Assembly: GCF_000316685.1 (NCBI RefSeq)
Contig: NC_019680.1
Location: 931,501 to 995,500, forward strand
DNA from: Synechococcus sp. PCC 6312
GTDB taxonomy: Bacteria > Cyanobacteriota > Cyanobacteriia > Thermosynechococcales > Thermosynechococcaceae
Direction: 5' to 3'
DNA: 64,000 nucleotides
The stretch's first letter is position 1. Every line of letters starts with the position of its first letter. The position numbers and the translations under genes are program-made. Under the pieces are notes generated by a model. The model did not search any database. It was not told the origin of the DNA and worked only from the letters and a program-made list of their open reading frames with translations. Positions 1 to 64,000 of the stretch are shown one piece after another.

Positions 1-1
1 A

Positions 2-946
2 GCCCGCCCAGAAACCCTCGCTCTTTTGGGACAACTCCCCGGCCGTGAGGAAGTCTTTACCGCCCTAAATACGGCCTCCTGCCGCGATGTGTTAACCATT
101 GAAGTCGGTGCAAAAGTCTGTCCAGGATTTGTGATTCATCTAGTATTTTTGACGACTGCCCCCCAGGCCACGCTGATCAGTCCACGGGTTTTAGTGGTTC
201 TCCAGCCTGGCAGTTCCTTGACCCTTGTGGAAGATTATATTTCTGGGGAAATGGATACCGCCTTAACCAATGCAGTCACAGAAATTTATTTGGGCAACCA
301 GGCCGAACTGGATCACACTCGCATCCAACGCCAGGCTCCAACCGCTCTCCACATCGGTAAAACAGTGATCTCCCAGGCCCAGCACAGTCAATACAGCGGC
401 CATGCCATCACCTGGGGCGGCCAACTCTCACGGCACAATTGGGATGTCAACAGCAATGGCCCCGAAACGACAACCATTTTGGAAGGCCTGACAGTCGCCA
501 CCGCTAACCAACTGGCTGATACCCATTCCTCTTTGATCTTTTCTGCACCCCATTGCAGTAGCCAACAGGTCAATAAGTACATTGTCGGGGGGCGGGCCCG
601 GGCCGTGTTCAATGGCAAAATTGTTGTTCCTCAAGCTGCCCAGATGACCGATGCTTCACAGTTAAGCCGAAACTTGCTCCTGTCCCCTAAAGCCCGGATT
701 GATACCAAACCCCAACTGGAGATTGTGGCCGATAATGTCAAATGCTCCCATGGGGCCACTGTGAGTCAATTAGCGGAAGATGATGTGTTTTATCTACAAA
801 GTCGGGGCTTAGATTTACAACAAGCCAGAGATTTGCTGATCCGAGCCTTTGCGGTGGAATTGCTGGATGGGTTCCAAATTCCCTCCCTGGCCAAAGAGTT
901 AGCTCAGAATATTTTGAGCCATATTCATCAAGCCAATGGGGATTAA
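2..946 (+). CDS. sufD: Fe-S cluster assembly protein SufD, 3' part (truncated by window edge)
   Basis: The reading frame is open from the first bases, so the gene starts outside the window; about 314 C-terminal codons are visible, against roughly 440 for a full SufD. SufD is a partner of SufB and SufC in the SUF scaffold that builds iron-sulfur clusters in the cytoplasm. The visible part is the beta-helix core and C-terminal helices of the SufB/SufD family. The block SRNLLLSP...DTKPQLEI..D.VKCSHGAT is diagnostic, and CSHG rather than CEHE points to SufD and not SufB. The stop TAA at 944-946 overlaps the stop of the convergent gene. In cyanobacteria sufD normally sits in sufBCDS; the other members would lie to the left. 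Confidence 0.93.
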   Translation, partial: ARPETLALLGQLPGREEVFTALNTASCRDVLTIEVGAKVCPGFVIHLVFLTTAPQATLISPRVLVVLQPGSSLTLVEDYISGEMDTALTNAVTEIYLGNQAELDHTRIQRQAPTALHIGKTVISQAQHSQYSGHAITWGGQLSRHNWDVNSNGPETTTILEGLTVATANQLADTHSSLIFSAPHCSSQQVNKYIVGGRARAVFNGKIVVPQAAQMTDASQLSRNLLLSPKARIDTKPQLEIVADNVKCSHGATVSQLAEDDVFYLQSRGLDLQQARDLLIRAFAVELLDGFQIPSLAKELAQNILSHIHQANGD

Positions 947-1440
947 GGATACAGCCAGATCACCAGGCCAATTTCGGTTAAAGTCACCCCGCCGATGCCC
1001 AGTAACACCTGCCCTAACCGCTTCAGAATCGGACTGACTTGATAGGTGACAATCAGACGATCCTTAGCCAGTTCTTCCGGCGGCTTCTCCCAGGCCTGGC
1101 AGTCATACCAACCTGTTTCTTCATAGATAACCGTTTCCCCCCAGAGCCGCTGACCCACGTAGCCCCAGCCTAAATAGAGCCGTAAGACCACCAAACTCAA
1201 GGCAACATTGGCCCCTGCTGCTGCTGTTAACAGAAAGATCAACGGATAATCTTCCCAGGGGAAACTACTGGCGGCTACGGGCGCGGAAATTAACCAAGGC
1301 AATACCCAAAGCAAGAGCATCCACCGCCAAAATTTCCAATCTCCCGTGGTTGACCAACCAAAGAACCAGGACTCCTGGAGGGCCTGGAATTCGTTGATCG
1401 GGCGTTGATCCGGGGGGACAGGGCAGATAGTGACAGACAC
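943..1440 (-). CDS. Ycf36/CGLD27 family membrane protein (DUF1230)
   Basis: A 165-residue protein beginning with GTG. The N-terminus carries the family signature CPVPPDQRPINE, followed by about two hydrophobic segments (roughly residues 40-58 and 68-87) and a third at the C-terminus. The middle holds the conserved stretch YEETGWYDCQ.WEKP.E.L..DRL. These are features of the Ycf36/CGLD27 family, conserved in cyanobacteria, plastids and diatoms, whose role is not settled (CGLD27 has been linked to iron homeostasis in plants). It is convergent with sufD and their stop codons share bases 944-945. Family assignment is firm, function is not. Confidence 0.85.
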   Translation of the reverse strand: MSVTICPVPPDQRPINEFQALQESWFFGWSTTGDWKFWRWMLLLWVLPWLISAPVAASSFPWEDYPLIFLLTAAAGANVALSLVVLRLYLGWGYVGQRLWGETVIYEETGWYDCQAWEKPPEELAKDRLIVTYQVSPILKRLGQVLLGIGGVTLTEIGLVIWLYP

Positions 1441-1646
1441 AGATGATTTCCTAGAATACTAAAGTTGATGCAGGGGTTACTTTAGTTGTATCGGTTCGGC
1501 TCCAGGCCTGGCAATCTGGTTACAGATCGCCCCTAGCCAAAGGACCACCGAGTTGGAGCAGACTGTCATAAAATATTCCTACAAATTTCAGGGTTGCTTG
1601 CTGCTAATCAACTGGAATCTTGGCTTTATCGAGGGAGTTTACGGAC

Positions 1647-2081
1647 ATGGACAAGTTTATGGCCGCCGCAATTGACCAGGCCCGGCAGGGATTAGCAACA
1701 GGGGGGATTCCCATTGGCTCAGTCCTCGTCCGGCAGGGGGAAATCATTGGCCAGGGGCATAATCAACGGGTGCAGGGGGGCAATCCGATTATTCATGCGG
1801 AAATTGACTGTCTCCAAAATGCGGGGCGGATTGGCCATTATCGAGATACGGTTTTGTACTCCACGCTGATGCCCTGTTATCTCTGTGCGGGGGCCGTTGT
1901 CCAGTTTGGGATTAAAAAAGTCATCGCCGGAGAATCAGCCACCTTTCCGGGAGCCAGAGAGTTTATGGAAGCCCACGGGGTTGAGGTGATTGATTTGGAC
2001 TTATCGGAATGCAAACAACTAATGCGTGACTTTATTACGGCTAATCCCGCGCTGTGGTCGGAGGATATTGGCGAACTCTAG
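1647..2081 (+). CDS. Nucleoside/cytosine deaminase, fungal FCY1-like
   Basis: A zinc-dependent deaminase of about 144 residues. The zinc and catalytic motifs are HAEID (proton-shuttle Glu) and PCYLCAG (two Cys ligands). The C-terminus ...LWSEDIGEL resembles the end of yeast cytosine deaminase (...WFEDIGE), as do GHNQRVQ and the substrate-binding region, so cytosine to uracil salvage is the likely reaction. TadA and guanine deaminases lack this tail. The ATG at 1647 is chosen because a GAGGGAG ribosome-binding site lies about 10 bases upstream; an in-frame TTG at 1620 would add nine residues. It stands alone, with the HdrB-like gene 73 bases downstream. Confidence 0.85.
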   Translation: MDKFMAAAIDQARQGLATGGIPIGSVLVRQGEIIGQGHNQRVQGGNPIIHAEIDCLQNAGRIGHYRDTVLYSTLMPCYLCAGAVVQFGIKKVIAGESATFPGAREFMEAHGVEVIDLDLSECKQLMRDFITANPALWSEDIGEL

Positions 2082-2154
2082 CACCCCATCCTGAAGTCTC
2101 TAGGTCAGCGGCCAGACTAAGATAATCAAAGATTCCTCTGCCAGGCCCTTAGCT

Positions 2155-3081
2155 ATGATTGTGATGACTGCCCCGACTGCGGTAACGCTGCGTTATGCCT
2201 ACTATCCAGGTTGTGTGGCTCAGGGGGCTTGTCGAGAACTGCATTTATCTACCCTTTCCTTAGCCCAGGCCTTGGGAATTGAACTGATTGAACTGAAGCA
2301 AGCCTCCTGCTGTGGGTCTGGGACTTTCAAAGAAAACTCCTGGCTCCTCGAAGATACGGTCAATGCCCGCAATATTGCCTTGGCTGAATCCCTAAATCTG
2401 CCCCTCCTAACCCATTGCAGCACCTGTCAAGGGGTGATTGGCCATGTGGATGAACGGCTCAAGGAGATGCAAACCAGCCAACCGGACTATGTGGCCCAAA
2501 TTAATGGCTTACTGCAAGAACAGAGCTGTAGTCCCTATCGCGGTTCCACAGAAGTCAAGCATATTCTCTGGGCCTTGGTGGGGGATTTGGGCCTGGAGGC
2601 ATTGGCTCAAAAAGTCACGCGGGCCTTGACTGGATTGCGGTGCGCCTCCTTCTATGGTTGCTATCTCTTGCGGGCCCAAAAAACCTTACCCTTTGATGAT
2701 CCGATTCATCCCCAGTCCTTGGAACAGGTGTTTACCGCGGTGGGGGCCACTCCTGTGGACTATCACGACCGGACACAATGCTGTGGTTGGCCCCTCTCTA
2801 GCTACGCCACCCAGGCCTCATTTGAAATGGCCGGAACCCGGATCAAAGCTGCTATTAATGCCGGAGCCGATTGTATTGTTACCCCTTGTCCCTTGTGTCA
2901 CCTGAACTTGGATTCGCGCCAACCAGAAATTGAGCGGGCCATTGGCGAAAAACTAAATTTGCCGATTTTACATTTACCCCAATTAGTGGCCTTGGCCTTA
3001 GGAGTCTCACCCGCTGAACTGGGCCTGGGTAAGCATATTGTCAGTACCAAGCCAGTCTTGGCCAAGTTGGGACTGCTCTGA
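2155..3081 (+). CDS. CoB-CoM heterodisulfide reductase subunit B-like protein (two CCG domains)
   Basis: A 308-residue soluble protein with two cysteine-rich CCG domains. The first has YYPGC near residue 19, CCGSG near 51 and CSTCQG near 86; the second has FYGC, QCCGWP and PCPLCH. The spacing Cx30-38CCGx30-40CxxC is the cluster-binding signature of HdrB and of type-E succinate dehydrogenase subunit SdhE. Cyanobacteria carry homologues of unknown electron-transfer role; they do not make coenzyme M or B, so the name describes family, not reaction. No partner oxidoreductase subunit is adjacent, which leaves the physiological donor unknown. Confidence 0.85.
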
Positions 3082-3241
3082 ACCCATTGAGATATGTTCT
3101 CGGAAGCATCCACCCAAAACTCCTCTGTAAACAATTGCTGAGGCGGTGAACTCCCCCCGGCCGGGTTTGGTAGGATCCAAGGGTAACTTTTTAACCAACG
3201 AATTTATAAACTCCTGCTTTTGTTTATTTGAGTGCTGAGTT

Positions 3242-3820
3242 ATGGCCTATCTCTGGTTTAAGTCATTTCATATTCTTGGGTTCGTGGCCTGGTTTGCGGG
3301 ACTGTTCTATTTACCCAGGTTATTTGTCTATCACATTGAAGCCCAAGAGAAGCCGGAACCGATTAAATCTGCCCTCAAAGAAGAATATAACCGGATGGAA
3401 GTACGACTTTACAAGTTGATCATGAATCCGGCGATGATTTTTACGATTGCAATGGCCATTGGGATGATTGGGCTGCAAACCTCTTTACTCCATGACACCT
3501 GGCTGCATATCAAGCTTTTGTTGGTGGTCTTGTTATTGGGGTTTCATCATTGGTGTGGCCGGTTGATCAAGCAACTTAATACAGATACCTGCCCCTTTAA
3601 CAGCATTCAAATGCGCCGGATCAATGAAATTCCGACTATTCTTTTGGGTTTAATTGTTCTCTTGGCGATTTTCAAAAATACCTTGCCGGTGAATGCAACG
3701 GTGATTGGGATTGGTGGGACGATCATTCTTTTTGCTGTGATCATTCAACTCTATGCCCGTAAACGCCGTCTCGATCAACAACTAGCCCAACAAACTGAGG
3801 AACTCGGCACATCTGGTTAA
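3242..3820 (+). CDS. hemJ: Protoporphyrinogen IX oxidase HemJ
   Basis: A 192-residue membrane protein with four or five hydrophobic helices. HemJ oxidises protoporphyrinogen IX to protoporphyrin IX at the membrane, the step before the haem and chlorophyll branches split. The N-terminus reads YLWFKSFHILGFVAWFAG, with the conserved His in the first helix and FYLPRLFVYH after it. Further conserved features are the E.YNRME.RLYK..MNPAM segment and NE.P.ILL in the third helix region. Length agrees with cyanobacterial HemJ, which replaces HemG/HemY in most cyanobacteria. The ATG at 3242 is the natural start. Confidence 0.93.
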   Translation: MAYLWFKSFHILGFVAWFAGLFYLPRLFVYHIEAQEKPEPIKSALKEEYNRMEVRLYKLIMNPAMIFTIAMAIGMIGLQTSLLHDTWLHIKLLLVVLLLGFHHWCGRLIKQLNTDTCPFNSIQMRRINEIPTILLGLIVLLAIFKNTLPVNATVIGIGGTIILFAVIIQLYARKRRLDQQLAQQTEELGTSG

Positions 3821-3961
3821 GCAGGCCACTATGGCTCGGATTTCTCACCCTGAAGATGTTGATGACAAATTCTCAGGAGAGCAAGCTTTTGGCCTGGTCA
3901 GTTGCGATAATGGGAAGGCTGTTCTTTTTTGGATGTTCCAATCCCCCAGGCCATTGCCATC

Positions 3962-5752
3962 ATGCGAACCCATTATTGTGCTGATTTACGTTTAAGCCAT
4001 GTTGATAAAACCGTGACCCTCTTTGGTTGGGTAGATCGGCGGCGAGATCATGGGGGAGTTATTTTTCTAGATTTACGGGATCGGACTGGCCTAGTCCAAA
4101 TTGTCAGTGACCCCCAACGTACCCCAGAGTCTTACCCCCAGGCCGATAAACTCCGCAGTGAATATGTCGTCAAAATTGTTGGGCGGGTGAGTCAACGGCC
4201 GGCTGATTCTTTGAATCCAAAACTACCCACTGGGGAGATTGAAATTTATGCTGAAACGATTGAACTCCTCAACCCCGTCCGCAAACAACTCCCCTTTCAA
4301 GTGTCCACCGCTGAACATGAATCAGTCCGAGAAGAATTACGGCTGCGGTATCGCTATTTAGATTTGCGCCGAGAACGGATGGCCCAAAACCTGCAATTGC
4401 GGCACCAAGTCGTCAAAGCCATCCGCCGTTATCTCGAAGATCAAGAACAGTTTTTAGAAGTTGAAACCCCTTTACTCACGCGCTCTACACCAGAAGGAGC
4501 CAGAGATTATCTTGTCCCCAGCCGCGTTAATCCCGGTGAATGGTTTGCCTTGCCCCAGTCGCCCCAGTTATTTAAGCAGTTGCTAATGGTGTCCGGCTGT
4601 GACCGCTATTATCAAATTGCCCGTTGCTTTCGGGATGAAGATCTCCGGGCTGACCGGCAACCAGAATTTACCCAGTTGGATATGGAAATGAGCTTCCTAG
4701 ATCAGGAAGAAATTCTAGCTTTGAATGAGGGCCTAGTCTGCCACATTTTTGAAACGATCAAAGGCCTTAAACTCCCCCGCCCCTTCCCCCGCCTAACCTA
4801 TGCTGAAGCCTTAGATCGCTATGGCACCGATAAACCCGACACTCGCTTTGGCCTGGAATTAGTGGATGTCTCGGATATCCTCAAAGATTCGGGATTTAAG
4901 GTCTTTTCCCAGGCCGTGGCCAGTGGTGGAATCGTCAAAATTCTCCCAATTCCTGGCGGAAATGAGCAAATCTCCAATGTTCGCATTAAGCCCGGTGGTG
5001 ATTTATTCCAAGAAGCCACAACTGCTGGAGCCAAAGGGTTAGCCTATATCCGGGTGCGCGAAAACGGGGACATTGACACCATTGGCGCGATTAAGGATAA
5101 CCTCAGTCCAGAGCAAAAAACAGAACTTCTCGCCCGGACTGGAGCCACATCGGGGCATTTACTCCTGTTTGGGGCAGGGGAAACCAATACCGTCAATAAA
5201 ACCCTGGATCGCTTACGGCAAGTGGTTGGCAAAGAATTTGGCCTGATAGATGCCAATCGCAACAATCTGCTGTGGGTTGTGGATTTCCCCATGTTTGAGT
5301 GGAACCCAACGGAAAAACGCCTAGAGGCTCTCCACCATCCCTTTACCGCTCCTCGCCCGGAAGATATTAAAGACCTCAAAACTGCGAAAGCCCAGGCCTA
5401 TGATTTAGTCTTGAATGGTTTTGAAATTGGCGGCGGTAGTGTGCGGATTTATCAGTCAGACTTACAAGAACAGGTCTTTGAAACCATCGGATTAACGCCC
5501 GAAGAAGCTCACGACAAATTTGGCTTTTTACTCGAAGCGTTTGAATATGGTACACCGCCTCATGGGGGAATTGCCTACGGATTGGATCGGTTAGTCATGC
5601 TCTTGGCAGGTGAAGACTCCATTCGGGATGCCATTGCCTTCCCCAAAACCCAACAGGCTCGGTGTTTACTCACGGGAGCACCTGCGAATGTTGCGAGTCA
5701 ACAACTCAAAGAACTCCATGTCACCTCAACCCATCGCCCAAAACCCAACTAG
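3962..5752 (+). CDS. aspS: Aspartyl-tRNA synthetase
   Basis: Charges tRNA-Asp with aspartate. The 596-residue protein has the bacterial class IIb layout: an N-terminal OB-fold anticodon-binding domain ([13 protein letters not shown]...F.DLRD), motif 1 around residue 150 with [14 protein letters not shown], motif 2 with [20 protein letters not shown], the bacterial GAD insertion (about 290-410), and motif 3 [13 protein letters not shown] near the end. The ATG at 3962 gives the usual cyanobacterial start MRTHYC; an in-frame TTG at 3929 would add eleven residues that do not look conserved. It ends 23 bases before a TGGCGTTACCCA inverted-repeat element. Confidence 0.96.
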
Positions 5753-5774
5753 AAGACGTTAAACCCTAGCTTAA

Positions 5775-5862
5775 TGGCGTTACCCAGACTGATCTGAACT
5801 CGCAAAGGGATTAAAAGTTCGTTCTAATCTGCTTTTTAGTCAGTGGTCGATGGGTAACGCCA
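5775..5862. repeat. Small inverted-repeat element with TGGCGTTACCCA ends (copy A)
   Basis: A perfect 12-base inverted repeat, TGGCGTTACCCA at 5775-5786 and its complement at 5851-5862, encloses 64 bases. It lies between convergent aspS and the DUF4278 gene. A related element with the same ends, one arm imperfect, is at 37025-37125. It could be a non-autonomous insertion or a structured 3' end; no transposase was seen in the window. Confidence 0.5.
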
Positions 5863-5885
5863 GAAATCGGGGAGGAAATTACCCC

Positions 5886-6080
5886 TTAGAAGCTGAAGGT
5901 AAGGTTGGGATGATATTCTGCACCCCGATAAACAATCCCTTGGTCTTTGGGGGCAGGAGGGTTGAGGGCCTGGTGGGGATGATATTCGGCTCCCCGGTAG
6001 TGGGCAACTGCGGCCGTTTCTTTAACATTCAGGTGGGCGGGATTGACCTCATAGGTTACGCCACGATAGGTCAGTTTCAT
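5886..6080 (-). CDS. DUF4278 small protein
   Basis: A 64-residue protein starting MKLTYRGVTYEVNP, the hallmark of the cyanobacterial DUF4278 family, whose function is unknown. The family motif YRG recurs: YRGAEYHP is present twice, at about residues 28 and 52, so the protein consists of three short related modules. The overlapping frame on the plus strand shows no recognisable family. It reads toward aspS, and the inverted-repeat element at 5775-5862 lies just past its stop. Confidence 0.75.
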   Translation of the reverse strand: MKLTYRGVTYEVNPAHLNVKETAAVAHYRGAEYHPHQALNPPAPKDQGIVYRGAEYHPNLTFSF

Positions 6081-6283
6081 AAAATCACCTCAAATTATGC
6101 TAGGGAAGATTATTAATCATGAGGCGCGTTCCTTCGGGATAATCCCTACTTCCGTCTTCCAAAAATGGAGATGAACGACTGTTTCTGTATCTAATTTAAC
6201 AGTTTGCCAATTATGAGAGCAACCTGCAGACAAAACTTAATATAATTTGCGAAGTATATATGCGCTACAGCCCTTACGATGAA

Positions 6284-6586
6284 CTACCATGCGGGCAGAG
6301 GGGCCTGGAAACACGATGGATGAAGCAATAACGTCTCATGGGGCGGCATTGATTCGGGCAATCCCTGATCAACTTTGAACCAATGCAACGGTACACAGCC
6401 TAATTCTGAGAGGGGCGGCACTTTAAGAGATTCGTGGTACGCATTAAAGAGGGAAGTCGGCTCATAATCCGTGTAGAAAGATTGCTTGCTTTGAGAGTAA
6501 CCAAACCCAAGAACAGACCAATAAGACGATTCAAAAAGCGATTTGCTCTTCATACCTTGTTGTGGCATCAATATCCTTAATTTCAC
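6284..6586 (-). CDS. Hypothetical protein in accessory DNA
   Basis: An open frame of 100 codons beginning with GTG. I recognise no family. The composition is rich in Ser, Pro, Leu and Tyr, without a signal peptide or membrane span. It overlaps the end of another decayed frame (6531-6725) in a different register, so at most one of the two was the original gene there. It may be a fragment or a chance open frame. Confidence 0.2.
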   Translation of the reverse strand: MKLRILMPQQGMKSKSLFESSYWSVLGFGYSQSKQSFYTDYEPTSLFNAYHESLKVPPLSELGCVPLHWFKVDQGLPESMPPHETLLLHPSCFQAPLPAW

Positions 6587-6725
6587 CGATAACTTTTTTT
6601 ATAGCTTTTCTGGATCACTGTTTTCTACATTTTTCTGTATGTGCCAGACTGGCAATATGATAAGCCTTGTTTCCAAGAAAGAATCTAATCGTTAACTTGA
6701 AAAGTCGCTCATCATTTACATCCAT
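6531..6725 (-). pseudogene. Decayed small gene downstream of the attC site
   Basis: The frame starts MDVNDERLFKLTIRFFLGNK and runs 36 codons to a TGA at 6615-6617. It then continues in the same register with coding-like composition (KVIGEIKDIDATTRYEEQ) to a TGA at 6531-6533. The +1 frame also looks coding for a few codons around the internal stop, so a nonsense mutation or a pair of frameshifts could explain it. It lies immediately past the attC right end (38 bases from it), as the next cassette gene would. I do not recognise the family, and no second attC follows it. Confidence 0.4.
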
Positions 6726-6762
6726 ATCTATCCAGAAAAATAAGCTTCCTCTGGCTTTGTTA

Positions 6763-6849
6763 ATCTAACGGTGTCCATCACCTGCCGCAAATAACCTAGA
6801 ACGCTAATAAATGAACTTTCAATGGTCAGGTGCATGGGCGTTGTTAGAC
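6763..6849 (-). other. Integron attC recombination site
   Basis: Read on the minus strand from 6849, the site begins GTCTAAC (R'') and ends GTTAGAT (R'). The two arms form an imperfect inverted repeat: AACGCCCATGCACCTGACC against the complement of GGCAGGTGATGGACACC. The pairing includes the CCAT and CACCTG blocks, with an unpaired spacer next to the R box and two extrahelical bases (a G and an A) on one arm. That arrangement is the hallmark of attC sites folded for IntI. The loop between the arms is about 37 bases. R'' is the exact complement of GTTAGAC at 7714-7708, the predicted left end of the same cassette. Confidence 0.75.
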
Positions 6850-6860
6850 CTCAACTGAAA

Positions 6861-7607
6861 TTAATAATCAAGCTCTATAGCAAGAATTTCCCGTGTTCCA
6901 GTGACAGGATTAATGCGATAAGTAGTTCTAGTTCTGTTTCTGATCTTCTCTTAAATCTGAGGTGTTGACTGGTTATATACAGTTACAACTTGAGGAGTAG
7001 ATGCATCCCTAAAATCTATGCCGAGAAACTGTTTTCGGATGCTGTGCGTTTCAGGCTTTTCAAGAATTGCAGTGATTCTCTCTAAGTGAAATAGCTCAAC
7101 AGATATAGCAAAAGTAATGATTCGTGAGATTAGTATGGAATTATTTGTGCTTGTAAACTTTTGATTCCAGCCTAGACTTAATGAGGGGGTATTCCTTGTT
7201 AGGGCCTACGATGATCAATCATTCTCACAAATCAAGACGGACTGCTATATATTCTCAGCAGATTTGTGGAGTTCTTGACGCTCTGCAAGCCGGAGTTCTT
7301 GATTAGTTACAAATACCAATGCATCTGTGTTGTTGGTATTTACACCCTCTAGATCACTGAGAAATTTGTCCTTTATTTCCTTACAATCTTTCTGACCTCT
7401 TGGAAAATAGACAGCCATAATCCACTGCTGACCATCTTTCTTGGAAAGAGCATCTTTTTTACCATCTTTACCGGCTAATGGATGGCTAGGATCCAAGCTT
7501 TCATAGCCTTCGTGGAGTAAGATTTGTGCTGCTAATCGCTCCGAGGAAGTCTGACCATTTATCCACTCACGTAGCCTGTGCCACGTCTCATCCCACCTAT
7601 TAGGCAT
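6861..7607 (-). pseudogene. Broken cassette gene, nuclease-like MPNRWD family protein
   Basis: The N-terminal 120 residues begin MPNRWDETWHRLREW and include SERLAAQILL, DPSHPL.GKDG.KDA, WIMAVYFPRGQ and FVTNQELRLAERQEL. I remember such sequences from restriction-endonuclease-like (PD-(D/E)XK-type) accessory proteins, but that is recollection, not a search. The frame stops at 7242-7244. Removing 7104-7244 restores it exactly, giving AENI-SVELFHLERITAILEK and onward. A further in-frame TAA at 6951-6953 is followed by 29 coding-like codons (RTTYRINPVTGTREILAIEL) to 6861. The gene is thus disrupted by a short insertion and probably by a nonsense codon. It is the only gene of the cassette ending at the attC 6763-6849. 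Confidence 0.7.
7104..7244. mobile_element. 141-bp MITE-like insertion in the cassette gene
   Basis: Both ends read inward as ATATAGCA. After a 7-8 base gap the inverted similarity continues (TGATTTGTGAGAAT versus TGATTCGTGAGATT), giving imperfect terminal inverted repeats of about 30 bases. Excising the 141 bases rejoins the host reading frame without loss. The target is an ATATA stretch, so a TA duplication typical of IS630/Tc1-mariner elements fits, although the exact edge is ambiguous by a few bases. It encodes no protein and would need a transposase elsewhere. Confidence 0.65.
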
Positions 7608-8108
7608 ATTAGCATATCACTTCAATCCCTATCTTCTTAAAATTTAACAAAATTTTGATGGTAGCTATTTTTACCTCAAGGTGGATTTCCTGTCACTAGA
7701 TTCAGAGGTCTAACTAGAGATTATACAGAAACTTTCCAGATACCAGATCCAATAAGTTTTTCATGAAAAAATCTTGTTATCTGACTATAAAATAAAGCCA
7801 TAGGTCAAGCATCCATGCGTGGAGCTTAAATGTTTGGAATCTTTGGATTCTTGAGTCCAGTCTTCAAGTTTAGAGCTAGAGCCTTGAAACTAAGATGCCC
7901 AGGCCAAGAAAAATTGGTTGGGAAACATTAATCGCAGCAAAACAGTCCCGCAACCTAGGCAGCCGAGTAACAGGGAAAACCGCCCACTGAGCCTGATCTT
8001 TTTTACCGGAGATGGTCATAATAAGTTAGATTCCTTGCTGATCAATGCCTTGGGTCGTTTTTGGCCTAATTTCCCAGCCCGTTTGATTCTTGTGTGCCGG
8101 AGTTCTCC
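7608..8108. other. Intergenic stretch: cassette leader, AT-rich DNA, 5' region of radical SAM gene
   Basis: Positions 7608-7713 are the predicted 5' leader of the cassette; its left boundary is the GTTAGAC read on the minus strand at 7714-7708. Positions 7715-7870 are AT-rich with no feature I can support. Positions 7900-7995 contain short blocks (GGGAA, then CCCGCAAC 22 bases later, then CCACTG) reminiscent of a cobalamin riboswitch, but the expected hairpin between the first two is missing. A 64-codon frame at 7918-8112 is not convincing. Confidence 0.4.
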
Positions 8109-9803
8109 ATGACTGTTACCACTGCCCCACAACCCAGTGTCAATGATGAATTACGCTTAGTTCCCGAAATGACTGGGGGGAGAGTACCCTTCACACCCAA
8201 AAACCATCGCCGGATTCTCTGTATCTTTCCCCGCTACAGTCGGTCGTTTGGTACCTTTCACTACGCCTATGGGTTGATGGGAACTGTGCGGGCCTTTATG
8301 CCACCCCAGGGAATTTTACTGGTTGCTGCCTATTTGCCAGAGTCCTGGGATGTCCGCCTGGTTGATGAGAATGTTCAAGCGGCAACTGATGCTGACTACG
8401 CCTGGGCTGATGTGGTGATTACCAGCGGGATGCACATTCAACGGCCACAAATTAATAATATTAACGCTATTGCCCACCGCCACGGAAAACTCACGTGCCT
8501 CGGTGGCCCCTCAGTTTCCGCTTGTCCTAGCTACTATCCGGATGTGGATATTTTGCATCTGGGCGAATTGGGGGATGCCACGGACAAAATGCTGACCTAC
8601 ATTGACGAATTTGGCTCACAGCGGCCGACTGAGCAGATGATTCTAGAAACCGCAGCCCGGCTGCCCCTGAACGAGTTTCCGACACCGGCCTATCATCTGG
8701 TGAATATGCGGAATTACTTTTTGGGTAGTGTTCAATTTTCCAGTGGTTGCCCGTTTCGCTGTGAATTTTGTGACATCCCCGAACTCTATGGCCGCAACCC
8801 GCGCCTAAAAACCCCCCAACAAATTACGGCTGAACTGGACAATATGCTGGCTTCCGGTAATCCAGGGGCTGTGTATTTTGTCGATGATAATTTCATTGGC
8901 AACCGCCGGGCGGTGACGGAATTACTCCCGCATTTGATCCAGTGGCAGAAAGATCGCGGCTATCCAATCCAATTTGCCTGTGAAGCGACCCTCAATATTG
9001 CCCAAAGTCCCAAGCTTTTGGAGATGATGCGAGAGGCCTATTTCTGTACGGTTTTCTGTGGGATTGAAACGCCGGAACCGGAAGCTCTGCGCGGGATTAA
9101 TAAAGACCAGAACCTGAGTATGCCCATCCTCCAGGCCATCCAAACCCTGAACAAATACGGCATGGAAGTGGTTTCAGGAATCATCATTGGCCTGGATACG
9201 GATACGCCCCAAACCGGAGAGCGGATTCTCGAGTTTATTCGCGCTTCCCAAATGCCGACCCTGACGATTAACCTGCTCCATGCCCTGCCCCGGACTCCTT
9301 TATGGCGGCGGTTAGAAGCAGAGGGACGGCTCAATGACGATGAATCGCGGGAATCTAATGTCGAGTTTCTCATGCCCTACGAAGACGTGGTGGAGATGTG
9401 GCGGCAGACGATTACCACAGCCTATGAGCCGGAATTTCTCTATGAGCGGTTTGCCTATCAAATGGAGCATACCTATCCGAATCGGATTGCGGTTCCGGCC
9501 AGCCCAGCCCGAGTCAATCGGGAAAATATTCTCAAGGGCTTACGGTTGATGAAAAATATCCTTTGGAATATTGGGATTACGGGCAGCTATCGAGATACTT
9601 TTTGGAAACTGGCCTGGCCTGCCTTGAAGCAGGGCGACATTGAAGGTTTGATTCATGTGGGCGTAGTCGGACATCACCTGATTCAATTTGCTCAAGATTG
9701 CGCCCGCGGCGATGAGGCGGCTTCGTTCTATGCCCAACGTCTCCGGGATGACCAGGCCAAGCAAGTCGAAAAAATGGCCCAGCCCGTTAGTTCCGTCTCT
9801 TAG
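8109..9803 (+). CDS. B12-binding radical SAM protein, HpnP-like (hopanoid C-2 methylase family)
   Basis: About 564 residues. The N-terminal half is a cobalamin-binding Rossmann domain (PPQGILLVAAYLPE.WDVRLVDEN, ADVVI.SGMHIQRPQIN, LGGPSVSACP, HLGELGD). The radical SAM core follows with the cluster motif CPFRCEFC near residue 220, then YFVDDNFIGNR, FCGIETPEPEAL and GIIIGLDTDTP, and a DUF4070-type C-terminus. The arrangement and wording match hopanoid C-2 methylase HpnP, which transfers a methyl group to diploptene A-ring carbon 2. Cyanobacteria also carry close paralogues of unknown role, and no other hopanoid gene is in view. The start is ATG 8109; a GTG at 8094 is in frame. Confidence 0.8.
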   Translation: MTVTTAPQPSVNDELRLVPEMTGGRVPFTPKNHRRILCIFPRYSRSFGTFHYAYGLMGTVRAFMPPQGILLVAAYLPESWDVRLVDENVQAATDADYAWADVVITSGMHIQRPQINNINAIAHRHGKLTCLGGPSVSACPSYYPDVDILHLGELGDATDKMLTYIDEFGSQRPTEQMILETAARLPLNEFPTPAYHLVNMRNYFLGSVQFSSGCPFRCEFCDIPELYGRNPRLKTPQQITAELDNMLASGNPGAVYFVDDNFIGNRRAVTELLPHLIQWQKDRGYPIQFACEATLNIAQSPKLLEMMREAYFCTVFCGIETPEPEALRGINKDQNLSMPILQAIQTLNKYGMEVVSGIIIGLDTDTPQTGERILEFIRASQMPTLTINLLHALPRTPLWRRLEAEGRLNDDESRESNVEFLMPYEDVVEMWRQTITTAYEPEFLYERFAYQMEHTYPNRIAVPASPARVNRENILKGLRLMKNILWNIGITGSYRDTFWKLAWPALKQGDIEGLIHVGVVGHHLIQFAQDCARGDEAASFYAQRLRDDQAKQVEKMAQPVSSVS

Positions 9804-9811
9804 TGCCATCC

Positions 9812-10753
9812 CTAGGGACGCTCATGGAGAAACCAACGGTCAAGATGTAAAAGAGCATGGGCTTGATGACGGGGGGCAATACCAGAAGCATCCAAGGTAT
9901 AAGGCGCAAGGGTGTACTGTTCCCAGGCCAGTTGCCAAGCTTCTGCTGGGGTTTGGGGAGGCTGACCGACTTGGAATTGCAACATTGTGCCATAGTGACA
10001 AACCAGGTTTGCTTGATACTGCTCCTGCCAGCGTTTTAAGAAGGTCATCGCCACGTCACTTCCCACTTGGCAGGCTCCAAACCAATGTAAATAGGCGAGG
10101 CATTCCCAACTATTCGGGGTGGGCAAGAGTACCAGAGCTTTCATCATTCCCGATTCAAACCAATCTAGATAGCTGGTGTTAATTTCAGGGGTTATTTCTT
10201 GCTCCAGAGAGTAGTTAATTTCCCAATTCCATAACCATTGTTCTAGGGCTTTGTGGGAGCGGATTGGCAGATTGGCCTGGAAGGCTTGCAGTTCGGTTGG
10301 GCTAGGAGCTTGTCCGAGAACCCTTGTGGTGGTAGCCAGGCCATAACTCAGTTCCGCCTCCCAGTCCTGATCTGTGAGGGCAGGTTCACTGGACAACAAG
10401 GGTTCTAGATCGACTTCAGGCACCCTGGCAATAATCTGATTAGGAGAAATGGCATTGTGCCCCCTGGCCTCAGCTTCTTCTTGATAGTAAAAACGAGAAA
10501 ATAAGTCAGCCATCCGCACATCCTGGGCCCAATTTTGCGAGTAGGCTCCCCACAATGTTGTAATGACCGGATATCGCTGCGTCTGTTCTCGATAGCCGTA
10601 CATTAACCGCCAGGCCGCAATATCTTGATCTGATTCAATAGCAATGGCTAGGGCCTTCTGGTCAGACTCAGGAATCTCTAGGTCTAGGACAAGTTGCCCT
10701 CCTAAGGTGGTGTTGGCGATCAGATCAGTAAGTTCGACGGGATCATTCAGCAT
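9812..10753 (-). CDS. DUF4253-like protein
   Basis: A 313-residue, acidic, Trp-rich soluble protein without signal peptide. The C-terminal third (DVAMTFLKRWQEQYQANLVCHYGTMLQF..G.PP.TPAEAWQLAWEQY) resembles DUF4253, a domain of unknown function found in many bacteria. No catalytic motif stands out. It is the last gene of a minus-strand run pgsA - Deg protease - this gene (36 bases after the protease) and faces the HpnP-like gene tail to tail with an 8-base gap. Confidence 0.6.
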   Translation of the reverse strand: MLNDPVELTDLIANTTLGGQLVLDLEIPESDQKALAIAIESDQDIAAWRLMYGYREQTQRYPVITTLWGAYSQNWAQDVRMADLFSRFYYQEEAEARGHNAISPNQIIARVPEVDLEPLLSSEPALTDQDWEAELSYGLATTTRVLGQAPSPTELQAFQANLPIRSHKALEQWLWNWEINYSLEQEITPEINTSYLDWFESGMMKALVLLPTPNSWECLAYLHWFGACQVGSDVAMTFLKRWQEQYQANLVCHYGTMLQFQVGQPPQTPAEAWQLAWEQYTLAPYTLDASGIAPRHQAHALLHLDRWFLHERP

Positions 10754-10789
10754 GGCAGGCCTGGGGCAATCGTGTTGGGCGATTACATC

Positions 10790-11941
10790 CTAATTCGGTT
10801 GTAATTCTTGGGGAGTTATGGTCAGGTTAATCCGCTTGCCTTGGCGTTCGACTTCTAATTTCACAGTCCCATTTTCGGGGGTGGATTCCACTTGTTCTTG
10901 AATCTGGCGGGCCGTCGGTCGATCTTGATTATTGATCTTGGCAATCCAATCACCGGGTTGAACGCCAGCTTGGGCAGCGGGTGAATTATCCACAACCGCA
11001 ATGACGAGGACTCCCTGCTCTTGTTTGATTTGCCAGGCCGGGTTTGCCTGATTTACCTCATCTCGAATGGCCGCAGAAAGGTTGACCATCCGAATCCCTA
11101 AAAATAGGTGGCGGGCCTGGCCGGTGGCGATAATTTGCTCGGCAATCCGTTTGGCTGTATTGATTGGAATGGCAAAGCCTAAGCCTTGGGCCCCTTGAAT
11201 GATCGCCGTATTCACCCCGACCACAGCCCCCTCTTGGTTGAGTAATGGTCCACCGGAGTTGCCTGGATTAATTGCAGCATCGGTTTGGATATAGCTAACC
11301 CGTTGATCGGCGGCCCCAATTTGATCACTAGAGCGGCCCATGGCACTGATGATTCCGGCTGTAACAGTATTGCTGAGGCCGAGGGGATTACCAATCGCAA
11401 TAGCCCACTGTCCTGGCATCAGTTGATCGGAGTTACCAACGGGCAGTGTCGGCAAGTTTTTAGCGGCAATTTGGACTACAGCAATATCGGTTAAGGGATC
11501 GGCCCCCAAGACTTGCCCAGGAAAGGTCTGACCATCGGGTAAGGTCACCAAAACTTTCTCACTCCCAGCCACTACATGGGCATTGGTGATGATTTTGCCA
11601 TCGCTGCTGAAGATGAACCCAGAGCCTTTACCAGTCGTTTGTTCGGGAGAGGGGGCCTGGGGGTTAAAGGGATTAGTGGCAGTAGTGCGGCTGGTGTCAA
11701 TACTGACGATGGCGGGACTGGTCTTGGCAACAATATCGGCAATAAAGTTGGCGGAGGTGGTGGCGGTTGTGAGTGCAGGCCTGGGGAAGGAAACCTGAGT
11801 CGATCCTGACCCCGCAGAATTATTTTGGGGCATTTGGCAACCCACAACCAGGCCCGCCAATACACCTGTCCCCAGCCGGAGGATCCAAGACAAACAATCC
11901 CCAGGTTGGGTGGAGTTAGAACTATCGGGCTGATTGGGCAT
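10790..11941 (-). CDS. Deg/HtrA-type serine protease with PDZ domain, lipoprotein
   Basis: 383 residues. The N-terminal hydrophobic stretch ends in the lipobox-like LVVGC (Cys about 35), so the protein is probably a lipid-anchored, periplasmic or lumenal protease. The trypsin-like domain has the complete triad: His in ITNAHVV (about 122), Asp in DPLTDIAVV (about 152) and Ser in NPGNSGGPL (about 229). A single PDZ domain follows (QGVLVIAVVDNSPAAQAGVQPGDWI). This is the cyanobacterial HhoA/HhoB/HtrA layout; which of the three it corresponds to cannot be told here. It lies 24 bases after pgsA on the same strand. Confidence 0.9.
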   Translation of the reverse strand: MPNQPDSSNSTQPGDCLSWILRLGTGVLAGLVVGCQMPQNNSAGSGSTQVSFPRPALTTATTSANFIADIVAKTSPAIVSIDTSRTTATNPFNPQAPSPEQTTGKGSGFIFSSDGKIITNAHVVAGSEKVLVTLPDGQTFPGQVLGADPLTDIAVVQIAAKNLPTLPVGNSDQLMPGQWAIAIGNPLGLSNTVTAGIISAMGRSSDQIGAADQRVSYIQTDAAINPGNSGGPLLNQEGAVVGVNTAIIQGAQGLGFAIPINTAKRIAEQIIATGQARHLFLGIRMVNLSAAIRDEVNQANPAWQIKQEQGVLVIAVVDNSPAAQAGVQPGDWIAKINNQDRPTARQIQEQVESTPENGTVKLEVERQGKRINLTITPQELQPN

Positions 11942-11965
11942 GGTGGGGGTGCTCGGTGGGGCAGC

Positions 11966-12502
11966 TTAATTCGGGGAGAGGGGCGATTTCGGTTGGGGCC
12001 ATAGGTAAATTAGACCAGAAATCCAGGTGAGAGTAATGGCCAAGCCATAGGCTCCCCAGGCCCCCCATCGCCAGAGGAGCGAGGAGTCTCCCCAAGGGGC
12101 TAAAAGGACTGTGACGGCAATAATTTGGCTAACGGTCTTCAGCTTGCCCCAGAGATTAGCCCCGGAGATTTGGGCTTGATTTACCCGCCAACCGGCAATA
12201 CCCAGTTCCCGCAATAAAATCAAGAACACTGTCCAGGCCGGGATTGACTGTAATTGCACTAGGGCTAAGAGGGGTGCTAAGACGAGTAATTTATCCACCA
12301 ACGGATCGAGAATTTTGCCCAGGTCACTCACTTGGTTAAATCGCCGGGCCACATAGCCATCCAGCCAATCCGTAAGGGCTGCTCCTAAAAATAATCCCAG
12401 GCACAACCAGCGACTGAAGGGGCGACTATCCACCGCCAAAATCCCAATAATCACCGGGGCCGCCAGCAACCGACTGAGGGTGATCCAGTTGGCAAAAGTC
12501 AC
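11966..12502 (-). CDS. pgsA: CDP-diacylglycerol-glycerol-3-phosphate 3-phosphatidyltransferase
   Basis: 178-residue membrane enzyme making phosphatidylglycerol phosphate, the committed step to phosphatidylglycerol, which cyanobacterial photosystems need. The CDP-alcohol phosphotransferase motif DGxxARxxxxxxxxGxxxDxxxD is intact: D.LDGYVARR...DLGKILDPLVDK. About four or five hydrophobic helices are present. It is the first gene of a minus-strand run with the Deg protease and DUF4253 genes. It is divergent from menE, so the promoter region between them is under 80 bases. Confidence 0.93.
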   Translation of the reverse strand: MTFANWITLSRLLAAPVIIGILAVDSRPFSRWLCLGLFLGAALTDWLDGYVARRFNQVSDLGKILDPLVDKLLVLAPLLALVQLQSIPAWTVFLILLRELGIAGWRVNQAQISGANLWGKLKTVSQIIAVTVLLAPWGDSSLLWRWGAWGAYGLAITLTWISGLIYLWPQPKSPLSPN

Positions 12503-12580
12503 AACAACATTCCTATGATCACAGTAGAAAAGGGGCGCATTGGGCCTGGGGGGATAGTGGGCTGGACGGAGAAAGGTGGC

Positions 12581-13915
12581 ATGGACTGGTCACGGTTAAA
12601 CTCGGCCTGGATTTGGCAATGGAAAGATGGAGCTTGGTCGGATCTTAGCCCCGTTTTAGCTCGGATGGCGGCCAATCAGTTGGACAAGTTACAAGCAACC
12701 CCAGATTTACCAATTTTGTTGCAGGCCCAAGACCCTATATTCTATTTGGGAAGTGTTTTTGCGGCATTGATCTCCAAACGGCCAATTTTTATCGCCAACC
12801 CGGCCTGGCAAACCCAAGAGTGGAAGCAAGTTGAACAATTATTGTCCCCCGTAACCATTTGGACGGATCTAGTCAATTTAGACTTACCCAGTTTTGACCA
12901 GGCCCCGCGACCAAAACCCGGTTGGATAATGATTCCCACAGGTGGTTCGAGTGGCCAGATTCAGTTTGCGATTCACACTCAAGAGACAATGTTGGCGGCG
13001 ATCAAGAGTTTTCAAATGGGCTATGGCCTGAATGTGATTGATTCACTTAATTGTTTACCCCTCCACCATGTCAGTGGCTTAATGCCGATTCTGCGTAGTT
13101 TCTTCACGGGGGGGACAGTTAAGTTGCTCCCAGATTGGCGTACCATCACTCAACTCCCGCCGGACTCGATTCAAAATCACATCCTCTCCCTAGTCCCCCG
13201 ACAACTACAAGCACTATTGGATTCCGGACAAGCCATCCCAACTCTCCAGGCCTTGCAGGTGATCCTCTTAGGCGGTGGCCCCAGTTGGCAGACTCTTTTG
13301 GAGCAAGCCCGGAGCCAAAATCTCCCCCTCTCCCCCTGCTATGGCATGACCGAAACCTTGGGTTTAATTGCGCGTATCCCAGTGGTCGAATTTCAGGAAA
13401 CCCCAACTGCCGCCTATCAAGTTTTACCCGATGTTTCTCTAGATATTCTCACTCCTGATCCGGCCGGTATTGGGACGATAAAACTGCAAACTCCGGCCTT
13501 AATGGTGGGCTACTACCCAGAGCGATTAACGACCCCAGGCCTGATCACCGGCGATTTAGGCAGCCTCAATGGGAATCAGCAATTAACGCTACAGGGCAGG
13601 CAACAACGGCTGATCATTACAGGCGGTGAAAAAGTCCAACCCGAAGAAGTAGAAGTGGTCATCCAAAATACGGGACTGGTGGAGGATGTCTATGTCTTTG
13701 GTCAGGCAGATGCAACTTGGGGGGAAATAGTGACAGCGATGTATGTCCCCGCGGGGCCTGGAGTGACAGAAGCAGTTCTAAAAGCCGCCTTAGCCGGACA
13801 ACTGAGTCGTTATAAACATCCCCAACAATGGCAAGCGGTGACCAAACTCCCCCGGACTCCCCAGGGCAAACTGCGCTATGAACAAGCTCAAGGGCTGGCC
13901 AAAATGTCCTGCTGA
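12581..13915 (+). CDS. menE: 2-succinylbenzoate-CoA ligase MenE
   Basis: An ANL-superfamily adenylating enzyme of about 444 residues, activating o-succinylbenzoate for phylloquinone synthesis. Visible motifs are the phosphate loop [19 protein letters not shown], the A5 core CYGMTETLG, the hinge and Asp region [22 protein letters not shown], and the C-terminal catalytic Lys in [10 protein letters not shown]. It is short for an acyl-CoA synthetase, as MenE is. I prefer ATG 12581, with a GGAG 12 bases upstream; an ATG at 12515 would add 22 residues that do not look conserved. The stop overlaps the extended folD frame. Confidence 0.88.
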
Positions 13916-14001
13916 TGCCCTCTGTCCCAGGCCAACACGGTTCACGCTATACAATTAAAAAGCTGTTTTGCCCAATCCCTGGCTCCCTGGCTGGCCAATC
14001 C

Positions 14002-14883
14002 ATGACTGACATCAACACTACCCTTTTAGATGGAAAACAACTGGCAACCGCCCTTGAATCCGAACTGATTGGAACGATTCAGGATCTGAGTGCTAAAGTG
14101 GGTCGTCCCCCCGGCCTGGCGGTGATCATGGTGGGGGATAATCCAGCCAGCGCCGCCTATGTCCGCAATAAAGAACGGGCCTGTGAACGGGTGGGGATTG
14201 TCTCCTTCAGTTCCCATTTGCCCGCCGGTGTCACCCAGTCCGAGTTAGAACTGTTAATCGACCAGCTCAATAACGACCCGCAAGTGGATGGGATTTTATT
14301 GCAACTGCCCGTCCCGCCCCACTTAGATGACCGCACCCTCCTCTATAAAATTGCTCCCGATAAAGATGTGGATGGCCTGCACCCGGAAAACTTGGGGCGA
14401 TTGGTGCGGGGAGAGCCGGGCCTGCAAAGTTGTACACCAGCTGGCGTAATGCGCTTACTCGATGCCAATGGGATTTACGTTGCGGGTCTCTCGGCAGTAG
14501 TCGTGGGTCGGAGTATTTTAGTCGGTAAGCCTCTGAGTTTAATGCTCCTAGCAGCCAATGCCACAGTCACGATGGCCCATTCGCATACCCATGACCTAAG
14601 CTCAGTGACGCGGGCGGCGGATCTGGTCATTGCGGCGGTGGGTAAGCCTAATTTAATTAACGCTGGGATGATTCGCCCCGGAGCCATTGTTGTGGATGTG
14701 GGCATCAATCGGATCGAAGGGGCCGCTGGAAAATCAATCTTAATCGGGGATGTGGATTTCCAGGCCCTCCAGGGAGTTGCCAGCTTTTTAACCCCAGTGC
14801 CAGGGGGGGTGGGGCCAATGACCGTGGCCATGTTGCTGCACAATACAGTATGGAGCTATCGAGCGCGTCACGGGCTACTTTAG
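14002..14883 (+). CDS. folD: Bifunctional methylenetetrahydrofolate dehydrogenase/cyclohydrolase FolD
   Basis: 293 residues; interconverts 5,10-methylene- and 10-formyl-tetrahydrofolate using NADP. The conserved blocks are [21 protein letters not shown] (catalytic Lys), [14 protein letters not shown], the [14 protein letters not shown] segment, CTPAGV, the NADP-binding [12 protein letters not shown], and [16 protein letters not shown] near the end. Start ATG 14002 gives the usual length; the in-frame ATG at 13915, overlapping the menE stop, would add 29 residues. It is probably co-transcribed with menE upstream and crtE downstream (74 bases). Confidence 0.95.
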
Positions 14884-14957
14884 GCAAGATTTATTAAGTC
14901 AGGCCGCCCCAAACCCAGGCGTTTGTGATAGTTGGCGCAGATAAGAGGATGTTAGTG

Positions 14958-15902
14958 ATGATCTCAGCCGAAAATTTACAGGTTCAAGCCGCACCGGCCT
15001 CCAGGGAAAGTGGGGTTGAGTTTAATCTGAAAACCTATCTGCAAGACCGCAAAGCCTTGGTCGAACAGGCCCTTGAGGCTTCCATTACTATCACCTATCC
15101 CGAAAAAATTTATGACTCCATGCGTTATTCCCTGTTAGCCGGGGGGAAGCGGTTACGGCCCATTCTCTGTTTGGCGACCTGTGAGTTGTTGGGGGGAACC
15201 CTTGAAATGGCCATGCCCACCGCCTGCGCCCTAGAGATGATCCACACCATGTCTCTGATCCACGATGATCTCCCGGCGATGGACAACGACGACTACCGGC
15301 GCGGCAAACTGACTAATCATAAGGTTTACGGGGAAGACATTGCGATTTTAGCCGGGGATGGCTTACTGGCCTATGCGTTTGAATTTGTGGTGGAAAACAC
15401 CGTTGGGGTCAAGGCAGAAAAACTTTTGAAGGTCATTTCCCGGTTAGGTCATGCGGTGGCGGCCACGGGCCTGGTCGGGGGGCAGGTGGTGGACTTGGAA
15501 TCGGAGGGGATCACAGAGATCACCATCGAAACCTTGAATTTCATCCACTCCCACAAAACCGGGGCATTACTCGAGGCCTCAGTCTTATCGGGGGGGCTAT
15601 TAGCTGGCGCAGAGGGGGATGCGGTGCAGCGCCTGACCAACTATGCCCGCAATATTGGCCTGGCGTTTCAAATTGTGGATGATGTTTTGGATATTACTTC
15701 AACCCAGGAAGAACTGGGCAAGAGCATTGGTAAAGATATCCAGGCCCAGAAAGTCACCTATCCCAGTCTTTGGGGGATTGAAGCCTCACGGGTCGAGGCC
15801 CAACGCCTTGTGGATTTAGCCAAGGCCGAACTCAGTCCCTTTGGTGCCGCTGCTATTCCTCTCCAGGCCATCGCCGACTTTATTACCGCCCGCACCCACT
15901 AG
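14958..15902 (+). CDS. crtE: Geranylgeranyl diphosphate synthase CrtE
   Basis: 314-residue trans-prenyltransferase making C20 GGPP for carotenoids, chlorophyll phytyl chains and quinones. The two aspartate-rich magnesium motifs are present: [10 protein letters not shown] in the first (helix D) and DDVLD in the second. Other conserved features are [21 protein letters not shown] and GKSIGKD. ATG 14958 is chosen because AAGAGG lies 9-10 bases upstream; GTG 14925 and ATG 14949 are alternatives. It follows folD and precedes a PAP2-like membrane protein, a neighbourhood common in cyanobacteria. Confidence 0.94.
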
Positions 15903-15978
15903 CAAGCTAGACTTAGACCCAAAGACACACTAAGGTAGGATGGGCAGCAATAGCCTTCACCTCAGCGATGAACCAGCT

Positions 15979-16443
15979 ATGAATGTTTTAGTGCAAATTC
16001 TCCACAACGACTTACTCTGGTTGGCTTTGGCCGCAAGTGCAATTGCCCAAATTCTCAAATTATTGATTGATGTGATTCGTCATCAAAAACTGAATTTTCG
16101 CGTCCTTGTGGAAACGGGAGGGATGCCCAGTTCTCATTCAGCCTTGGTCACGGCCTTGGCGACTGGAGTGGGCCTGGAAAAAGGCTGGGAAAGTGTGGAG
16201 TTCGCCATTGCCATCATTTTTGCCTTCATTGTCATGTACGATGCCGCTGGGGTGCGCCAGGCCGCTGGGAAACAGGCCCGGATTTTGAACCAAATTGTCC
16301 AGGAATTTTTCGAGGATAATCACGAGTTAGCCCAATCCCGCCTGAAAGAACTCTTGGGCCATACCCCCATTCAAGTGATTGCTGGCTCAATGTTGGGAAT
16401 TGCCATTGCTGTGTTTGGGTTGCCCGTGTTCTCCTTTGGCTAA
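15979..16443 (+). CDS. Divergent PAP2 family membrane protein (DUF212)
   Basis: About 154 residues with four hydrophobic segments. The family motifs are SAIAQILKLLI, the TGGMPSSHSALVTALATGVGL block and YDAAGVRQAAGKQA..LN. The SSHS core resembles the phosphatase motif of PAP2 enzymes, but the other PAP2 catalytic residues are not obvious, hence divergent. It might dephosphorylate an isoprenoid or lipid phosphate; next-door crtE is suggestive only. An in-frame ATG at 15940 would add 13 residues. The gap to mnmE is 13 bases. Confidence 0.85.
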   Translation: MNVLVQILHNDLLWLALAASAIAQILKLLIDVIRHQKLNFRVLVETGGMPSSHSALVTALATGVGLEKGWESVEFAIAIIFAFIVMYDAAGVRQAAGKQARILNQIVQEFFEDNHELAQSRLKELLGHTPIQVIAGSMLGIAIAVFGLPVFSFG

Positions 16444-16456
16444 GGCCGGGTGAATC

Positions 16457-17830
16457 ATGATCCAACTGGGAACCACCATTGCCGCCATTGCCACCGCCAT
16501 TGTCCCGGAACAGGGCAGTATTGGCATCGTTAGACTATCGGGGCCAGAAGCGGTGGCCATTGCCCAACAGATTTTTCGGGGCGGACGAGACAGGGCCTGG
16601 TCAAGCCATCGGATTTTGTATGGTCATGTGGTTGATCCAGCCAGCGCAACCCTGGTTGATGAAGTCTTGCTTCTAGTCATGTTAGCCCCCCGTTCCTACA
16701 CCAAAGAGGATGTGATTGAGTTTCACTGTCATGGCGGATTAATTCCTGTTCAGCAGGTCTTACAACTCTGTCTAGCCCAAGGAGCCAAATTAGCCCAACC
16801 CGGAGAATTTACTTTGCGGGCTGTTTTGAATGGTCGTTTAGATGTTATCCAGGCCGAGAGTGTTGCGGATCTAGTCGGTGCGAAATCTCCCCAGACCGCG
16901 CAAATGGCCCTGGCCGGACTCCAAGGAAAACTGGCCCAACCGATCCGCGCAATACGATCTGCTTGCTTGGATATGTTGGCGGAAATTGAAGCTCGGCTTG
17001 ATTTTGCGGATGATTTGCCACCGCTTGGGGAAACAGCCCTTCAAACCCAATTAGCTCACCTCCTCCAGCAGCTAGGGGAGATTCTCAGCACGGCTAATCG
17101 GGGGGAACTCTTACGAACGGGGTTAAAAATTGCCATTGTTGGCCGCCCTAATGTGGGGAAATCTAGTTTGCTCAATGCCTGGAGTCGGACAGATCGGGCC
17201 ATTGTCACAAATTTACCGGGGACAACTCGGGATGTGGTGGAGTCTTCCCTGGTGGTGGGAGGAATTCCGATTCAAGTGTTGGATACGGCGGGGATGCGGG
17301 ATACTGAGGATCAGGTCGAAAAAATTGGGGTCGAACGTTCTCGCCAGGCTGCCAGTCACGCTGATTTGGTTCTATTGGTCATAGATGCCCAGACCGGGTG
17401 GACTCAAGCAGATCAAGTCATTTACGAACCTCTAAAATCTCGGCCATTGCTCTTAGTCGTCAACAAAATCGATCTGGCAACTCCTGACTTAACTGCTATT
17501 CTGGAACAATTTCCTTGCCACGTCAAAACCGCCGCCGCCCAAGGAACCGGAATTACAGAACTCGAACAAGCTATTCTGGAGCAGGTTCACCAAGGGCAAG
17601 TGACGGCCGCTAATTTGGATATTGCGATCAACCAACGCCAAGCGGCGACCCTGACCCAGGCCTGGCAATCCCTCAATCAGGTTCAACAGGCCATTGCCGA
17701 GCAACTCCCCCTCGATTTTTGGACAATCGATCTGCGGGCCGCCATTACCGCCTTGGGGCAAGTCACCGGGGAAGAGTTAACAGAATCAATGCTGGAGCGC
17801 ATCTTTAGTCAGTTCTGTATTGGCAAATGA
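16457..17830 (+). CDS. mnmE: tRNA uridine-5-carboxymethylaminomethyl modification GTPase MnmE
   Basis: 457 residues. With MnmG, MnmE adds the cmnm5 group at tRNA wobble U34. The N-terminal folate-binding domain starts [23 protein letters not shown]; a helical domain follows, interrupted by the G domain. G motifs are GRPNVGKSS (about residue 226), the switch [16 protein letters not shown] and NKID. The C-terminal tail FCIGK supplies the invariant Cys of the family. Length and order are complete. It starts with ATG 13 bases after the PAP2-like gene, suggesting one transcript. Confidence 0.96.
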
Positions 17831-17907
17831 CCTCAGACCCAGGATATGCAATGCAGAAGACTATTTAGATATTTCTTGAAAAATTTTATTTCAGTTACTT
17901 AAGGCAA

Positions 17908-18348
17908 CTAACGAACCTTGGTAGTAAAGCCGCTGGCCTTAAATTGTTCCAATTGGAGTGGGGTGGGTTGTTCAGCCGGGACACTAATGCGTAGTTCAAA
18001 CTCACTCAGGCCTGGGGGAACAACTTCAATGGAACCAACTCGGGTGCGATTTTGCATAACCGGATTACCATTGGCATCATAAATTCGTCCAAATACATCC
18101 GCATCCACCACTGTCTTACCGGATTTATTTTCAACTTTGCCAACAATTAAAAAGCAATTAGCCTTCATCATTGTGCCACTGGTGACGGCCCCATCCGCCA
18201 ATTCTGGAGGACAGTCCTGGTAGCCAACATCTACCAAACGCATTTGTACTACAGCCCAGGCCGGGGGCGGCACGATCAAGCCAGGCAGAACAGCACAACA
18301 GATTATCAATAGAACCATCAAGAAAGGTTGTAGGCTAATGGCGCGCAT
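17908..18348 (-). CDS. Secreted protein of unknown function, FxLyD-like fold
   Basis: About 146 residues. An N-terminal hydrophobic stretch (FLMVLLIICCAVLPGLIVPP) ending in AWA looks like a signal peptide, so the protein is likely exported. The mature part has KVENKSGKTVVDADVFGRIYDANGNPV followed by a glycine-proline turn and FELRISVP, as in FxLyD-type beta-sandwich domains. Two Cys (near 55 and 71) could form a disulfide. No enzymatic motif is seen. ATG 18348 is preferred; upstream in-frame codons to 18456 lack conservation and would bury the signal peptide. Confidence 0.65.
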   Translation of the reverse strand: MRAISLQPFLMVLLIICCAVLPGLIVPPPAWAVVQMRLVDVGYQDCPPELADGAVTSGTMMKANCFLIVGKVENKSGKTVVDADVFGRIYDANGNPVMQNRTRVGSIEVVPPGLSEFELRISVPAEQPTPLQLEQFKASGFTTKVR

Positions 18349-18437
18349 AGTCTGATATATCCGATGTTGATTGAGGATGAAGCGACTAAAACTTAGCCTA
18401 GCCCAAATTTCTAGACATTCGACATTTAACTGTACAA

Positions 18438-18929
18438 CTATAATTTCTCTAAGCAACCCACCTCATGCTTGTGCTCAACTGGAATATCAAAATGCAGAAC
18501 ATCTTCGCGGATGCCAAGTTTGGTGTATAAGGCGATGGCTGGCTGATCCGCGTCTGTGGTGTCGGCCTGGACAAAAATGACGTAGGCTCCACGGTCAGCC
18601 GCTATCTGCTTTAGTTGTGTAATCAATGCTGTGGCTATGCCTTGGCGGCGGTGGCTAGATGCAACACCAAGATCGTAAATGTAGATTTCGCTGCGTTCCT
18701 GTTCATACTTTTTCAGCTCATAGGCGGTTAGTCCACCGACAATCTCACCATTTTTCAACGCAACCAGGCCAATAAATGAGTCATCCGCGAGTAATCGCTG
18801 CAAATAAGCCAAACTCGGCCGATTCTGTGTATAAGTGAGCAGGTCATTGAATACCACACCGAAAAGATCGTTAAGTCCGTTCATTAGAACCAGATCATTC
18901 GGCCCAAGGCGGTGAACATCTACGGACAT
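18438..18929 (-). CDS. GNAT acetyltransferase of the AAC(3)-I (aminoglycoside 3-N-acetyltransferase) family
   Basis: About 163 residues. The acetyl-CoA site is RRQGIATALI, and the flanking strings SEIYIYDL, GAYVI.VQAD and ALYTKLGIRE.V.HFDI are those of AAC(3)-Ia-type enzymes, which acetylate gentamicin-class aminoglycosides at position 3. The N-terminus (RLGP.D...M..LNDLFG..F.D...Y) also agrees with that family. The protein probably belongs to the chromosomal, non-mobile branch: base composition and surroundings are ordinary for this genome. Whether it acts on an aminoglycoside or another amine is unknown. ATG 18929 has GAAG six bases upstream. Confidence 0.85.
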   Translation of the reverse strand: MSVDVHRLGPNDLVLMNGLNDLFGVVFNDLLTYTQNRPSLAYLQRLLADDSFIGLVALKNGEIVGGLTAYELKKYEQERSEIYIYDLGVASSHRRQGIATALITQLKQIAADRGAYVIFVQADTTDADQPAIALYTKLGIREDVLHFDIPVEHKHEVGCLEKL

Positions 18930-19082
18930 AAGCAACTTCTAAAGTGCAAAACAATGATCCTAACAAGCATTCATCAATAAAGTAGAAATTTGTTGAAGCG
19001 AAAGCGTTGATCACGACTCACCAGGCCTAGGCCAAGAAATTAAGTATCCTGTACCCAGGCCCCGAAGTAGATTTTTGTCAAC

Positions 19083-20126
19083 TTAGACCAATTGAATCGA
19101 GCGCGGCTGTTTCTCAAACATGTGAATCGTGTCCACAAACCGGGCTGTTTTCGATTGGGTGGAGATGACGAGGGATTGAGTCCGGGCCCCACCATTAAAG
19201 AAACGCACCCCTTTCATCAAAACACCGGGGGTAATCCCACAGGCGGCAAACAAAACGGTTTCTCCCTTGGCCAGTTCATGGGCATCGTAAATCTTGTCAG
19301 GGTCAGTAATCCCGGCCGCTTTCAGTTGCTCTAAATTGCCTTCTTTGGTTTTCCCCGCCCATTCTTTGGTTTTGACAATGGCTGGATCATAGACCAATTG
19401 CCCTTGGAAGTGCCCCCCCAATGCCCGCATTGCCGCAGCGGAAATTACCCCTTCTGGAGCCGCCCCAATTCCCATCAAGGCATGAATATTCGTCCCGGAA
19501 AAGGCACAGGACAAGGCCGCTGAAACATCACCATCGCTGATTAATTGGACGCGGGCTCCAGCCTCGCGAATTTCTTTAATCAATTCATCATGGCGTTCCC
19601 GTTTCATGACGACAACGACTAGTTCATCAATGGCCCGATCCAGGGATTCCGAGAGAATTTTCAAGTTTTCCGTAGCGGACTTAGAAATATCAACTTTACC
19701 TTTTGCCGCCGGGGGAGCCGCTAATTTCTTCATGTAGAAATCCGGGGCGGCAAATAATCCACCTTTCTCTGAAATTGCCAATACCGCCATCGAACCCGGC
19801 TGGCCATAGGCACAGAGATTGGTTCCTTCACAGGGGTCAACAGCAATGTCAATTTCTAAGAGTTCTTCCGGGTTACAGAATGCCTCAGCGTTTTCTTGGG
19901 TGCAAATTCCAACTTCTTCACCGATGTAGAGCATGGGAGCTTCATCCCGTTCCCCCTCGCCAATCACAATCCGACCCCGCATATGGACTTGATTCATCCG
20001 GGCCCGCATTGCATCCACTGCCACCTGGTCGGCCATGTTTTTGTCGCCTTTTCCCATCCACCGAGCCGAAGCAATGGCCGCTTTTTCGACCACTTCAATA
20101 ATCTCTAAGCCAATGACATTATCCAC
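19083..20126 (-). CDS. glpX: Class II fructose-1,6-bisphosphatase/sedoheptulose-1,7-bisphosphatase
   Basis: 347 residues starting with GTG. In cyanobacteria this single enzyme removes the 1-phosphate from both FBP and SBP in the Calvin cycle. Conserved stretches include [15 protein letters not shown], the metal-binding [45 protein letters not shown] and ACGITPG. The length is standard. It is transcribed toward the AAC(3)-I-like gene and has a 497-base non-coding region upstream, room for light or redox-controlled promoters that I could not resolve. Confidence 0.96.
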
Positions 20127-20623
20127 GCCGTCTCAACCTCCAAAGTTTCTTTGTTATCGCCAGCAAAACCGACAGCAATCAACCATTAAGTCTATCAGGC
20201 GGGGGTAACGCCCTAATATTCCGCTGATGTAAGGAAAGGGAAGATCATCAACTGAGTTATCCAGCCAATCCGGTCAATCTGACTGGGGGGATGTATGGAT
20301 CAGGATTTTACGATATGGACTCCCTTAAGCGAGCCTGTATCACCCTCTGTGTAAATTTACAGCAGATTGGGTTCATAGAGTCGTGAATCAAAGAAGAGTG
20401 GGAAAGATAGCCAGTTGATGTCAAGTCCAGGATAGAGCGAGGATTAAATGTTCTCTCTGTGCCGCTGTTGTCTTCATCCGACTATGCCGCCAAATCCAAA
20501 AGTCTAATTCAGTGACAAATGAGGAGTACTTAGCTTCAGGTGACAACGTTTTGTGAAGACAGCACTAAGTTTTTAACGGTGTCAAATAATTATTTAACGC
20601 ACATCATGTTTTGAAAAATCAAC
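20127..20623. other. Non-coding region between glpX and tRNA-Trp
   Basis: 497 bases with no credible reading frame on either strand. It contains the glpX 5' region and the sequence after the rplS-trnW transcript. A GGGGTAACGCC string at about 20205 matches the core of the TGGCGTTACCCA repeat arms, but no partner arm was found nearby. In Synechocystis the genes after rplS and trnW are secE and nusG; they are not here. Confidence 0.5.
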
Positions 20624-20695
20624 GCGCCCTGGAGGACTTGAACCCCCGACATCCGGTTTTGGAGACCGACGTTCTACCAACTGAACTAAGGACGC
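20624..20695 (-). tRNA. trnW: tRNA-Trp (anticodon CCA)
   Basis: The 72-nucleotide cloverleaf is complete. Acceptor GCGTCCT pairs with AGGGCGC (one G-U), the D arm is GTTC/GAAC, the anticodon stem TCGGT/ACCGG holds loop CTCCAAA with anticodon CCA, and the T arm GGGGG/CCTCC holds TTCAAGT. The 3' CCA is not encoded. It lies 7 bases after rplS on the same strand, so it is probably processed from the rplS transcript. Confidence 0.97.
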
Positions 20696-20702
20696 AGGTT
20701 GC

Positions 20703-21068
20703 CTAGGTGAGGGAACGATCAAAACGAGCTTCAATCCGAGCGGCCTTACCAACCCGATTACGGAGATAGTAGAGTTTTGCCCGCCGGACTTTCCCACGTT
20801 GAATAATCTTAACACTCTCAATTCGGGGGGAATGCAATAAAAATACCCGCTCCACACCGACACCCTGAAAGGTTTTACGGACAGTAATCGACTTACTAAT
20901 TCCACTGTTGCGCATAGCAATCACATCCCCTTCGTAGGGCTGCACCCGTTCTTTTCCCCCTTCTTGGATGATGACTCCAACTCGCACTCGATCTCCAACA
21001 TTGATTGTGGGTAAATCGGTCTTCAGGTGTTCGGCTTCAATGGAACGAATGATTTCTGTGGCGTGCAT
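20703..21068 (-). CDS. rplS: Large ribosomal subunit protein bL19
   Basis: 121 residues, the usual length. bL19 sits at the interface of the 50S and 30S subunits. Conserved features are [31 protein letters not shown]...[14 protein letters not shown] and the [11 protein letters not shown] family signature. It is followed within 7 bases by tRNA-Trp. The rplS-trnW pair is conserved in cyanobacteria, but what follows here differs (glpX in place of secE-nusG). Confidence 0.97.
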
Positions 21069-21133
21069 GATCGTGTTACAACTCGCGGTCTCTAATCATA
21101 ACCCATTGGCAGGTCAAAATCTAGAGCCTGAAT

Positions 21134-21721
21134 TTATTGTGCCTGGGACATTCCCTGAGGAAGAATCCGGGCCGCCAGGCCACCGCCAATCAGGCCAAAC
21201 AAATGCCCTTGCCAAGAAACCCCCGGCACAATAGGTAATACGCCCCAAATTAAACTGCCATAGCCCAATAGGACGATAACTGAGAAGAAGAGAGCCACCC
21301 AACTCCGTTCAAAAAAGCCCCGCAGCAGGAGGAACCCCAAATAGCCAAAGACTACGCCACTAGCCCCGATGGTAATCGTATTGGGAGCTGCAAATAGCCA
21401 AACCCCCAGGCCACTGACCAAAATCACAATCATGCTGACCTCAATAAACATATCCAGGCCGCGCAGGAGTACCCACCAGCCCAAGACTAAGAATGGTAAA
21501 GTATTCGCCAAAAGATGGGCAAAATCAGCATGGAGAAAGGGGGAGAAAATAATCCCAGCCAGGCCGGGAAGACTGCGGGGGGCAATTCCAAAGCGATCCA
21601 ACCCATCCCGAAAAAACAGTTGATTAGCTATTTCAATCCCCCACATCAACCCCACCAGGCCAAACATTAACTGCCCGTGGGTTTTGATCTCCTCCAGAAG
21701 GCCCCGTTTTTCTGTGGTCAT
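21134..21721 (-). CDS. Rhomboid family intramembrane serine protease
   Basis: 195 residues with six hydrophobic helices. The catalytic dyad is recognisable: Ser in IGASGVVFGYLG and His in the last helix region WQGHLFGLIGGG. The conserved H..FAHLLANTLPF segment in the second helix is also present. Rhomboids cleave transmembrane helices within the membrane; the substrate here is unknown. It lies between rplS and infC on the same strand, with about 50-65 base gaps, so shared transcription is possible. Confidence 0.9.
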   Translation of the reverse strand: MTTEKRGLLEEIKTHGQLMFGLVGLMWGIEIANQLFFRDGLDRFGIAPRSLPGLAGIIFSPFLHADFAHLLANTLPFLVLGWWVLLRGLDMFIEVSMIVILVSGLGVWLFAAPNTITIGASGVVFGYLGFLLLRGFFERSWVALFFSVIVLLGYGSLIWGVLPIVPGVSWQGHLFGLIGGGLAARILPQGMSQAQ

Positions 21722-21770
21722 GGTTTGCGACTAAACGTTTTCCGCTGGTAGTGGGATTAGCCCCTGGAGT

Positions 21771-22301
21771 CTAACGCTTGGGGGCCAAGAACATGATCAT
21801 ATTCCGCCCTTCCTGTTTGGGGGCCTGTTGCAATTCTGCTACTGCCTCTAAATCGGCGGCCATCCGTTTCAGGAGGGCCTCGGCTAGGTGAGAATGCTGG
21901 ATTTCCCGCCCTCGGAAAGTCACGGTGGCTTTCACCTTATCCCCGGATTTCAGAAACCGCTCGGCCTGGTTAACTCGGACGTTGTAGTCATGCTCCTCAA
22001 TCTTGTAGCGCATTTTTACCTCTTTAACATCAGAAGTATGTTGCTTCTTGCGGGCTTCCCGGACTTTCTTTTCCTGTTCGTACTTAAATTTGCCATAGTT
22101 AATGATTCGACAGACGGGGGGATCCGCTTTATCACTGACCAAAACGAGATCGAGTTCCTTCTCACGGGCGATCACCATTGCTTCGGAGGGGGCCATGATC
22201 CCCAGTTGACTTCCATCTGTATCGACAACCCGAATTTTAGGAAAACGAATCCGTTCATTGATATTGGGCTGATCTTGCTGGCTTTTTTTGATGAGTACCA
22301 C
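21771..22301 (-). CDS. infC: Translation initiation factor IF-3
   Basis: 176 residues. IF-3 binds the 30S subunit and checks the start codon and initiator tRNA. The N domain has [22 protein letters not shown] and [15 protein letters not shown]; the C domain has [16 protein letters not shown] and [12 protein letters not shown] choose the GTG at 22301, which gives normal length. The frame stays open upstream to 22355 without a good ribosome-binding site. The codon three past the GTG is AUC, and since infC commonly starts at a rare AUU/AUC-type codon for autoregulation, the true start is uncertain. Confidence 0.93.
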
Positions 22302-22483
22302 AGGCGTTAAAACTGAATAGGGATAATAGTGATAAAGCGGAGCCTTGCCCTTCACTAAGAAATGACAAAACGGCCTCTTTTCCAGGCTAAGGCCATTGTA
22401 AGCAATAACTAAATGCTCTTGGCAACTATAGGAAAGTCCCTAGATAAAATTAAGAATAACAAATCTATCCCAGCCGATTCCTC

Positions 22484-25400
22484 TTACCAAGGACTGCCAA
22501 TCATTGTAAACGCGGCCCAATAGTAGGGGTGATTCAGGAGTCGGTTAGGGACATTGGCCAGGCCTGGGGGAAGTTTAATGGCATTGGGCCGGCTTGCGGA
22601 GATTAGTTCACCGTTTTTGATGGAAACCTGCCCGCGAATCATGGCTAGCTGGGCCTGGCGGAGGGCTTCGGCTTTAATGGGGGCCTGGCCCAGTTGCTGA
22701 TAAAACTCCGTCATTAGGCCTAATGTGCCCTCATCGCTGACGTACCAGAGACTGGCTAAGGCGGTTTTAATTCCAGATTGAACAGCTAGCCCAGCAAATC
22801 CCAGTTCTGCTTGCTCATCTCCCACCGCCGTCCGACAGGCACTCAGAGTAAGAAGGTCTGTAGTGGGTAAATTGAGCCGGAGTCGCCGCATTTGCTCCAA
22901 GTTGACGCGCCGATCACTAAAGGCAATAAAGGAGTCTTTGACCGAACCCGGATTAAACTCCCCATGAGTTGCGAGGTGGACAACTGCGAAATCTTGCCGA
23001 CCCCGTTCGGATTCTAGTTTCCGCACTGTAAAATCTTGGTTGAGGAATTTCACACCTCCGCCCAAATCCTGGGTAATGGTGGCTAACTCAATCGGGACAG
23101 CCGGTAAAGGAGCTAGATCGGGGAAGGTTTCTGCACCCATCGCTAAAATTTTGTCTTTGCGAATATCGCGGTAGGTGGGATTAATAAGACTCATGCTGGG
23201 TATCAACCCCAGAGCATACTCCTCAACCAGGAATCGCTGGCCATTATGTAAAGCAGCTAGGGGAATAGTGCGTAATCCCGTATCCAAAGAGAATAGGAGG
23301 GTATCTACTTTTTGGGATTGAAGGTCGGCTTGCAGCGGTTGAATGAGAATTTGATAGAGCTTCTGGGCATTGCTTAAGTAGGCATTAGTGCCAATAAAGC
23401 GTGGATCACGCACCTGATTGCTAAATTGTTGGGCTAATTCGTTGAGTTGGGCTTGTGTGACTCCAGGGATGACGTGCCGGATTGGTTCTTGGATACCCGT
23501 GACCAGGAGTAATTCCACCTGTTGCGGCCGACTCAGGACATAGATTACGCTAGGATTCTGGCCTGTTTGATTAGCAATCTGAGCCAAAATACCTTTCACT
23601 TCTTCTAAAGATTGCGGACGTTTACACAGAGAGCGACCAAAGTAATTGCTGAAGGTTTGGCATTGCAGTTCTTCAAACAAAGCCACTTCAAGGGAAAAGT
23701 CTCGGTTAATTAATGTTGTTGGTGGCGGATTGACCAGAGATAAGGCTGATTGACTGTTCTCTTGCCCCTGAAGCACGACACTGGCCTGTTGTTTTTGTTC
23801 GGGAGTTAGTGCGCCAAGGGTAATTAGCTCAAAGTTACCCACAGTGGTACTGACTGGGAAGGTTTGATTACTAATGGTGTTATTCGTACCTGTTGTAATG
23901 GCTCCCGCTGTCCCATTTTCACTTGTTCCACCAACTACAAAGGGAGCCGCACTATTGATTTGAATCCTAATGTTGCCGTTACTGATGCCCCCGGCTGCGG
24001 AAATGCTGGCATCTACCCCATTTTGATCGGTAAAGGTACTTGTGGACTCGAACCTACTATTGGCATTGACGGTAGCGCTCCCCCCGGCCTGGCTGCCTTG
24101 AGCGTTAATGGAACTAACTTGAATGGCATTACCAATTAAGCTAACATTGCCGCCATTGCCTGAACTGTTGCTGGAGTTGATTGGACCTGTGGCGATGTTA
24201 TTGGCGGCTTGTAAGTTAATAACCTGGCCATTAGAGGAAATACTATTAAAGTTCAGATTGCCGTTGGTGGAGCGGAATGCACTGTTGCTTCCGATAATGG
24301 TAGCTGGGCTATTGAAGACTTGATTGCCAGATGTGGTGACTGTCCCGCCGACATTTATATTTCCGGTTGTGGTTAGTGTGGTAAGAGGTGTGATTGATCC
24401 TACGTTGCCATTGAAGTTAATCGCACTGGCCTGGAGAATAAGGTCTGCTGCCCCATCGAGGGTACTGTTAAAGGTGATACTTCCGGCATTAGAAGCGAGG
24501 GTGGTGAGTCCAGTAATGGTGACAGCCCCATTGTAAGTTTGGGAATTCCCTGTCGTTGTAACGTTGTTTGAAATTGCAACCGGGCCTGTGGCCGTTAAAC
24601 TTGCGACATTAACCGGGCCGCCTAGTGTGATTCCGCCCAAGCCATTCAGGGTTACGTTGCTGGCATTACTAATTGGGCCTGTGCTGACCAAGCCATTGGT
24701 GCTAATCATTATGGCCTGACCTGCCGTTGAAATGCTACCTGTGGTGATATTACCGGAGCCTGATGGAATTTGGGCAATAGTATTCAGGTTGATCCCACCA
24801 GCAAGGAGAATTTGTAGGTCTGCGGCGCTTGAAAATGTCCGAAGAGTGACACTAGCATTATCAGTCCCGATGATACTAAAACCTTTAGTATTGATATTAC
24901 CTAGGGTTCCTAAGACAATGGGATCAGAAAAACTCACATCACTGGCTAAATTAATACCTCCTCCTGTACCTAAAACCAGAAGCCTAAATCCATCGCTTAA
25001 GGGAGTTAAGTTACTAGAGTTAATGGTTAATGCACCCTGCGTGCCCAGGGTTAGGCTTCCTGTTCCACTGACACTGCCTGCTCCCCCATTGGCCTGGAAC
25101 GCATCAGCAAGTAAGACAACATCTCCACTGCCTGTGTTGAGAGTACTATTAAATCTGATGAGGTTGGCATCTAATTGCAAAGGAGAACTGAGTGTTGCAC
25201 TGTTAATGATGACTGAATTTGTAAACGTAAGGTTATTATCAACACGAATATTACTGGTAATGACTGTTGGGCCATTGGCGATAAGGTTACTAGGAGTTAC
25301 AGAATTCCCTACCGTTGAAAGATTAATTCCTTGAGTACCGGTCAAAGTCACATTTCCGCTAGTATTCAAAGCTCCCGTTGTCAAGGTTCCCGCTGTGAGT

Positions 25401-28400
25401 AACGAAATGTTCCCACTGTTACTAGTGACTGTTCTGATAGTAATCGGGGTGGGAATTAAGTTAATAGTTGGGTTGGTTATATTGCTACTAGTAGAAACAA
25501 TCATTGTGCCTGTGTTTGTAGTCAGATCCTTCGCTGTAATACCGCCAGGTCCCTGTAAGGTAATCCCAGCACTACCTGTTGCTGTAATATTTTGGACATT
25601 AATAACAGGTGCAAAAATCTGAAATGGGTTACTAACCGTTAAATCATTGGTTACAGTAACACCACTTGGGCTGGCCAGACCAACCAAACTAAAACCACTG
25701 CCCAAGGGTGAAAGGAGAGTTGAATCAATTGATAATGTACTATTACCTGTGAGAATAATGCTTCCTGTTCCCGACACACTCCCTGAACTGCCATTGAAGT
25801 TAAATCCATTTGCTTTAAGGGCTAAATTATTTGCACCTACATCCAGATTATTATTAAACGTGAGTGTTCCCGCCGTAGATTCCAGCACTAACGGATTAAA
25901 TACCGTTGTCGGACTAGTGGGAATAATATCTACATTACCGATATAAACCTGACTGCCTATGGTTTTGATGTCATTGGTAATGGTTGTTGTATTGGCACTA
26001 GTGGCATTGATACTCAGAGAACTAGGGGCCGTTGTTCCACCGATCGCACCATTAAGGTTAACATCACTGCCTTGTAGGTTGAGTGCACCCATCGTATTGA
26101 TTGTACCAGTTGTCAGATTGCTACCCGTGGTGGCCTGGATTGGCCCTGTGGTACTGCTGAGATTACCAGTACTGATGTTGCCAGACGTAGATGCTAGATT
26201 AATCGGCCCGGCCAAAGTTGTCACGGCAGAAAGGTTGATGTCTGCTGTATTGGTGGTGATGTTGATCGCCCCATTTTGACTAACAAGGGATCCAGCATTG
26301 ATAGCTCCACCGATACCGGCAATACTAAGAGTCAGGTTGCCATTGCTACTATTAATTGGTCCGGTTAAAATTTTACCCACATTATTTTGAAGTGTTATGA
26401 CACCATCATTAGAAGCAAGTGTTCCAGATGAAGTATTAATATCCCCAATATTGCTTGTGATATTAATAGCTTGTCCAGCAGTAGTAATATTTTCAGTGGT
26501 AATGTTCCGATGAGCGCTTAACGTTAGTTTACTACTACCAATATCAGCTAAATCATTCAGGGTAATGTTACCGTTTGTACTAGTTACATTGATTGCTCCC
26601 ACACCTAAAAGACTGTTCGCTGCTGGGGTAAATGCCCCTAAGTTGATATCATCGTTGGCTGTAATATTAACTTGTCCCAGGCCCATTGGGCTTGCAATCG
26701 TCCCAGAGACAGTGGAGATGTTAGCTCCAGAAAGGGTAATATTGCCGGAATTGCTTGAACCTGCACTATTTAGGTTGCCCGTATCAATATTGCCTTGAGT
26801 CAGTAAGCTAATGTTGCCACCATTACTGGTAATTGGGCTGACAATGGGGCCTGTAGTCGTGTTAATAGTCAAAAAGGTGAGGTTACTGTTGGGATTAAAG
26901 CGATCCGTCCCAGTTGTAACAGTAATATCGCTACCTTGAGTGTTTAGACCAGTCACAAATAACTGATTTTCAAACCCCTGAATGGTGAGAGATGCATTAC
27001 CAGTTCCAGTAATTGTAAAGTTATTTGTGTTAATCCCAGGCCCGAATAAAACCAGGGGGTCTGTGACAGTGAGATCACTTGTTAAGGTAACTTGAGTTGA
27101 GGACGGGGCCTGACTGATAAAAGCAATGGATTCAAACCCATCGGCTAGGGGCGTAATGACCGATTGATTGACAACCAAGGAGTTATCGGAGGCAAAGGTA
27201 ATTCCCTTGGTTCCACTCACACTGGCCGTCCCGCCATTAAACCCCACTGCGTCTGCACCATTAGTGAACAGCTCTAGGTAATTGGCCCCAGCAGCTAGAG
27301 TATTGCCAAAGGATAAAATGCCGTTTTGAGAGGTTAAAGTTAATGGACTGGTGGACGTGGTGGGATTACTAGCATTAATGGTGACGGCTCCGGTATAAAG
27401 CTGATTGCCAGAGGTTGTAATTGAGTCCCGAATTGTTGTTGGGCCAACGGCAACTAAACTAATGGGAGCAAGCGAGCCACCCACTTGTCCATTGAGAGTA
27501 ATACCGTTCGTGGCCTGGAGTGTGAGAGTCCCAGACGTATCTAATGAACCCGCTGCCAAGGTTCCAGTGGTTAGGAATGCTAAAGGACTATTGCCACTAT
27601 TCACTGAATTTACAACAATTGGAGAGGCTAATAGATTAGTCGTAGGGTCGGTTTGGCTGGCACTAGTTGAAGCAATGATTGGCCCATTGGTAGTAGTAAG
27701 GTTATTAGTAGTAACACCCCCAGGCCCCTGTAAGATGAGCGAGTTATTCGCGCCAGTTACAGAAATATTGTGGCCCTTGGTATCAATTTTGAAGTTATTA
27801 ACTGTGCTGGGATTAAGGGGATTAAAGCCAATTTGGAGAGGACTAGCAACCGTAATATCACTACTGAGTTCAACAGCAGTATTTGATTGACTTGCTAGGC
27901 CAATGAGACTAAATCCACTAGCAAAGTTTTTGATCAGGTCTTGGTTAACGGTAAATAGTCCATTTGTTGCCAGAGCAATCGTACCACCAAGCCCTGTAAT
28001 ACTGCCATTACCCCCATTAAATTGAAAGTTGTTAGCAACTAGAGCAACAAGGTTACTAGTAATTGAGAGTTGATCATTAAAAATCAAAGAACCAGTGGTG
28101 GATTCCAAGGTAAATGGCACAGAAGCATTACTATCAGGTGCAATACTAACAAAGCTGCTATAGGTTTGATTACCCCTTGTCTTAATGCTTTGCTGGAGTT
28201 GAGTCCAAGCATCAGTTTTTGTGGTTAGAGTCCTCATCGTTAGCTGCTGTGGGCCAGCAATGGAAATTTGATGACTTACATTAGGATCAACCGGCCCACC
28301 CGCGGAGTCTCCGGCACTTAAGGAAACATTTAAGCCGGAAAAGCTACTGTTAATGCCGCCCAACAAAGTAATTGCTCCGGAAGCAATCATTGAGAGGGTT

Positions 28401-29890
28401 GGTTGGTTATTCGCTGTGTGGTTGATTTTAGCATCGGCGTTTTGAAGAATATCACCGCCACTGATATCAATATTGGTAGTTAAGGTAACGTTGGTATTGC
28501 TGTTTAAAGCAGAATTGATCAGCCCAACATCAATTACAGATGTACCAATCGCTCCACCCCCAGATGCGACAATTGTAATCGCTGTCGGATCTAGCAGCCA
28601 AGTTCCAGCCGCCCCTAAATTTGCCCCTGCATCAACACTGCCACCCAGAATACTGAGGATATTTTTACTAGAGGTTTCAATAAACCCGCCATCCCCTCGA
28701 AGCGTTCCCCCCCGAGCCGTAATTTGCCCACTAAGCCTGGTTTGATCCTGTGACCATAAAATTACTCGTCCCCCATCACCCGTGCTGAGAGCATTGGCCG
28801 CAATCACAGAGTTGGCCTCTACATTCACAAACTGGGCCTGGGGTAGGGTATTGCCGCCTTGATAATCCCCACCAATCCGAATCGTGCCCCCACCCAATCG
28901 GCCATCGGCGTTCAAATTAGCCCGCACTAGACTGATCTCACTCCCTAAAACTGTTAGTGAGCCGCCCAAATTGGCCTGTCCCACGTTGAGAAAACCACCT
29001 ATAGCAGTCATGCCAGGTGCGTAGGGAATCGCCGTAGTCCCCAGCCGAATTGAGCCATCGGGATTAACCGAAACCTGAGCAACGTGTCCCGCCCCAGGCC
29101 CTGTGAGGAGTTCCGGCAAACTTAAAATTGGTAATTGCCAATCATTGGGTAATGAGTCGCCCGGTTGGGGTGTGCGGACATCAAGGCTTAGGAGTTGCCC
29201 GGCCTGGGAAATACGGACTAAGCTTTGGCCAGGAACTGCTGCGACCGTAATTTCGCCCCCTGGAGCCGAGAGATTGCCCGTGTTGACCACATTCCCACCC
29301 AAAAGCAGGAGGGACTGGCCGGGATTAACACTGAGGTTGCCTTCATTGATAATTGACCCGGCCTGATTGCCTGTAAAAGCAAATCCGAGCGGATTCCCGA
29401 CTAAATTTTCAAAATTGTTTTTCCCCGTCAGGCTGAACCATCCCCCCCCAAATTCGGCTCCGGTGGCTGTGGTGGCGGCAAAGGCGGCGGGGACATTCAG
29501 TTGGGCATTGGCTCCAAAAATAATTCCGGCCGGATTGAGTAGATAAAGATTTGGATTTCCGCCGCTGACTTGGAGCAGGCCATTGATGACAGAAGGATGA
29601 CCGCCACTGACCCCCGCCAAAATGTTCCGCAGCTGAGGATTGGCTAGAAAATTGGCAATTTGTCCATTGTTGAGACCAAACTCCCGAAAGAGGTGAAAAA
29701 GGTTACGACCATCTCCAGAAAATGCCCCACCCCTGATGTTGTACTGCTGGCCATTGACTTCAACAACTGTTCCTGTGCCATTGGGAGCCGGAATAATCTG
29801 GACGTTTTGGGCCAAAGCCAAAGGCATGGTGAGGACAGAGCCAAGCACCCCCAGGCCAATCTGCTGCCATGAAATCCACTGCTTGACCAT
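22484..29890 (-). CDS. Giant secreted filamentous-haemagglutinin-type protein with C-terminal CHAT protease domain
   Basis: About 2468 residues. A signal peptide ends near ALAQ (residue 28). It is followed by a two-partner-secretion (TPS) domain with the NPNLYLLNPAG motif and GGxF.G.GRNLFH. The long middle consists of four to five diverged repeats of roughly 250 residues, each with (T)SGNQ.Y..., ESTTG.L.FN, F.FNGG.GS.SG.G, SGF.L.GLAS and S.LTVS.P, probably a beta-helix shaft. The last 350 residues form a CHAT caspase-like domain: the catalytic pair is His in VVHLATHGEF (about 2309) and Cys in LLTLSACRTAVG (about 2352), both intact. No TpsB/FhaC porin is in the window. ATG 29890 has GAGGG about 12 bases upstream; GTG 29908 is possible. 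Confidence 0.9.
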   Translation of the reverse strand: MVKQWISWQQIGLGVLGSVLTMPLALAQNVQIIPAPNGTGTVVEVNGQQYNIRGGAFSGDGRNLFHLFREFGLNNGQIANFLANPQLRNILAGVSGGHPSVINGLLQVSGGNPNLYLLNPAGIIFGANAQLNVPAAFAATTATGAEFGGGWFSLTGKNNFENLVGNPLGFAFTGNQAGSIINEGNLSVNPGQSLLLLGGNVVNTGNLSAPGGEITVAAVPGQSLVRISQAGQLLSLDVRTPQPGDSLPNDWQLPILSLPELLTGPGAGHVAQVSVNPDGSIRLGTTAIPYAPGMTAIGGFLNVGQANLGGSLTVLGSEISLVRANLNADGRLGGGTIRIGGDYQGGNTLPQAQFVNVEANSVIAANALSTGDGGRVILWSQDQTRLSGQITARGGTLRGDGGFIETSSKNILSILGGSVDAGANLGAAGTWLLDPTAITIVASGGGAIGTSVIDVGLINSALNSNTNVTLTTNIDISGGDILQNADAKINHTANNQPTLSMIASGAITLLGGINSSFSGLNVSLSAGDSAGGPVDPNVSHQISIAGPQQLTMRTLTTKTDAWTQLQQSIKTRGNQTYSSFVSIAPDSNASVPFTLESTTGSLIFNDQLSITSNLVALVANNFQFNGGNGSITGLGGTIALATNGLFTVNQDLIKNFASGFSLIGLASQSNTAVELSSDITVASPLQIGFNPLNPSTVNNFKIDTKGHNISVTGANNSLILQGPGGVTTNNLTTTNGPIIASTSASQTDPTTNLLASPIVVNSVNSGNSPLAFLTTGTLAAGSLDTSGTLTLQATNGITLNGQVGGSLAPISLVAVGPTTIRDSITTSGNQLYTGAVTINASNPTTSTSPLTLTSQNGILSFGNTLAAGANYLELFTNGADAVGFNGGTASVSGTKGITFASDNSLVVNQSVITPLADGFESIAFISQAPSSTQVTLTSDLTVTDPLVLFGPGINTNNFTITGTGNASLTIQGFENQLFVTGLNTQGSDITVTTGTDRFNPNSNLTFLTINTTTGPIVSPITSNGGNISLLTQGNIDTGNLNSAGSSNSGNITLSGANISTVSGTIASPMGLGQVNITANDDINLGAFTPAANSLLGVGAINVTSTNGNITLNDLADIGSSKLTLSAHRNITTENITTAGQAINITSNIGDINTSSGTLASNDGVITLQNNVGKILTGPINSSNGNLTLSIAGIGGAINAGSLVSQNGAINITTNTADINLSAVTTLAGPINLASTSGNISTGNLSSTTGPIQATTGSNLTTGTINTMGALNLQGSDVNLNGAIGGTTAPSSLSINATSANTTTITNDIKTIGSQVYIGNVDIIPTSPTTVFNPLVLESTAGTLTFNNNLDVGANNLALKANGFNFNGSSGSVSGTGSIILTGNSTLSIDSTLLSPLGSGFSLVGLASPSGVTVTNDLTVSNPFQIFAPVINVQNITATGSAGITLQGPGGITAKDLTTNTGTMIVSTSSNITNPTINLIPTPITIRTVTSNSGNISLLTAGTLTTGALNTSGNVTLTGTQGINLSTVGNSVTPSNLIANGPTVITSNIRVDNNLTFTNSVIINSATLSSPLQLDANLIRFNSTLNTGSGDVVLLADAFQANGGAGSVSGTGSLTLGTQGALTINSSNLTPLSDGFRLLVLGTGGGINLASDVSFSDPIVLGTLGNINTKGFSIIGTDNASVTLRTFSSAADLQILLAGGINLNTIAQIPSGSGNITTGSISTAGQAIMISTNGLVSTGPISNASNVTLNGLGGITLGGPVNVASLTATGPVAISNNVTTTGNSQTYNGAVTITGLTTLASNAGSITFNSTLDGAADLILQASAINFNGNVGSITPLTTLTTTGNINVGGTVTTSGNQVFNSPATIIGSNSAFRSTNGNLNFNSISSNGQVINLQAANNIATGPINSSNSSGNGGNVSLIGNAIQVSSINAQGSQAGGSATVNANSRFESTSTFTDQNGVDASISAAGGISNGNIRIQINSAAPFVVGGTSENGTAGAITTGTNNTISNQTFPVSTTVGNFELITLGALTPEQKQQASVVLQGQENSQSALSLVNPPPTTLINRDFSLEVALFEELQCQTFSNYFGRSLCKRPQSLEEVKGILAQIANQTGQNPSVIYVLSRPQQVELLLVTGIQEPIRHVIPGVTQAQLNELAQQFSNQVRDPRFIGTNAYLSNAQKLYQILIQPLQADLQSQKVDTLLFSLDTGLRTIPLAALHNGQRFLVEEYALGLIPSMSLINPTYRDIRKDKILAMGAETFPDLAPLPAVPIELATITQDLGGGVKFLNQDFTVRKLESERGRQDFAVVHLATHGEFNPGSVKDSFIAFSDRRVNLEQMRRLRLNLPTTDLLTLSACRTAVGDEQAELGFAGLAVQSGIKTALASLWYVSDEGTLGLMTEFYQQLGQAPIKAEALRQAQLAMIRGQVSIKNGELISASRPNAIKLPPGLANVPNRLLNHPYYWAAFTMIGSPW

Positions 29891-30180
29891 CACTACTCTT
29901 GCCCTCACCTAAGTCCCAGCTACCCCAGCGATTCACGACTAGGGCAAGGATATACAGCTAGTTTTACCAAAGCCTTCTCCTCTGGGCAAGACGGAATGGG
30001 TCAATTTTTATGTATTTCAGGTTTCCGTAACATCTCTGAAAACCAGTGACCTAAGGATAGAGCATTCTCAGGATTGAGGATTAGGTAATTCGACTGTAGG
30101 GGGAATCCCCTCCTCCGGTAATCTAGGAAAAGACGTTTGTATCCACCGCCCTATTTATTAACTAACCCAGAGAATTCCCT

Positions 30181-30435
30181 ATGATTGCGTCAGAGAAAGA
30201 GAACTTTACCTTAGGTATGGCAGTGCGGGTAAAAAACTCTGTGTTGGTCTATCACCATCCTGAGCATCGTGGGCAAGCCTTTGACATTCAGGGCTTAGTC
30301 GGCCATGTCACAGGTATACTACATGAGTGGCAAGGGCGACCGATTAGTGCAAACTATCCCTACTGTGTCAAGTTCTCCCCAAAGTTTTCAGCTCACCTCC
30401 AGGCCAGTGAACTAGAACCCGAGACCGATGCTTAA
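30181..30435 (+). CDS. ftrV: Ferredoxin-thioredoxin reductase variable chain
   Basis: 84 residues. FtrV is the heart-shaped, SH3-like subunit that pairs with the catalytic FtrC chain, which passes electrons from ferredoxin to thioredoxin in light-driven redox control. The family string is clear: VRVKNSVLVYHHPEHRGQAFD..G, TGILHEWQGRPISANYPYCVKF and FSAHLQASELE. FtrC is not in the window. Start ATG 30181; single gene, 45 bases from the convergent DUF6439-like gene. Confidence 0.95.
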   Translation: MIASEKENFTLGMAVRVKNSVLVYHHPEHRGQAFDIQGLVGHVTGILHEWQGRPISANYPYCVKFSPKFSAHLQASELEPETDA

Positions 30436-30470
30436 GTGCAATGGCCAGTTCTCAGATAACTCCCACTGTT

Positions 30471-30779
30471 TTACTCTCTAAATGCCCCAGCATTCACAGA
30501 CTGCTTTTTTAGCCCATGATCGGGACAAGGTGGGGCTTTAATACTCCGGTCTAGCCAACCTACGGCCTGTTGGAGCCGACTCAGAGCTTCCTCAGGATTG
30601 CTTTGGAGAAGATAGACCAAAGCGGCGGCGGCTTGTTCTTGGGCGCGGGCCTGGGGATTATTCTTGAGACGATGCCAGTCTTGGGAGGAAATCATCAGGG
30701 TTTGCAGGAGAGCCTGGGCCAACTCCAAGGGATGGCTGCTAGGGTCAGGCTTAGCTGGAGAGATGTGCGGTTCAAACAT
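30471..30779 (-). CDS. DUF6439-like cyanobacterial protein
   Basis: 102 residues, predicted all-helical and soluble. Core: LELAQALLQTLMISSQDWHRLK.N..ARAQEQAAAALVYLLQ and EEALSRLQQAVGWLDRSIKAPPCP. I associate these with a cyanobacteria-only family of unknown function (DUF6439), from memory. The C-terminal APPCPDHG segment is conserved and may bind a ligand or partner through Cys and His. Convergent with ftrV. Confidence 0.65.
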   Translation of the reverse strand: MFEPHISPAKPDPSSHPLELAQALLQTLMISSQDWHRLKNNPQARAQEQAAAALVYLLQSNPEEALSRLQQAVGWLDRSIKAPPCPDHGLKKQSVNAGAFRE

Positions 30780-30922
30780 GATTCGAGTTTACCCTGGCTT
30801 TTAAGATGTTTTTAGAGTCTAGGTGCAAGGTAATGGCCCAACATGATTCCAGTTGATCCGGTTAATTGAAGTAAACGGACTGCTTTTGTTCTCTTCTTGT
30901 TCATTATCACTGCCCCTTCCCT

Positions 30923-31291
30923 ATGACCTCTCCCCCATTGCCCCCACCCCATTCGTCTGGAGAGGATTCCGCCCAGGATGCCCTAGCTCAGGCTTTTGAG
31001 GAAACTCAATCAAGGCTCCAGGCCTGGCAAGAGAGCTATCACCAAATCCAAGCCACCCAGGCCAAGCTGAGCCAATCCCAATCCCAGGGCCTAGATGCAG
31101 AGGTTCAACGCCTCCAACAACAACTGAAGGAGCTTGAACTGGACTTGGCACTGACGATTGTCCTCAGCTTGGGTGATGCGGCTAAAGACTATTGGCAAGA
31201 CATTCTGAAGCAAGAGAGTTTCTGGCAGTTTCTCCGTTTTGCGGGCATTGGCTTTGTCTTGGGCCTGGTCGTAAAAGCCTTGATCGGTTAA
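30923..31291 (+). CDS. Coiled-coil protein with C-terminal membrane anchor
   Basis: 122 residues. A Pro-rich N-terminus is followed by a long Gln/Glu-rich coiled coil (about residues 20-75), an LSLGDAAKDYWQDIL segment, and one hydrophobic helix (FLRFAGIGFVLGLVVKALI) at the C-terminus. It is therefore probably tail-anchored to a membrane. I know no function; similar proteins occur in cyanobacteria. It lies upstream of two small light-regulated genes but is separated from them by 200 bases containing a promoter-like HLR1 box. Confidence 0.6.
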   Translation: MTSPPLPPPHSSGEDSAQDALAQAFEETQSRLQAWQESYHQIQATQAKLSQSQSQGLDAEVQRLQQQLKELELDLALTIVLSLGDAAKDYWQDILKQESFWQFLRFAGIGFVLGLVVKALIG

Positions 31292-31439
31292 CCGCCCCTT
31301 GTCGTACCATCTTTCTCCATAACTTTCGGGGACAACCACCCCTAGTTGAGGCACGCGGGGCGAATCCTTATCAGGCCTGGGGATACAGAGCGAGACCGGG
31401 AGATTCTGTAACAAAAATTTGCAATTTTGTAAAACTTCT

Positions 31440-31467
31440 GTTACATTAGTTTACATAAGGTTACAAA
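31440..31467 (+). promoter_or_regulatory. Triple HLR1 box (predicted RpaB binding site)
   Basis: Three direct copies of (G/T)TTACA(T/A)(T/A) with 2-base spacers: GTTACATT at 31440, TTTACATA at 31450 and GTTACAAA at 31460. HLR1, the RpaB target in cyanobacterial high-light and photosystem genes, is two such copies with a 2-base gap; here a third follows in phase. It lies 26 bases before the GTG of the 65-codon gene. The palindromic ACAAAA...TTTTGT just upstream (31409-31431) may belong to the same control region. Confidence 0.7.
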
Positions 31468-31492
31468 GCTCAATGTTAAGAGGGTTTATACC

Positions 31493-31690
31493 GTGTTTGC
31501 TCCCCTAGTCTTATTGGTTCGTTCTTGGATGGGTACAAAAGAATTCAACCGTTTTCGGGGTCAGGCCATTGCTCTCCACGCTCAACTCATTTCCCGAGTT
31601 TGTGACCGTCTTGGCCTAGATCGAAACTATCGCCAGAACATGATCCGCTTAGCGCGTGACAATGGCAAACGGTTGGGGCTGTTAGCTTAA
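31493..31690 (+). CDS. Conserved small cyanobacterial protein
   Basis: 65 residues starting with GTG, preceded by AGAGGG about 9 bases upstream. The sequence MFAPLVLLVRSWMGTKEFN..RG..IALH.Q.I...C.R.G.D...RQN.IR.ARDNGKRLGLLA is basic and amphipathic, with a short hydrophobic N-terminus but no true membrane span. It resembles a family conserved in cyanobacteria that public annotation sometimes labels electron transporter, a name I cannot support from sequence. The triple HLR1 box directly upstream suggests light-intensity control by RpaB and a link to photosynthesis. Confidence 0.7.
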   Translation: MFAPLVLLVRSWMGTKEFNRFRGQAIALHAQLISRVCDRLGLDRNYRQNMIRLARDNGKRLGLLA

Positions 31691-31793
31691 TTTCCCACTT
31701 CTGCTTTGGTTTTAAGGCTCATTGGTTTGATGGTTTTTCCCTGATTTTGACGTTGAAGAGTAACAATTTTTCGATTTTTTGGAGGCTACAATT

Positions 31794-32027
31794 ATGGTTT
31801 TATTAATTTCATTGTTTGTTGTTGGTTGGGTTGCGGCGGCCGTCATTGGCACCCAAGCTTATTTTCTCGGTGAGCAGTCTAAGCCTATTCATGAACGCAA
31901 CTGGCGGTCTGAGTCCTTTGAACAAATTGCAAAATCTGTCACGGGGCAAGGAACCGACTATGGGACTCGTGTACCTGGGTTTGAGGTTGTGGATGCCTAC
32001 AACAGTGGTTTAATTCCTGATGCTTAA
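31794..32027 (+). CDS. Single-span membrane protein, possibly photosystem II-associated (Psb35-like)
   Basis: 77 residues. One N-terminal transmembrane helix (MVLLISLFVVGWVAAAVIG) is followed by a polar tail with TQAYFLGEQSKPIHERNWRSESFEQ.AKS.TG. I have a weak recollection that this tail belongs to the cyanobacterial Psb35 (Ssl2148) family, which binds the CP47 assembly module; treat this as a guess. ATG 31794 has an excellent GGAGG eight bases upstream; the in-frame TTG at 31779 is discarded. It may share the HLR1-controlled transcript with the gene before it, and it is followed by a strong terminator. Confidence 0.7.
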   Translation: MVLLISLFVVGWVAAAVIGTQAYFLGEQSKPIHERNWRSESFEQIAKSVTGQGTDYGTRVPGFEVVDAYNSGLIPDA

Positions 32028-32403
32028 GGACTGAGTGAGAAGGAGTGAGATTATTTCATGCCTTCTGACTGTCTGAAAACCAAGGAAAACTGGAGATAAA
32101 AACTAAGGGTTTGTCACAGGCCAGGCTAATCAACTCGTTTGATTGGTTCTGGTTTTTTGTTTGGTAATGATCTACTGATGCATCGTTCACCAGTTCTACC
32201 GATCACATCGCAAATTGGGAAATTGTTCATCTCGAATTGACAAAACTACTCTGCCCAGGCCAGGGTATTTCGACCACAATTCTATTTATTAAACTTCACT
32301 TGATCTGGATTGTCACCTCACAGAAATTTAGTCTATCCTGAAAATTGGTTAAATGCCTGTCAACTTGCACGCTATCTACGTCCAGGCCCCGATTGAGGTT
32401 TTT
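32028..32403. other. Intergenic region after the small membrane protein gene
   Basis: 376 bases. It contains the terminator at 32121-32158 and the promoter region of the aldehyde dehydrogenase gene. No frame or RNA gene was recognised in the rest. Confidence 0.5.
32121..32158 (+). terminator. Rho-independent terminator
   Basis: CCAG-G-CTAATCAA, loop CTCGT, TTGATTGG-TT-CTGG forms a 12-pair stem with a small internal loop and is followed by TTTTTT (32153-32158). It ends the transcript of the small membrane-protein gene. Confidence 0.75.
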
Positions 32404-33885
32404 ATGACACCACGCTACAGGATGCTGATTGGGTCTGAACTTGTCCCCGCCGTTGAAGGTCTTTGGCAATCCATCATCAACCCATCTACAGAAGAGATTA
32501 TTGCCGAAGCCCCCCAGGCCAATGCAGTGGATGTGGATCTCGCCGTACAAGCTGCCCAAAGAGCCTTCCCGGCCTGGTCAACCCTTTCCCCTGGAGAACG
32601 GAGTCACTATCTTTGGCAATTGGCAGTGGGCCTGGAAAAATATAGCGATGAACTGATCCAACTCGAAAGCACCAATGCGGGCAAGCCAATCAAACTGGTC
32701 AGGAACGGAGATGTCCCTTTTGCCATTGATAATTTGAAATACTTTGCTGGCCAGGCCCGTGTGATTGAAGGCTTAGGGACAGGGGAAGTGGTCGGGGGCT
32801 ATACCTCAACCATACGGCGGGAACCCATTGGTGTGATCGGCTCCATTACACCGTGGAATTATCCGCTGATGATGGCCGTGTGGAAATTGGCTCCAGCCTT
32901 GGCGGCCGGAAATACGGTTGTCATCAAACCTGCCCCCCAAACCCCCCTAACGAGCCTTAAGTTGGGAGAGATTGCCCAGGAAATTGGCTTACCCCCAGGG
33001 GTCTTAAACATTGTCACCGGGGGCACAGAAGTCGGTGAGCCATTGGTCATCCATCCCCAAGTCCGGATGATTTCCTTTACAGGTTCCACCACCACCGGCA
33101 AACGGATTATGGGATTAGCGGCCCATAAAATGGCCCGGGTGCATTTGGAACTGGGCGGCAAAGCTCCCCTAATTGTTTTGGCTGATGCAGATATTGAGGC
33201 CGCCGCGCGTGGAGCCATTGTCGGCAGTTATGTCAATACTGGCCAAGACTGTACGGCGGTGACGCGGATTTTAGTTGAACGCCAGCAGTATCATCATTTC
33301 CTAGACCGATTTACAGAACTCTCCAAGCAGGTGCGGATCGGGGAGATAAGCTCCGAGGCAACGGATATGGGCCCCTTGATTTCTGCGTCACAAAAAGAGC
33401 GGGTGGCTGGATTTGTGTCACGGGCCCAGGCCGCTGGGATTAAATGTCATTGGCAGGGCGAGGTTCCAACCGTCCCAGGATTTTACTACCCGCCTACTAT
33501 TTTTGTTGAAGCCCCCACAGATAGCGAGATTATGCAGGAAGAAGTGTTTGGGCCGGTGGTGATAATTAATCCGGTGGACTCCGTTGATGAAGCGATTACC
33601 GTGGCCAATGATGTTCGCTATGGTTTGGCGGCTTCGGTTTGGACAAAGAACATCCACCAGGCCTGGAAAGTGGCAGCGGCGTTACAATTTGGTACGGTTT
33701 GGGTGAATGATCATTTGCCTCTGTGTTCCGAGATGCCCCACGGTGGCTTCAAAGAATCTGGATTTGGCAAAGACCTGTCCCGCTATGCTTTTGAGGAATA
33801 TACCATTGCCAAGCATGTCATGTTTGATCTCACAGGTGATGCGGAAAAGGGCTGGCATTTCTCAGTTTTTGGAGATCCTCAGTAA
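32404..33885 (+). CDS. Aldehyde dehydrogenase, aminobutyraldehyde/betaine-aldehyde type
   Basis: About 493 residues; oxidises an aldehyde to the acid with NAD(P). The family blocks are IGSITPWNYPLMMAVWKLAPALAAGNTVVIKP, FTGSTTTGKRIM, the catalytic Glu in LELGGKAP and the catalytic Cys in NTGQDCTA. The GQDCTA string and MPHGGFKESGFGKDLS near the end are typical of gamma-aminobutyraldehyde and related amino-aldehyde dehydrogenases (PatD type), pointing to polyamine breakdown. No polyamine gene is adjacent. ATG 32404 is preferred; the frame is open back to 32353. Confidence 0.85.
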   Translation: MTPRYRMLIGSELVPAVEGLWQSIINPSTEEIIAEAPQANAVDVDLAVQAAQRAFPAWSTLSPGERSHYLWQLAVGLEKYSDELIQLESTNAGKPIKLVRNGDVPFAIDNLKYFAGQARVIEGLGTGEVVGGYTSTIRREPIGVIGSITPWNYPLMMAVWKLAPALAAGNTVVIKPAPQTPLTSLKLGEIAQEIGLPPGVLNIVTGGTEVGEPLVIHPQVRMISFTGSTTTGKRIMGLAAHKMARVHLELGGKAPLIVLADADIEAAARGAIVGSYVNTGQDCTAVTRILVERQQYHHFLDRFTELSKQVRIGEISSEATDMGPLISASQKERVAGFVSRAQAAGIKCHWQGEVPTVPGFYYPPTIFVEAPTDSEIMQEEVFGPVVIINPVDSVDEAITVANDVRYGLAASVWTKNIHQAWKVAAALQFGTVWVNDHLPLCSEMPHGGFKESGFGKDLSRYAFEEYTIAKHVMFDLTGDAEKGWHFSVFGDPQ

Positions 33886-34042
33886 GCTCTGTGGTCGCAC
33901 TCCGCAGTGATCCTTGTCCTAGGGGAAACATTGATCTTGATCACTACCGATGCACAGTCGAATGTGGGAGCCTTAAGTTCAGGTTAAATAAGTTACATCA
34001 TCGGTTTTAGAGTAATTTCCTTCGTTGATTGGTAAGCCTTCC

Positions 34043-34891
34043 ATGTTTCAGTCTCCCTTGATTGTCCGGTTTTGGGGGGTACGAGGCAGTATTCCATCTC
34101 CAGGCCCCCATACAGTTCGCTACGGCGGCAATACCCCTTGTGTGGAAATCCAGGCCGGGGGGGAGCGACTCATTTTTGATGGCGGGACTGGCTTACGAGT
34201 TTTGGGTGAGGAACTATTAAAACATTTACCCATCACTGCCCATGTCTTTTTTACCCATACCCACTGGGATCACATTCAAGGGTTTCCCTTTTTCCAGCCA
34301 GCGTTTATTCCAGGTAACTGTTTTTACATTTATGGAGTCCCTGGGGTTGATGGCCATAGTATTCAGCAATGCCTGAACGACCAAATGCTCCATCCTAACT
34401 TCCCAGTTCCCTTACAAATTATGGCGGGCGCGCTGAAGTTTCAAGATCTAGGGCCTGGAGAAGTGGTCAAAATTGCCGATACCATCATTACCAATCAACG
34501 TCTTAATCATCCTGGCGGTGGAGTAGGGTATCGCATCGAGTGGCACGGCCAAGTGATCAGCTACGTCACGGATACAGAGCATTATCCAGACAAGCTAGAC
34601 CCCGCCGCGCTTAGTTTGGCTAATCAGGCCGATGTGATGATCTATGATGCCACTTATACCGATGCCGAATATTACTCCCCTGCCCAGAGCAAAGTAGGGT
34701 GGGGCCATTCCACTTGGCAAGAAGCTGTTAAACTTGCCCAAACTGCCCGAGTCAAACACCTCGTTTTGTTTCACCACGATCCCACCCATGATGACGAATT
34801 TTTAGATGAAATTTGCCAACTCGCCCGACAAGCCTTTCCCAATACGACCATAGCCCATGAAGGATTAATTTTATCTCTAGGTGCTTCTTAA
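34043..34891 (+). CDS. Metallo-beta-lactamase-fold hydrolase
   Basis: About 282 residues. The metal-binding motif THTHWDHIQGFPFF, the upstream GVRGSIPSPGP...YGGNTPCVEI and DGGTGLR, and the later His/Asp ligands in YVTDTEH, IYDATYTD and LFHHDPTHDD define the RNase Z/PDE1-like branch of the superfamily. Members include cyclic-nucleotide phosphodiesterases and uncharacterised enzymes; the substrate cannot be told. The GWGHSTWQEA segment is conserved in this subgroup. ATG 34043; an in-frame TTG at 34025 is less likely. Confidence 0.85.
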   Translation: MFQSPLIVRFWGVRGSIPSPGPHTVRYGGNTPCVEIQAGGERLIFDGGTGLRVLGEELLKHLPITAHVFFTHTHWDHIQGFPFFQPAFIPGNCFYIYGVPGVDGHSIQQCLNDQMLHPNFPVPLQIMAGALKFQDLGPGEVVKIADTIITNQRLNHPGGGVGYRIEWHGQVISYVTDTEHYPDKLDPAALSLANQADVMIYDATYTDAEYYSPAQSKVGWGHSTWQEAVKLAQTARVKHLVLFHHDPTHDDEFLDEICQLARQAFPNTTIAHEGLILSLGAS

Positions 34892-35138
34892 TATTTCTGT
34901 TTGTTGAGAACAGCCTATCCAACTGGAGTAAGTATCGAGCCAATGGGCCAACGTTCAGTCGGGCCGATCCCTTTAGAACTGAACAAAAATAAATCAAGGA
35001 AGCTTGTTTTGAAAAGGTTTATCGGGGTTTATGCCTCAGAATTATAAGTAACGCGATAGTCTAGATTAAATTAGCTAACATTATTTTTAGGCTTGCAGAA
35101 ATTTTGTTCCTTTGCCAAAGTTGTTGGAAACCAGCCCT

Positions 35139-36089
35139 ATGTTGAGTCGTGTTGCTGATGCTATTTACTGGCTGAATCGGTATATTGAACGAGCCGAAAA
35201 TATTGCCCGCTTTGTAGATGTAAACTTAAATCTGCTCTTAGATTTACCCATGGTAGGCGAGCAGTGGCATCCCTTAGTTTTGACCACTGGAGATCTGGCC
35301 TTTTTCCAACAGCATTATGGGAATCCTACCGCTGAGAACGTGATCCAATGTCTCACCTTTGATAGTCATTACCCAAACTCGATCTATTCCTGTATGCGGG
35401 CGGCGCGGGAAAATGCCTCCTCCATTCGAGAAGTAATTTCCTCGGAGATGTGGCTAGAGGTGAATAGTTTTTATGCCTTTGTGCGAGACGCAGCCAAAAG
35501 TCAGCCCCAGGGAGATATTGCTGATTTCTTAGCTAAGGTTAAACAGGCCAGCCATTCGTTTACAGGGGTGATGGATGCAACAATGACCCATAATGAGGGG
35601 TGGCATTTTGGGCAGATGGGGCGATTGCTAGAGCGGGCGGATAAAACCAGTCGGATTTTGGATGTGAAATATTACTTACTCTTGCCTTCTGTGGAGGATG
35701 TGGGGTCTTCCATTGATGAGTTGGGTTGGATTGCTCTGCTAAAGTCTGCCAGTGCCTATGAAATGTATCGCAAGCGGGGACAACATCGGATTACACCTGC
35801 TGGAGTCGCGGACTTTTTGATTTTAGATGCTGAGTTTCCCCGGGCAATTCGCTCTTGCTTACTCCATGTTGAGCAGTATATGTATAAAGTTACGGGAACA
35901 CCAATTGGCTCTTGGAAGCTCCCTGTGGAACGGGTCATTGGGCGTTTGCGTTCAGAGTTGGATTATTTAACCATTGAGGAAATCATTTCTCGCGGAATGC
36001 ATGAATTTCTAGATCAACTGCAAACCCAAATTAACCAAGTGGATCAAGAAATCTTTAATACGTTTTTTGCATTGGAGGCCGTTGCTTAG
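35139..36089 (+). CDS. Alpha-E domain protein (DUF403)
   Basis: About 316 residues, almost all helical. It starts MLSRVADAIYWLNRYIERAENIARF, the clear alpha-E signature, and has ENASSIRE.IS.EMW, WHF.Q.GR.LERADKTSRILDVKY and FLILD.EFPR.I. The domain is usually encoded with circularly permuted ATP-grasp and transglutaminase-like proteins, a set proposed to build or modify a peptide. Here the transglutaminase follows, but the ATP-grasp gene is not in the window. The frame opens at TTG 35112; ATG 35139 is chosen. Confidence 0.88.
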   Translation: MLSRVADAIYWLNRYIERAENIARFVDVNLNLLLDLPMVGEQWHPLVLTTGDLAFFQQHYGNPTAENVIQCLTFDSHYPNSIYSCMRAARENASSIREVISSEMWLEVNSFYAFVRDAAKSQPQGDIADFLAKVKQASHSFTGVMDATMTHNEGWHFGQMGRLLERADKTSRILDVKYYLLLPSVEDVGSSIDELGWIALLKSASAYEMYRKRGQHRITPAGVADFLILDAEFPRAIRSCLLHVEQYMYKVTGTPIGSWKLPVERVIGRLRSELDYLTIEEIISRGMHEFLDQLQTQINQVDQEIFNTFFALEAVA

Positions 36090-36141
36090 GGATATTGTCC
36101 TGGAACTTGGATCCAATTCAGTAAATACCTTCAGGATACTT

Positions 36142-37002
36142 GTGCGTTACTTCATTCAACACCAAACAACCTACAATTACGCCCAGGCCATTGAACTTTT
36201 ACCCCATACGATCCGCCTCCGGCCAAGGGTTTCTGGGTCACAATTGCTGCATCAATTTAGCTGTCAAGTGTTACCGCTGCCGCAAAACCAAACCCTAGTC
36301 TTAGATGCAGAAGGAAACTCGGTTATTCATCTCTGGTGGGGGCGACAACCCACTCAGCAACTCCAAGTTCAAATTACGGCCGAGGTGGAAACCTTATGTA
36401 CCAATCCCTTTAATTTTGTTTTAGAACCCTGGGCAACCCATTTTCCACTCAATTATCCCACCCTCACCCTCCATAGCCTCCAGGCCTATCTCACCCCACC
36501 CCTACCCCCCGTTGGGTTTGACCCGGTTGCCTATCAATTGGCCCAAGATATTGCCCAGGCCTGTGACAGCAACATCATCCTCTTCCTAAACCAACTGACC
36601 CAAAAACTTTATGAACACAGCACCTACCAAATTCGGGAAGTTGGCTCTCCCTGGCCCCCCTGTTTGACCTGGCAAAAGCAATCCGGTTCCTGTCGGGATT
36701 TAACGGTTTTGTTTATGGAAGCCTGTCGCTGTATGGGGTTGGCGGCCCGGTTTGTCAGTGGCTACCAAGAAGGGGATACCGACAGCACTGAGCGACATTT
36801 ACATGCTTGGGCAGAAGTCTATTTACCGGGGGCTGGCTGGCTGGGCTATGATCCAACCCATGGTTTAGCGGTGGCGGATCGGCATATTGCCCTGGTGGCG
36901 GCGGCTCATCCCCTCAATGCATCTCCAGTGAGCGGTTCTGTGCGCGGATCAGGGGTTCAGTCAGAGATGAGTTACCAACTGGCTATTTCTGTTTTAGCCT
37001 AA
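36142..37002 (+). CDS. Transglutaminase-like cysteine protease family protein
   Basis: About 286 residues. An N-terminal beta domain (VRYFIQHQTTYNYAQAIELLPHTIRLRPR) precedes a papain/transglutaminase fold. The triad is visible: Cys in SGSCRDLTVLFMEACR, His in RHLHAWAEVYLPGAGW and Asp in YDPTHG. It follows the alpha-E gene, with which it commonly pairs, by 52 bases. GTG 36142 begins the normal N-terminus of the family; upstream in-frame codons overlap the alpha-E gene. Target protein or peptide unknown. Confidence 0.9.
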   Translation: MRYFIQHQTTYNYAQAIELLPHTIRLRPRVSGSQLLHQFSCQVLPLPQNQTLVLDAEGNSVIHLWWGRQPTQQLQVQITAEVETLCTNPFNFVLEPWATHFPLNYPTLTLHSLQAYLTPPLPPVGFDPVAYQLAQDIAQACDSNIILFLNQLTQKLYEHSTYQIREVGSPWPPCLTWQKQSGSCRDLTVLFMEACRCMGLAARFVSGYQEGDTDSTERHLHAWAEVYLPGAGWLGYDPTHGLAVADRHIALVAAAHPLNASPVSGSVRGSGVQSEMSYQLAISVLA

Positions 37003-37024
37003 GGGACTGCCCCAGATTGGGATA

Positions 37025-37125
37025 TGGCGTTACGCAGACAGAACTAGATGAGTTGAAGCTCTAGAAGCCTGGCCTATTTCGTATTATCTAGGGGATCACC
37101 ACGCGACTATCCATGGGTAACGCTA
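37025..37125. repeat. Small inverted-repeat element with TGGCGTTAC ends (copy B)
   Basis: TGGCGTTACGCA at 37025-37036 and TGGGTAACGCTA at 37114-37125 face each other across 77 bases. The ends match those of copy A at 5775-5862, and the left arms also share CAGAC just inside. Internal sequence otherwise differs. It lies between the transglutaminase gene and purC. Confidence 0.4.
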
Positions 37126-37282
37126 TGCTATGCCGGGTCTAGGCTTCACGGTTCTGATTCAAAGCTCTACAAGGAGCCAAGCTAACAATAGGAGATCTGA
37201 GCAAAAGGTGTCAAAATGGCTAATATCTGCCTTTGTATAAGATTAGTGAGCGGATACGCCCTTTGTCCTGATTTGCCTGACT

Positions 37283-38044
37283 ATGACTGCAACCAATCAC
37301 CCAAATCTATTTGACCTAGCCCCAGAACATAAACTCTATGAGGGTAAGGCAAAGATTATCTACAAAACCCCAGATCCCCAGGTTTTACTCGCCTATTTCA
37401 AGGATGATGCCACAGCGTTTAATGCCCAAAAAAAGGGTGCAATTGTCGGCAAAGGACGGATGAACTGCCAGATTTCCAGTCATTTATTTCGTTACTTAGC
37501 CCACCAGGCCATTGCCAGTCATTTTATGGATCAGCTTGCCCCCGATGTCATGCAAGTCCAGGCTGTAGAGATTATTCCCCTGGAAGTGGTTGTCCGGAAT
37601 CGGGCTGCTGGGAGTCTTTGCAAACAAACGGGCCTGGAATTGGGGCTGGTTTTGCCAGTTCCATTGGTAGAATTTTATCTGAAGGACGATGCCTTGGGTG
37701 ATCCCCTCCTGACCCCAGATCGCTTAAGCCTGCTGGATCTGGCCAGTGCTGCCGAAATTGCCCAACTGCGGGGCCAGGCCTTGAAAATCAACAGTCTCTT
37801 GACCCACTTTTTTCAGGACTGTGGCATTACCCTGGTGGACTTTAAGTTAGAGTTCGGTCGCAATCCCCAGGGCAAAATTTTACTAGCCGATGAAATTAGT
37901 CCAGATACCTGTCGTTTATGGAACCAGGCCGAGTCAGATACCAATCGCCGGGTTATGGATAAGGATCGGTTTCGTCAAGATTTAGGCGATATCGAAGCTG
38001 CCTATAAGAGCGTTATGGAGCGGGTTTTAGCGCAGGAACTCTGA
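37283..38044 (+). CDS. purC: Phosphoribosylaminoimidazole-succinocarboxamide synthase
   Basis: 253 residues; ATP-dependent SAICAR synthetase of purine synthesis. Conserved strings: LYEGKAKIIY (nucleotide loop), AYFKDDATAFNAQKKG.I.GKG, EVVVRN.AAGS, the LVDFKLEFGR and LADEISPDTCRLW block, and DKDRFRQDLG. Length normal. ATG 37283 is followed directly by a conserved N-terminus. No other pur gene is adjacent. Confidence 0.96.
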   Translation: MTATNHPNLFDLAPEHKLYEGKAKIIYKTPDPQVLLAYFKDDATAFNAQKKGAIVGKGRMNCQISSHLFRYLAHQAIASHFMDQLAPDVMQVQAVEIIPLEVVVRNRAAGSLCKQTGLELGLVLPVPLVEFYLKDDALGDPLLTPDRLSLLDLASAAEIAQLRGQALKINSLLTHFFQDCGITLVDFKLEFGRNPQGKILLADEISPDTCRLWNQAESDTNRRVMDKDRFRQDLGDIEAAYKSVMERVLAQEL

Positions 38045-38242
38045 CAAGGTTTTCAATGTTTTCAATTTCGCCAACCCGATCGTTAAGAGTCCTAATCTCA
38101 GTCTTAATCAGTCTTTGTGATGTCTAGTCATTTCTGCCAAAACTGGGGCACTATCCCTCCCGGAGGCTACACCAACAAGGCGGCTGCTCGTCATGGCTTC
38201 AAGTCTTTTGGTGTTTCATTCCGAAGTGAAATGACTCTCAGG

Positions 38243-38755
38243 TTAGGCCTGACAACAGTTCATCTCATAGATACACACCTTTCGATCTTGCCAGGTTGTG
38301 TCTGCTGCAACTAAGTTCATGCCAATTTTTTCGGCGACGCGCCTAGAGGCAAGATTTTGAGGATGAATGAGACAGATTAATCGTTTAAGTTTTAGTTGAC
38401 TGAACCCATACTGACAACAGGCCTGGGCTGCTTCTGTGGCTAAACCCTGGCCCCAAAGTTGCCGCTGAACGTGAAACCCAAGTTCAACCATTTCAACTCC
38501 ATTAACCTCCTGTAAAACTAAGCCACAATCCCCAATCACTTGACCACTCTTTTTCAGAACTAATGCCCACAGGCCAAAGCCATGATCGCGGTATCTTTGG
38601 CGATTACAGTTGATCCAGGTTTTAGTCATCTGATCATCAAAGGGCTGAGGATAAAACTTCATTGCGTCGGGATCAGAAAGAACCAGCAGTAAATCATGAC
38701 TATCTGCTAAGGTCATCGGCCGGAGGATCATGCGAGTTGTTTCTAGTCGAAGCAT
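38243..38755 (-). CDS. GNAT family N-acetyltransferase (RimJ-like)
   Basis: About 170 residues. Opens LETTRMILRPMT..D, the usual RimJ/RimL-type start, and contains IGDCGLVL, ELGFHVQRQLWGQGLATEAAQACCQYGF (acetyl-CoA-binding loop) and RVAEKIGMNLV. It probably acetylates an N-terminus or a small amine; substrate unknown. It overlaps the 3' end of truB by 56 bases, suggesting coupled translation. An in-frame codon at 38830 would extend it further into truB. Confidence 0.85.
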   Translation of the reverse strand: MLRLETTRMILRPMTLADSHDLLLVLSDPDAMKFYPQPFDDQMTKTWINCNRQRYRDHGFGLWALVLKKSGQVIGDCGLVLQEVNGVEMVELGFHVQRQLWGQGLATEAAQACCQYGFSQLKLKRLICLIHPQNLASRRVAEKIGMNLVAADTTWQDRKVCIYEMNCCQA

Positions 38756-39659
38756 TGTTGTCCATTGAATGATCAATGTGGCTAGGGAGGACAACTTTAG
38801 CACGGAAAATATCGTCTTCAAGCTGACCAATGCCGAGTAATGTTCCGGCTTGATCCAACACTTGATAGGGAGTGGTTAAATTTACGGTTTCAATCGCCAT
38901 TTTCTGCCCACAACACCAGCGTTTAGCAATTTCTGAGTCCAATTTAATGGCTGGGAGATGTTGCAGAGCCAGGCCTGGGGAAATTAAAGTTGTAGATTCT
39001 GGGCTGAGATCACCAAGAGTCAGCGCATTAACCAACTCAAATCCACAACTTTTTGTCCGAACTAAGCTAACTAAAGTTCCCCCAACACCTAAAGCTGCAC
39101 CCAAGTCTCTAGCGATGGCGCGAATATAGGTTCCGGGGCCACAGCGAATGGATAGTTCCAATGTTGGGGTCGGGCCGGGTTGCCAAGCTAAAACCTCAAG
39201 ATTGAAAATATCAACCCAGCGTGTCGGGATATCAATCCTTTGACCGTTTCGGGCTAACTGGTAGAGTCGTTTCCCCTCAATTTGAACGGCACTATAGGCC
39301 GGTGGAAGTTGATCGTACCCCTTTTGAAAGATGTCTAACCTTTGCCTCACCTGTGCTTGAGTTATTTCACTAGCATTGGCCTGAGAAATAATTGTTCCTG
39401 TTATGTCGTCTGTATCGGTCACCAGGCCCAGTTGGATCACCCCTCGATAGGCTTTTTCTGTGGGCAAGTAGGGCAACAAACGGGTCGCAGAACCTAAGGC
39501 AATTGGTAACACCCCAGTTGCCATTGGATCTAACGTTCCGCCATGACCAACCCGCTTAAGTCTAAAAATCCGCCGCACCTTAGCCACACAATCATGGGAG
39601 GTAAATCCCTCTGGTTTATTCAGATTAAGAAACCCAGATAATTGCAGCCTATTATTCAT
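38700..39659 (-). CDS. truB: tRNA pseudouridine(55) synthase TruB
   Basis: About 319 residues. Converts U55 of tRNAs to pseudouridine. The catalytic motif HGGTLDPMATGVLPIALGSATRL carries the active-site Asp; NKPEGFTSHD and RVGHGG precede it, and PPAYSAVQ.EGKRLYQLAR and RCGPGTYIRAIARDLG follow. The C-terminal tail after KVVLP is longer than usual and runs into the overlapping acetyltransferase gene. ATG 39659 preferred; a TTG at 39689 is in frame. Confidence 0.94.
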   Translation of the reverse strand: MNNRLQLSGFLNLNKPEGFTSHDCVAKVRRIFRLKRVGHGGTLDPMATGVLPIALGSATRLLPYLPTEKAYRGVIQLGLVTDTDDITGTIISQANASEITQAQVRQRLDIFQKGYDQLPPAYSAVQIEGKRLYQLARNGQRIDIPTRWVDIFNLEVLAWQPGPTPTLELSIRCGPGTYIRAIARDLGAALGVGGTLVSLVRTKSCGFELVNALTLGDLSPESTTLISPGLALQHLPAIKLDSEIAKRWCCGQKMAIETVNLTTPYQVLDQAGTLLGIGQLEDDIFRAKVVLPSHIDHSMDNNASTRNNSHDPPADDLSR

Positions 39660-39958
39660 AAATCCTGAAGCCAACTCAATCGTTTGCAAATCTGCATCTA
39701 TTTATCCAGATGTGGATATTTAAGGTGTGTCCAGGCCAACTATTTGACAGTCCGCGATAACACTTGCGTTTTGATCCCAATCTAGTCAAGGACAATGTGG
39801 TCAAAACTAAAGGAGCTAAAACTTTGTGTCTGAACTCAGCTTATGCTAGAAGGGATACATTAGGATTGCCAGAATTCTAGGCTTGGCTGCGGATATGTGT
39901 AGATCTTCTCCGAACAAGCAACGCTCCACAGTCGGATACGTTTTGAAGAGGTTGATTT
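39660..39958. other. Divergent promoter region truB / cobW-like
   Basis: About 300 bases between divergent starts. I looked for a Zur-type palindrome before the CobW gene, since CobW-family metal chaperones are often zinc-regulated, and did not see a convincing one. No small frame is credible. Confidence 0.4.
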
Positions 39959-40927
39959 ATGGTGATGTCCACTACATCTGTACCTGTAACGGTCTTGACT
40001 GGATATTTGGGGGCCGGAAAAACCACCTTACTGAACCGAATTTTGACTTACGAACATGGCAAGAAGGTGGCCGTGATTGTCAATGAATTTGGCGAAGTTG
40101 GGATTGATCATCAACTGGTTGTCAATGCTGATGAAGAAATTTTTGAGATGAACAATGGCTGTATTTGCTGCACAGTCCGGGGCGATCTGATTCGGATTAT
40201 TGGCAATCTGATGCGGCGGCGGGATAAGTTTGACCACTTGGTGATTGAAACCACCGGCCTGGCGGATCCGGCTCCTGTGATTCAAACCTTTTTTATGGAT
40301 GATGATGTCCGCTCCCAGGCCCAATTAGATGCGGTCGTGACGGTGGTTGATACCAAACATATTGAGCACCATTGGGATGCGGATGAAGCCCTGGAGCAGA
40401 TTGGCTTTGCCGATATAATTTTGTTAAACAAAACCGATTTAGTCTCCCCAGAGCAGTTGCTAAGACTGGAAGAACGAATCCGCGGGATGAATGCCCTGGC
40501 TAAAATTTACCGGACTCAAAATGCCGAAATCTCTATGGATGCCATTCTGGGGGTGCAAGCCTTTGATTTAGACCGAGCCTTAGAAGTTGATCCCAATTTC
40601 CTCAATGAAGTGGCCCATGAACATGATGAAACCGTGGGGTCTGTGGCCATTAGAGAATCCGGGGAAGTGGACGGGGAGCGACTCGATGGTTGGCTGAGTC
40701 ACCTGTTGCAAACCCAAGGGGCCAATATCTTTCGGATGAAGGGGATTCTCAATCTGGCTGGGGAAGATCACCGCTTTGTCTTTCAGGGAGTCCATATGTT
40801 GTTTGATGGCCGGGCTGACCGACTTTGGAAATCCCCAGCGGAACGAAAAAACGAACTGGTCTTTATTGGCCGAAACTTAGATGCTGCAATGCTGACTCAA
40901 GGATTCCAGGCCTGCCTTCTTCCATGA
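39959..40927 (+). CDS. CobW/COG0523 family GTP-binding metallochaperone
   Basis: 322 residues. A G3E-type P-loop GTPase: GYLGAGKTTLLNRIL (Walker A), the metal-binding CxCC motif in NNGCICCTVRGDL, ETTGLADPAP, and NKTDLV. The C-terminal domain has LQTQGANIFRMKGILNL..ED.RFVFQGVHM, typical of the family. COG0523 proteins hand metals, often zinc, to client enzymes. A His/Asp/Glu-rich loop (VAHEHDETVG) may bind metal. The stop overlaps the start of the WD40 gene (ATGA), so the two are translationally coupled. Confidence 0.92.
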   Translation: MVMSTTSVPVTVLTGYLGAGKTTLLNRILTYEHGKKVAVIVNEFGEVGIDHQLVVNADEEIFEMNNGCICCTVRGDLIRIIGNLMRRRDKFDHLVIETTGLADPAPVIQTFFMDDDVRSQAQLDAVVTVVDTKHIEHHWDADEALEQIGFADIILLNKTDLVSPEQLLRLEERIRGMNALAKIYRTQNAEISMDAILGVQAFDLDRALEVDPNFLNEVAHEHDETVGSVAIRESGEVDGERLDGWLSHLLQTQGANIFRMKGILNLAGEDHRFVFQGVHMLFDGRADRLWKSPAERKNELVFIGRNLDAAMLTQGFQACLLP

Positions 40928-41976
40928 CTAACTCTGTGCCCAAGTTTCAACCCGTCTTTACGGGGGAATTGAGTGATTATGTCACGGGCCTGGCCTGGTC
41001 ATCTAGGGGGCTATTGGCAGCCTGCTCGGCGGCGGGAGAAGTTGGAATTGCTGATGGTGAAGTCCTTAAGCTAATTAAACAAGCCGATGGCTACTCCCTT
41101 AGTCAGGTATTATTTTCGACCGATGGGCAGTTCTTGGCAGCGGCGGGGCAAACAGGGGATGTCTTCATCTGGCAGCTTGATTCTCAGGCCACGGCAACCT
41201 TAATCACCACTCTCCATAATCCGGGAGTTTGGATTGATCATCTGGCCTGGCATCCCACGCGCGCAGAATTGGCCATTGGTCTGAAGCATTATGTCCAAGT
41301 TTGGGATGTTGTTGCGCAAGCGGTGATCACCACCTTAGATTTTGCTGCGTCTTCGATTTTGGGACTGGACTGGCATCCTGCGGGAGATTATTTGGCGGTG
41401 GGTGGGTACCAAGGGATTCGGGTTTGGACCGCAGCGGATTGGGATGAAGAACCTCAACATTTAGAGTTAATGTCCGCTTGTGTTGGCCTGGCCTGGGCGG
41501 GTAATGGGGAGTTTATGGCGGCGGCAAATATTGATCGCACCCTTTCCGTTTGGCAGTGGGGAGATATCAGTCCCTGGGAAATGCGGGGGTTTCCGGGCAA
41601 GGTTAAACAACTGGTTTGGTCGGATTTGGCCTCTAGCTCTGGTGCGCCCTTGTTAGCCTCAAGCTGTGCCGAGGGCATTGTTGTTTGGGAGCGAGATCAA
41701 GACATTGGTTGGGCTTCCAGAATTTTAGATCTGCATCAGCAGGCCGTGATCACCGTTGTCTTTCAACCCAACAGCTTACTGTTAGCCTCGGCCGGTTCAG
41801 AGGGTTGGCTCTGTTTATGGGATCAGGCCCAGGAGCCAATTCAAATTCTTGAAGGAGTAAAAGTCGGTTTTAGTACCCTGGCCTGGAGCAGAGATGGCAG
41901 TTTAGTGGCGGCTGGGGGGCAGGTCGGGGAAGTTCTAGTTTGGCAAAACGTTGAAAATATTTCGATAAATAATTAA
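40924..41976 (+). CDS. WD40 repeat protein
   Basis: About 350 residues forming one beta-propeller. At least six WD-type repeats can be seen, marked by LAWSSRG, VLFSTDGQFLAAAGQTGDVFIW, LAWHPTRAELAIG...VQVWD, LDWHPAGDYLAVGGYQGIRVW, WAGNGEFMAAANIDRTLSVW, VVFQPNSLLLASAGSEGWLCLWD and LAWSRDGSLVAAGGQVGEVLVW. It begins with the ATG inside the CobW stop (ATGA overlap). A partner or scaffold role for the GTPase is a reasonable inference from coupling, not shown. Confidence 0.9.
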   Translation: MTNSVPKFQPVFTGELSDYVTGLAWSSRGLLAACSAAGEVGIADGEVLKLIKQADGYSLSQVLFSTDGQFLAAAGQTGDVFIWQLDSQATATLITTLHNPGVWIDHLAWHPTRAELAIGLKHYVQVWDVVAQAVITTLDFAASSILGLDWHPAGDYLAVGGYQGIRVWTAADWDEEPQHLELMSACVGLAWAGNGEFMAAANIDRTLSVWQWGDISPWEMRGFPGKVKQLVWSDLASSSGAPLLASSCAEGIVVWERDQDIGWASRILDLHQQAVITVVFQPNSLLLASAGSEGWLCLWDQAQEPIQILEGVKVGFSTLAWSRDGSLVAAGGQVGEVLVWQNVENISINN

Positions 41977-41995
41977 ATATCACCAGTAACCGCCC

Positions 41996-42466
41996 ATGAA
42001 TCAATCACCAATTTCCGCAACATCTATCCCCGCCATCCAGGGGCAGACCATCTACCCAGAACCTTATGCCTCTCTAGTTCAAGGGCGGTTGAAACGAAAA
42101 TTAGGGGACTTTTTTGGACTGAAAAATTTTGGGGTAAATTTAACCGATTTGGCCCCCGGTACCCAGTCCGCCCTGCTCCACCATCACTCCCAGCAGGATG
42201 AATTCATTTTTATTTTGGAAGGAACACCAACCCTAATTCTGGGTGATCGGGAACTTATCTTGGGGCCTGGGGATTGTTATGGGTTTCCAGCCGGCACTGG
42301 GATTGCTCATCAATTAGTCAACCCATCAGCAGAACCTGTCAGATACTTAGAGATTGGTGACCGCAGCCCCAACGATCAGGTTAACTATCCTAATGATGAT
42401 CTCCAGGCCACCTTAATCGATGGGCAATGGATAATTACTCACAAAGATGGCCAACTCTATCAATGA
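41996..42466 (+). CDS. Cupin domain protein
   Basis: 156 residues, one cupin barrel. Motif 1 is LHHHSQQDEFIFILEG (His, His, Glu metal ligands) and motif 2 is PAGTGIAHQLVN (His ligand). A C-terminal tail DGQWIITHKDGQ follows. It could be a metal-dependent enzyme or sensor; the substrate is unknown. It starts 19 bases after the WD40 gene, so CobW, WD40 and cupin probably form one operon, and a metal-loaded cupin would be a natural client of the CobW protein. Confidence 0.85.
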   Translation: MNQSPISATSIPAIQGQTIYPEPYASLVQGRLKRKLGDFFGLKNFGVNLTDLAPGTQSALLHHHSQQDEFIFILEGTPTLILGDRELILGPGDCYGFPAGTGIAHQLVNPSAEPVRYLEIGDRSPNDQVNYPNDDLQATLIDGQWIITHKDGQLYQ

Positions 42467-42532
42467 AGCTACCGATCAAGTCCATCCCCTAACCTAGCTC
42501 AGGAATCCCCATTGGCCAGCTTCGTTCATCAA

Positions 42533-44059
42533 TTAACGTCCAGCAGACATTTTTTTCAGCAGATCTACAAAGCCTTTGACTTCATCCCGGAACATAAACC
42601 CAGCATAGGCTTCCATCCCGTGTTCTCCCAAGTCCAGGCCCTCGATCTCTTCATCTGGAGAAACTCGAATCCCAATCGTTTTATCAATCAGGAACCAGGC
42701 CACTGTCGCAAAAACAACGGTAAACAGGCCAACAGTCGCCACCCCAATAAACTGATGCCAAAGTTGATCTGCACCGCCACCCAGCAATAGGCCCCTAGCT
42801 GGCCCCAGTCCCTCGGCATAGAGCTTCCCAGGCCCCGCCGCAAACAGTCCTACGCTTAAGGTTCCCCATGTCCCATTCACCAAATGCACCGAAACAGCCC
42901 CAACCGGATCGTCAATCCGCAGTTTGTCCACATAAACTACCGAAAAGACGATAATGATTCCAGCAACAATTCCAATCAAAATTGCACTCTCAATACTGAC
43001 AAAGGCACAGGGAGCCGTAATGGCCACCAGGCCGGCCAAAATCCCATTGATAATCATCGAAAGGTCAGGCTTGCCAAAATAGAGCGTGGAAATCACCGTT
43101 GCAGTCGCTCCCCCAAAGGCCGCCGCCATATTCGTCGTTACGGTAATGTGGGCAATGGCACTGGCATCTGCTGTCATCGTAGAACCGGGGTTAAAGCCAA
43201 ACCAACCCAACCAAAGAATCAAACAGCCCAAAGTCGCAATGGCAAAATTATGGCCGGGAATCGCTACAGCCCCGCCATCTTCCGTGTAACGCCCAATCCT
43301 TGGCCCCAGCAATGCCGCGCCCATCAAGGCTGCCCAGCCCCCGACTGCGTGAACCACTGTGGAGCCAGCAAAGTCCCAAAAGCCCAATTTGGCCAGCCAA
43401 CCCCCGCCCCAAATCCAATGTCCGGTAATGGGATAGGAAATTCCCACTAACAGCAAGCTAAAGGCAAAGAAGGCGTAGAACTTAATCCGTTCGGCCACCG
43501 CTCCCGAAACAATGGTTGCTGCCGTACCCGCAAACACCAGTTGAAAGAAAAACTTGGCTAACAGGGGAGTTGCCGTCCAACTCAAGGCACTATAGACACC
43601 TTCATAGGCATCTCCAGTCGCCGGACTATTGTCGGCCCCCATGAGAAAGAAGCCAGAATTACCCATAAACTCGTTACCGTCTCCGAACATGATGGCAAAA
43701 CCAATGGCCCAAAAGGAGATCGAAGACAAGGCAAAGACAATTAAGTTTTTCGCCAATAGGTTAACGGCATTTTTCGGGCGACAGAATCCCGTCTCCAACA
43801 TACAAAAGCCAGCATTCATGAAGAAGACAAGACAAGCCGTAAACAGAACCCAAATCGTATTCGCGGCTACCTGCAACGATTGGAGGCTCGTCGCTACCTC
43901 ATTTAAGTCCTTGGGAACCTCAACTCCTTGGGCTAAACCAGCCGTAGCTGACAACAGAAGAATCACAGCCCCCAGGCCGGCAAAGGTGCGCAATTTCGGG
44001 GGACGAGAAAGCCAGAGATTAATCTGAGAACGGCGAAGCAAAGGACGGCGGCGGGACAC
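42533..44059 (-). CDS. amt: Ammonium transporter (Amt family)
   Basis: About 508 residues with an N-terminal hydrophobic region and eleven transmembrane helices. Amt conducts ammonium. Signature strings: FFMNAGFCMLETGFCRPKN, the pore-lining AVAERIKFYAFF, DFAGSTVVHAVGGWAAL (first pore His), LGWFGFNPGS and VHLVNGTWGTL (second pore His). The C-terminal regulatory tail ends DLGEHGMEAYAGF, the site where PII contacts. The first in-frame start (44155) lies inside the NtcA box at 44149-44162, so GTG 44059 is preferred. It is likely induced under nitrogen limitation. Confidence 0.95.
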   Translation of the reverse strand: MSRRRPLLRRSQINLWLSRPPKLRTFAGLGAVILLLSATAGLAQGVEVPKDLNEVATSLQSLQVAANTIWVLFTACLVFFMNAGFCMLETGFCRPKNAVNLLAKNLIVFALSSISFWAIGFAIMFGDGNEFMGNSGFFLMGADNSPATGDAYEGVYSALSWTATPLLAKFFFQLVFAGTAATIVSGAVAERIKFYAFFAFSLLLVGISYPITGHWIWGGGWLAKLGFWDFAGSTVVHAVGGWAALMGAALLGPRIGRYTEDGGAVAIPGHNFAIATLGCLILWLGWFGFNPGSTMTADASAIAHITVTTNMAAAFGGATATVISTLYFGKPDLSMIINGILAGLVAITAPCAFVSIESAILIGIVAGIIIVFSVVYVDKLRIDDPVGAVSVHLVNGTWGTLSVGLFAAGPGKLYAEGLGPARGLLLGGGADQLWHQFIGVATVGLFTVVFATVAWFLIDKTIGIRVSPDEEIEGLDLGEHGMEAYAGFMFRDEVKGFVDLLKKMSAGR

Positions 44060-44148
44060 GGGAATTTCCTCGGTTTTAGGGAATGTTAGGGAATAAGAAA
44101 AATCAAAACAGACATTTGCATCATCGGCAACTCGGGGCTGAATTTGGT

Positions 44149-44162
44149 GTATCAACCGTTAC
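44149..44162 (-). promoter_or_regulatory. NtcA-binding site upstream of amt
   Basis: GTATCAACCGTTAC is an exact GTA-N8-TAC NtcA box, 90 bases upstream of the preferred amt start. NtcA activates nitrogen-assimilation genes when 2-oxoglutarate is high, and amt is a classical target. A well-placed TAN3T -10 box was not obvious. Confidence 0.6.
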
Positions 44163-44197
44163 AGATTTTCGACCATTTTCCTAGCTTGATTTTCAGA

Positions 44198-45148
44198 TTA
44201 GGATAATGTCCTCCGAACCCCGCGCAGGAAAATAAAGCTACTGCCAATCAGACCCACAACGGCCCCCAACAGCAACAGGATTAGTAACAACCCAGCCCCA
44301 CCAAGAACGGAGCTAGCTAATAGCTGACCTAAAAGTTTGAGGAGATCCCCCTGTTGCCCTAACCACTGGAGAAGAGCTTGTTCTGTCAAACTAATGCCCC
44401 CCCAGGCCAAAAGTCCGCCGAGCATTCCCAGGCCAGCCCCTTGCACCAAAAAGGGTAAATAAATCCAGCGGGGAGTGGCTCCAACCAGTTCCATAATTTC
44501 AATTTCTGGTTGTCGGACAACGGCTAATAACTGCATGACCGTTGCAATCACCGCCACGGCCGTAACGGCTAGAGCAATGACTAAAATTCCCCCCAACCGT
44601 TGGGCACTTTGACTGAGGGTTTGTAAGCTGACCAAGGCTTTGTCAAGATATTGAACGGAGCTAATTCCGGGGATGGTTTGCACCGCTTTGGCTAATTCCG
44701 GGACATCCTCGCCGCGGGTAGCAATAATCTTAAACTCATCCACGAGGGGATTTTGCATCAGGCCTTGGTTTTCAGCAGCGGTGGTGATGTCACTGGCCCC
44801 TAAGTCTTTTAAGAGTTCCTGCCAGGCCTGGTCTTTGCTAACTAAAATGACTTGGGCCGTATTAGGGAGTTGCTGTAATTGAGTTTGAATTGATTCCGGG
44901 GCCTGGTCGGGTTCCAGATAGGCAGTAATCTCGAGACGGCTCCCCAACTGTTGAAAGGCCGTATCAATCTGGCTGGCAATATTAAAGCCAAAACCAAACA
45001 GAAATAACAGCACCGCCACCGTCAAGACCGCCGCCCCGTTTAGCCAGCCCCCCCGCCATAGGCCCAACTGGGTTTCTCGTGCTAAATATCTAGCTCTGGT
45101 GAGGGTTTCTGATTGCTGGATCGGTGGTAATTGCTTTAGTCCCATCAT
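44198..45148 (-). CDS. ftsX: Cell division protein FtsX
   Basis: 316 residues, four transmembrane helices. Topology: a helix at about residues 35-60, a periplasmic domain with ITAYLEP and the LVDEFKI segment, then three C-terminal helices with VMQLLAVVRQPEIEIMELVGATPRWIYLPFLVQG, the permease core of the FtsX family. With FtsE it transmits ATP-driven movement across the membrane to control peptidoglycan hydrolases at division. It starts 23 bases after ftsE. Confidence 0.9.
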   Translation of the reverse strand: MMGLKQLPPIQQSETLTRARYLARETQLGLWRGGWLNGAAVLTVAVLLFLFGFGFNIASQIDTAFQQLGSRLEITAYLEPDQAPESIQTQLQQLPNTAQVILVSKDQAWQELLKDLGASDITTAAENQGLMQNPLVDEFKIIATRGEDVPELAKAVQTIPGISSVQYLDKALVSLQTLSQSAQRLGGILVIALAVTAVAVIATVMQLLAVVRQPEIEIMELVGATPRWIYLPFLVQGAGLGMLGGLLAWGGISLTEQALLQWLGQQGDLLKLLGQLLASSVLGGAGLLLILLLLGAVVGLIGSSFIFLRGVRRTLS

Positions 45149-45171
45149 GTCCTCTTTGAACGAGCAAAGCT

Positions 45172-45930
45172 CTACGGTTGAATTAGGATGTCTCGATTGT
45201 TGACTGGACTTAACCGACCCGATTTAATTTGCCAGACCGGGGCCTGGGCCATTTCCACCAGGTGGGGATCATGGGTCGTCATCAGCACTGTTAAGCCCTT
45301 TTTGTTCAGTTGTTGGAGGATTTTCAAGACTTGCAGGGCATTATGGCGATCTAAATTGCCTGTGGGTTCATCGGCTAATAAAATACGTGGCTGTCCAACA
45401 ATGGCCCGCGCAATACTGACTCGTTGCTGTTCCCCCCCCGACAAGGTATCGGGAAAACAATTCCCCCGATCTGCTAGGCCGACCAAGGACAATGCTGCCG
45501 GAACTCGCCGCTGAATTTCACTCCAGGCCAGGCCACGGGCCGCCAACACAAACGCGACATTTTCAGCAATCGTTCGCCGTTCCAAAAGTTTATAGTCTTG
45601 GAAAATGACCCCCACCTGTCGCCGTAAATACGCCAGCGCCCGCCCCTGTAAGCGATTCACAGATTGACCCTGGACTAAAACTTGCCCCCGATCCGGCTGC
45701 TCGGCCCCATAAAACAGTTTCAAAAGGGTTGATTTCCCCGCCCCCGATGGCCCCGTTAAGAGGGCAAACGTCCCGGTCGCCAGTTGAAAGTCCACATTCT
45801 CTAAGCAAAATCGCCCGGAACGATAACTTTTGGTGACTTGCTGTAATTGAAGAATAGTTGATGAATGGCTCCCTAATGCTTCTGGGGCATGGAGAGGCTG
45901 GGTGGAAGAAGGGGGTGAGATGGAGGGCAT
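45172..45930 (-). CDS. ftsE: Cell division ATP-binding protein FtsE
   Basis: About 252 residues. ABC ATPase: Walker [11 protein letters not shown]-loop VIFQDYKLL, signature LSGGEQQR, Walker [13 protein letters not shown] and switch His in TTHDPH. A poorly conserved N-terminal extension of about 25 residues (Ser/Pro-rich) precedes the usual [10 protein letters not shown] start. It is followed by ftsX, which identifies it as FtsE rather than another LolD-like ATPase. ATG 45930 chosen; TTG 45936 is in frame. Confidence 0.9.
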
Positions 45931-45972
45931 AGTCAAAAGAGACTCAAAGGGTGAGAGGGAAATTAGCTGAAT

Positions 45973-46740
45973 TTAGATGCGGGAATGCCATAACCGATGC
46001 CAAAGTCCCCGCAGGGCAAACTGAGGTAAGACTAACATCCGCCGCCAGCGCCAGGGTTCTTGATAGAGCCGATACAGCCATTCCAAGTGATGATCCAGGA
46101 AAAATTGGGGGGCACGAACTTTTTTGCCGGCCCAGATATCAAAACTACCGCCGACCCCGACCCAGGTGGCCTGGGGAGCTAAATAACGATTTTCGGCAAT
46201 CCAATATTCTTGGCGGGGGACTCCGAGGGCGACAAAGATAATATCCGGTTGGCTGGCCTGTAAATGGGCTTTAAGTTCGGCCTCACTTTCTGGGGCTTGA
46301 TAGCCCGTATAAATGCCAACCACATTCAGATTGGGGTAGCGTTTTTGCCAATTCTCTGCGGCCTGGGCCGCCACGCCGGGAGCACTACCATAGAAGAAGA
46401 CTTTCAGGGGGGGATTTTGGGTTGCAGCAAACTTTAACAAACTCTCTGAGAGTTCAATCCCTGGTTGGCGATTGGCCTTGATGCCATAGAGACGCAGATA
46501 AAGGACAACCCCAGACCCATCCGGAACGATAAAACTAGCTTGCTTGATCACCTGAGCTAACTGCGGGACTTTTTCGGCCTGCATAATCATCTCGGCATTG
46601 AGCGTGACGACATGGAAGCCATCTCCCTGATGGGCCGCCAACCAGGCCGGGTAATTGTCCAACAGATCTAAGGGATAGCCTAAAACAGAAACACGCCGAG
46701 GTTGAGATGAGCGAGTCGAAGGGGTGTCCACAGCGGTCAA
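45973..46740 (-). CDS. WecG/TagA/CpsF family glycosyltransferase
   Basis: 255 residues. Conserved core: VVTLNAEMIMQAEK, the FIVPDGSGVVL (DG motif), GIELSESLL, VFFYGSAPGVA, GYQAPE, PDIIFVALGVPRQE.WI and GVGGSFDIWAGK, followed by PQFFLDHHLEWLYRLYQEP. This family transfers N-acetylmannosamine or similar sugars to lipid-linked intermediates; in cyanobacteria the acceptor is unknown, probably exopolysaccharide or O-antigen. The TTG at 46740 has AGGAG about 9 bases upstream; GTG 46731 is an alternative. It lies 42 bases ahead of ftsE on the same strand. Confidence 0.9.
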   Translation of the reverse strand: MTAVDTPSTRSSQPRRVSVLGYPLDLLDNYPAWLAAHQGDGFHVVTLNAEMIMQAEKVPQLAQVIKQASFIVPDGSGVVLYLRLYGIKANRQPGIELSESLLKFAATQNPPLKVFFYGSAPGVAAQAAENWQKRYPNLNVVGIYTGYQAPESEAELKAHLQASQPDIIFVALGVPRQEYWIAENRYLAPQATWVGVGGSFDIWAGKKVRAPQFFLDHHLEWLYRLYQEPWRWRRMLVLPQFALRGLWHRLWHSRI

Positions 46741-47001
46741 GGTTAAAATCTCCTATAGAGCTTTGCTCGTTCGTAGAAGCGACCGAATTGTTGCATTCTG
46801 TTAAATCTTAGGGCTGGATGGAGAGCTACCGCAACATTACCTACCCGGATTCTGACTCAGCTATGCAACCCCAGGCCTGGGCTAGACTATCCAATACCCA
46901 AGGAAAAATGTATCACTCAATACTGGCTAGTAGCAGTTCTGCTTTCTATATCTTCGAGCCAATTATTTCAATCAATCCTATGAGCAGTTGTGAGGTCAAT
47001 C

Positions 47002-47616
47002 GTGGCAGAGTGGATCGTTAGTTTAATCGGACAGTTGGGCTACGTTGGCATTGCACTCTTGATGTGTTTAGAAAACCTGTTTCCCCCAATCCCTTCTGAG
47101 TTGATTATGCCTTTAGCAGGGTTTGCAGTTTCTCAAGGGAAAATGAATCTTGGCCTGGTGATTTTTGCCGGTGTGGCTGGCACGATTTTAGGTGCGCTTC
47201 CCTGGTATTACTTGGGCTACAGGATGAAAGCAGATCGGCTGCGGCGGTTGTTGGATCGCTATGGCAAATGGTTGGGGATTTCCGGCAAAGATATTGTTAA
47301 ATCGCAACAGTGGTTTCAACGCCATGGCAACAAGGCCGTTCTTTGGGGGCGGTTAATTCCAGGGGTGAGAACGTTAATTTCACTCCCAGCCGGAATTGCT
47401 GCCATGAATTTGGGGCAATTTGTTGTGTTTTCCTTGATCGGGATCGTGGCCTGGGTAACCGTCTTGACCTACTTAGGCTTTAGTTTAGGTAAAGAATATC
47501 ATCTAGTCAGTGATTACATGGATACGATTACAACGGTCGTTGGCATTGCCCTTCTGATCGGGATCATGTTTTTCTTGGGAAAACGATTTTTGCGGCGGCA
47601 TCAAAGTCATTCCTAA
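47002..47616 (+). CDS. DedA family membrane protein
   Basis: About 204 residues, five hydrophobic segments. The family features are ENLFPPIPSELIMPLAGF, the GTILGALPWYYLGYRMK segment, WFQRHGNKAVLWGRLIPGVRTLISLPAGIAAM and a C-terminal TM pair. DedA proteins move or flip lipids such as undecaprenyl phosphate in several bacteria and maintain membrane potential. GTG 47002 has GAGG 6 bases upstream; GTG 46990 is also in frame. Confidence 0.92.
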   Translation: MAEWIVSLIGQLGYVGIALLMCLENLFPPIPSELIMPLAGFAVSQGKMNLGLVIFAGVAGTILGALPWYYLGYRMKADRLRRLLDRYGKWLGISGKDIVKSQQWFQRHGNKAVLWGRLIPGVRTLISLPAGIAAMNLGQFVVFSLIGIVAWVTVLTYLGFSLGKEYHLVSDYMDTITTVVGIALLIGIMFFLGKRFLRRHQSHS

Positions 47617-47692
47617 AGATTACTGGCTGTTTGGATGGCCTGGTTGAGAGTTGTTTGCGGGGCCTGGGCTTCAACAGTGATGGGGATGGTGG

Positions 47693-47953
47693 TTATGCTG
47701 CGGTATTTAGCTCGCCCCAGAAGCCTTGTTCCCTAATTTGAGCATAGTCATCGATCATTTCCTTCAGCCCCAAAAGCCTTTCTAACTCGCGTCCCTGCTT
47801 AATCGTAATATCACCTCGGCCAACGGCATAGGAAATTTCACCCAGGATCATAAACCGAGACATGGCCGGAATATTATTGGACACAGCAATCTCAATCCGC
47901 TCCAAAAAGCTGTCATAAATTTCTTCATTTAGGTCACCCAAAGAGCTTGCCAT
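47693..47953 (-). CDS. Small helical protein, possible immunity/antitoxin partner
   Basis: 86 residues, acidic, predicted helical: EEIYDSFLERIEIAVSNN, MSRFMILGEISYAVGRGDIT and LERLLGLKEMIDDYA. No known family. It overlaps the end of the nuclease-like gene by 20 bases and has GGGAGG about 9 bases before its ATG, so the two are co-translated. Small acidic partner genes directly after a nuclease toxin commonly encode the protective protein; here that is inference from arrangement only. Confidence 0.6.
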   Translation of the reverse strand: MASSLGDLNEEIYDSFLERIEIAVSNNIPAMSRFMILGEISYAVGRGDITIKQGRELERLLGLKEMIDDYAQIREQGFWGELNTAA

Positions 47954-48440
47954 TATCTATGTCCTCCCGACTCAATACCTGTAAAGTGCCACTTCTAACT
48001 ACGGCGACCAAGGTGATTTTTTGATCGTCATCCCAGAAAAGGGCATTTTTAATCCCAGCATTAATAAGCCTTGTATCAGCCTCCCTGTTGATATGATAGG
48101 CAATCCTTGGAGCTTGGTACTTGGCTATTTTTATGCCTTTCTGAATAGCATTTTTAACATTTCTTGCTTTACTGGTTAACTCCTTGAACTCCCACGGCTC
48201 CCCATTAACCAGGGCATCAAATTGTCTTTGCCCCTCTTCCCCCTGCTCATTGACCAACTCCACCTGATAACCTCGACGCGCAAATGCTTTAGCAACAGAG
48301 ACTTCCGATTCAAAACCTTCGTTGCGATTATGCCCCTGATGAATTAGCACATACCCACCTGTCCGCTCATCAAAGTAGTACTTTTCGTACTCCAGGCCAG
48401 CGGCTTCGTATTGTTGTCGTTTTTGGTTAATGGAGTCCAT
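47934..48440 (-). CDS. CdiA-C-like nuclease domain protein (toxin-like, PD-(D/E)XK type)
   Basis: About 168 residues. After an N-terminal LEYEKYYFDERTGGYVLIHQGHN segment comes FESEVSVAKAFARRGYQVELV, then the acidic-basic motif RQFDALVNGEPWEFKEL, which has the D-x(8-9)-ExK form of PD-(D/E)XK nucleases. NVKNAIQKGIKIAKYQAPRI follows. The layout resembles C-terminal toxin domains of contact-dependent (CdiA) and MuF-type polymorphic toxins. Here it stands alone, without a long delivery protein. ATG 48440 chosen; the frame is open to 48575 but that part overlaps the recG promoter region. Confidence 0.65.
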   Translation of the reverse strand: MDSINQKRQQYEAAGLEYEKYYFDERTGGYVLIHQGHNRNEGFESEVSVAKAFARRGYQVELVNEQGEEGQRQFDALVNGEPWEFKELTSKARNVKNAIQKGIKIAKYQAPRIAYHINREADTRLINAGIKNALFWDDDQKITLVAVVRSGTLQVLSREDIDNGKLFG

Positions 48441-48637
48441 CGAGATTGCTCTTGTACAGGTTCTCAAGGGTTTTGTAACTCCCATATCAAACTTGGTGTG
48501 ATCTTGAGTGTCAAACTCCCTGCTGCCAAAGAACGCGATATTTTTGGGTGCAATCGATCCCAGGCCTGGGGGCAAGAGCAGGAAGTTTGTAGGATAGCCA
48601 TAGTGCCGATAGTTTTCTGTCCCGTTTAGATCTGCCC

Positions 48638-51043
48638 ATGTCTGCGTCTGTTGATTGGCAACGACTCCAAAAGGCCTTGGCCATCGAGGCAGATCGGGGC
48701 TTTGGAGATCTGGTGGGGCGGGAATATCGGTTTAGTGAATACCTCCATCTCCAACTTTCAACTCCAGAACGCCCAGAATTACCAAAACCTTTATCAGAAC
48801 GCTGGCAGCGAGCCGCGGAGAATTTTGCCACCTATCCTGAGTTATCGATTCCCCAACGCCAGCATTTAGTCGCTGAAACCCGCCGCTTAATTTACCAGGC
48901 CCAGCAAGTTCTCAATCCACCCCCCGTTAAACTTCAACAAACCAAGGTTTTAAATCAAGGACTCAATACCCTTTCGGGCCTGAACAAATGGGGAATTGAG
49001 CGGCTGCAAAAGTTGGGTTTACTCACCATTCGAGATTTATTGTTTTACTATCCCCGTGACCACATTGACTATGCCCGCCAAGTCCCGATCCGGGAGTTAG
49101 TTCCCGGAGAAACCGTCACCTTGGTCGGAACCGTGCGCCGTTGTCAGGTGTTTACCAGTCCCAAGAATCAAAAACTCACGATCTTGGACATCATCATTCA
49201 GGATCGCACTGGCCAACTCAAACTCAGTCGCTTTTATATGGGGACGCGGTTTACGAATCGGGGTTGGCAAGAGCAACAAAAACGTCTCTATGCACCACAG
49301 ACGATTATTGCCGCCTCGGGCCTGGTGAAAGCCGGGAAATATGGCCTGACGCTGGAGGATCCGGATATTGAAGTCCTCGACCAGGCCGGGGGGAATATTG
49401 AATCTCTCACCATTGGGCGGATTGTGCCGGTGTATCCCCTCACCGAAGGCGTATCCCCAGATCTCATTCGTAAATCAGTGCAGTTAGCCTTACCTTACGC
49501 AGAACAACTGTCGGATCCACTGCCTTTAGAACTCCGCCAGGCCCAGGATTTGATTGATTTACCCACTGCTCTCAATCAGATTCATTTTCCCGATGATCAC
49601 GAAATGCTTGGCCTGGCTCGGCGGCGATTGGTGTTTGATGAGTTTTTCTATTTGCAATTGGGACTTTTACGGCGGCGACAGCAACAACAGGCTGAGCAAA
49701 AAAGTTCTCCACTCACACCCACGGGGACTTTACTGGAAGAGTTTTACCAGATTTTGCCGTTCCAGTTAACCAAAGCACAGCAGCGAGTCGTTCAAGAAAT
49801 TTTGCAGGATTTAGAGCAGCCGATCCCAATGAATCGCTTAGTCCAGGGGGATGTGGGGTCTGGGAAAACGGTGGTGGCAGTGATTGCAATGTTGGCGGCG
49901 ATCCAGTCCGGGTATCAAACGGCCCTGATGGCTCCCACGGAAGTTTTGGCCGAACAGCATTATCGGAAACTCGTGGCCTGGTTGACTCAGCTTCATTTAC
50001 CTGTCGAGTTACTCACTGGCTCCACAAAAGCTGCCAAACGTCGTCAAATTCATAGCCACTTACAAACCGGGGAATTAGCGGTCTTAGTCGGCACCCATGC
50101 CCTAATTCAAGATGCCGTGGAGTTTAATCGCTTGGGCCTGGTGGTGATTGATGAACAACATCGGTTTGGGGTGGAACAGCGGGCAAAATTGCAACAAAAA
50201 GGGGTCTTTCCCCATGTCCTGACGATGACAGCGACACCTATTCCCCGGACTTTGGCGTTGACCTTGCACGGTGATCTAGATGTTAGCCAAATTGATGAAC
50301 TCCCTCCCGGCCGGCAACCGATTCAAACGACAATTTTAGGGCGAGGCGAACGGCAACAGGCCTATGATTTGATTCGGCGGGAAGTGGCTCAAGGGCGGCA
50401 GGTTTATGTGGTCTTACCCCTCGTTGAAGAATCGGAAAAACTGGATTTAAAATCAGCGATTGAAGAACAGCAACATCTGCAAACGGTCTTTCCTAATTTC
50501 ACAGTCGGATTACTGCATGGGAAAATGTCATCAGCGGAAAAAGAAGCAGCAATTAATGAATTTCGAGAGGGCAATACCCAACTGTTAGTTTCAACCACTG
50601 TTGTTGAAGTTGGTGTCGATGTACCCAATGCTACTGTGATGCTAATTGAACACGCGGAACGGTTTGGCCTGTCGCAACTACATCAACTCCGGGGGCGCGT
50701 TGGGCGGGGGAGCCATCAATCCTATTGTTTACTGCTCAATAGCTCTAAATCTGATACAGCGCGGCAACGGTTGAATGTTTTATCTCAATCTCAAGATGGT
50801 TTCTTTATTGCCGAAATGGATTTCAGGTTAAGGGGGCCGGGTGAAGTCTTGGGAACGCGTCAGTCAGGGTTACCGGATTTTGCCTTAGCCAGTTTGGTAG
50901 AAGATCAAGATTGTTTGGAACTCGCCCGAACTGCGGCAGAAACGACAATGGCTAAAGATAAAACCCTCCAGGCCTGGCCGCTGTTGTTGGCAGAACTCGA
51001 TACCCGACACCGGCAATTATTAGGCGGCACAATTTTAACTTGA
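48638..51043 (+). CDS. recG: ATP-dependent DNA helicase RecG
   Basis: 801 residues. RecG remodels stalled forks and Holliday junctions. An N-terminal wedge/OB domain (residues 100-300, with TVTLVGTVRRCQVF) is followed by superfamily-2 helicase motifs: Walker A GDVGSGKTVVA (about 404), DEQH (about 505, VVIDEQHRFGVEQR), TMTATPIPRTLALT, VEVGVDVPNATVM and QLRGRVGRG. The last 73 bases (50971-51043) have a near-copy at 54708-54780 with seven differences, all synonymous. This 3' end seems to have taken part in integration of the accessory DNA that follows. Confidence 0.95.
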   Translation: MSASVDWQRLQKALAIEADRGFGDLVGREYRFSEYLHLQLSTPERPELPKPLSERWQRAAENFATYPELSIPQRQHLVAETRRLIYQAQQVLNPPPVKLQQTKVLNQGLNTLSGLNKWGIERLQKLGLLTIRDLLFYYPRDHIDYARQVPIRELVPGETVTLVGTVRRCQVFTSPKNQKLTILDIIIQDRTGQLKLSRFYMGTRFTNRGWQEQQKRLYAPQTIIAASGLVKAGKYGLTLEDPDIEVLDQAGGNIESLTIGRIVPVYPLTEGVSPDLIRKSVQLALPYAEQLSDPLPLELRQAQDLIDLPTALNQIHFPDDHEMLGLARRRLVFDEFFYLQLGLLRRRQQQQAEQKSSPLTPTGTLLEEFYQILPFQLTKAQQRVVQEILQDLEQPIPMNRLVQGDVGSGKTVVAVIAMLAAIQSGYQTALMAPTEVLAEQHYRKLVAWLTQLHLPVELLTGSTKAAKRRQIHSHLQTGELAVLVGTHALIQDAVEFNRLGLVVIDEQHRFGVEQRAKLQQKGVFPHVLTMTATPIPRTLALTLHGDLDVSQIDELPPGRQPIQTTILGRGERQQAYDLIRREVAQGRQVYVVLPLVEESEKLDLKSAIEEQQHLQTVFPNFTVGLLHGKMSSAEKEAAINEFREGNTQLLVSTTVVEVGVDVPNATVMLIEHAERFGLSQLHQLRGRVGRGSHQSYCLLLNSSKSDTARQRLNVLSQSQDGFFIAEMDFRLRGPGEVLGTRQSGLPDFALASLVEDQDCLELARTAAETTMAKDKTLQAWPLLLAELDTRHRQLLGGTILT

Positions 51044-51107
51044 TCAGAGTAATGGCTCAAGCCAACAGTGTGTACTGAAAATAGTTTGGGCTGAGAAAAG
51101 TCAGGTT

Positions 51108-51344
51108 ATGGCAACGTTTAAGTTTCGCACTACTACAAGCTTTGAAGCCATTGTCAGCCATCTCAATAAATTCTGTGGAATTAGTCGGGATCTAACCAGC
51201 AAACGCTTACACACCATCAAAACAATTCATGGGCTAGGGGGTGCAGACAATGTCACTTTCGACTTTTCTGGGGGAGTGTACAATAGCACCACAGGTGAAT
51301 TGCTAGGTAGCCTGACTGCTGGGGGCGCGAAGGAGAAAGCCTAA
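51108..51344 (+). CDS. Small protein paired with a PDDEXK-like gene
   Basis: 78 residues starting MATFKFRTTTSFEAIVSHLN, with HTIKTIHGLGGADNVTFDFSGGVYN and TGELLGSL. I recognise no family. It ends with TAA whose last base is the first base of the next gene's ATG, and that gene has AAGGAG 7 bases upstream inside this one, so they are translated together. It is the first gene after recG and within the recG-bounded island. Confidence 0.6.
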   Translation: MATFKFRTTTSFEAIVSHLNKFCGISRDLTSKRLHTIKTIHGLGGADNVTFDFSGGVYNSTTGELLGSLTAGGAKEKA

Positions 51345-52075
51345 TGAAAAAAGCGGATGCTTGGGTTATCCTCCGATTCGACGGGGATGCTGTAAGACTA
51401 AAAGATTATGTGGCAGTGAAGGGAATTTATGATAGCGAGGATGCAGCACAGTCAGCAATCCCAAACTTATCTGAAGGGTCTGACTATATTGTGATTAGGT
51501 CTCGACGTTTTTTGGAAGATAATAAATCAATGTTCCTTACAAAGGAATACTCAGAGATAGTTCAAGGATTAAAAATTCAGTCATCTTATAGATGCAACGA
51601 TAAATCTTTACATGATCAATTACAGACTGTTCGAGATTTATGGAATCAGCTTCCTCCATCAAATCGAAGGCGAGCCATTCTTCCACTCCTGTCTCAGTTA
51701 ACCGAATTAGCTGTAGCTAAAGTTACAGGTGCTTCAATAGTTGATGATCCTCGATTAGGCGCAGACTTGAAATTAACAAGCGGTGAACTAGTCGAGGTGA
51801 AAACAATACTCCTTGACCCTGAGCGCAGGAAATCGCCTAATCTTCAGTTTCGAGGAGAGATAGAATTTGATCTTCTGGCAGTAGTAATTTTTGATCCAAA
51901 CTTAAAAATTGAGATAGCACGGATTATTCCAGTTGATGCCCTCAAACTTCATGCACGCCGATTGATACACTTAGGTGGTGGCTCAATCACTAACCTTAGA
52001 GTCACACAATCTTTCTTAGATTATCCAGGTTTTAAAGATATTAATCTTGCTAATTACTCATTCAATGTAGGGTAA
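51344..52075 (+). CDS. PD-(D/E)XK nuclease-like protein of unknown role
   Basis: 243 residues. The N-terminal half (KKADAWVILRFDGD, VIRSRRFLEDN) is unfamiliar. The C-terminal half carries DDPRLGADLKLTSGELVEVKTI, a D-x(n)-ExK arrangement of restriction-endonuclease-fold proteins. An Arg-rich linker RRKSPNLQFRGEIEFDLLAVVIFD and a final hydrophobic beta region follow. Translation is coupled to the 78-residue gene before it. The pair may be a two-gene defence or toxin-type module, but no homologue is known to me. Base composition is lower in GC than the core genes around it. Confidence 0.55.
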   Translation: MKKADAWVILRFDGDAVRLKDYVAVKGIYDSEDAAQSAIPNLSEGSDYIVIRSRRFLEDNKSMFLTKEYSEIVQGLKIQSSYRCNDKSLHDQLQTVRDLWNQLPPSNRRRAILPLLSQLTELAVAKVTGASIVDDPRLGADLKLTSGELVEVKTILLDPERRKSPNLQFRGEIEFDLLAVVIFDPNLKIEIARIIPVDALKLHARRLIHLGGGSITNLRVTQSFLDYPGFKDINLANYSFNVG

Positions 52076-52135
52076 TCAAGCATTTATTGATTTTGCTAGG
52101 CCCAGAAATTTTTATTTTGGCAGGAGGTCTAAGAA

Positions 52136-52801
52136 ATGACAGCAACAGAAGTATTATCTCCAACCGCAAAACCGCTTCAACCGATGAGTGATACTTGGCT
52201 TCCCGTGGCCTGGGATGAGTTTGAAGCTCTGGTTAGCGATTCAAGCTATGACAAAACAAAATGCTACTACTACAACGGCCACATGAGGTTAGAAATGCCG
52301 CCCGTTAGTCATGATCATGCTGAAAATGACAATACAATGGCTTGGTCAATCAATTTATTTGGCCTGGCTCGGACGATTCCACTAAAGGTATTGTCGAACT
52401 GTAGCTATCGTAAGGTTGGGTCGAGGGAGTGTCAGCCAGATATTTCCTGTTATGTGGGGGATCAGGTCGCTGCTGTTCCGTTTGGGAGTGGAATTATTGA
52501 TCTAAATATTTATCCGGCTCCCGATTTGGTCATTGAAGTGGCCAAGACTTCGTTGTTTGATGACCTGAGTGTGAAGCGTTTTCTTTATGAGTCATTAGGA
52601 GTTAAGGAATATTGGGTGGTGGATGTCGAAAAAATTGAAATTACGGCTTATGTCATTGCGGATGAAGGTAGTAACCGAATTCAAGTATCACAAGTATTAC
52701 CAGGCCTGGCCTTTACGGTTTTAGAAGAAGCTCTGCGCCGTAGTCGAGAAACAGATCAATCCCAAGTTGGGGCCTGGTTATTGAGTCAATTTCAAGCATA
52801 A
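52136..52801 (+). CDS. Uma2 family endonuclease-like protein (DUF820)
   Basis: 221 residues, with AGGAGG upstream. Family strings: W.EFEALV, YYNGHMRLEMPPVSHDHAENDNT.A, DISCYVGDQ, PAPDLVIEVAKTSLFDDLSVKRFLYESLGVKEYWVVD and the hydrophobic tail after VLPGLAFTVLEEALRR. The PDLVIEV..TS block holds the PD-(D/E)XK core. Uma2 genes are extremely abundant in cyanobacteria; activity remains unproven. The 3' end (52699-52792) has two partial copies downstream in the same island. Confidence 0.88.
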   Translation: MTATEVLSPTAKPLQPMSDTWLPVAWDEFEALVSDSSYDKTKCYYYNGHMRLEMPPVSHDHAENDNTMAWSINLFGLARTIPLKVLSNCSYRKVGSRECQPDISCYVGDQVAAVPFGSGIIDLNIYPAPDLVIEVAKTSLFDDLSVKRFLYESLGVKEYWVVDVEKIEITAYVIADEGSNRIQVSQVLPGLAFTVLEEALRRSRETDQSQVGAWLLSQFQA

Positions 52802-52808
52802 AGTCATA

Positions 52809-53087
52809 ATGATAGAATTTGAATGGAGCCCAGAAAAAGCACAATCCAATCTTCAAAAGCATGGTGTTTCTTTTCAGGAGGCTGCAACTGTATTTAACGA
52901 CCCTCTATCTGTAACCTTCCCTGATCCTGATCATTCCATTGGAGAAAGCCGCTACGTTATCATTGGTCTATCGAGGTTTGGGCAAGTTTTGATCGTTTCA
53001 CATACTGACCGAGCTAATAAAGTCCGAATTATTAGTGCCCGAATAGCAAGCCGACAGGAAAAGAGGTTTTATGAAGAAGGAAGTTAA
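52809..53087 (+). CDS. brnT: BrnT family toxin
   Basis: 92 residues of the RelE-like BrnT ribonuclease family. The family string FEWSPEKAQSNLQKHGVSFQEAATVFNDPL is unmistakable; RYVIIGLSRFGQVLIVSHT and VRIISARIASRQEKRFYEEG complete it. BrnT cleaves mRNA or inhibits translation until BrnA binds it. It overlaps the next gene by 17 bases. Full length and without visible damage, so the pair may be functional. Confidence 0.92.
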   Translation: MIEFEWSPEKAQSNLQKHGVSFQEAATVFNDPLSVTFPDPDHSIGESRYVIIGLSRFGQVLIVSHTDRANKVRIISARIASRQEKRFYEEGS

Positions 53088-53304
53088 GAGTGAAATGGAA
53101 GATGAATTACGTCCTGAGTACAATTTTGCCCAAATGCAGGGGGGTATTCGAGGTAAGTATGTTGAGCGATACCGCAAAGGGACAAACTTAGTGCTGCTGG
53201 ATGCCGATGTTGCTCAAGCCTTCCCCAATGATGCCGCCGTGAATGAAGCATTACGCCTTTTGATGCAGATTACCCAACGCCAGCAGCCTAACACCACAGT
53301 GTAG
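53071..53304 (+). CDS. brnA: BrnA-like antitoxin
   Basis: 77 residues. Contains DELRPEYNFAQMQGGIRGKYVERYRKGTNLVLLD, the toxin-binding part, and a C-terminal ribbon-helix-helix-like segment (VAQAFPNDAAVNEALRLLM). It overlaps brnT by 17 bases, in the toxin-first order normal for this system. BrnA neutralises BrnT and represses the operon. It ends 18 bases before a fragment of a Uma2 3' end. Confidence 0.85.
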   Translation: MKKEVKSEMEDELRPEYNFAQMQGGIRGKYVERYRKGTNLVLLDADVAQAFPNDAAVNEALRLLMQITQRQQPNTTV

Positions 53305-53322
53305 TGAACGGATAAACTTATG

Positions 53323-53361
53323 GATCAATCCCAAGTCGGGGCCTGGTTATTACAGCGGTTT
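53323..53361 (+). repeat. Fragment of a second Uma2 3' end (copy 1)
   Basis: 39 bases encoding the in-frame tail DQSQVGAWLLQRF, as found at the C-terminus of Uma2 proteins. 37 of 39 positions match the fragment at 54617-54655, while the intact Uma2 gene (52754-52792) is less similar after GAWLL. It sits past brnA and contains the final codons of the opposing hxlR gene. Confidence 0.75.
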
Positions 53362-53727
53362 AGAGTGATTAGTAGAGTGATCCCTGGCCATTTTTGCTTT
53401 ATCCTGTAAGACTTCAATCCGATCCAGAATCTCAACAAAATCCTGGCCAAAAGGAGTTAAATAATATTCAACCCGAGGCGGAAGTTCTGGATAGGTTAGT
53501 TTCTCGACAATGCCAAATTGAACCAATCGAGTCAAACATTCATTCAGTACTTTTGGTGTTAATCCCTTTTGGGTTTTTACCAATGCACTCGGACGGTTAA
53601 TTCCCAGACTAATTTGCGTCAACAGATGTATTGTCCACTTGCATCCAAGGCAATCCTCAAACATTGCAATTAAGTCGCTCGTGAAGTTGGAAGAATTTTC
53701 CGAACCGGTTTTTACTGATAGTTCCAT
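53350..53727 (-). CDS. HxlR-type transcriptional regulator
   Basis: 125 residues with a winged-helix core: FEDCLGCKWTIHLLTQISLGINRPSALVK and LTPKVLNECLTRLVQFGIVEKLTYPELPPRVEYYLTPFGQ. HxlR regulators lie beside stress and oxidoreductase genes; this one is divergent from the carboxymuconolactone-decarboxylase-like gene it likely controls. Two direct repeats in the promoter begin 7 bases from its ATG. The stop lies inside the Uma2 fragment, so the terminal residues SKPL come from foreign sequence. Confidence 0.88.
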   Translation of the reverse strand: MELSVKTGSENSSNFTSDLIAMFEDCLGCKWTIHLLTQISLGINRPSALVKTQKGLTPKVLNECLTRLVQFGIVEKLTYPELPPRVEYYLTPFGQDFVEILDRIEVLQDKAKMARDHSTNHSKPL

Positions 53728-53734
53728 ATTTGTA

Positions 53735-53767
53735 ACTAAAAAGTATCTACACTACTAAAAAGTACCT
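53735..53767. promoter_or_regulatory. Direct-repeat operator between hxlR and the CMD gene
   Basis: ACTAAAAAGTATCT at 53735 and ACTAAAAAGTACCT at 53754 are 13/14 identical and 19 bases apart. Their place in the divergent promoter suits an operator bound by a HxlR dimer. Confidence 0.6.
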
Positions 53768-53839
53768 GCTTGAAGTGCAACTAGTATTCGGTTATCTTGA
53801 CTAACGAAATACAACACACAGAAATATTAAAAGATAACA

Positions 53840-54418
53840 ATGTTCCAAGTTCACACCGAAGCGACTGCACCAGAGATTTCCAAGCCACTTCTGGAACAAG
53901 CCAAGAAAAATCTTGGTATGATTCCCAACCTAGAAAGGGTTATGGCTGAGTCACCTGCCTTGCTTGAAGGCTATGTTCACCTTTGGGAGCTATTTGACAC
54001 TACGTCATTATCACCGATCGAACGCCAGGTTGTTTATCAAACTGCAAACTTTGAGAACCAATGTGAGTACTGCGTTCCCTGGCACACGAAACTGGCACAA
54101 ATTGCAGGTATGGCTCCAAACGAGATCCAGGCATTAAGACAGGGAGAAAAATTGGAAGACCCAAGGCTTGAAGTATTGCGGCAGTTTACTAAGTCCTTAA
54201 TCTTAAATCGAGGAAAGATAGTTGAAGCCGAGCTAAAGGCCTTTTTTGCAGCAGGTTATTCTAATCAACACGCACTTGAGGTTATTTTAGGAATTGCAGT
54301 CAAGACCATGAGCAACTATACAAATTCCATTGCCGGTACGCCTCTAGATAAAGCAGTTGAGAAGCTAAGGTGGAAAAAGCCAATTATCTCAATCCAGACA
54401 AATACGGATACAGTTTAG
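53840..54418 (+). CDS. Carboxymuconolactone decarboxylase/AhpD-like protein
   Basis: 192 residues. The AhpD-type redox motif is in ENQCEYCVPWHTKL (CxxC with a downstream His and a preceding Glu), inside a helical CMD fold with SPIERQVVYQTANFEN and ALEVILGIAVKTMSNYTNSI. Such proteins reduce peroxides or act on related electrophiles. It is divergent from hxlR with a shared operator, typical of oxidative or electrophile-stress pairs. Lower GC than the core genes around the island. Confidence 0.88.
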   Translation: MFQVHTEATAPEISKPLLEQAKKNLGMIPNLERVMAESPALLEGYVHLWELFDTTSLSPIERQVVYQTANFENQCEYCVPWHTKLAQIAGMAPNEIQALRQGEKLEDPRLEVLRQFTKSLILNRGKIVEAELKAFFAAGYSNQHALEVILGIAVKTMSNYTNSIAGTPLDKAVEKLRWKKPIISIQTNTDTV

Positions 54419-54561
54419 GCGATCAAAAAAACCGTGTTACAGAAGATGGAATTAAAATTTTGATGATGATGTAAATATTACTTACTCCGACTTAACCCCA
54501 CTGATAAAAGCAAAGATATAGCTCAATGCTGAATCAATCAAGTACAGAGGCGAACTATGTC

Positions 54562-54655
54562 ACCAGGCCTGGCCTTTACGATGTTAGAAGAAGCTCTGCG
54601 CCGTAGTCGAGAAACAGATCAATGCCAAGTCGGGGCCTGGTAATTACAGCGGTTT
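54562..54655 (+). repeat. Fragment of a Uma2 3' end (copy 2)
   Basis: Over 94 bases this matches the 3' end of the intact Uma2 gene (52699-52792) closely, including CCAGGCCTGGCC, LEEALRRSRETDQ and GAW. It then diverges into TACAGCGGTTT, which it shares with the fragment at 53323-53361. The GGT TAA change replaces the codons after GAW, so the frame is not functional. It lies between the CMD gene and the recG remnant. Confidence 0.75.
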
Positions 54656-54707
54656 CAGATGTCAACCCAATCATAATCGGTCATCCGCCCCAATCCACTC
54701 ATCCCAT

Positions 54708-54780
54708 GGCCTGGCCGCTGTTGTTGGCAGAACTTGATACCCGACACCGACAACTTTTGGGCGGCACAATTTTGACTTAA
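54708..54780 (+). repeat. Second copy of the recG 3' end
   Basis: 73 bases that repeat the end of recG (50971-51043) with 66 identical positions. All seven differences are silent: CTC/CTT, CGG/CGA, TTA/CTT (two changes), TTA/TTG (twice) and TGA/TAA. Both copies encode AWPLLLAELDTRHRQLLGG and onward to the stop. Similarity begins at GGCCTGG and continues weakly past the stop. Confidence 0.9.
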
Positions 54781-54876
54781 TTGTAGCAAAGGCTTAAGTT
54801 TGGAAGCGATAGGGAGGTTAGGATTGAAACAGGGGCAATCATTATAGTAAGTAGAAGATTTGCAGGCGAACTAATT

Positions 54877-55347
54877 ATGGTGATGACACAAAATTTTCGT
54901 TGGGACTTATCAGTTAATAATCGTAACGGTCAACGGGTTCTTGTTGTTGAAGTCAAACGCAAAATTAATGTATCCCCAGAGTGGGCAGCAAAGCTACGTC
55001 GAAATATTTTGTCACATGGAACTTTTCCAAATGCTCAGTATTTTTTGATGGTTTTTCCAGATAAATTCTACCTATGGTCTAATGCTGAGGCTGATTTAGA
55101 GCCGAGAGAGCCTACCTACACGATTGATGCATCCCCAATTTTTCAACCCTACTTTGACCGGGCAGGAGTAACGGCTGATCAAATTAGTGAAGCTAGTTTA
55201 GAGCTTATCATTGCATCTTGGCTTGGAGAGATCATCTATTCCGATCAGCTACCTGAGAAAATTGATACTACTCAACACTGGTTAATTGAGTCAGGGCTTT
55301 ATGCTGTATCAGTGGGAGGGAGGCTTGAACGTGAGGCGGTGGCGTGA
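54877..55347 (+). CDS. PDDEXK-like accessory protein adjoining a PIN remnant
   Basis: 156 residues. Begins FRWDLSVNNRNGQRVLVVEVKRKINVSPEWAAKLRRNIL, where VEVKRK is reminiscent of PD-(D/E)XK nucleases, followed by FLMVFPDKFYLWSNAE and a helical end. The family is known from cyanobacteria in front of PIN-domain genes. Here the stop overlaps the GTG start of a PIN-domain remnant by four bases, so the original pair was coupled. Function unproven; a toxin-antitoxin role is conceivable. Confidence 0.6.
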   Translation: MVMTQNFRWDLSVNNRNGQRVLVVEVKRKINVSPEWAAKLRRNILSHGTFPNAQYFLMVFPDKFYLWSNAEADLEPREPTYTIDASPIFQPYFDRAGVTADQISEASLELIIASWLGEIIYSDQLPEKIDTTQHWLIESGLYAVSVGGRLEREAVA

Positions 55348-55507
55348 ATATTTATGTTGAGACAAAGAAGCAACTCAATTATTGGGAGCTTTTCATCGAG
55401 ATCCTGCTGATCCAATCATTGTTACAACAGCCAGGGTTCACAACTGCCCAATTGTAACAGTGGACAGGAAAATTCGAGAGTATCCACATATTGAGATAAG
55501 GCTATAA
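55344..55507 (+). pseudogene. PIN-domain (VapC-like) remnant
   Basis: It opens VNIYVETK, the start of PIN-domain proteins, but then loses the middle of the gene. A shifted frame gives LLGAFHRDPADPIIVTTARVHNCPIVTVDRKI, the PIN C-terminus with its Asp-Pro-Ala-Asp and VTVDRKI motifs, ending TAA at 55505-55507. An internal deletion of most of the domain explains this. The toxin is not functional. Confidence 0.75.
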
Positions 55508-55536
55508 CGCTGCTTAATCAAGCCTAGTCCGACCGA

Positions 55537-55866
55537 GACGCAATCCACCCTGCCATCATCACCATTAAAGAAAAGCTACCGTTTTTATTAGATTTAACCC
55601 CAGAGGAACGCATCTCCTTACCGAAAATGGGAGATAAAAGTCGGGCGTTTGTCAGTAAAGCCTTAGAAGTAGCATTGCAAAATTCAGATTTCTTACCCTG
55701 CTCCTTTGACTTAGGGAAGATGTGACGGGATGTGGAATTATTTCAAGCCTTATATCCTATTTTTATAGCGTTGACCTAATTACAAGAGTTGGTGGACGAT
55801 ACAGTGTTGGCGATGGGGAGTGTGGAAATGCCTACTTCCCCTAGCAACTTACGGCCAAGCCCTTAG
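55537..55866 (+). pseudogene. Decayed gene of a bacterial conserved family
   Basis: One reading frame runs from about 55537: IKEKLPFLLDLTPEERISLPKMGDKSRAFVSKALEVAL..., then TGA, then RDVELFQALYPIFIALT, TAA, LQELVDDTVLAMGS and TAG at 55864. I recall similar sequences (LTPEER..LPKMGDK..AFV.KALE) from cyanobacterial and Bacteroidetes proteins of about 120 residues. Two nonsense codons and a missing start mark it as dead. Confidence 0.65.
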
Positions 55867-55982
55867 GCTAGCAACAGTTCATTGCCATAAAATAGTTTTC
55901 AATTTGCAAAAATAAAATAATCACTTTTTAGCAAATTTAATCTTTCACTATAAAACCCACTTTCAAGGAAGACTAAGATGAC

Positions 55983-57407
55983 CTAAACCGACAAACGCGG
56001 GGCTTGGCGGGCAATCACAATTAGATAGTCGCTGGCCTGGAGAAGATGCTCTGGCGGTGGATTTATCAGGGTTTGCTTCCCTTTGATACCATTGAGGGTC
56101 TCAACGGCAATCAAGAGGGCATCATAGCGAAATTTCAGATATTCATGGGCTTGCCAAAAAGTCGCTTGCATTAAGTCTTTGGGTACATTCAGACGATAAA
56201 TTTGATTCCCAACTTGTACCGTTAATAGCTCAGAAATCACATTCATGCCCCCCAAGTTGCGAACTGCGCTACTAATTAAATGCCCAGTCATTTCATCGGC
56301 AACGACAATATCTTCGACACCCGCAATTTGTAGTTGAACATTATTGTTGCGGTCAAGCAGTTGGGCACAGGTGTAGATGCCGGGTTTGAGTTTTTCAATC
56401 GTTAAGGCAGCCAGAACGGTGCGGGCATCTCGATCTTGATCACTGCGGGGTAAAGAAGAATCGGCCAGGAGAATGGCCCGAGAGGCGTGATATATCTCTA
56501 CTTTTTCCAGAACATCAATTCTGGTATAATCGCCACTATAGAAAAAAATATGGTTTTGATTGATATGTCGCAACTCCAGTTCTGGAAGTTCAGAGAGTTC
56601 GGCAACAATGACAATCGGACAAAGATACATATCAGGATCGGCCTGGAGTTCTTGGAGCACCAAAGGTAAACTGCGATTCCAGCCACAGATAATAATATGC
56701 TCCCTGAGTTCGTCTAAATCCATGCTTTTCAGTCCCACTCCTGATTGAAAACGTCTGACAATGACCGCAGAAACAATCCCCGTAAAAACTGCAAAGAGAG
56801 TTAAGCCCCCTAAAATTACAATAACTGTCACAAACCGCCCAGCCCTAGTTCGTGCATCCCCCCCAATTGGTTCCGCTGAAATTAGTGAAAAAAAGCTCCA
56901 CCACAACGAGTCCTCGATGGAGGCAAAATCTTGATTCTTGTGGCCTTCTAGCATAAAGATTGCCAGGCCCCCCGCCACAATAATCAGAGCCGTTAACAGG
57001 AGGGCCGTAATCTGCAAACGGTAAGTTGCTGCAGCCCAAGGGGAAAATTGATTCAGATTGCGGTTAATCAGGGTAGCGGCCCGCGGCAAGCGTAAAAGGG
57101 GTAGCAGTTGCCAGAGGCCCAGGCCTGGGGGAATTGGTAAAATTGCGATCAAGTCTAACCAGTAATGGCGGAAAAAGCGTTGTTTCTTGCGGGCGATGAA
57201 GTAGCGCGTCACCAGTTCAGCAATAAATGTCAGGCGAATAACTAGCTCAAGAATCACAAGCGGGGCCATCGGCTGACCTTGTCTGCTGCTGACGACTTGA
57301 TAAACGACCAAGATAGCTGTGATTAAAATTAAAGCCACCAAAGCCAATTCAGTCCGGGGGGCGTGGATGAGTCGGTCTAAGCGAGCCAAGAGTGATTTTG
57401 ATACCAT
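55983..57407 (-). CDS. Ion channel family protein with atypical filter and TrkA-N/RCK domain
   Basis: About 474 residues. The N-terminal half has membrane helices ending in a pore region. LWWSFFSLISAEPIGGDART replaces the canonical TVGYGD filter and is followed by RFVTVIVILGGLTLFAVFTGIVSAVIVRRFQ, the inner helix. A cytoplasmic TrkA-N-like domain follows, with IIICGWNRSLPLVLQEL (Rossmann motif), HIFFYSGDYTRIDVLEK, ASRAILLAD and a second C-terminal regulatory domain. The scaffold is that of K+ channels, but the filter does not predict K+ selectivity. Similar EPIGG proteins occur in other bacteria. ATG 57407 preferred over TTG 57434. Confidence 0.82.
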   Translation of the reverse strand: MVSKSLLARLDRLIHAPRTELALVALILITAILVVYQVVSSRQGQPMAPLVILELVIRLTFIAELVTRYFIARKKQRFFRHYWLDLIAILPIPPGLGLWQLLPLLRLPRAATLINRNLNQFSPWAAATYRLQITALLLTALIIVAGGLAIFMLEGHKNQDFASIEDSLWWSFFSLISAEPIGGDARTRAGRFVTVIVILGGLTLFAVFTGIVSAVIVRRFQSGVGLKSMDLDELREHIIICGWNRSLPLVLQELQADPDMYLCPIVIVAELSELPELELRHINQNHIFFYSGDYTRIDVLEKVEIYHASRAILLADSSLPRSDQDRDARTVLAALTIEKLKPGIYTCAQLLDRNNNVQLQIAGVEDIVVADEMTGHLISSAVRNLGGMNVISELLTVQVGNQIYRLNVPKDLMQATFWQAHEYLKFRYDALLIAVETLNGIKGKQTLINPPPEHLLQASDYLIVIARQAPRLSV

Positions 57408-57658
57408 TGACACCTGAACATTTCCCCTAAGCAATCACTTTCTTCAGGCTAATATGGTTCGGAATTGTTCTGTTTTCTAAGTTCGGGATTCAGAATCAGC
57501 TTTCTGTGGGGCAGAGAAATATCCGAAGAACCCAGGCCTGGAGAGAATTATCAAAAACTATTTATTGAAAAATATTTCGGGATGTGAAGCCCTGCCCCAA
57601 TTCATTGCCAGGCTCCAGTGCCCCTTGAGATACTAAGAAGTCGTGCCAGGACTATCCT

Positions 57659-59893
57659 GTGAGTCACCCGCTCTACGTTGCCTTTATTTGGCATCAACAC
57701 CAACCCCTCTACAAAAGCCGGATTAGTGGGCGTTACCTCTTGCCTTGGGTCAGACTCCATGGAACTAAAGATTACCTGGATCTGATTCTGATTCTCTCCC
57801 GTTATCCGAAGTTGCATCAAACGGTTAATTTGGTGCCGTCTCTGATTCTGCAAATTCAGGATTATGTGGCTGGAACGGCTTTAGACCCCTACTTGACTGC
57901 TGCCCTTACCCCAGAGGAAAATCTGAGCGAACAGCAGCGCTGGTTTATCATTGAGCATTTTTTTGATGCCCACCAGCGGACAATGATTACCCCCCATCCC
58001 CGCTATGATGAACTCTATCAACAACGACAAACCCATGGCCCGGCCTGGTGTTGGGAGCATTGGACTCCTCAGGATTACAGTGACTTATTAGCTTGGCATA
58101 ACCTGGCCTGGATTGATCCGCTCTTTTGGGATGAACCAGAAATTGTCCAGTGGTTTGATCAAGGCCGGAACTTTAGTTTGAGTGATCGTCAACGGATGAT
58201 TGCAAAACAACGGCAAATCTTGAGCGAGATCATCCCGCAACATAAAAAGATGCAATTGGCGGGGCAGATTGAAATTACGACAACTCCCTACACCCATCCA
58301 ATTTTGCCCCTTTTAGCGGATACCCATGCCGGTCGCGTTGCAGTGCCCCAAATGGCCTTACCCCAGGCCCGGTTTCAATATCCCGAAGATGTCCGGCGGC
58401 ATTTAAGTCGGGCCGTCCATTTCTATGAACAAACCTTTGACTGTAAACCTCGTGGCCTCTGGCCCTCTGAGCAATCCGTCAGTCCGGCGATTTTACCCAC
58501 GGTGGCTGAACATGGCTTTAATTGGCTGTGCTCCGATGAAGCGGTCTTGGGTTGGACAAAACATCACTTTTTCCATCGGGATGAAGCCGGAAATGTGATT
58601 GCCCCGGAGGTTCTCTATCAGCCCTATCGCCTCGAAACCGAGTCCGGTGACTTAGCCATTGTCTTTCGAGATCATCGCCTCTCGGATTTGATTGGCTTCA
58701 CCTATAGTTCGATGGAGCCGGATGTGGCTGCCCAGGATTTAATTAAGCATCTAGATGCAATTGCAGCTCGCCTTCAGAATCATCAAGACGCGCCAAACAC
58801 CGCCCTAGCGCAACCCTGGCTGGTGACCATTGCCTTAGACGGGGAAAACTGTTGGGAGTTTTATCGGGAAGATGGCTTACCCTTTTTAGAGGCCCTTTAT
58901 TCCCGGCTCAATGCCCGCCAAGACATTAAATTAGTCACCGTCAGTGAATACCTGAACCAATTTCCCCCCCGTGAAACCATTCCTGTCCAGGCCCTCCACA
59001 GTGGTTCTTGGATTGATGGCAACTTTACCACCTGGATTGGGGAGCCAATTAAAAACAAGGCCTGGAATCTCCTCAAAGCCGCCCGTGACACCTTGGCCCA
59101 GCACCCAGAAGCCACTGAAAAAACTAACCCTGGGGCCTGGGAAGCCCTCTATGCCGCCGAAGGTTCCGACTGGTTTTGGTGGTTTGGGGAAGGCCATTCC
59201 TCGAATCAGGATGCCATGTTTGACCAACTGTTTCGGGAGCATTTAGCCGCCCTTTACCAGGCCCTCGGTAAACCCATTCCTGATATTCTCCGACATCCCC
59301 TTGAGCAACATACCCCCACGGCCGATTATCCGCCCCAAGGTTTTATCCATCCCGTGATTGATGGGTATGGCAATGAGCAGGACTGGAACCATGCCGGCCG
59401 AATTAGTGTGGGGGGCGCGCGGGGAACCATGCACCGAAGCAGTCCCGTGCAGCGACTTTGGTATGGGGTGGATCACCTGAATTTTTATCTTCGCTTTGAT
59501 CTCCAGGCCGGGCAAGCCTTGGGAACAGGGGACTGTCAAGAACTCCATTTCCTCTGGTTTTACCCCCATCAAACCATGCACAATAGCCCCATTCCCTTGG
59601 CAGATTTACCGAACCAGGCCCCCCTCAATTATCTTTTCCACCATCATGTCTGCTTGAATTTAGGGATTGGAAAAATTATTTTTCAAGAAGCCATGCCCAA
59701 CTCCCAATGGCAGCCCCAGGCCCATAGCATTACCTATGCCCTAGAAAGCTGCTTAGAGGTAGCTGTCCCCTGGCAAAATCTCCCCAATATCCATCCCGAT
59801 TGGCAGTTACAGTTGGTGGTTCTCCTTGCAAATCAGGGAAGTTATCTCGAATATTTTCCAGAGCATCACCTAATTCCCTTGACCGTACCTTAA
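57659..59893 (+). CDS. Glycoside hydrolase family 57 protein
   Basis: 744 residues starting with GTG. GH57 enzymes act on alpha-glucans. Visible motifs: HQHQPLY (motif 1), the GLWPSEQSVSPAIL segment with the presumed nucleophile Glu, the DGENCWEFYREDG segment with the general-acid Asp, and SDEAVLGW. The C-terminal part (about 580-744) is a beta-sandwich-like extension with YGNEQDWNHAGRI and GGARGTMH, probably carbohydrate binding. It may be an amylopullulanase-like or branching-type member; the exact activity cannot be named. Confidence 0.88.
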   Translation: MSHPLYVAFIWHQHQPLYKSRISGRYLLPWVRLHGTKDYLDLILILSRYPKLHQTVNLVPSLILQIQDYVAGTALDPYLTAALTPEENLSEQQRWFIIEHFFDAHQRTMITPHPRYDELYQQRQTHGPAWCWEHWTPQDYSDLLAWHNLAWIDPLFWDEPEIVQWFDQGRNFSLSDRQRMIAKQRQILSEIIPQHKKMQLAGQIEITTTPYTHPILPLLADTHAGRVAVPQMALPQARFQYPEDVRRHLSRAVHFYEQTFDCKPRGLWPSEQSVSPAILPTVAEHGFNWLCSDEAVLGWTKHHFFHRDEAGNVIAPEVLYQPYRLETESGDLAIVFRDHRLSDLIGFTYSSMEPDVAAQDLIKHLDAIAARLQNHQDAPNTALAQPWLVTIALDGENCWEFYREDGLPFLEALYSRLNARQDIKLVTVSEYLNQFPPRETIPVQALHSGSWIDGNFTTWIGEPIKNKAWNLLKAARDTLAQHPEATEKTNPGAWEALYAAEGSDWFWWFGEGHSSNQDAMFDQLFREHLAALYQALGKPIPDILRHPLEQHTPTADYPPQGFIHPVIDGYGNEQDWNHAGRISVGGARGTMHRSSPVQRLWYGVDHLNFYLRFDLQAGQALGTGDCQELHFLWFYPHQTMHNSPIPLADLPNQAPLNYLFHHHVCLNLGIGKIIFQEAMPNSQWQPQAHSITYALESCLEVAVPWQNLPNIHPDWQLQLVVLLANQGSYLEYFPEHHLIPLTVP

Positions 59894-59903
59894 ACTCAGC
59901 GAT

Positions 59904-60800
59904 TCACACACAGGTGGGAACGGATTGCAGACGTTCAGGGACAGAGGCTAAAACTGGCTCAGTTTGAGGGGCAGCAACTAAGGTAATCAGAGTCACTTCC
60001 GGGGGACAGTTCCATCGCCCTGGCCAATAGGAACCCAGGCCCCGATTCACATAGAGCCAATTTGTCCCGACCTGATGTAAGCCCTCAGCCCATTGCCAAT
60101 ACTGCACCGTCCGCTCACTCCCCTTGGTCATGGCACTAAAGGTGGGTCGCCAAAGTTTTGGGAGTTTTTTTCTTAAGGGTTTTAACCAGGCCACCAGCGG
60201 CCCCAGATTGGGAATCACCACTTGCCCCCCGTGAGTATGCCCAGAGAGTTGTAAATCCACCCGCCAGTTTTGTAAGACCTTGGCACTATCAGGATTATGG
60301 GAAAGGACAAGCCGTGGCAAGTCTGGCGGTAACCCATCTAAGAGCAAACCTGGATTAAATTGAAAACTCCAAAAATCCCGTAACCCCACCACTGCCAGGC
60401 CAGGCCCCAAGGGATAGGCAATTTTATCCCATAGGACTTGGATGCCCACATTTTCGAGGGCCTGGGTGACAATTGCTTGGGATTCAGGGTAATACACATC
60501 ATGGTTGCCCAAACAGGCGTAAACCCCCAAGCGGGCCTGTAACTGGTGCAAATGGTGGCTAAGTTCATGGATCGGCTCTGGATTGTCCGTCACATAGTCC
60601 CCAGTTAGGCAAATTAAATCTGGCTCGGCCTGGTTGATCACGGCAAGGGTGGCTTGGAGAAACTGACTCGATAGGCTTTCCCCATCAAAATGTAAGTCCG
60701 AGAGTTGGGCAATGGTCACTCCTGCCCAGGCCTGGGGCAAATTTTTAACTGGGACTGTCAGACGTTCAACACTCAATCCAGCTTGCCTAATCCCAATCAT
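59904..60800 (-). CDS. Calcineurin-like metallophosphoesterase
   Basis: 298 residues. The metallophosphatase blocks are all present: AQLSDLHFD (D-x-H), LICLTGDYV (G-D), CLGNHDVYYP (GNHD), LSHNPD and LSGHTHGGQ (GHxH). The N-terminus lacks a clear membrane span, so it may be cytoplasmic, although the YkuE/YaeI subgroup often acts on lipid headgroups at the membrane. It is convergent with GH57 with a 10-base gap. Confidence 0.9.
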   Translation of the reverse strand: MIGIRQAGLSVERLTVPVKNLPQAWAGVTIAQLSDLHFDGESLSSQFLQATLAVINQAEPDLICLTGDYVTDNPEPIHELSHHLHQLQARLGVYACLGNHDVYYPESQAIVTQALENVGIQVLWDKIAYPLGPGLAVVGLRDFWSFQFNPGLLLDGLPPDLPRLVLSHNPDSAKVLQNWRVDLQLSGHTHGGQVVIPNLGPLVAWLKPLRKKLPKLWRPTFSAMTKGSERTVQYWQWAEGLHQVGTNWLYVNRGLGSYWPGRWNCPPEVTLITLVAAPQTEPVLASVPERLQSVPTCV

Positions 60801-61001
60801 CCTTACTCCTCCACACCCAAAAAACCTGAGGTTTCAAAACGCTGCCCATTCCCAACAAGAACTGAGAATCAAAACCAAGCAGCCTGCAAATTGACTTGCT
60901 CCCAATATCCCCCCAATCTAGGCCATTCCAGGTTAGGAGCAGCTTAAGGAATACGGGCCAATGTGTTAAGGGTGAACAGCGACACAAGATGATCTGAGGA
61001 T

Positions 61002-61295
61002 TTATGAGGCTCGCCCCGTGGGTTGGGTTAATGACCAGCGATACTCCACGCCCCAGCCGATTTGTTCACATTCATGCTCAAGATTTTTCTGGACAGCGAA
61101 AGCCTTCCGTAACTGAATGATAATCTGCTGAACTTGGGTATAGCTGGGGCTGCCGGGGGGCAAACTGGGGAGAGACTGTTGTTCTAAAAGCTTGAGTAAT
61201 AATTCATAGTGGATGTGGGAAGGCAAGGGAATTGTCGGCGTAGTTGAAGATGGTGGATGCACAGTCTTGAGAACTCCCAACAGCATTAGCCTCAT
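61002..61295 (-). CDS. DUF5340-like small cyanobacterial protein
   Basis: 97 residues; the recognisable part is IPLPSHIHYELLLKLLEQQ...LPPGS, YTQVQQIIIQLRKAFAVQKNLEHECEQIG and YRWSLT. These match a cyanobacteria-only family, DUF5340 as I recall it, of unknown function, probably helical. The first 20-25 residues are not conserved, so a later start (for example a GTG at about 61262) is possible. Confidence 0.65.
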   Translation of the reverse strand: MRLMLLGVLKTVHPPSSTTPTIPLPSHIHYELLLKLLEQQSLPSLPPGSPSYTQVQQIIIQLRKAFAVQKNLEHECEQIGWGVEYRWSLTQPTGRAS

Positions 61296-61383
61296 TATAG
61301 GAACTGGCCCATTTGATGCTCAATTAAAACTTTCCCAACCCTACCCATGTCCATGACGGCTGCTTTGGGCCAAATGAGACCCC

Positions 61384-62883
61384 TTAATCTGGCTGAGATT
61401 TCGGCAACCCCAAGCCATAGCGGGAGGCAGATCTCGCTTTACCGGCCGCGGCCCAGGCCTGGAGATGATGAACTTGTTCTGAGGCTGTGCGGGCAAGGGG
61501 AACCATTTCACTAGCGGCGGTCAAAATATCTTCAGTGGTGAAGTCCCGTTCCTGACTAAAGCCAATGTGCATCGCCTCGATAATACATTGTTCAATTTCC
61601 GCCCCGGAAAAATCAGGGGTTTCATAGGCCAGACGGTGGAGATCGTAATTGCGAATAGTTTGGGGCCGTAGTCGGGTCAGATGGACGTGGAAAATGGCTT
61701 CCCGTTCTTCACTGGTAGGCAACCCAACGAAGAAAATCTCATCAAAGCGGCCTTTCCGTAATAGTTCTGGGGGGAGGGCCTGGATATTATTCGCTGTAGC
61801 TACTACAAACACTGGGGATGTTTTCTCCGCCATCCAAGTAATAAAGGTTCCAAAGACGCGACTACTGGTTCCGGCATCTCCCCGCCCATCCATCCCCATA
61901 AAGGCCTTATCAATTTCGTCAATCCAAAGGACACAAGGGGCCAAAGCTTCGGCAATTTGGATCATTTGACGGGTGCGAGATTCCGACTCTCCGACCAGGC
62001 CCGCAAACAGCCGCCCCACATCCAAGCGCAACAGGGGTAACTGCCATTGGTGAGCAATCACTTTCGCGGTTAAGGATTTACCTGTGCCTTGAATTCCGAC
62101 TAGCAGCAAGCCGCGGGGATAAGGTAAGCCATACTGTCGCGCCCGTTCCGAAAAGGAGCCACCCCGCCGCAACAGCCAATCCTTGAGATTTTCCAGGCCG
62201 CCAATATCGGCCAACGTTTCTGTGGCTGGGGAGTAGTCTAAAATCTGGGTTTGCTGGAGAATTTGTCGCTTTTCCGCCAGAATTAAGTCCACATCCTCCA
62301 GGCTCAAGGCATTATTTTTGGCAATGGCCTGGCCCAAGACGCGGCGAATCCGTTCCAAGGTTAACCCCTGACAAGCCCGGACTAGCGCACCCAGGCCCTT
62401 TTCTGGGATGGTTTGCCCGAGTTGCTGCCAAAGATGACGGATTTCGGTTTCAATTTCATGGGCTTTGGGGAGGGGAAACTCCACCACCGTGATCGCATCG
62501 GCCAAGTCGGCGGGAATATTGACATTTGGAGAAATAATCAGGATGGTTTTCGGTTGCGCTTTCAAGAGTCGGGCTAGGTTCCGTAGTTTCCGAGAAATGG
62601 CCACATCCTCTAAAAATCGCTGAAAATCCCGTAAGACCAAAATGGCCGCAGCCGCAGTGGGGAGCTTTTCAACAAATTCCAAGGCCTGGAGTGGATTCCG
62701 TTTCCCAAAGCCCGCATCATTGGGATTACCTTGATAGCCCTCAACAAAGTCCCAAATATACACGGCTCGTTGGGGTTGCAAATCTTTGAGAATGGCTTCT
62801 AAGCGTTCTTCTTCACCTGTGGGGATAAACAATAGGGGGTATCTGGCCCGTAAGAGTAAATCCAAATCTGCTCGAAATCCCAT
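61384..62883 (-). CDS. ycf46: Ycf46-type AAA+ ATPase
   Basis: About 499 residues. The N-terminal half (LLLRARYPLLFIPTGEEERLE, AVYIWDFVEGY) is the Ycf46-specific part; the C-terminal half is a full AAA+ module: GIQGTGKSLTAKVIA (Walker A, about residue 264), CVLWIDEIDKAF (Walker B), GTFITWM and the arginine finger region RKGRFDEIFFVGLP. Ycf46 is conserved in cyanobacteria and plastids and has been linked to CO2 uptake regulation. It is preceded by DUF177/YceD and pixD on the same strand, with gaps of 19 and 41 bases. ATG 62883 chosen. Confidence 0.9.
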   Translation of the reverse strand: MGFRADLDLLLRARYPLLFIPTGEEERLEAILKDLQPQRAVYIWDFVEGYQGNPNDAGFGKRNPLQALEFVEKLPTAAAAILVLRDFQRFLEDVAISRKLRNLARLLKAQPKTILIISPNVNIPADLADAITVVEFPLPKAHEIETEIRHLWQQLGQTIPEKGLGALVRACQGLTLERIRRVLGQAIAKNNALSLEDVDLILAEKRQILQQTQILDYSPATETLADIGGLENLKDWLLRRGGSFSERARQYGLPYPRGLLLVGIQGTGKSLTAKVIAHQWQLPLLRLDVGRLFAGLVGESESRTRQMIQIAEALAPCVLWIDEIDKAFMGMDGRGDAGTSSRVFGTFITWMAEKTSPVFVVATANNIQALPPELLRKGRFDEIFFVGLPTSEEREAIFHVHLTRLRPQTIRNYDLHRLAYETPDFSGAEIEQCIIEAMHIGFSQERDFTTEDILTAASEMVPLARTASEQVHHLQAWAAAGKARSASRYGLGLPKSQPD

Positions 62884-62902
62884 CTGTATCCCATCCCTCA
62901 CC

Positions 62903-63430
62903 CTAAGGCTCTAACTGTTGCTTTAAGGCGGCTAAACTAGCCCAGCGATGATCCACTCGCTCTGGTCGTTCAGTTAAGTCAGATTGTCCATAAGTTGGCG
63001 AGAGTTCCACCTCCAGGCCCCGACAATCGACTTGGCAAATTTGGGGATGGGGCAAACTCAAACAGAGCTGCTGATAGAGCCAATCTTGGGGATCAAAGTC
63101 ACCTTGGGCCGGTAAACGTTCTAATAAATCCAGTTCTTGGCTACCTGTTTCGATCCCTGCCTCTAAGTCATCCGATTCCAACCAAATTAATTCCTCCACC
63201 TGGCACAAAATTCGCTGGTTATACTGCTGCAAACACCGATCACAGGTCAGGTTAATGATGGTTTTGGCCTCAGTGGCGACCTGTAAGTAGGAACTCTGAT
63301 GTTGCACTGTGATCCAGCCTTGAATCGGGGTCAAACTGACAAACTCAGCCAAAATGAACTTAAAGTCCTGGCGCCAGGTTTGCTGGGGGAGCTTGGTTAA
63401 GCCCGGAATCGAGAGGGGAGCCAGTTCCAT
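62903..63430 (-). CDS. YceD/DUF177 family protein
   Basis: About 175 residues. The zinc-type pair LTCDRCLQ plus the downstream Glu-rich EELIWLES and DPQDWLYQQLCLSLPHP..C..DCRGLE are diagnostic of DUF177. In bacteria this family precedes rpmF and is associated with 23S rRNA accumulation. Here it precedes ycf46. ATG 63430 has GGAGA about 8 bases upstream; the frame is open further into pixD. Confidence 0.85.
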   Translation of the reverse strand: MELAPLSIPGLTKLPQQTWRQDFKFILAEFVSLTPIQGWITVQHQSSYLQVATEAKTIINLTCDRCLQQYNQRILCQVEELIWLESDDLEAGIETGSQELDLLERLPAQGDFDPQDWLYQQLCLSLPHPQICQVDCRGLEVELSPTYGQSDLTERPERVDHRWASLAALKQQLEP

Positions 63431-63471
63431 GATTTTATTCTCCTCAGTCTCCTTGATCGCTATCCCCCTGA

Positions 63472-63897
63472 CTAACCTTGTAACGCATGCATATCCATCA
63501 ACAAACTCAAACATTGTTTAGCATTCATCGTTGAGGGATCAAACAACGCACCGGAGCAGTACTTCATCCGAATCTCCCGAATCGTGGCGGGTTCGTTAAT
63601 GTCCCACTGAATCAGACGCATTGACCATTTCGTGAAAGCCCGGCAATCAATCGGCCCAAATTCTACTAACTCTGGATCCGTATGGCGGGGATCATTCAAG
63701 ATGCGGGCATAGGTTTCACTGATTTGTTTCCGATCACCTTCCAAGGCCTGGACAAAGCGATTATTCCCAAAGCAAAGAATCCCGGTGATCCCATCCCGCG
63801 CGTTGTTGACTTCTGACTTGGCCATAATGTCCCGCAAATCTGGATAGGCTAAGTCGGCCCGCCCGGTACTTAAATACAACAGCCGATGCAAACTCAT
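63472..63897 (-). CDS. pixD: BLUF-domain blue-light sensor, PixD-like
   Basis: 141 residues, essentially a BLUF domain plus two C-terminal helices. The flavin-switch residues fall at PixD positions: Tyr8 (LLYLS), Gln50 (FVQALEG), Trp91 and Met93 (KWSMR), with Asn31/32 present. BLUF binds FAD; light shifts the hydrogen bonding of Tyr and Gln. PixD decamers bind the PatA-like response regulator PixE to control phototaxis; no pixE is in view. Downstream genes are DUF177 and ycf46. Confidence 0.92.
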   Translation of the reverse strand: MSLHRLLYLSTGRADLAYPDLRDIMAKSEVNNARDGITGILCFGNNRFVQALEGDRKQISETYARILNDPRHTDPELVEFGPIDCRAFTKWSMRLIQWDINEPATIREIRMKYCSGALFDPSTMNAKQCLSLLMDMHALQG

Positions 63898-64000
63898 CCC
63901 CACCTTCCTTTATCCTGCTGATGGATGTCCTTTTCTAGTTTTGCACGTTGCTGGCCGGGTCTGTAGGTCTGTTGCCCACCATGAAAATTTGTAAGTCTCG

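Follow-up and report, generated by a model that had tools for sequence, protein, structure and literature searches.

Integrons are described as a single platform in which one attI site lies beside the integrase gene intI, and extra cassettes elsewhere in a genome are ascribed to off-target insertion or to decay. In 2024, Loot et al. reportedly described in Nat Microbiol a class of attG insertions, by which cassettes are placed in the chromosome outside integrons. Single or clustered attC sites that occur without an integron-integrase are called SALINs and CALINs, respectively (PMC9024848, PMC12690207). Integrons have been found in cyanobacteria (PMC2426708, PMC8618304), a Cyanobacteria attC model exists (PMC8352920), and off-target insertion at attG sites is attributed to Loot et al. 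2024 in a passage of PMC12444791. Integrons, CALINs and single attC sites, including those of cyanobacteria, are already known.

The window analysed here, a stretch of 64,000 nucleotides from Synechococcus sp. PCC 6312, carries at positions 6763-7714 (minus strand) an integron gene cassette of cyanobacterial type. A preliminary description had proposed such a cassette with no integrase in view, and this proposal is strongly supported by an attC model, by the cassette borders and by a search for intI; the boxes and coordinates that it gave are present in the sequence.

The attC site (6763-6849, minus strand, 87 nt) reads GAGGTCTAAC-AACGC-CCATGCACCTG ... CAGGTGATGG-ACACC-GTTAGAT. Its R'' box (GTCTAAC, 6849-6843) pairs with its R' box (GTTAGAT, 6769-6763), and an L'' box with an extrahelical G at 6833 pairs across the loop with L', which is the arrangement that defines the attC site of an integron cassette. 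Two extrahelical bases had been reported, of which the one in L'' was verified. The top-strand G (bottom-strand C), which occurs in 31 of 44 cyanobacterial sites, was considered as a new type of extrahelical base, and this claim was dropped on literature grounds: attC-dfrA1 has A-N7-8-C (PMC3053210), and the identity of the extrahelical base matters little (PMC2727003).

A search for intI with TIGR02249 yielded matches over the cut-off in 22 of 386 cyanobacterial genomes, whose arrays supplied the training sites for a covariance model (R1) of 26 attC sites, all from cassette arrays near intI in other cyanobacteria, with the window left out. In the R1 alignment, 89.5% of cells are paired (28-38% in slid controls) and 14 pairs have changed on both sides. 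As a control, the model recovered six known class 1 integron attC sites with the right borders and strand. Applied to the present genome, it scores the window site at 68.8 bits (E 6.9e-16) on the minus strand, as had been claimed, versus only 16.4 bits on the opposite strand; this is the best score in the genome and far above background. The nearest intI-associated attC site (genome G295) is of equal length and identical at 67 of 87 bases. Moreover, when R and L boxes were required to pair under strict criteria, the window site was the sole match in the 64 kb, and 300 dinucleotide shuffles of the window, counted on both strands, produced two sites that equalled its stem score, neither of them with a 10-base start match. 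Folding of the bottom strand, which had been suggested as a check, gave -11.5 kcal/mol for the plus strand (the attC bottom strand) versus -9.5 kcal/mol for the minus strand, with neither value exceptional against shuffles (z of -1.9 and -1.4), and folding energy was dropped as uninformative proof of an attC site.

At the left junction, the minus strand reads CTGTATAATCTCTAG/TTAGACCTC (a slash marks the crossover point), and the cassette body (6769-7713, minus strand), 945 bp in length, begins with TTAGAC and ends at the G of its own R' box. As the preliminary description held, the match between the cassette start, GTTAGACCTC at 7714-7705, and the R'' box (6849-6843 plus three bases) is exact, with 10 of 10 bases complementary. 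In 30 array cassettes, the start agrees with the cassette's own R'' box at 5.93 of 7 positions versus 4.93 in permuted pairs (maximum of 2000 permutations, 5.43), and the agreement extends beyond the box (2.33 versus 1.71 of 5). Because array cassettes obey this own-R'' rule, the 10-base match in the window represents the rule at its best. A like unit with like borders was found elsewhere in one case only, a cassette of Phormidesmis priestleyi (L011), to which DNA likeness begins at 7710, four bases inside the predicted border.

One gene had been thought to fill the cassette. The length of 945 bp stands, but the gene is interrupted, and its longest open reading frame is a 120-aa 5' part (7245-7607, minus strand) with a restriction-endonuclease-like (Mrr-like) domain that is 88% identical to the intact 200-aa homologue in L011. 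The interruption is a 142-bp MITE-like repeat (7106-7247) with ends TAGCA..TGCTA and a duplicated TA (7104-7105 and 7248-7249), which is missing from homologues L011 and L012. A second lesion is an in-frame TAA (6951-6953, minus strand) that aligns with CAA in L011. The repeat has nine matches in the genome including the window copy, the best other copy at 96%; members of this family measure about 134-142 bp and share the TAGCA..TGCTA ends (e.g. contig C1, 2319699-2319832). As a gene, the cassette is probably no longer functional.

The gene, of about 200 codons, is predicted to have encoded a protein with a restriction-nuclease fold. The 120-aa part matches PF04471 weakly, and the intact homologues likewise match Mrr_cat only weakly, at E 0.0009-0.005 (Pfam). 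An AlphaFold2 model of the protein (pLDDT 72.5, built from five sequences) resembles restriction-endonuclease-like domains, namely the N-terminal part of Avs4, the small subunit of R.BspD6I, and MspJI; the top-ranked structure matches are to RPB5, but with poor rmsd. Searches of the cassette protein with PADLOC and NCBIfam gave no match. The usual (E/Q)xK motif does not appear to be evident, and nuclease activity is therefore uncertain.

Homologues lacking attC boundaries had been named as evidence that would count against a cassette, and here the result is divided. The two closest homologues end in attC: the L011 site scores 41 bits with R1, and L012 (Nostocales HT-58-2) lies among four successive attC sites, its own being of another subtype. 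No attC was detected with R1 at the homologue loci of Limnothrix, Paraburkholderia and Calothrix (L013-L015). The attC scan of homologues covered loci L011-L015; further homologues reside on actinobacterial plasmids, and querying plasmids with the cassette at the DNA level returned nothing useful. This gene family is carried in cassettes sometimes, not always. The Phormidesmis cassette adjoins what appears, as read by eye, to be a long row of tRNA genes from about position 5710 of L011.

No intI gene was found in the genome (two contigs, 3.72 Mb), where the best TIGR02249 match reaches 22 bits against a cut-off of 265; the intI gene of a complete integron is absent, and with a single attC site and no integrase near, the window locus corresponds to a SALIN. 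The cassette had been called isolated, which holds at the locus, where R1 detects no second attC site within 5000-9000 even with filters off, but not genome-wide, where 13 attC sites are found at E<1e-3. Four of these form a cluster at 1906.5-1910.2 kb, which includes a fifth site of just 16.7 bits, and nine lie outside it, the window site included. Genes associated with cassettes elsewhere in the genome encode a RidA protein, SDR, SnoaL, DUF1993 and PIN proteins, among others. An attC candidate of 21.9 bits at 1513501 was taken as a false positive; it lies inside an 835-aa open reading frame, on the opposite strand. Separately, a Drt8-type defence reverse transcriptase (PADLOC E 2.8e-156) is encoded in a probable scattered cassette at about 723.5-725.1 kb of contig C1 (L112:2529-4070, minus strand), whose start matches at 9/10 positions and whose attC scores only 23.7 bits.

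When the flanks of cassettes whose starts are fixed by R'' were lined up, a common left-flank sequence became visible. In the window it forms an attI-like core (7708-7755, minus strand), GAAAGTTTCTGTATAATCTCTAG/TTAGAC, whose half-sites lie inverted on either side of the G/TT crossover (7714/7713). A first PWM was built from the left flanks of four cassettes in this genome, that of the window cassette among them, and in 8 of 20 intI loci its best match (within 20 kb or less) is a site some 160-300 bp away from a divergently oriented intI, which is where attI is located in integrons; training partly on the window makes the choice of attI somewhat circular, and the position beside intI is the independent part of this result. 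For example, the match beside intI in genome G131 reads GAAAACTTCTGTATAATCCCTAG/TTAGGC, versus GAAAGTTTCTGTATAATCTCTAG/TTAGAC in the window. A model made from six intI-adjacent attI sites only returns the window junction (7737-7710, E 3.3e-5) as its top match in the 64 kb, and also picks the junctions of other scattered cassettes. Likewise, a sequence model without the window (R2) scores the junction at 20.2 bits (E 0.0016 genome-wide) and finds the intI-adjacent sites of genomes G384, G061, G229, G131, G220, G295 and G323. An attI site on the 5' side of the cassette, as in a complete integron, is recognized here by likeness of sequence only. The preliminary description had a single cassette inserted at a secondary site, which is not the best reading of a junction that matches the attI core beside intI elsewhere. 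An attI-like site of this kind also marks the start of most of the remaining scattered cassettes in the genome. A candidate promoter sequence at the window site is TGTATAAT. No empty insertion site could be demonstrated in same-family relatives, located via the neighbouring radical-SAM gene, where the upstream regions are not alignable.

These attI-like sites belong to a family of longer leaders. Ten copies from this genome, aligned over about 85 bp with the attI site of G384, give the consensus ACTTGACATTCAGCCTAAACACCTTAATAGTTCTTTTAGACGGAAACTTTCTGTCTAATNCATAG/TTAGAC, and the leader copy tested contains a predicted sigma-70-like promoter (TTGACA-17-AATAGT). A search with R2 located 11 full leader copies in the genome and several partial ones, the window's among the latter. 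Most pairs of copies are homologous over 70-140 bp; in neighbouring copies, namely the pairs at 834.0/834.8, 1843.7/1845.3 and 2291.2/2292.6 kb, the homology reaches up to about 225 bp. Because homology runs to 70-225 bp, the leaders are copies by descent, rather than the outcome of similar target choice alone. An attC site in the right direction lies within about 2 kb behind 7 of the 11 full copies and behind the partial copy of the window; none was detected directly behind the other four. Cassettes at 1911.5 and possibly 725 kb begin at a second leader type.

Two further arrangements of leaders were observed. Four attI-like leaders point in the same direction within 16 kb (C1:829.6-845.1 kb), only one of them with a clear attC site behind it. 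At about 1843.7-1846 kb of C1 (L107/L211), two copies are homologous over about 225 bp, and each lies downstream of a gene whose C-terminus resembles, by eye, nucleases of the Rpn/DUF4351 type. This pair is a possible clue to how leaders are copied.

Similar sites are present in other cyanobacteria. Of 26 attC-positive genomes chosen for the search, 21 have R2 sites, versus 1 of 13 attC-negative genomes (Fisher p 2e-5). Among all 386 genomes, 36 have R2 sites and 30 of these also have attC (Fisher p about 1e-15), with per-genome match counts that are lower bounds (scoring was limited to the best candidates) and models trained on some of these genomes. Two genomes of the same family as the present one (G002 and G003) have attC sites and no R2 match. 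Several attI-like sites away from intI have a right-oriented attC downstream, in G113, G043, G229, G050, G295, G339, G051 and G220; in G220, four attC sites come after such a site, at a distance of 2.3 Mb from the intI gene of that genome. In one locus (L178; G113:C20, 1501-1656), an attC site abuts an attI-like site at a distance of about 7 bp, and another cassette follows. Genomes with attC (90 of 386) are four times commoner than those with intI over the cut-off (22 of 386), and 22 of the 386 sampled genomes have attI-like and attC sites and no intI over the cut-off. Many broken or partial intI genes are also present in this collection besides the 22 genomes over the cut-off, which suggests that integrase loss is frequent in cyanobacteria.

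With a probability of roughly 0.75, the cassette was inserted by a now-absent IntI at one of about a dozen scattered, diverged attI leader copies. In the proposed sequence of events, the bottom strand of the cassette attC would have been folded by this integrase into a hairpin and joined by recombination to an attI-like site in double-stranded form, which leaves a cassette starting at G/TT and terminating in its own attC. The target would have been one of the dozen or so leader copies, most of which still hold one cassette, and the leaders may also have supplied a promoter. The integrase would then have been lost, and the cassette gene would have decayed since. We infer that the insertion was the work of IntI, that the leader copies functioned as attI sites, and that intI was lost rather than supplied by a transient plasmid. 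Weighing against this account are the partly circular choice of attI sites through the first PWM, the short stretch of leader (about 30-50 bp) kept in the window, the lack of an R2 match in G002 and G003, and the absence of a demonstrable empty site.

Three other accounts were weighed against insertion at a leader copy. That the attC is a chance palindrome beside an unrelated gene fits its just mildly unusual folding energy, but is refuted by the covariance score (E 7e-16), the shuffles, the start match and the homologous cassette with the same border. Ordinary off-target insertion would have used an arbitrary attG-type site that needs little beyond G-T-T, such that the likeness to attI reflects IntI preference and not descent. 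It is established that cassettes insert into attG sites across genomes (Loot et al. 2024, as cited in passages of PMC12690207 and PMC12444791), and the window copy retains only about 30-50 bp of leader, the full extent that its flank shares with the attI copies. However, the other scattered cassettes share a 70-225 bp leader that includes the promoter-like TTGACA outside the crossover core, which target choice does not explain, and the 4 of 11 full copies without a detected attC directly behind them likewise speak against this account, which we consider quite improbable.

Somewhat less improbable, yet still unlikely, is that the locus is the remnant of a larger integron, a degraded CALIN in which intI, attI and neighbouring cassettes were deleted and one cassette was left. 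CALINs are thought to arise via intI loss or off-target insertion (PMC8618304), decayed intI pieces are common in cyanobacteria, and the present genome has its attC cluster at 1906.5-1910.2 kb. Against this, the genome holds no remnant of intI, the 5000-9000 interval holds no second attC, and the pattern is repeated at about ten separate places, which would require as many full integrons.

The leaders may have multiplied through duplication of segments, on a mobile carrier of unknown kind, or by way of attI-carrying circles made by the integrase, for which Delta-attI cassettes (PMC12901181) offer a comparison. A broader proposal, which we advance tentatively and at somewhat less than even odds, is a ‘distributed integron’, in which attI leaders carrying a promoter-like sequence multiplied and spread across the chromosomes of cyanobacteria, where each served for the landing and expression of one or a few cassettes, and IntI acted in trans and may later have been lost or have come from elsewhere. 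If attI leaders do spread in this manner, one integrase could fill many expressed sites, and scattered cassettes would be explained where genomes with attC outnumber those with intI. Scattered leaders would then also constitute a ready-made set of natural attI variants.

In a literature search, with most subscription papers outside its coverage, no earlier account of attI-like landing sites scattered in a genome without intI turned up; such sites thus appear undescribed as far as was found, which is not proof of novelty. Like SALINs and CALINs, the system comprises attC-ended cassettes without intI, but most of its scattered cassettes begin at attI-like leader copies, which fall outside that definition. 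It shares with the sedentary chromosomal integrons of cyanobacteria the attC type, a length of about 87 nt and the attI core found there beside a divergent intI, whereas here intI is absent and attI-like sites are many and scattered. The window cassette resembles the attG insertions described in the passages noted above in its chromosomal position outside an integron; attG sites, however, are said to diverge strongly from classical att sites (PMC12901181), and the window junction resembles attI. Finally, Delta-attI-type cassettes (PMC12901181) also place pieces of attI away from intI, but there attI follows the gene, in class 1 and 2 integrons, whereas here the leaders precede scattered cassettes.
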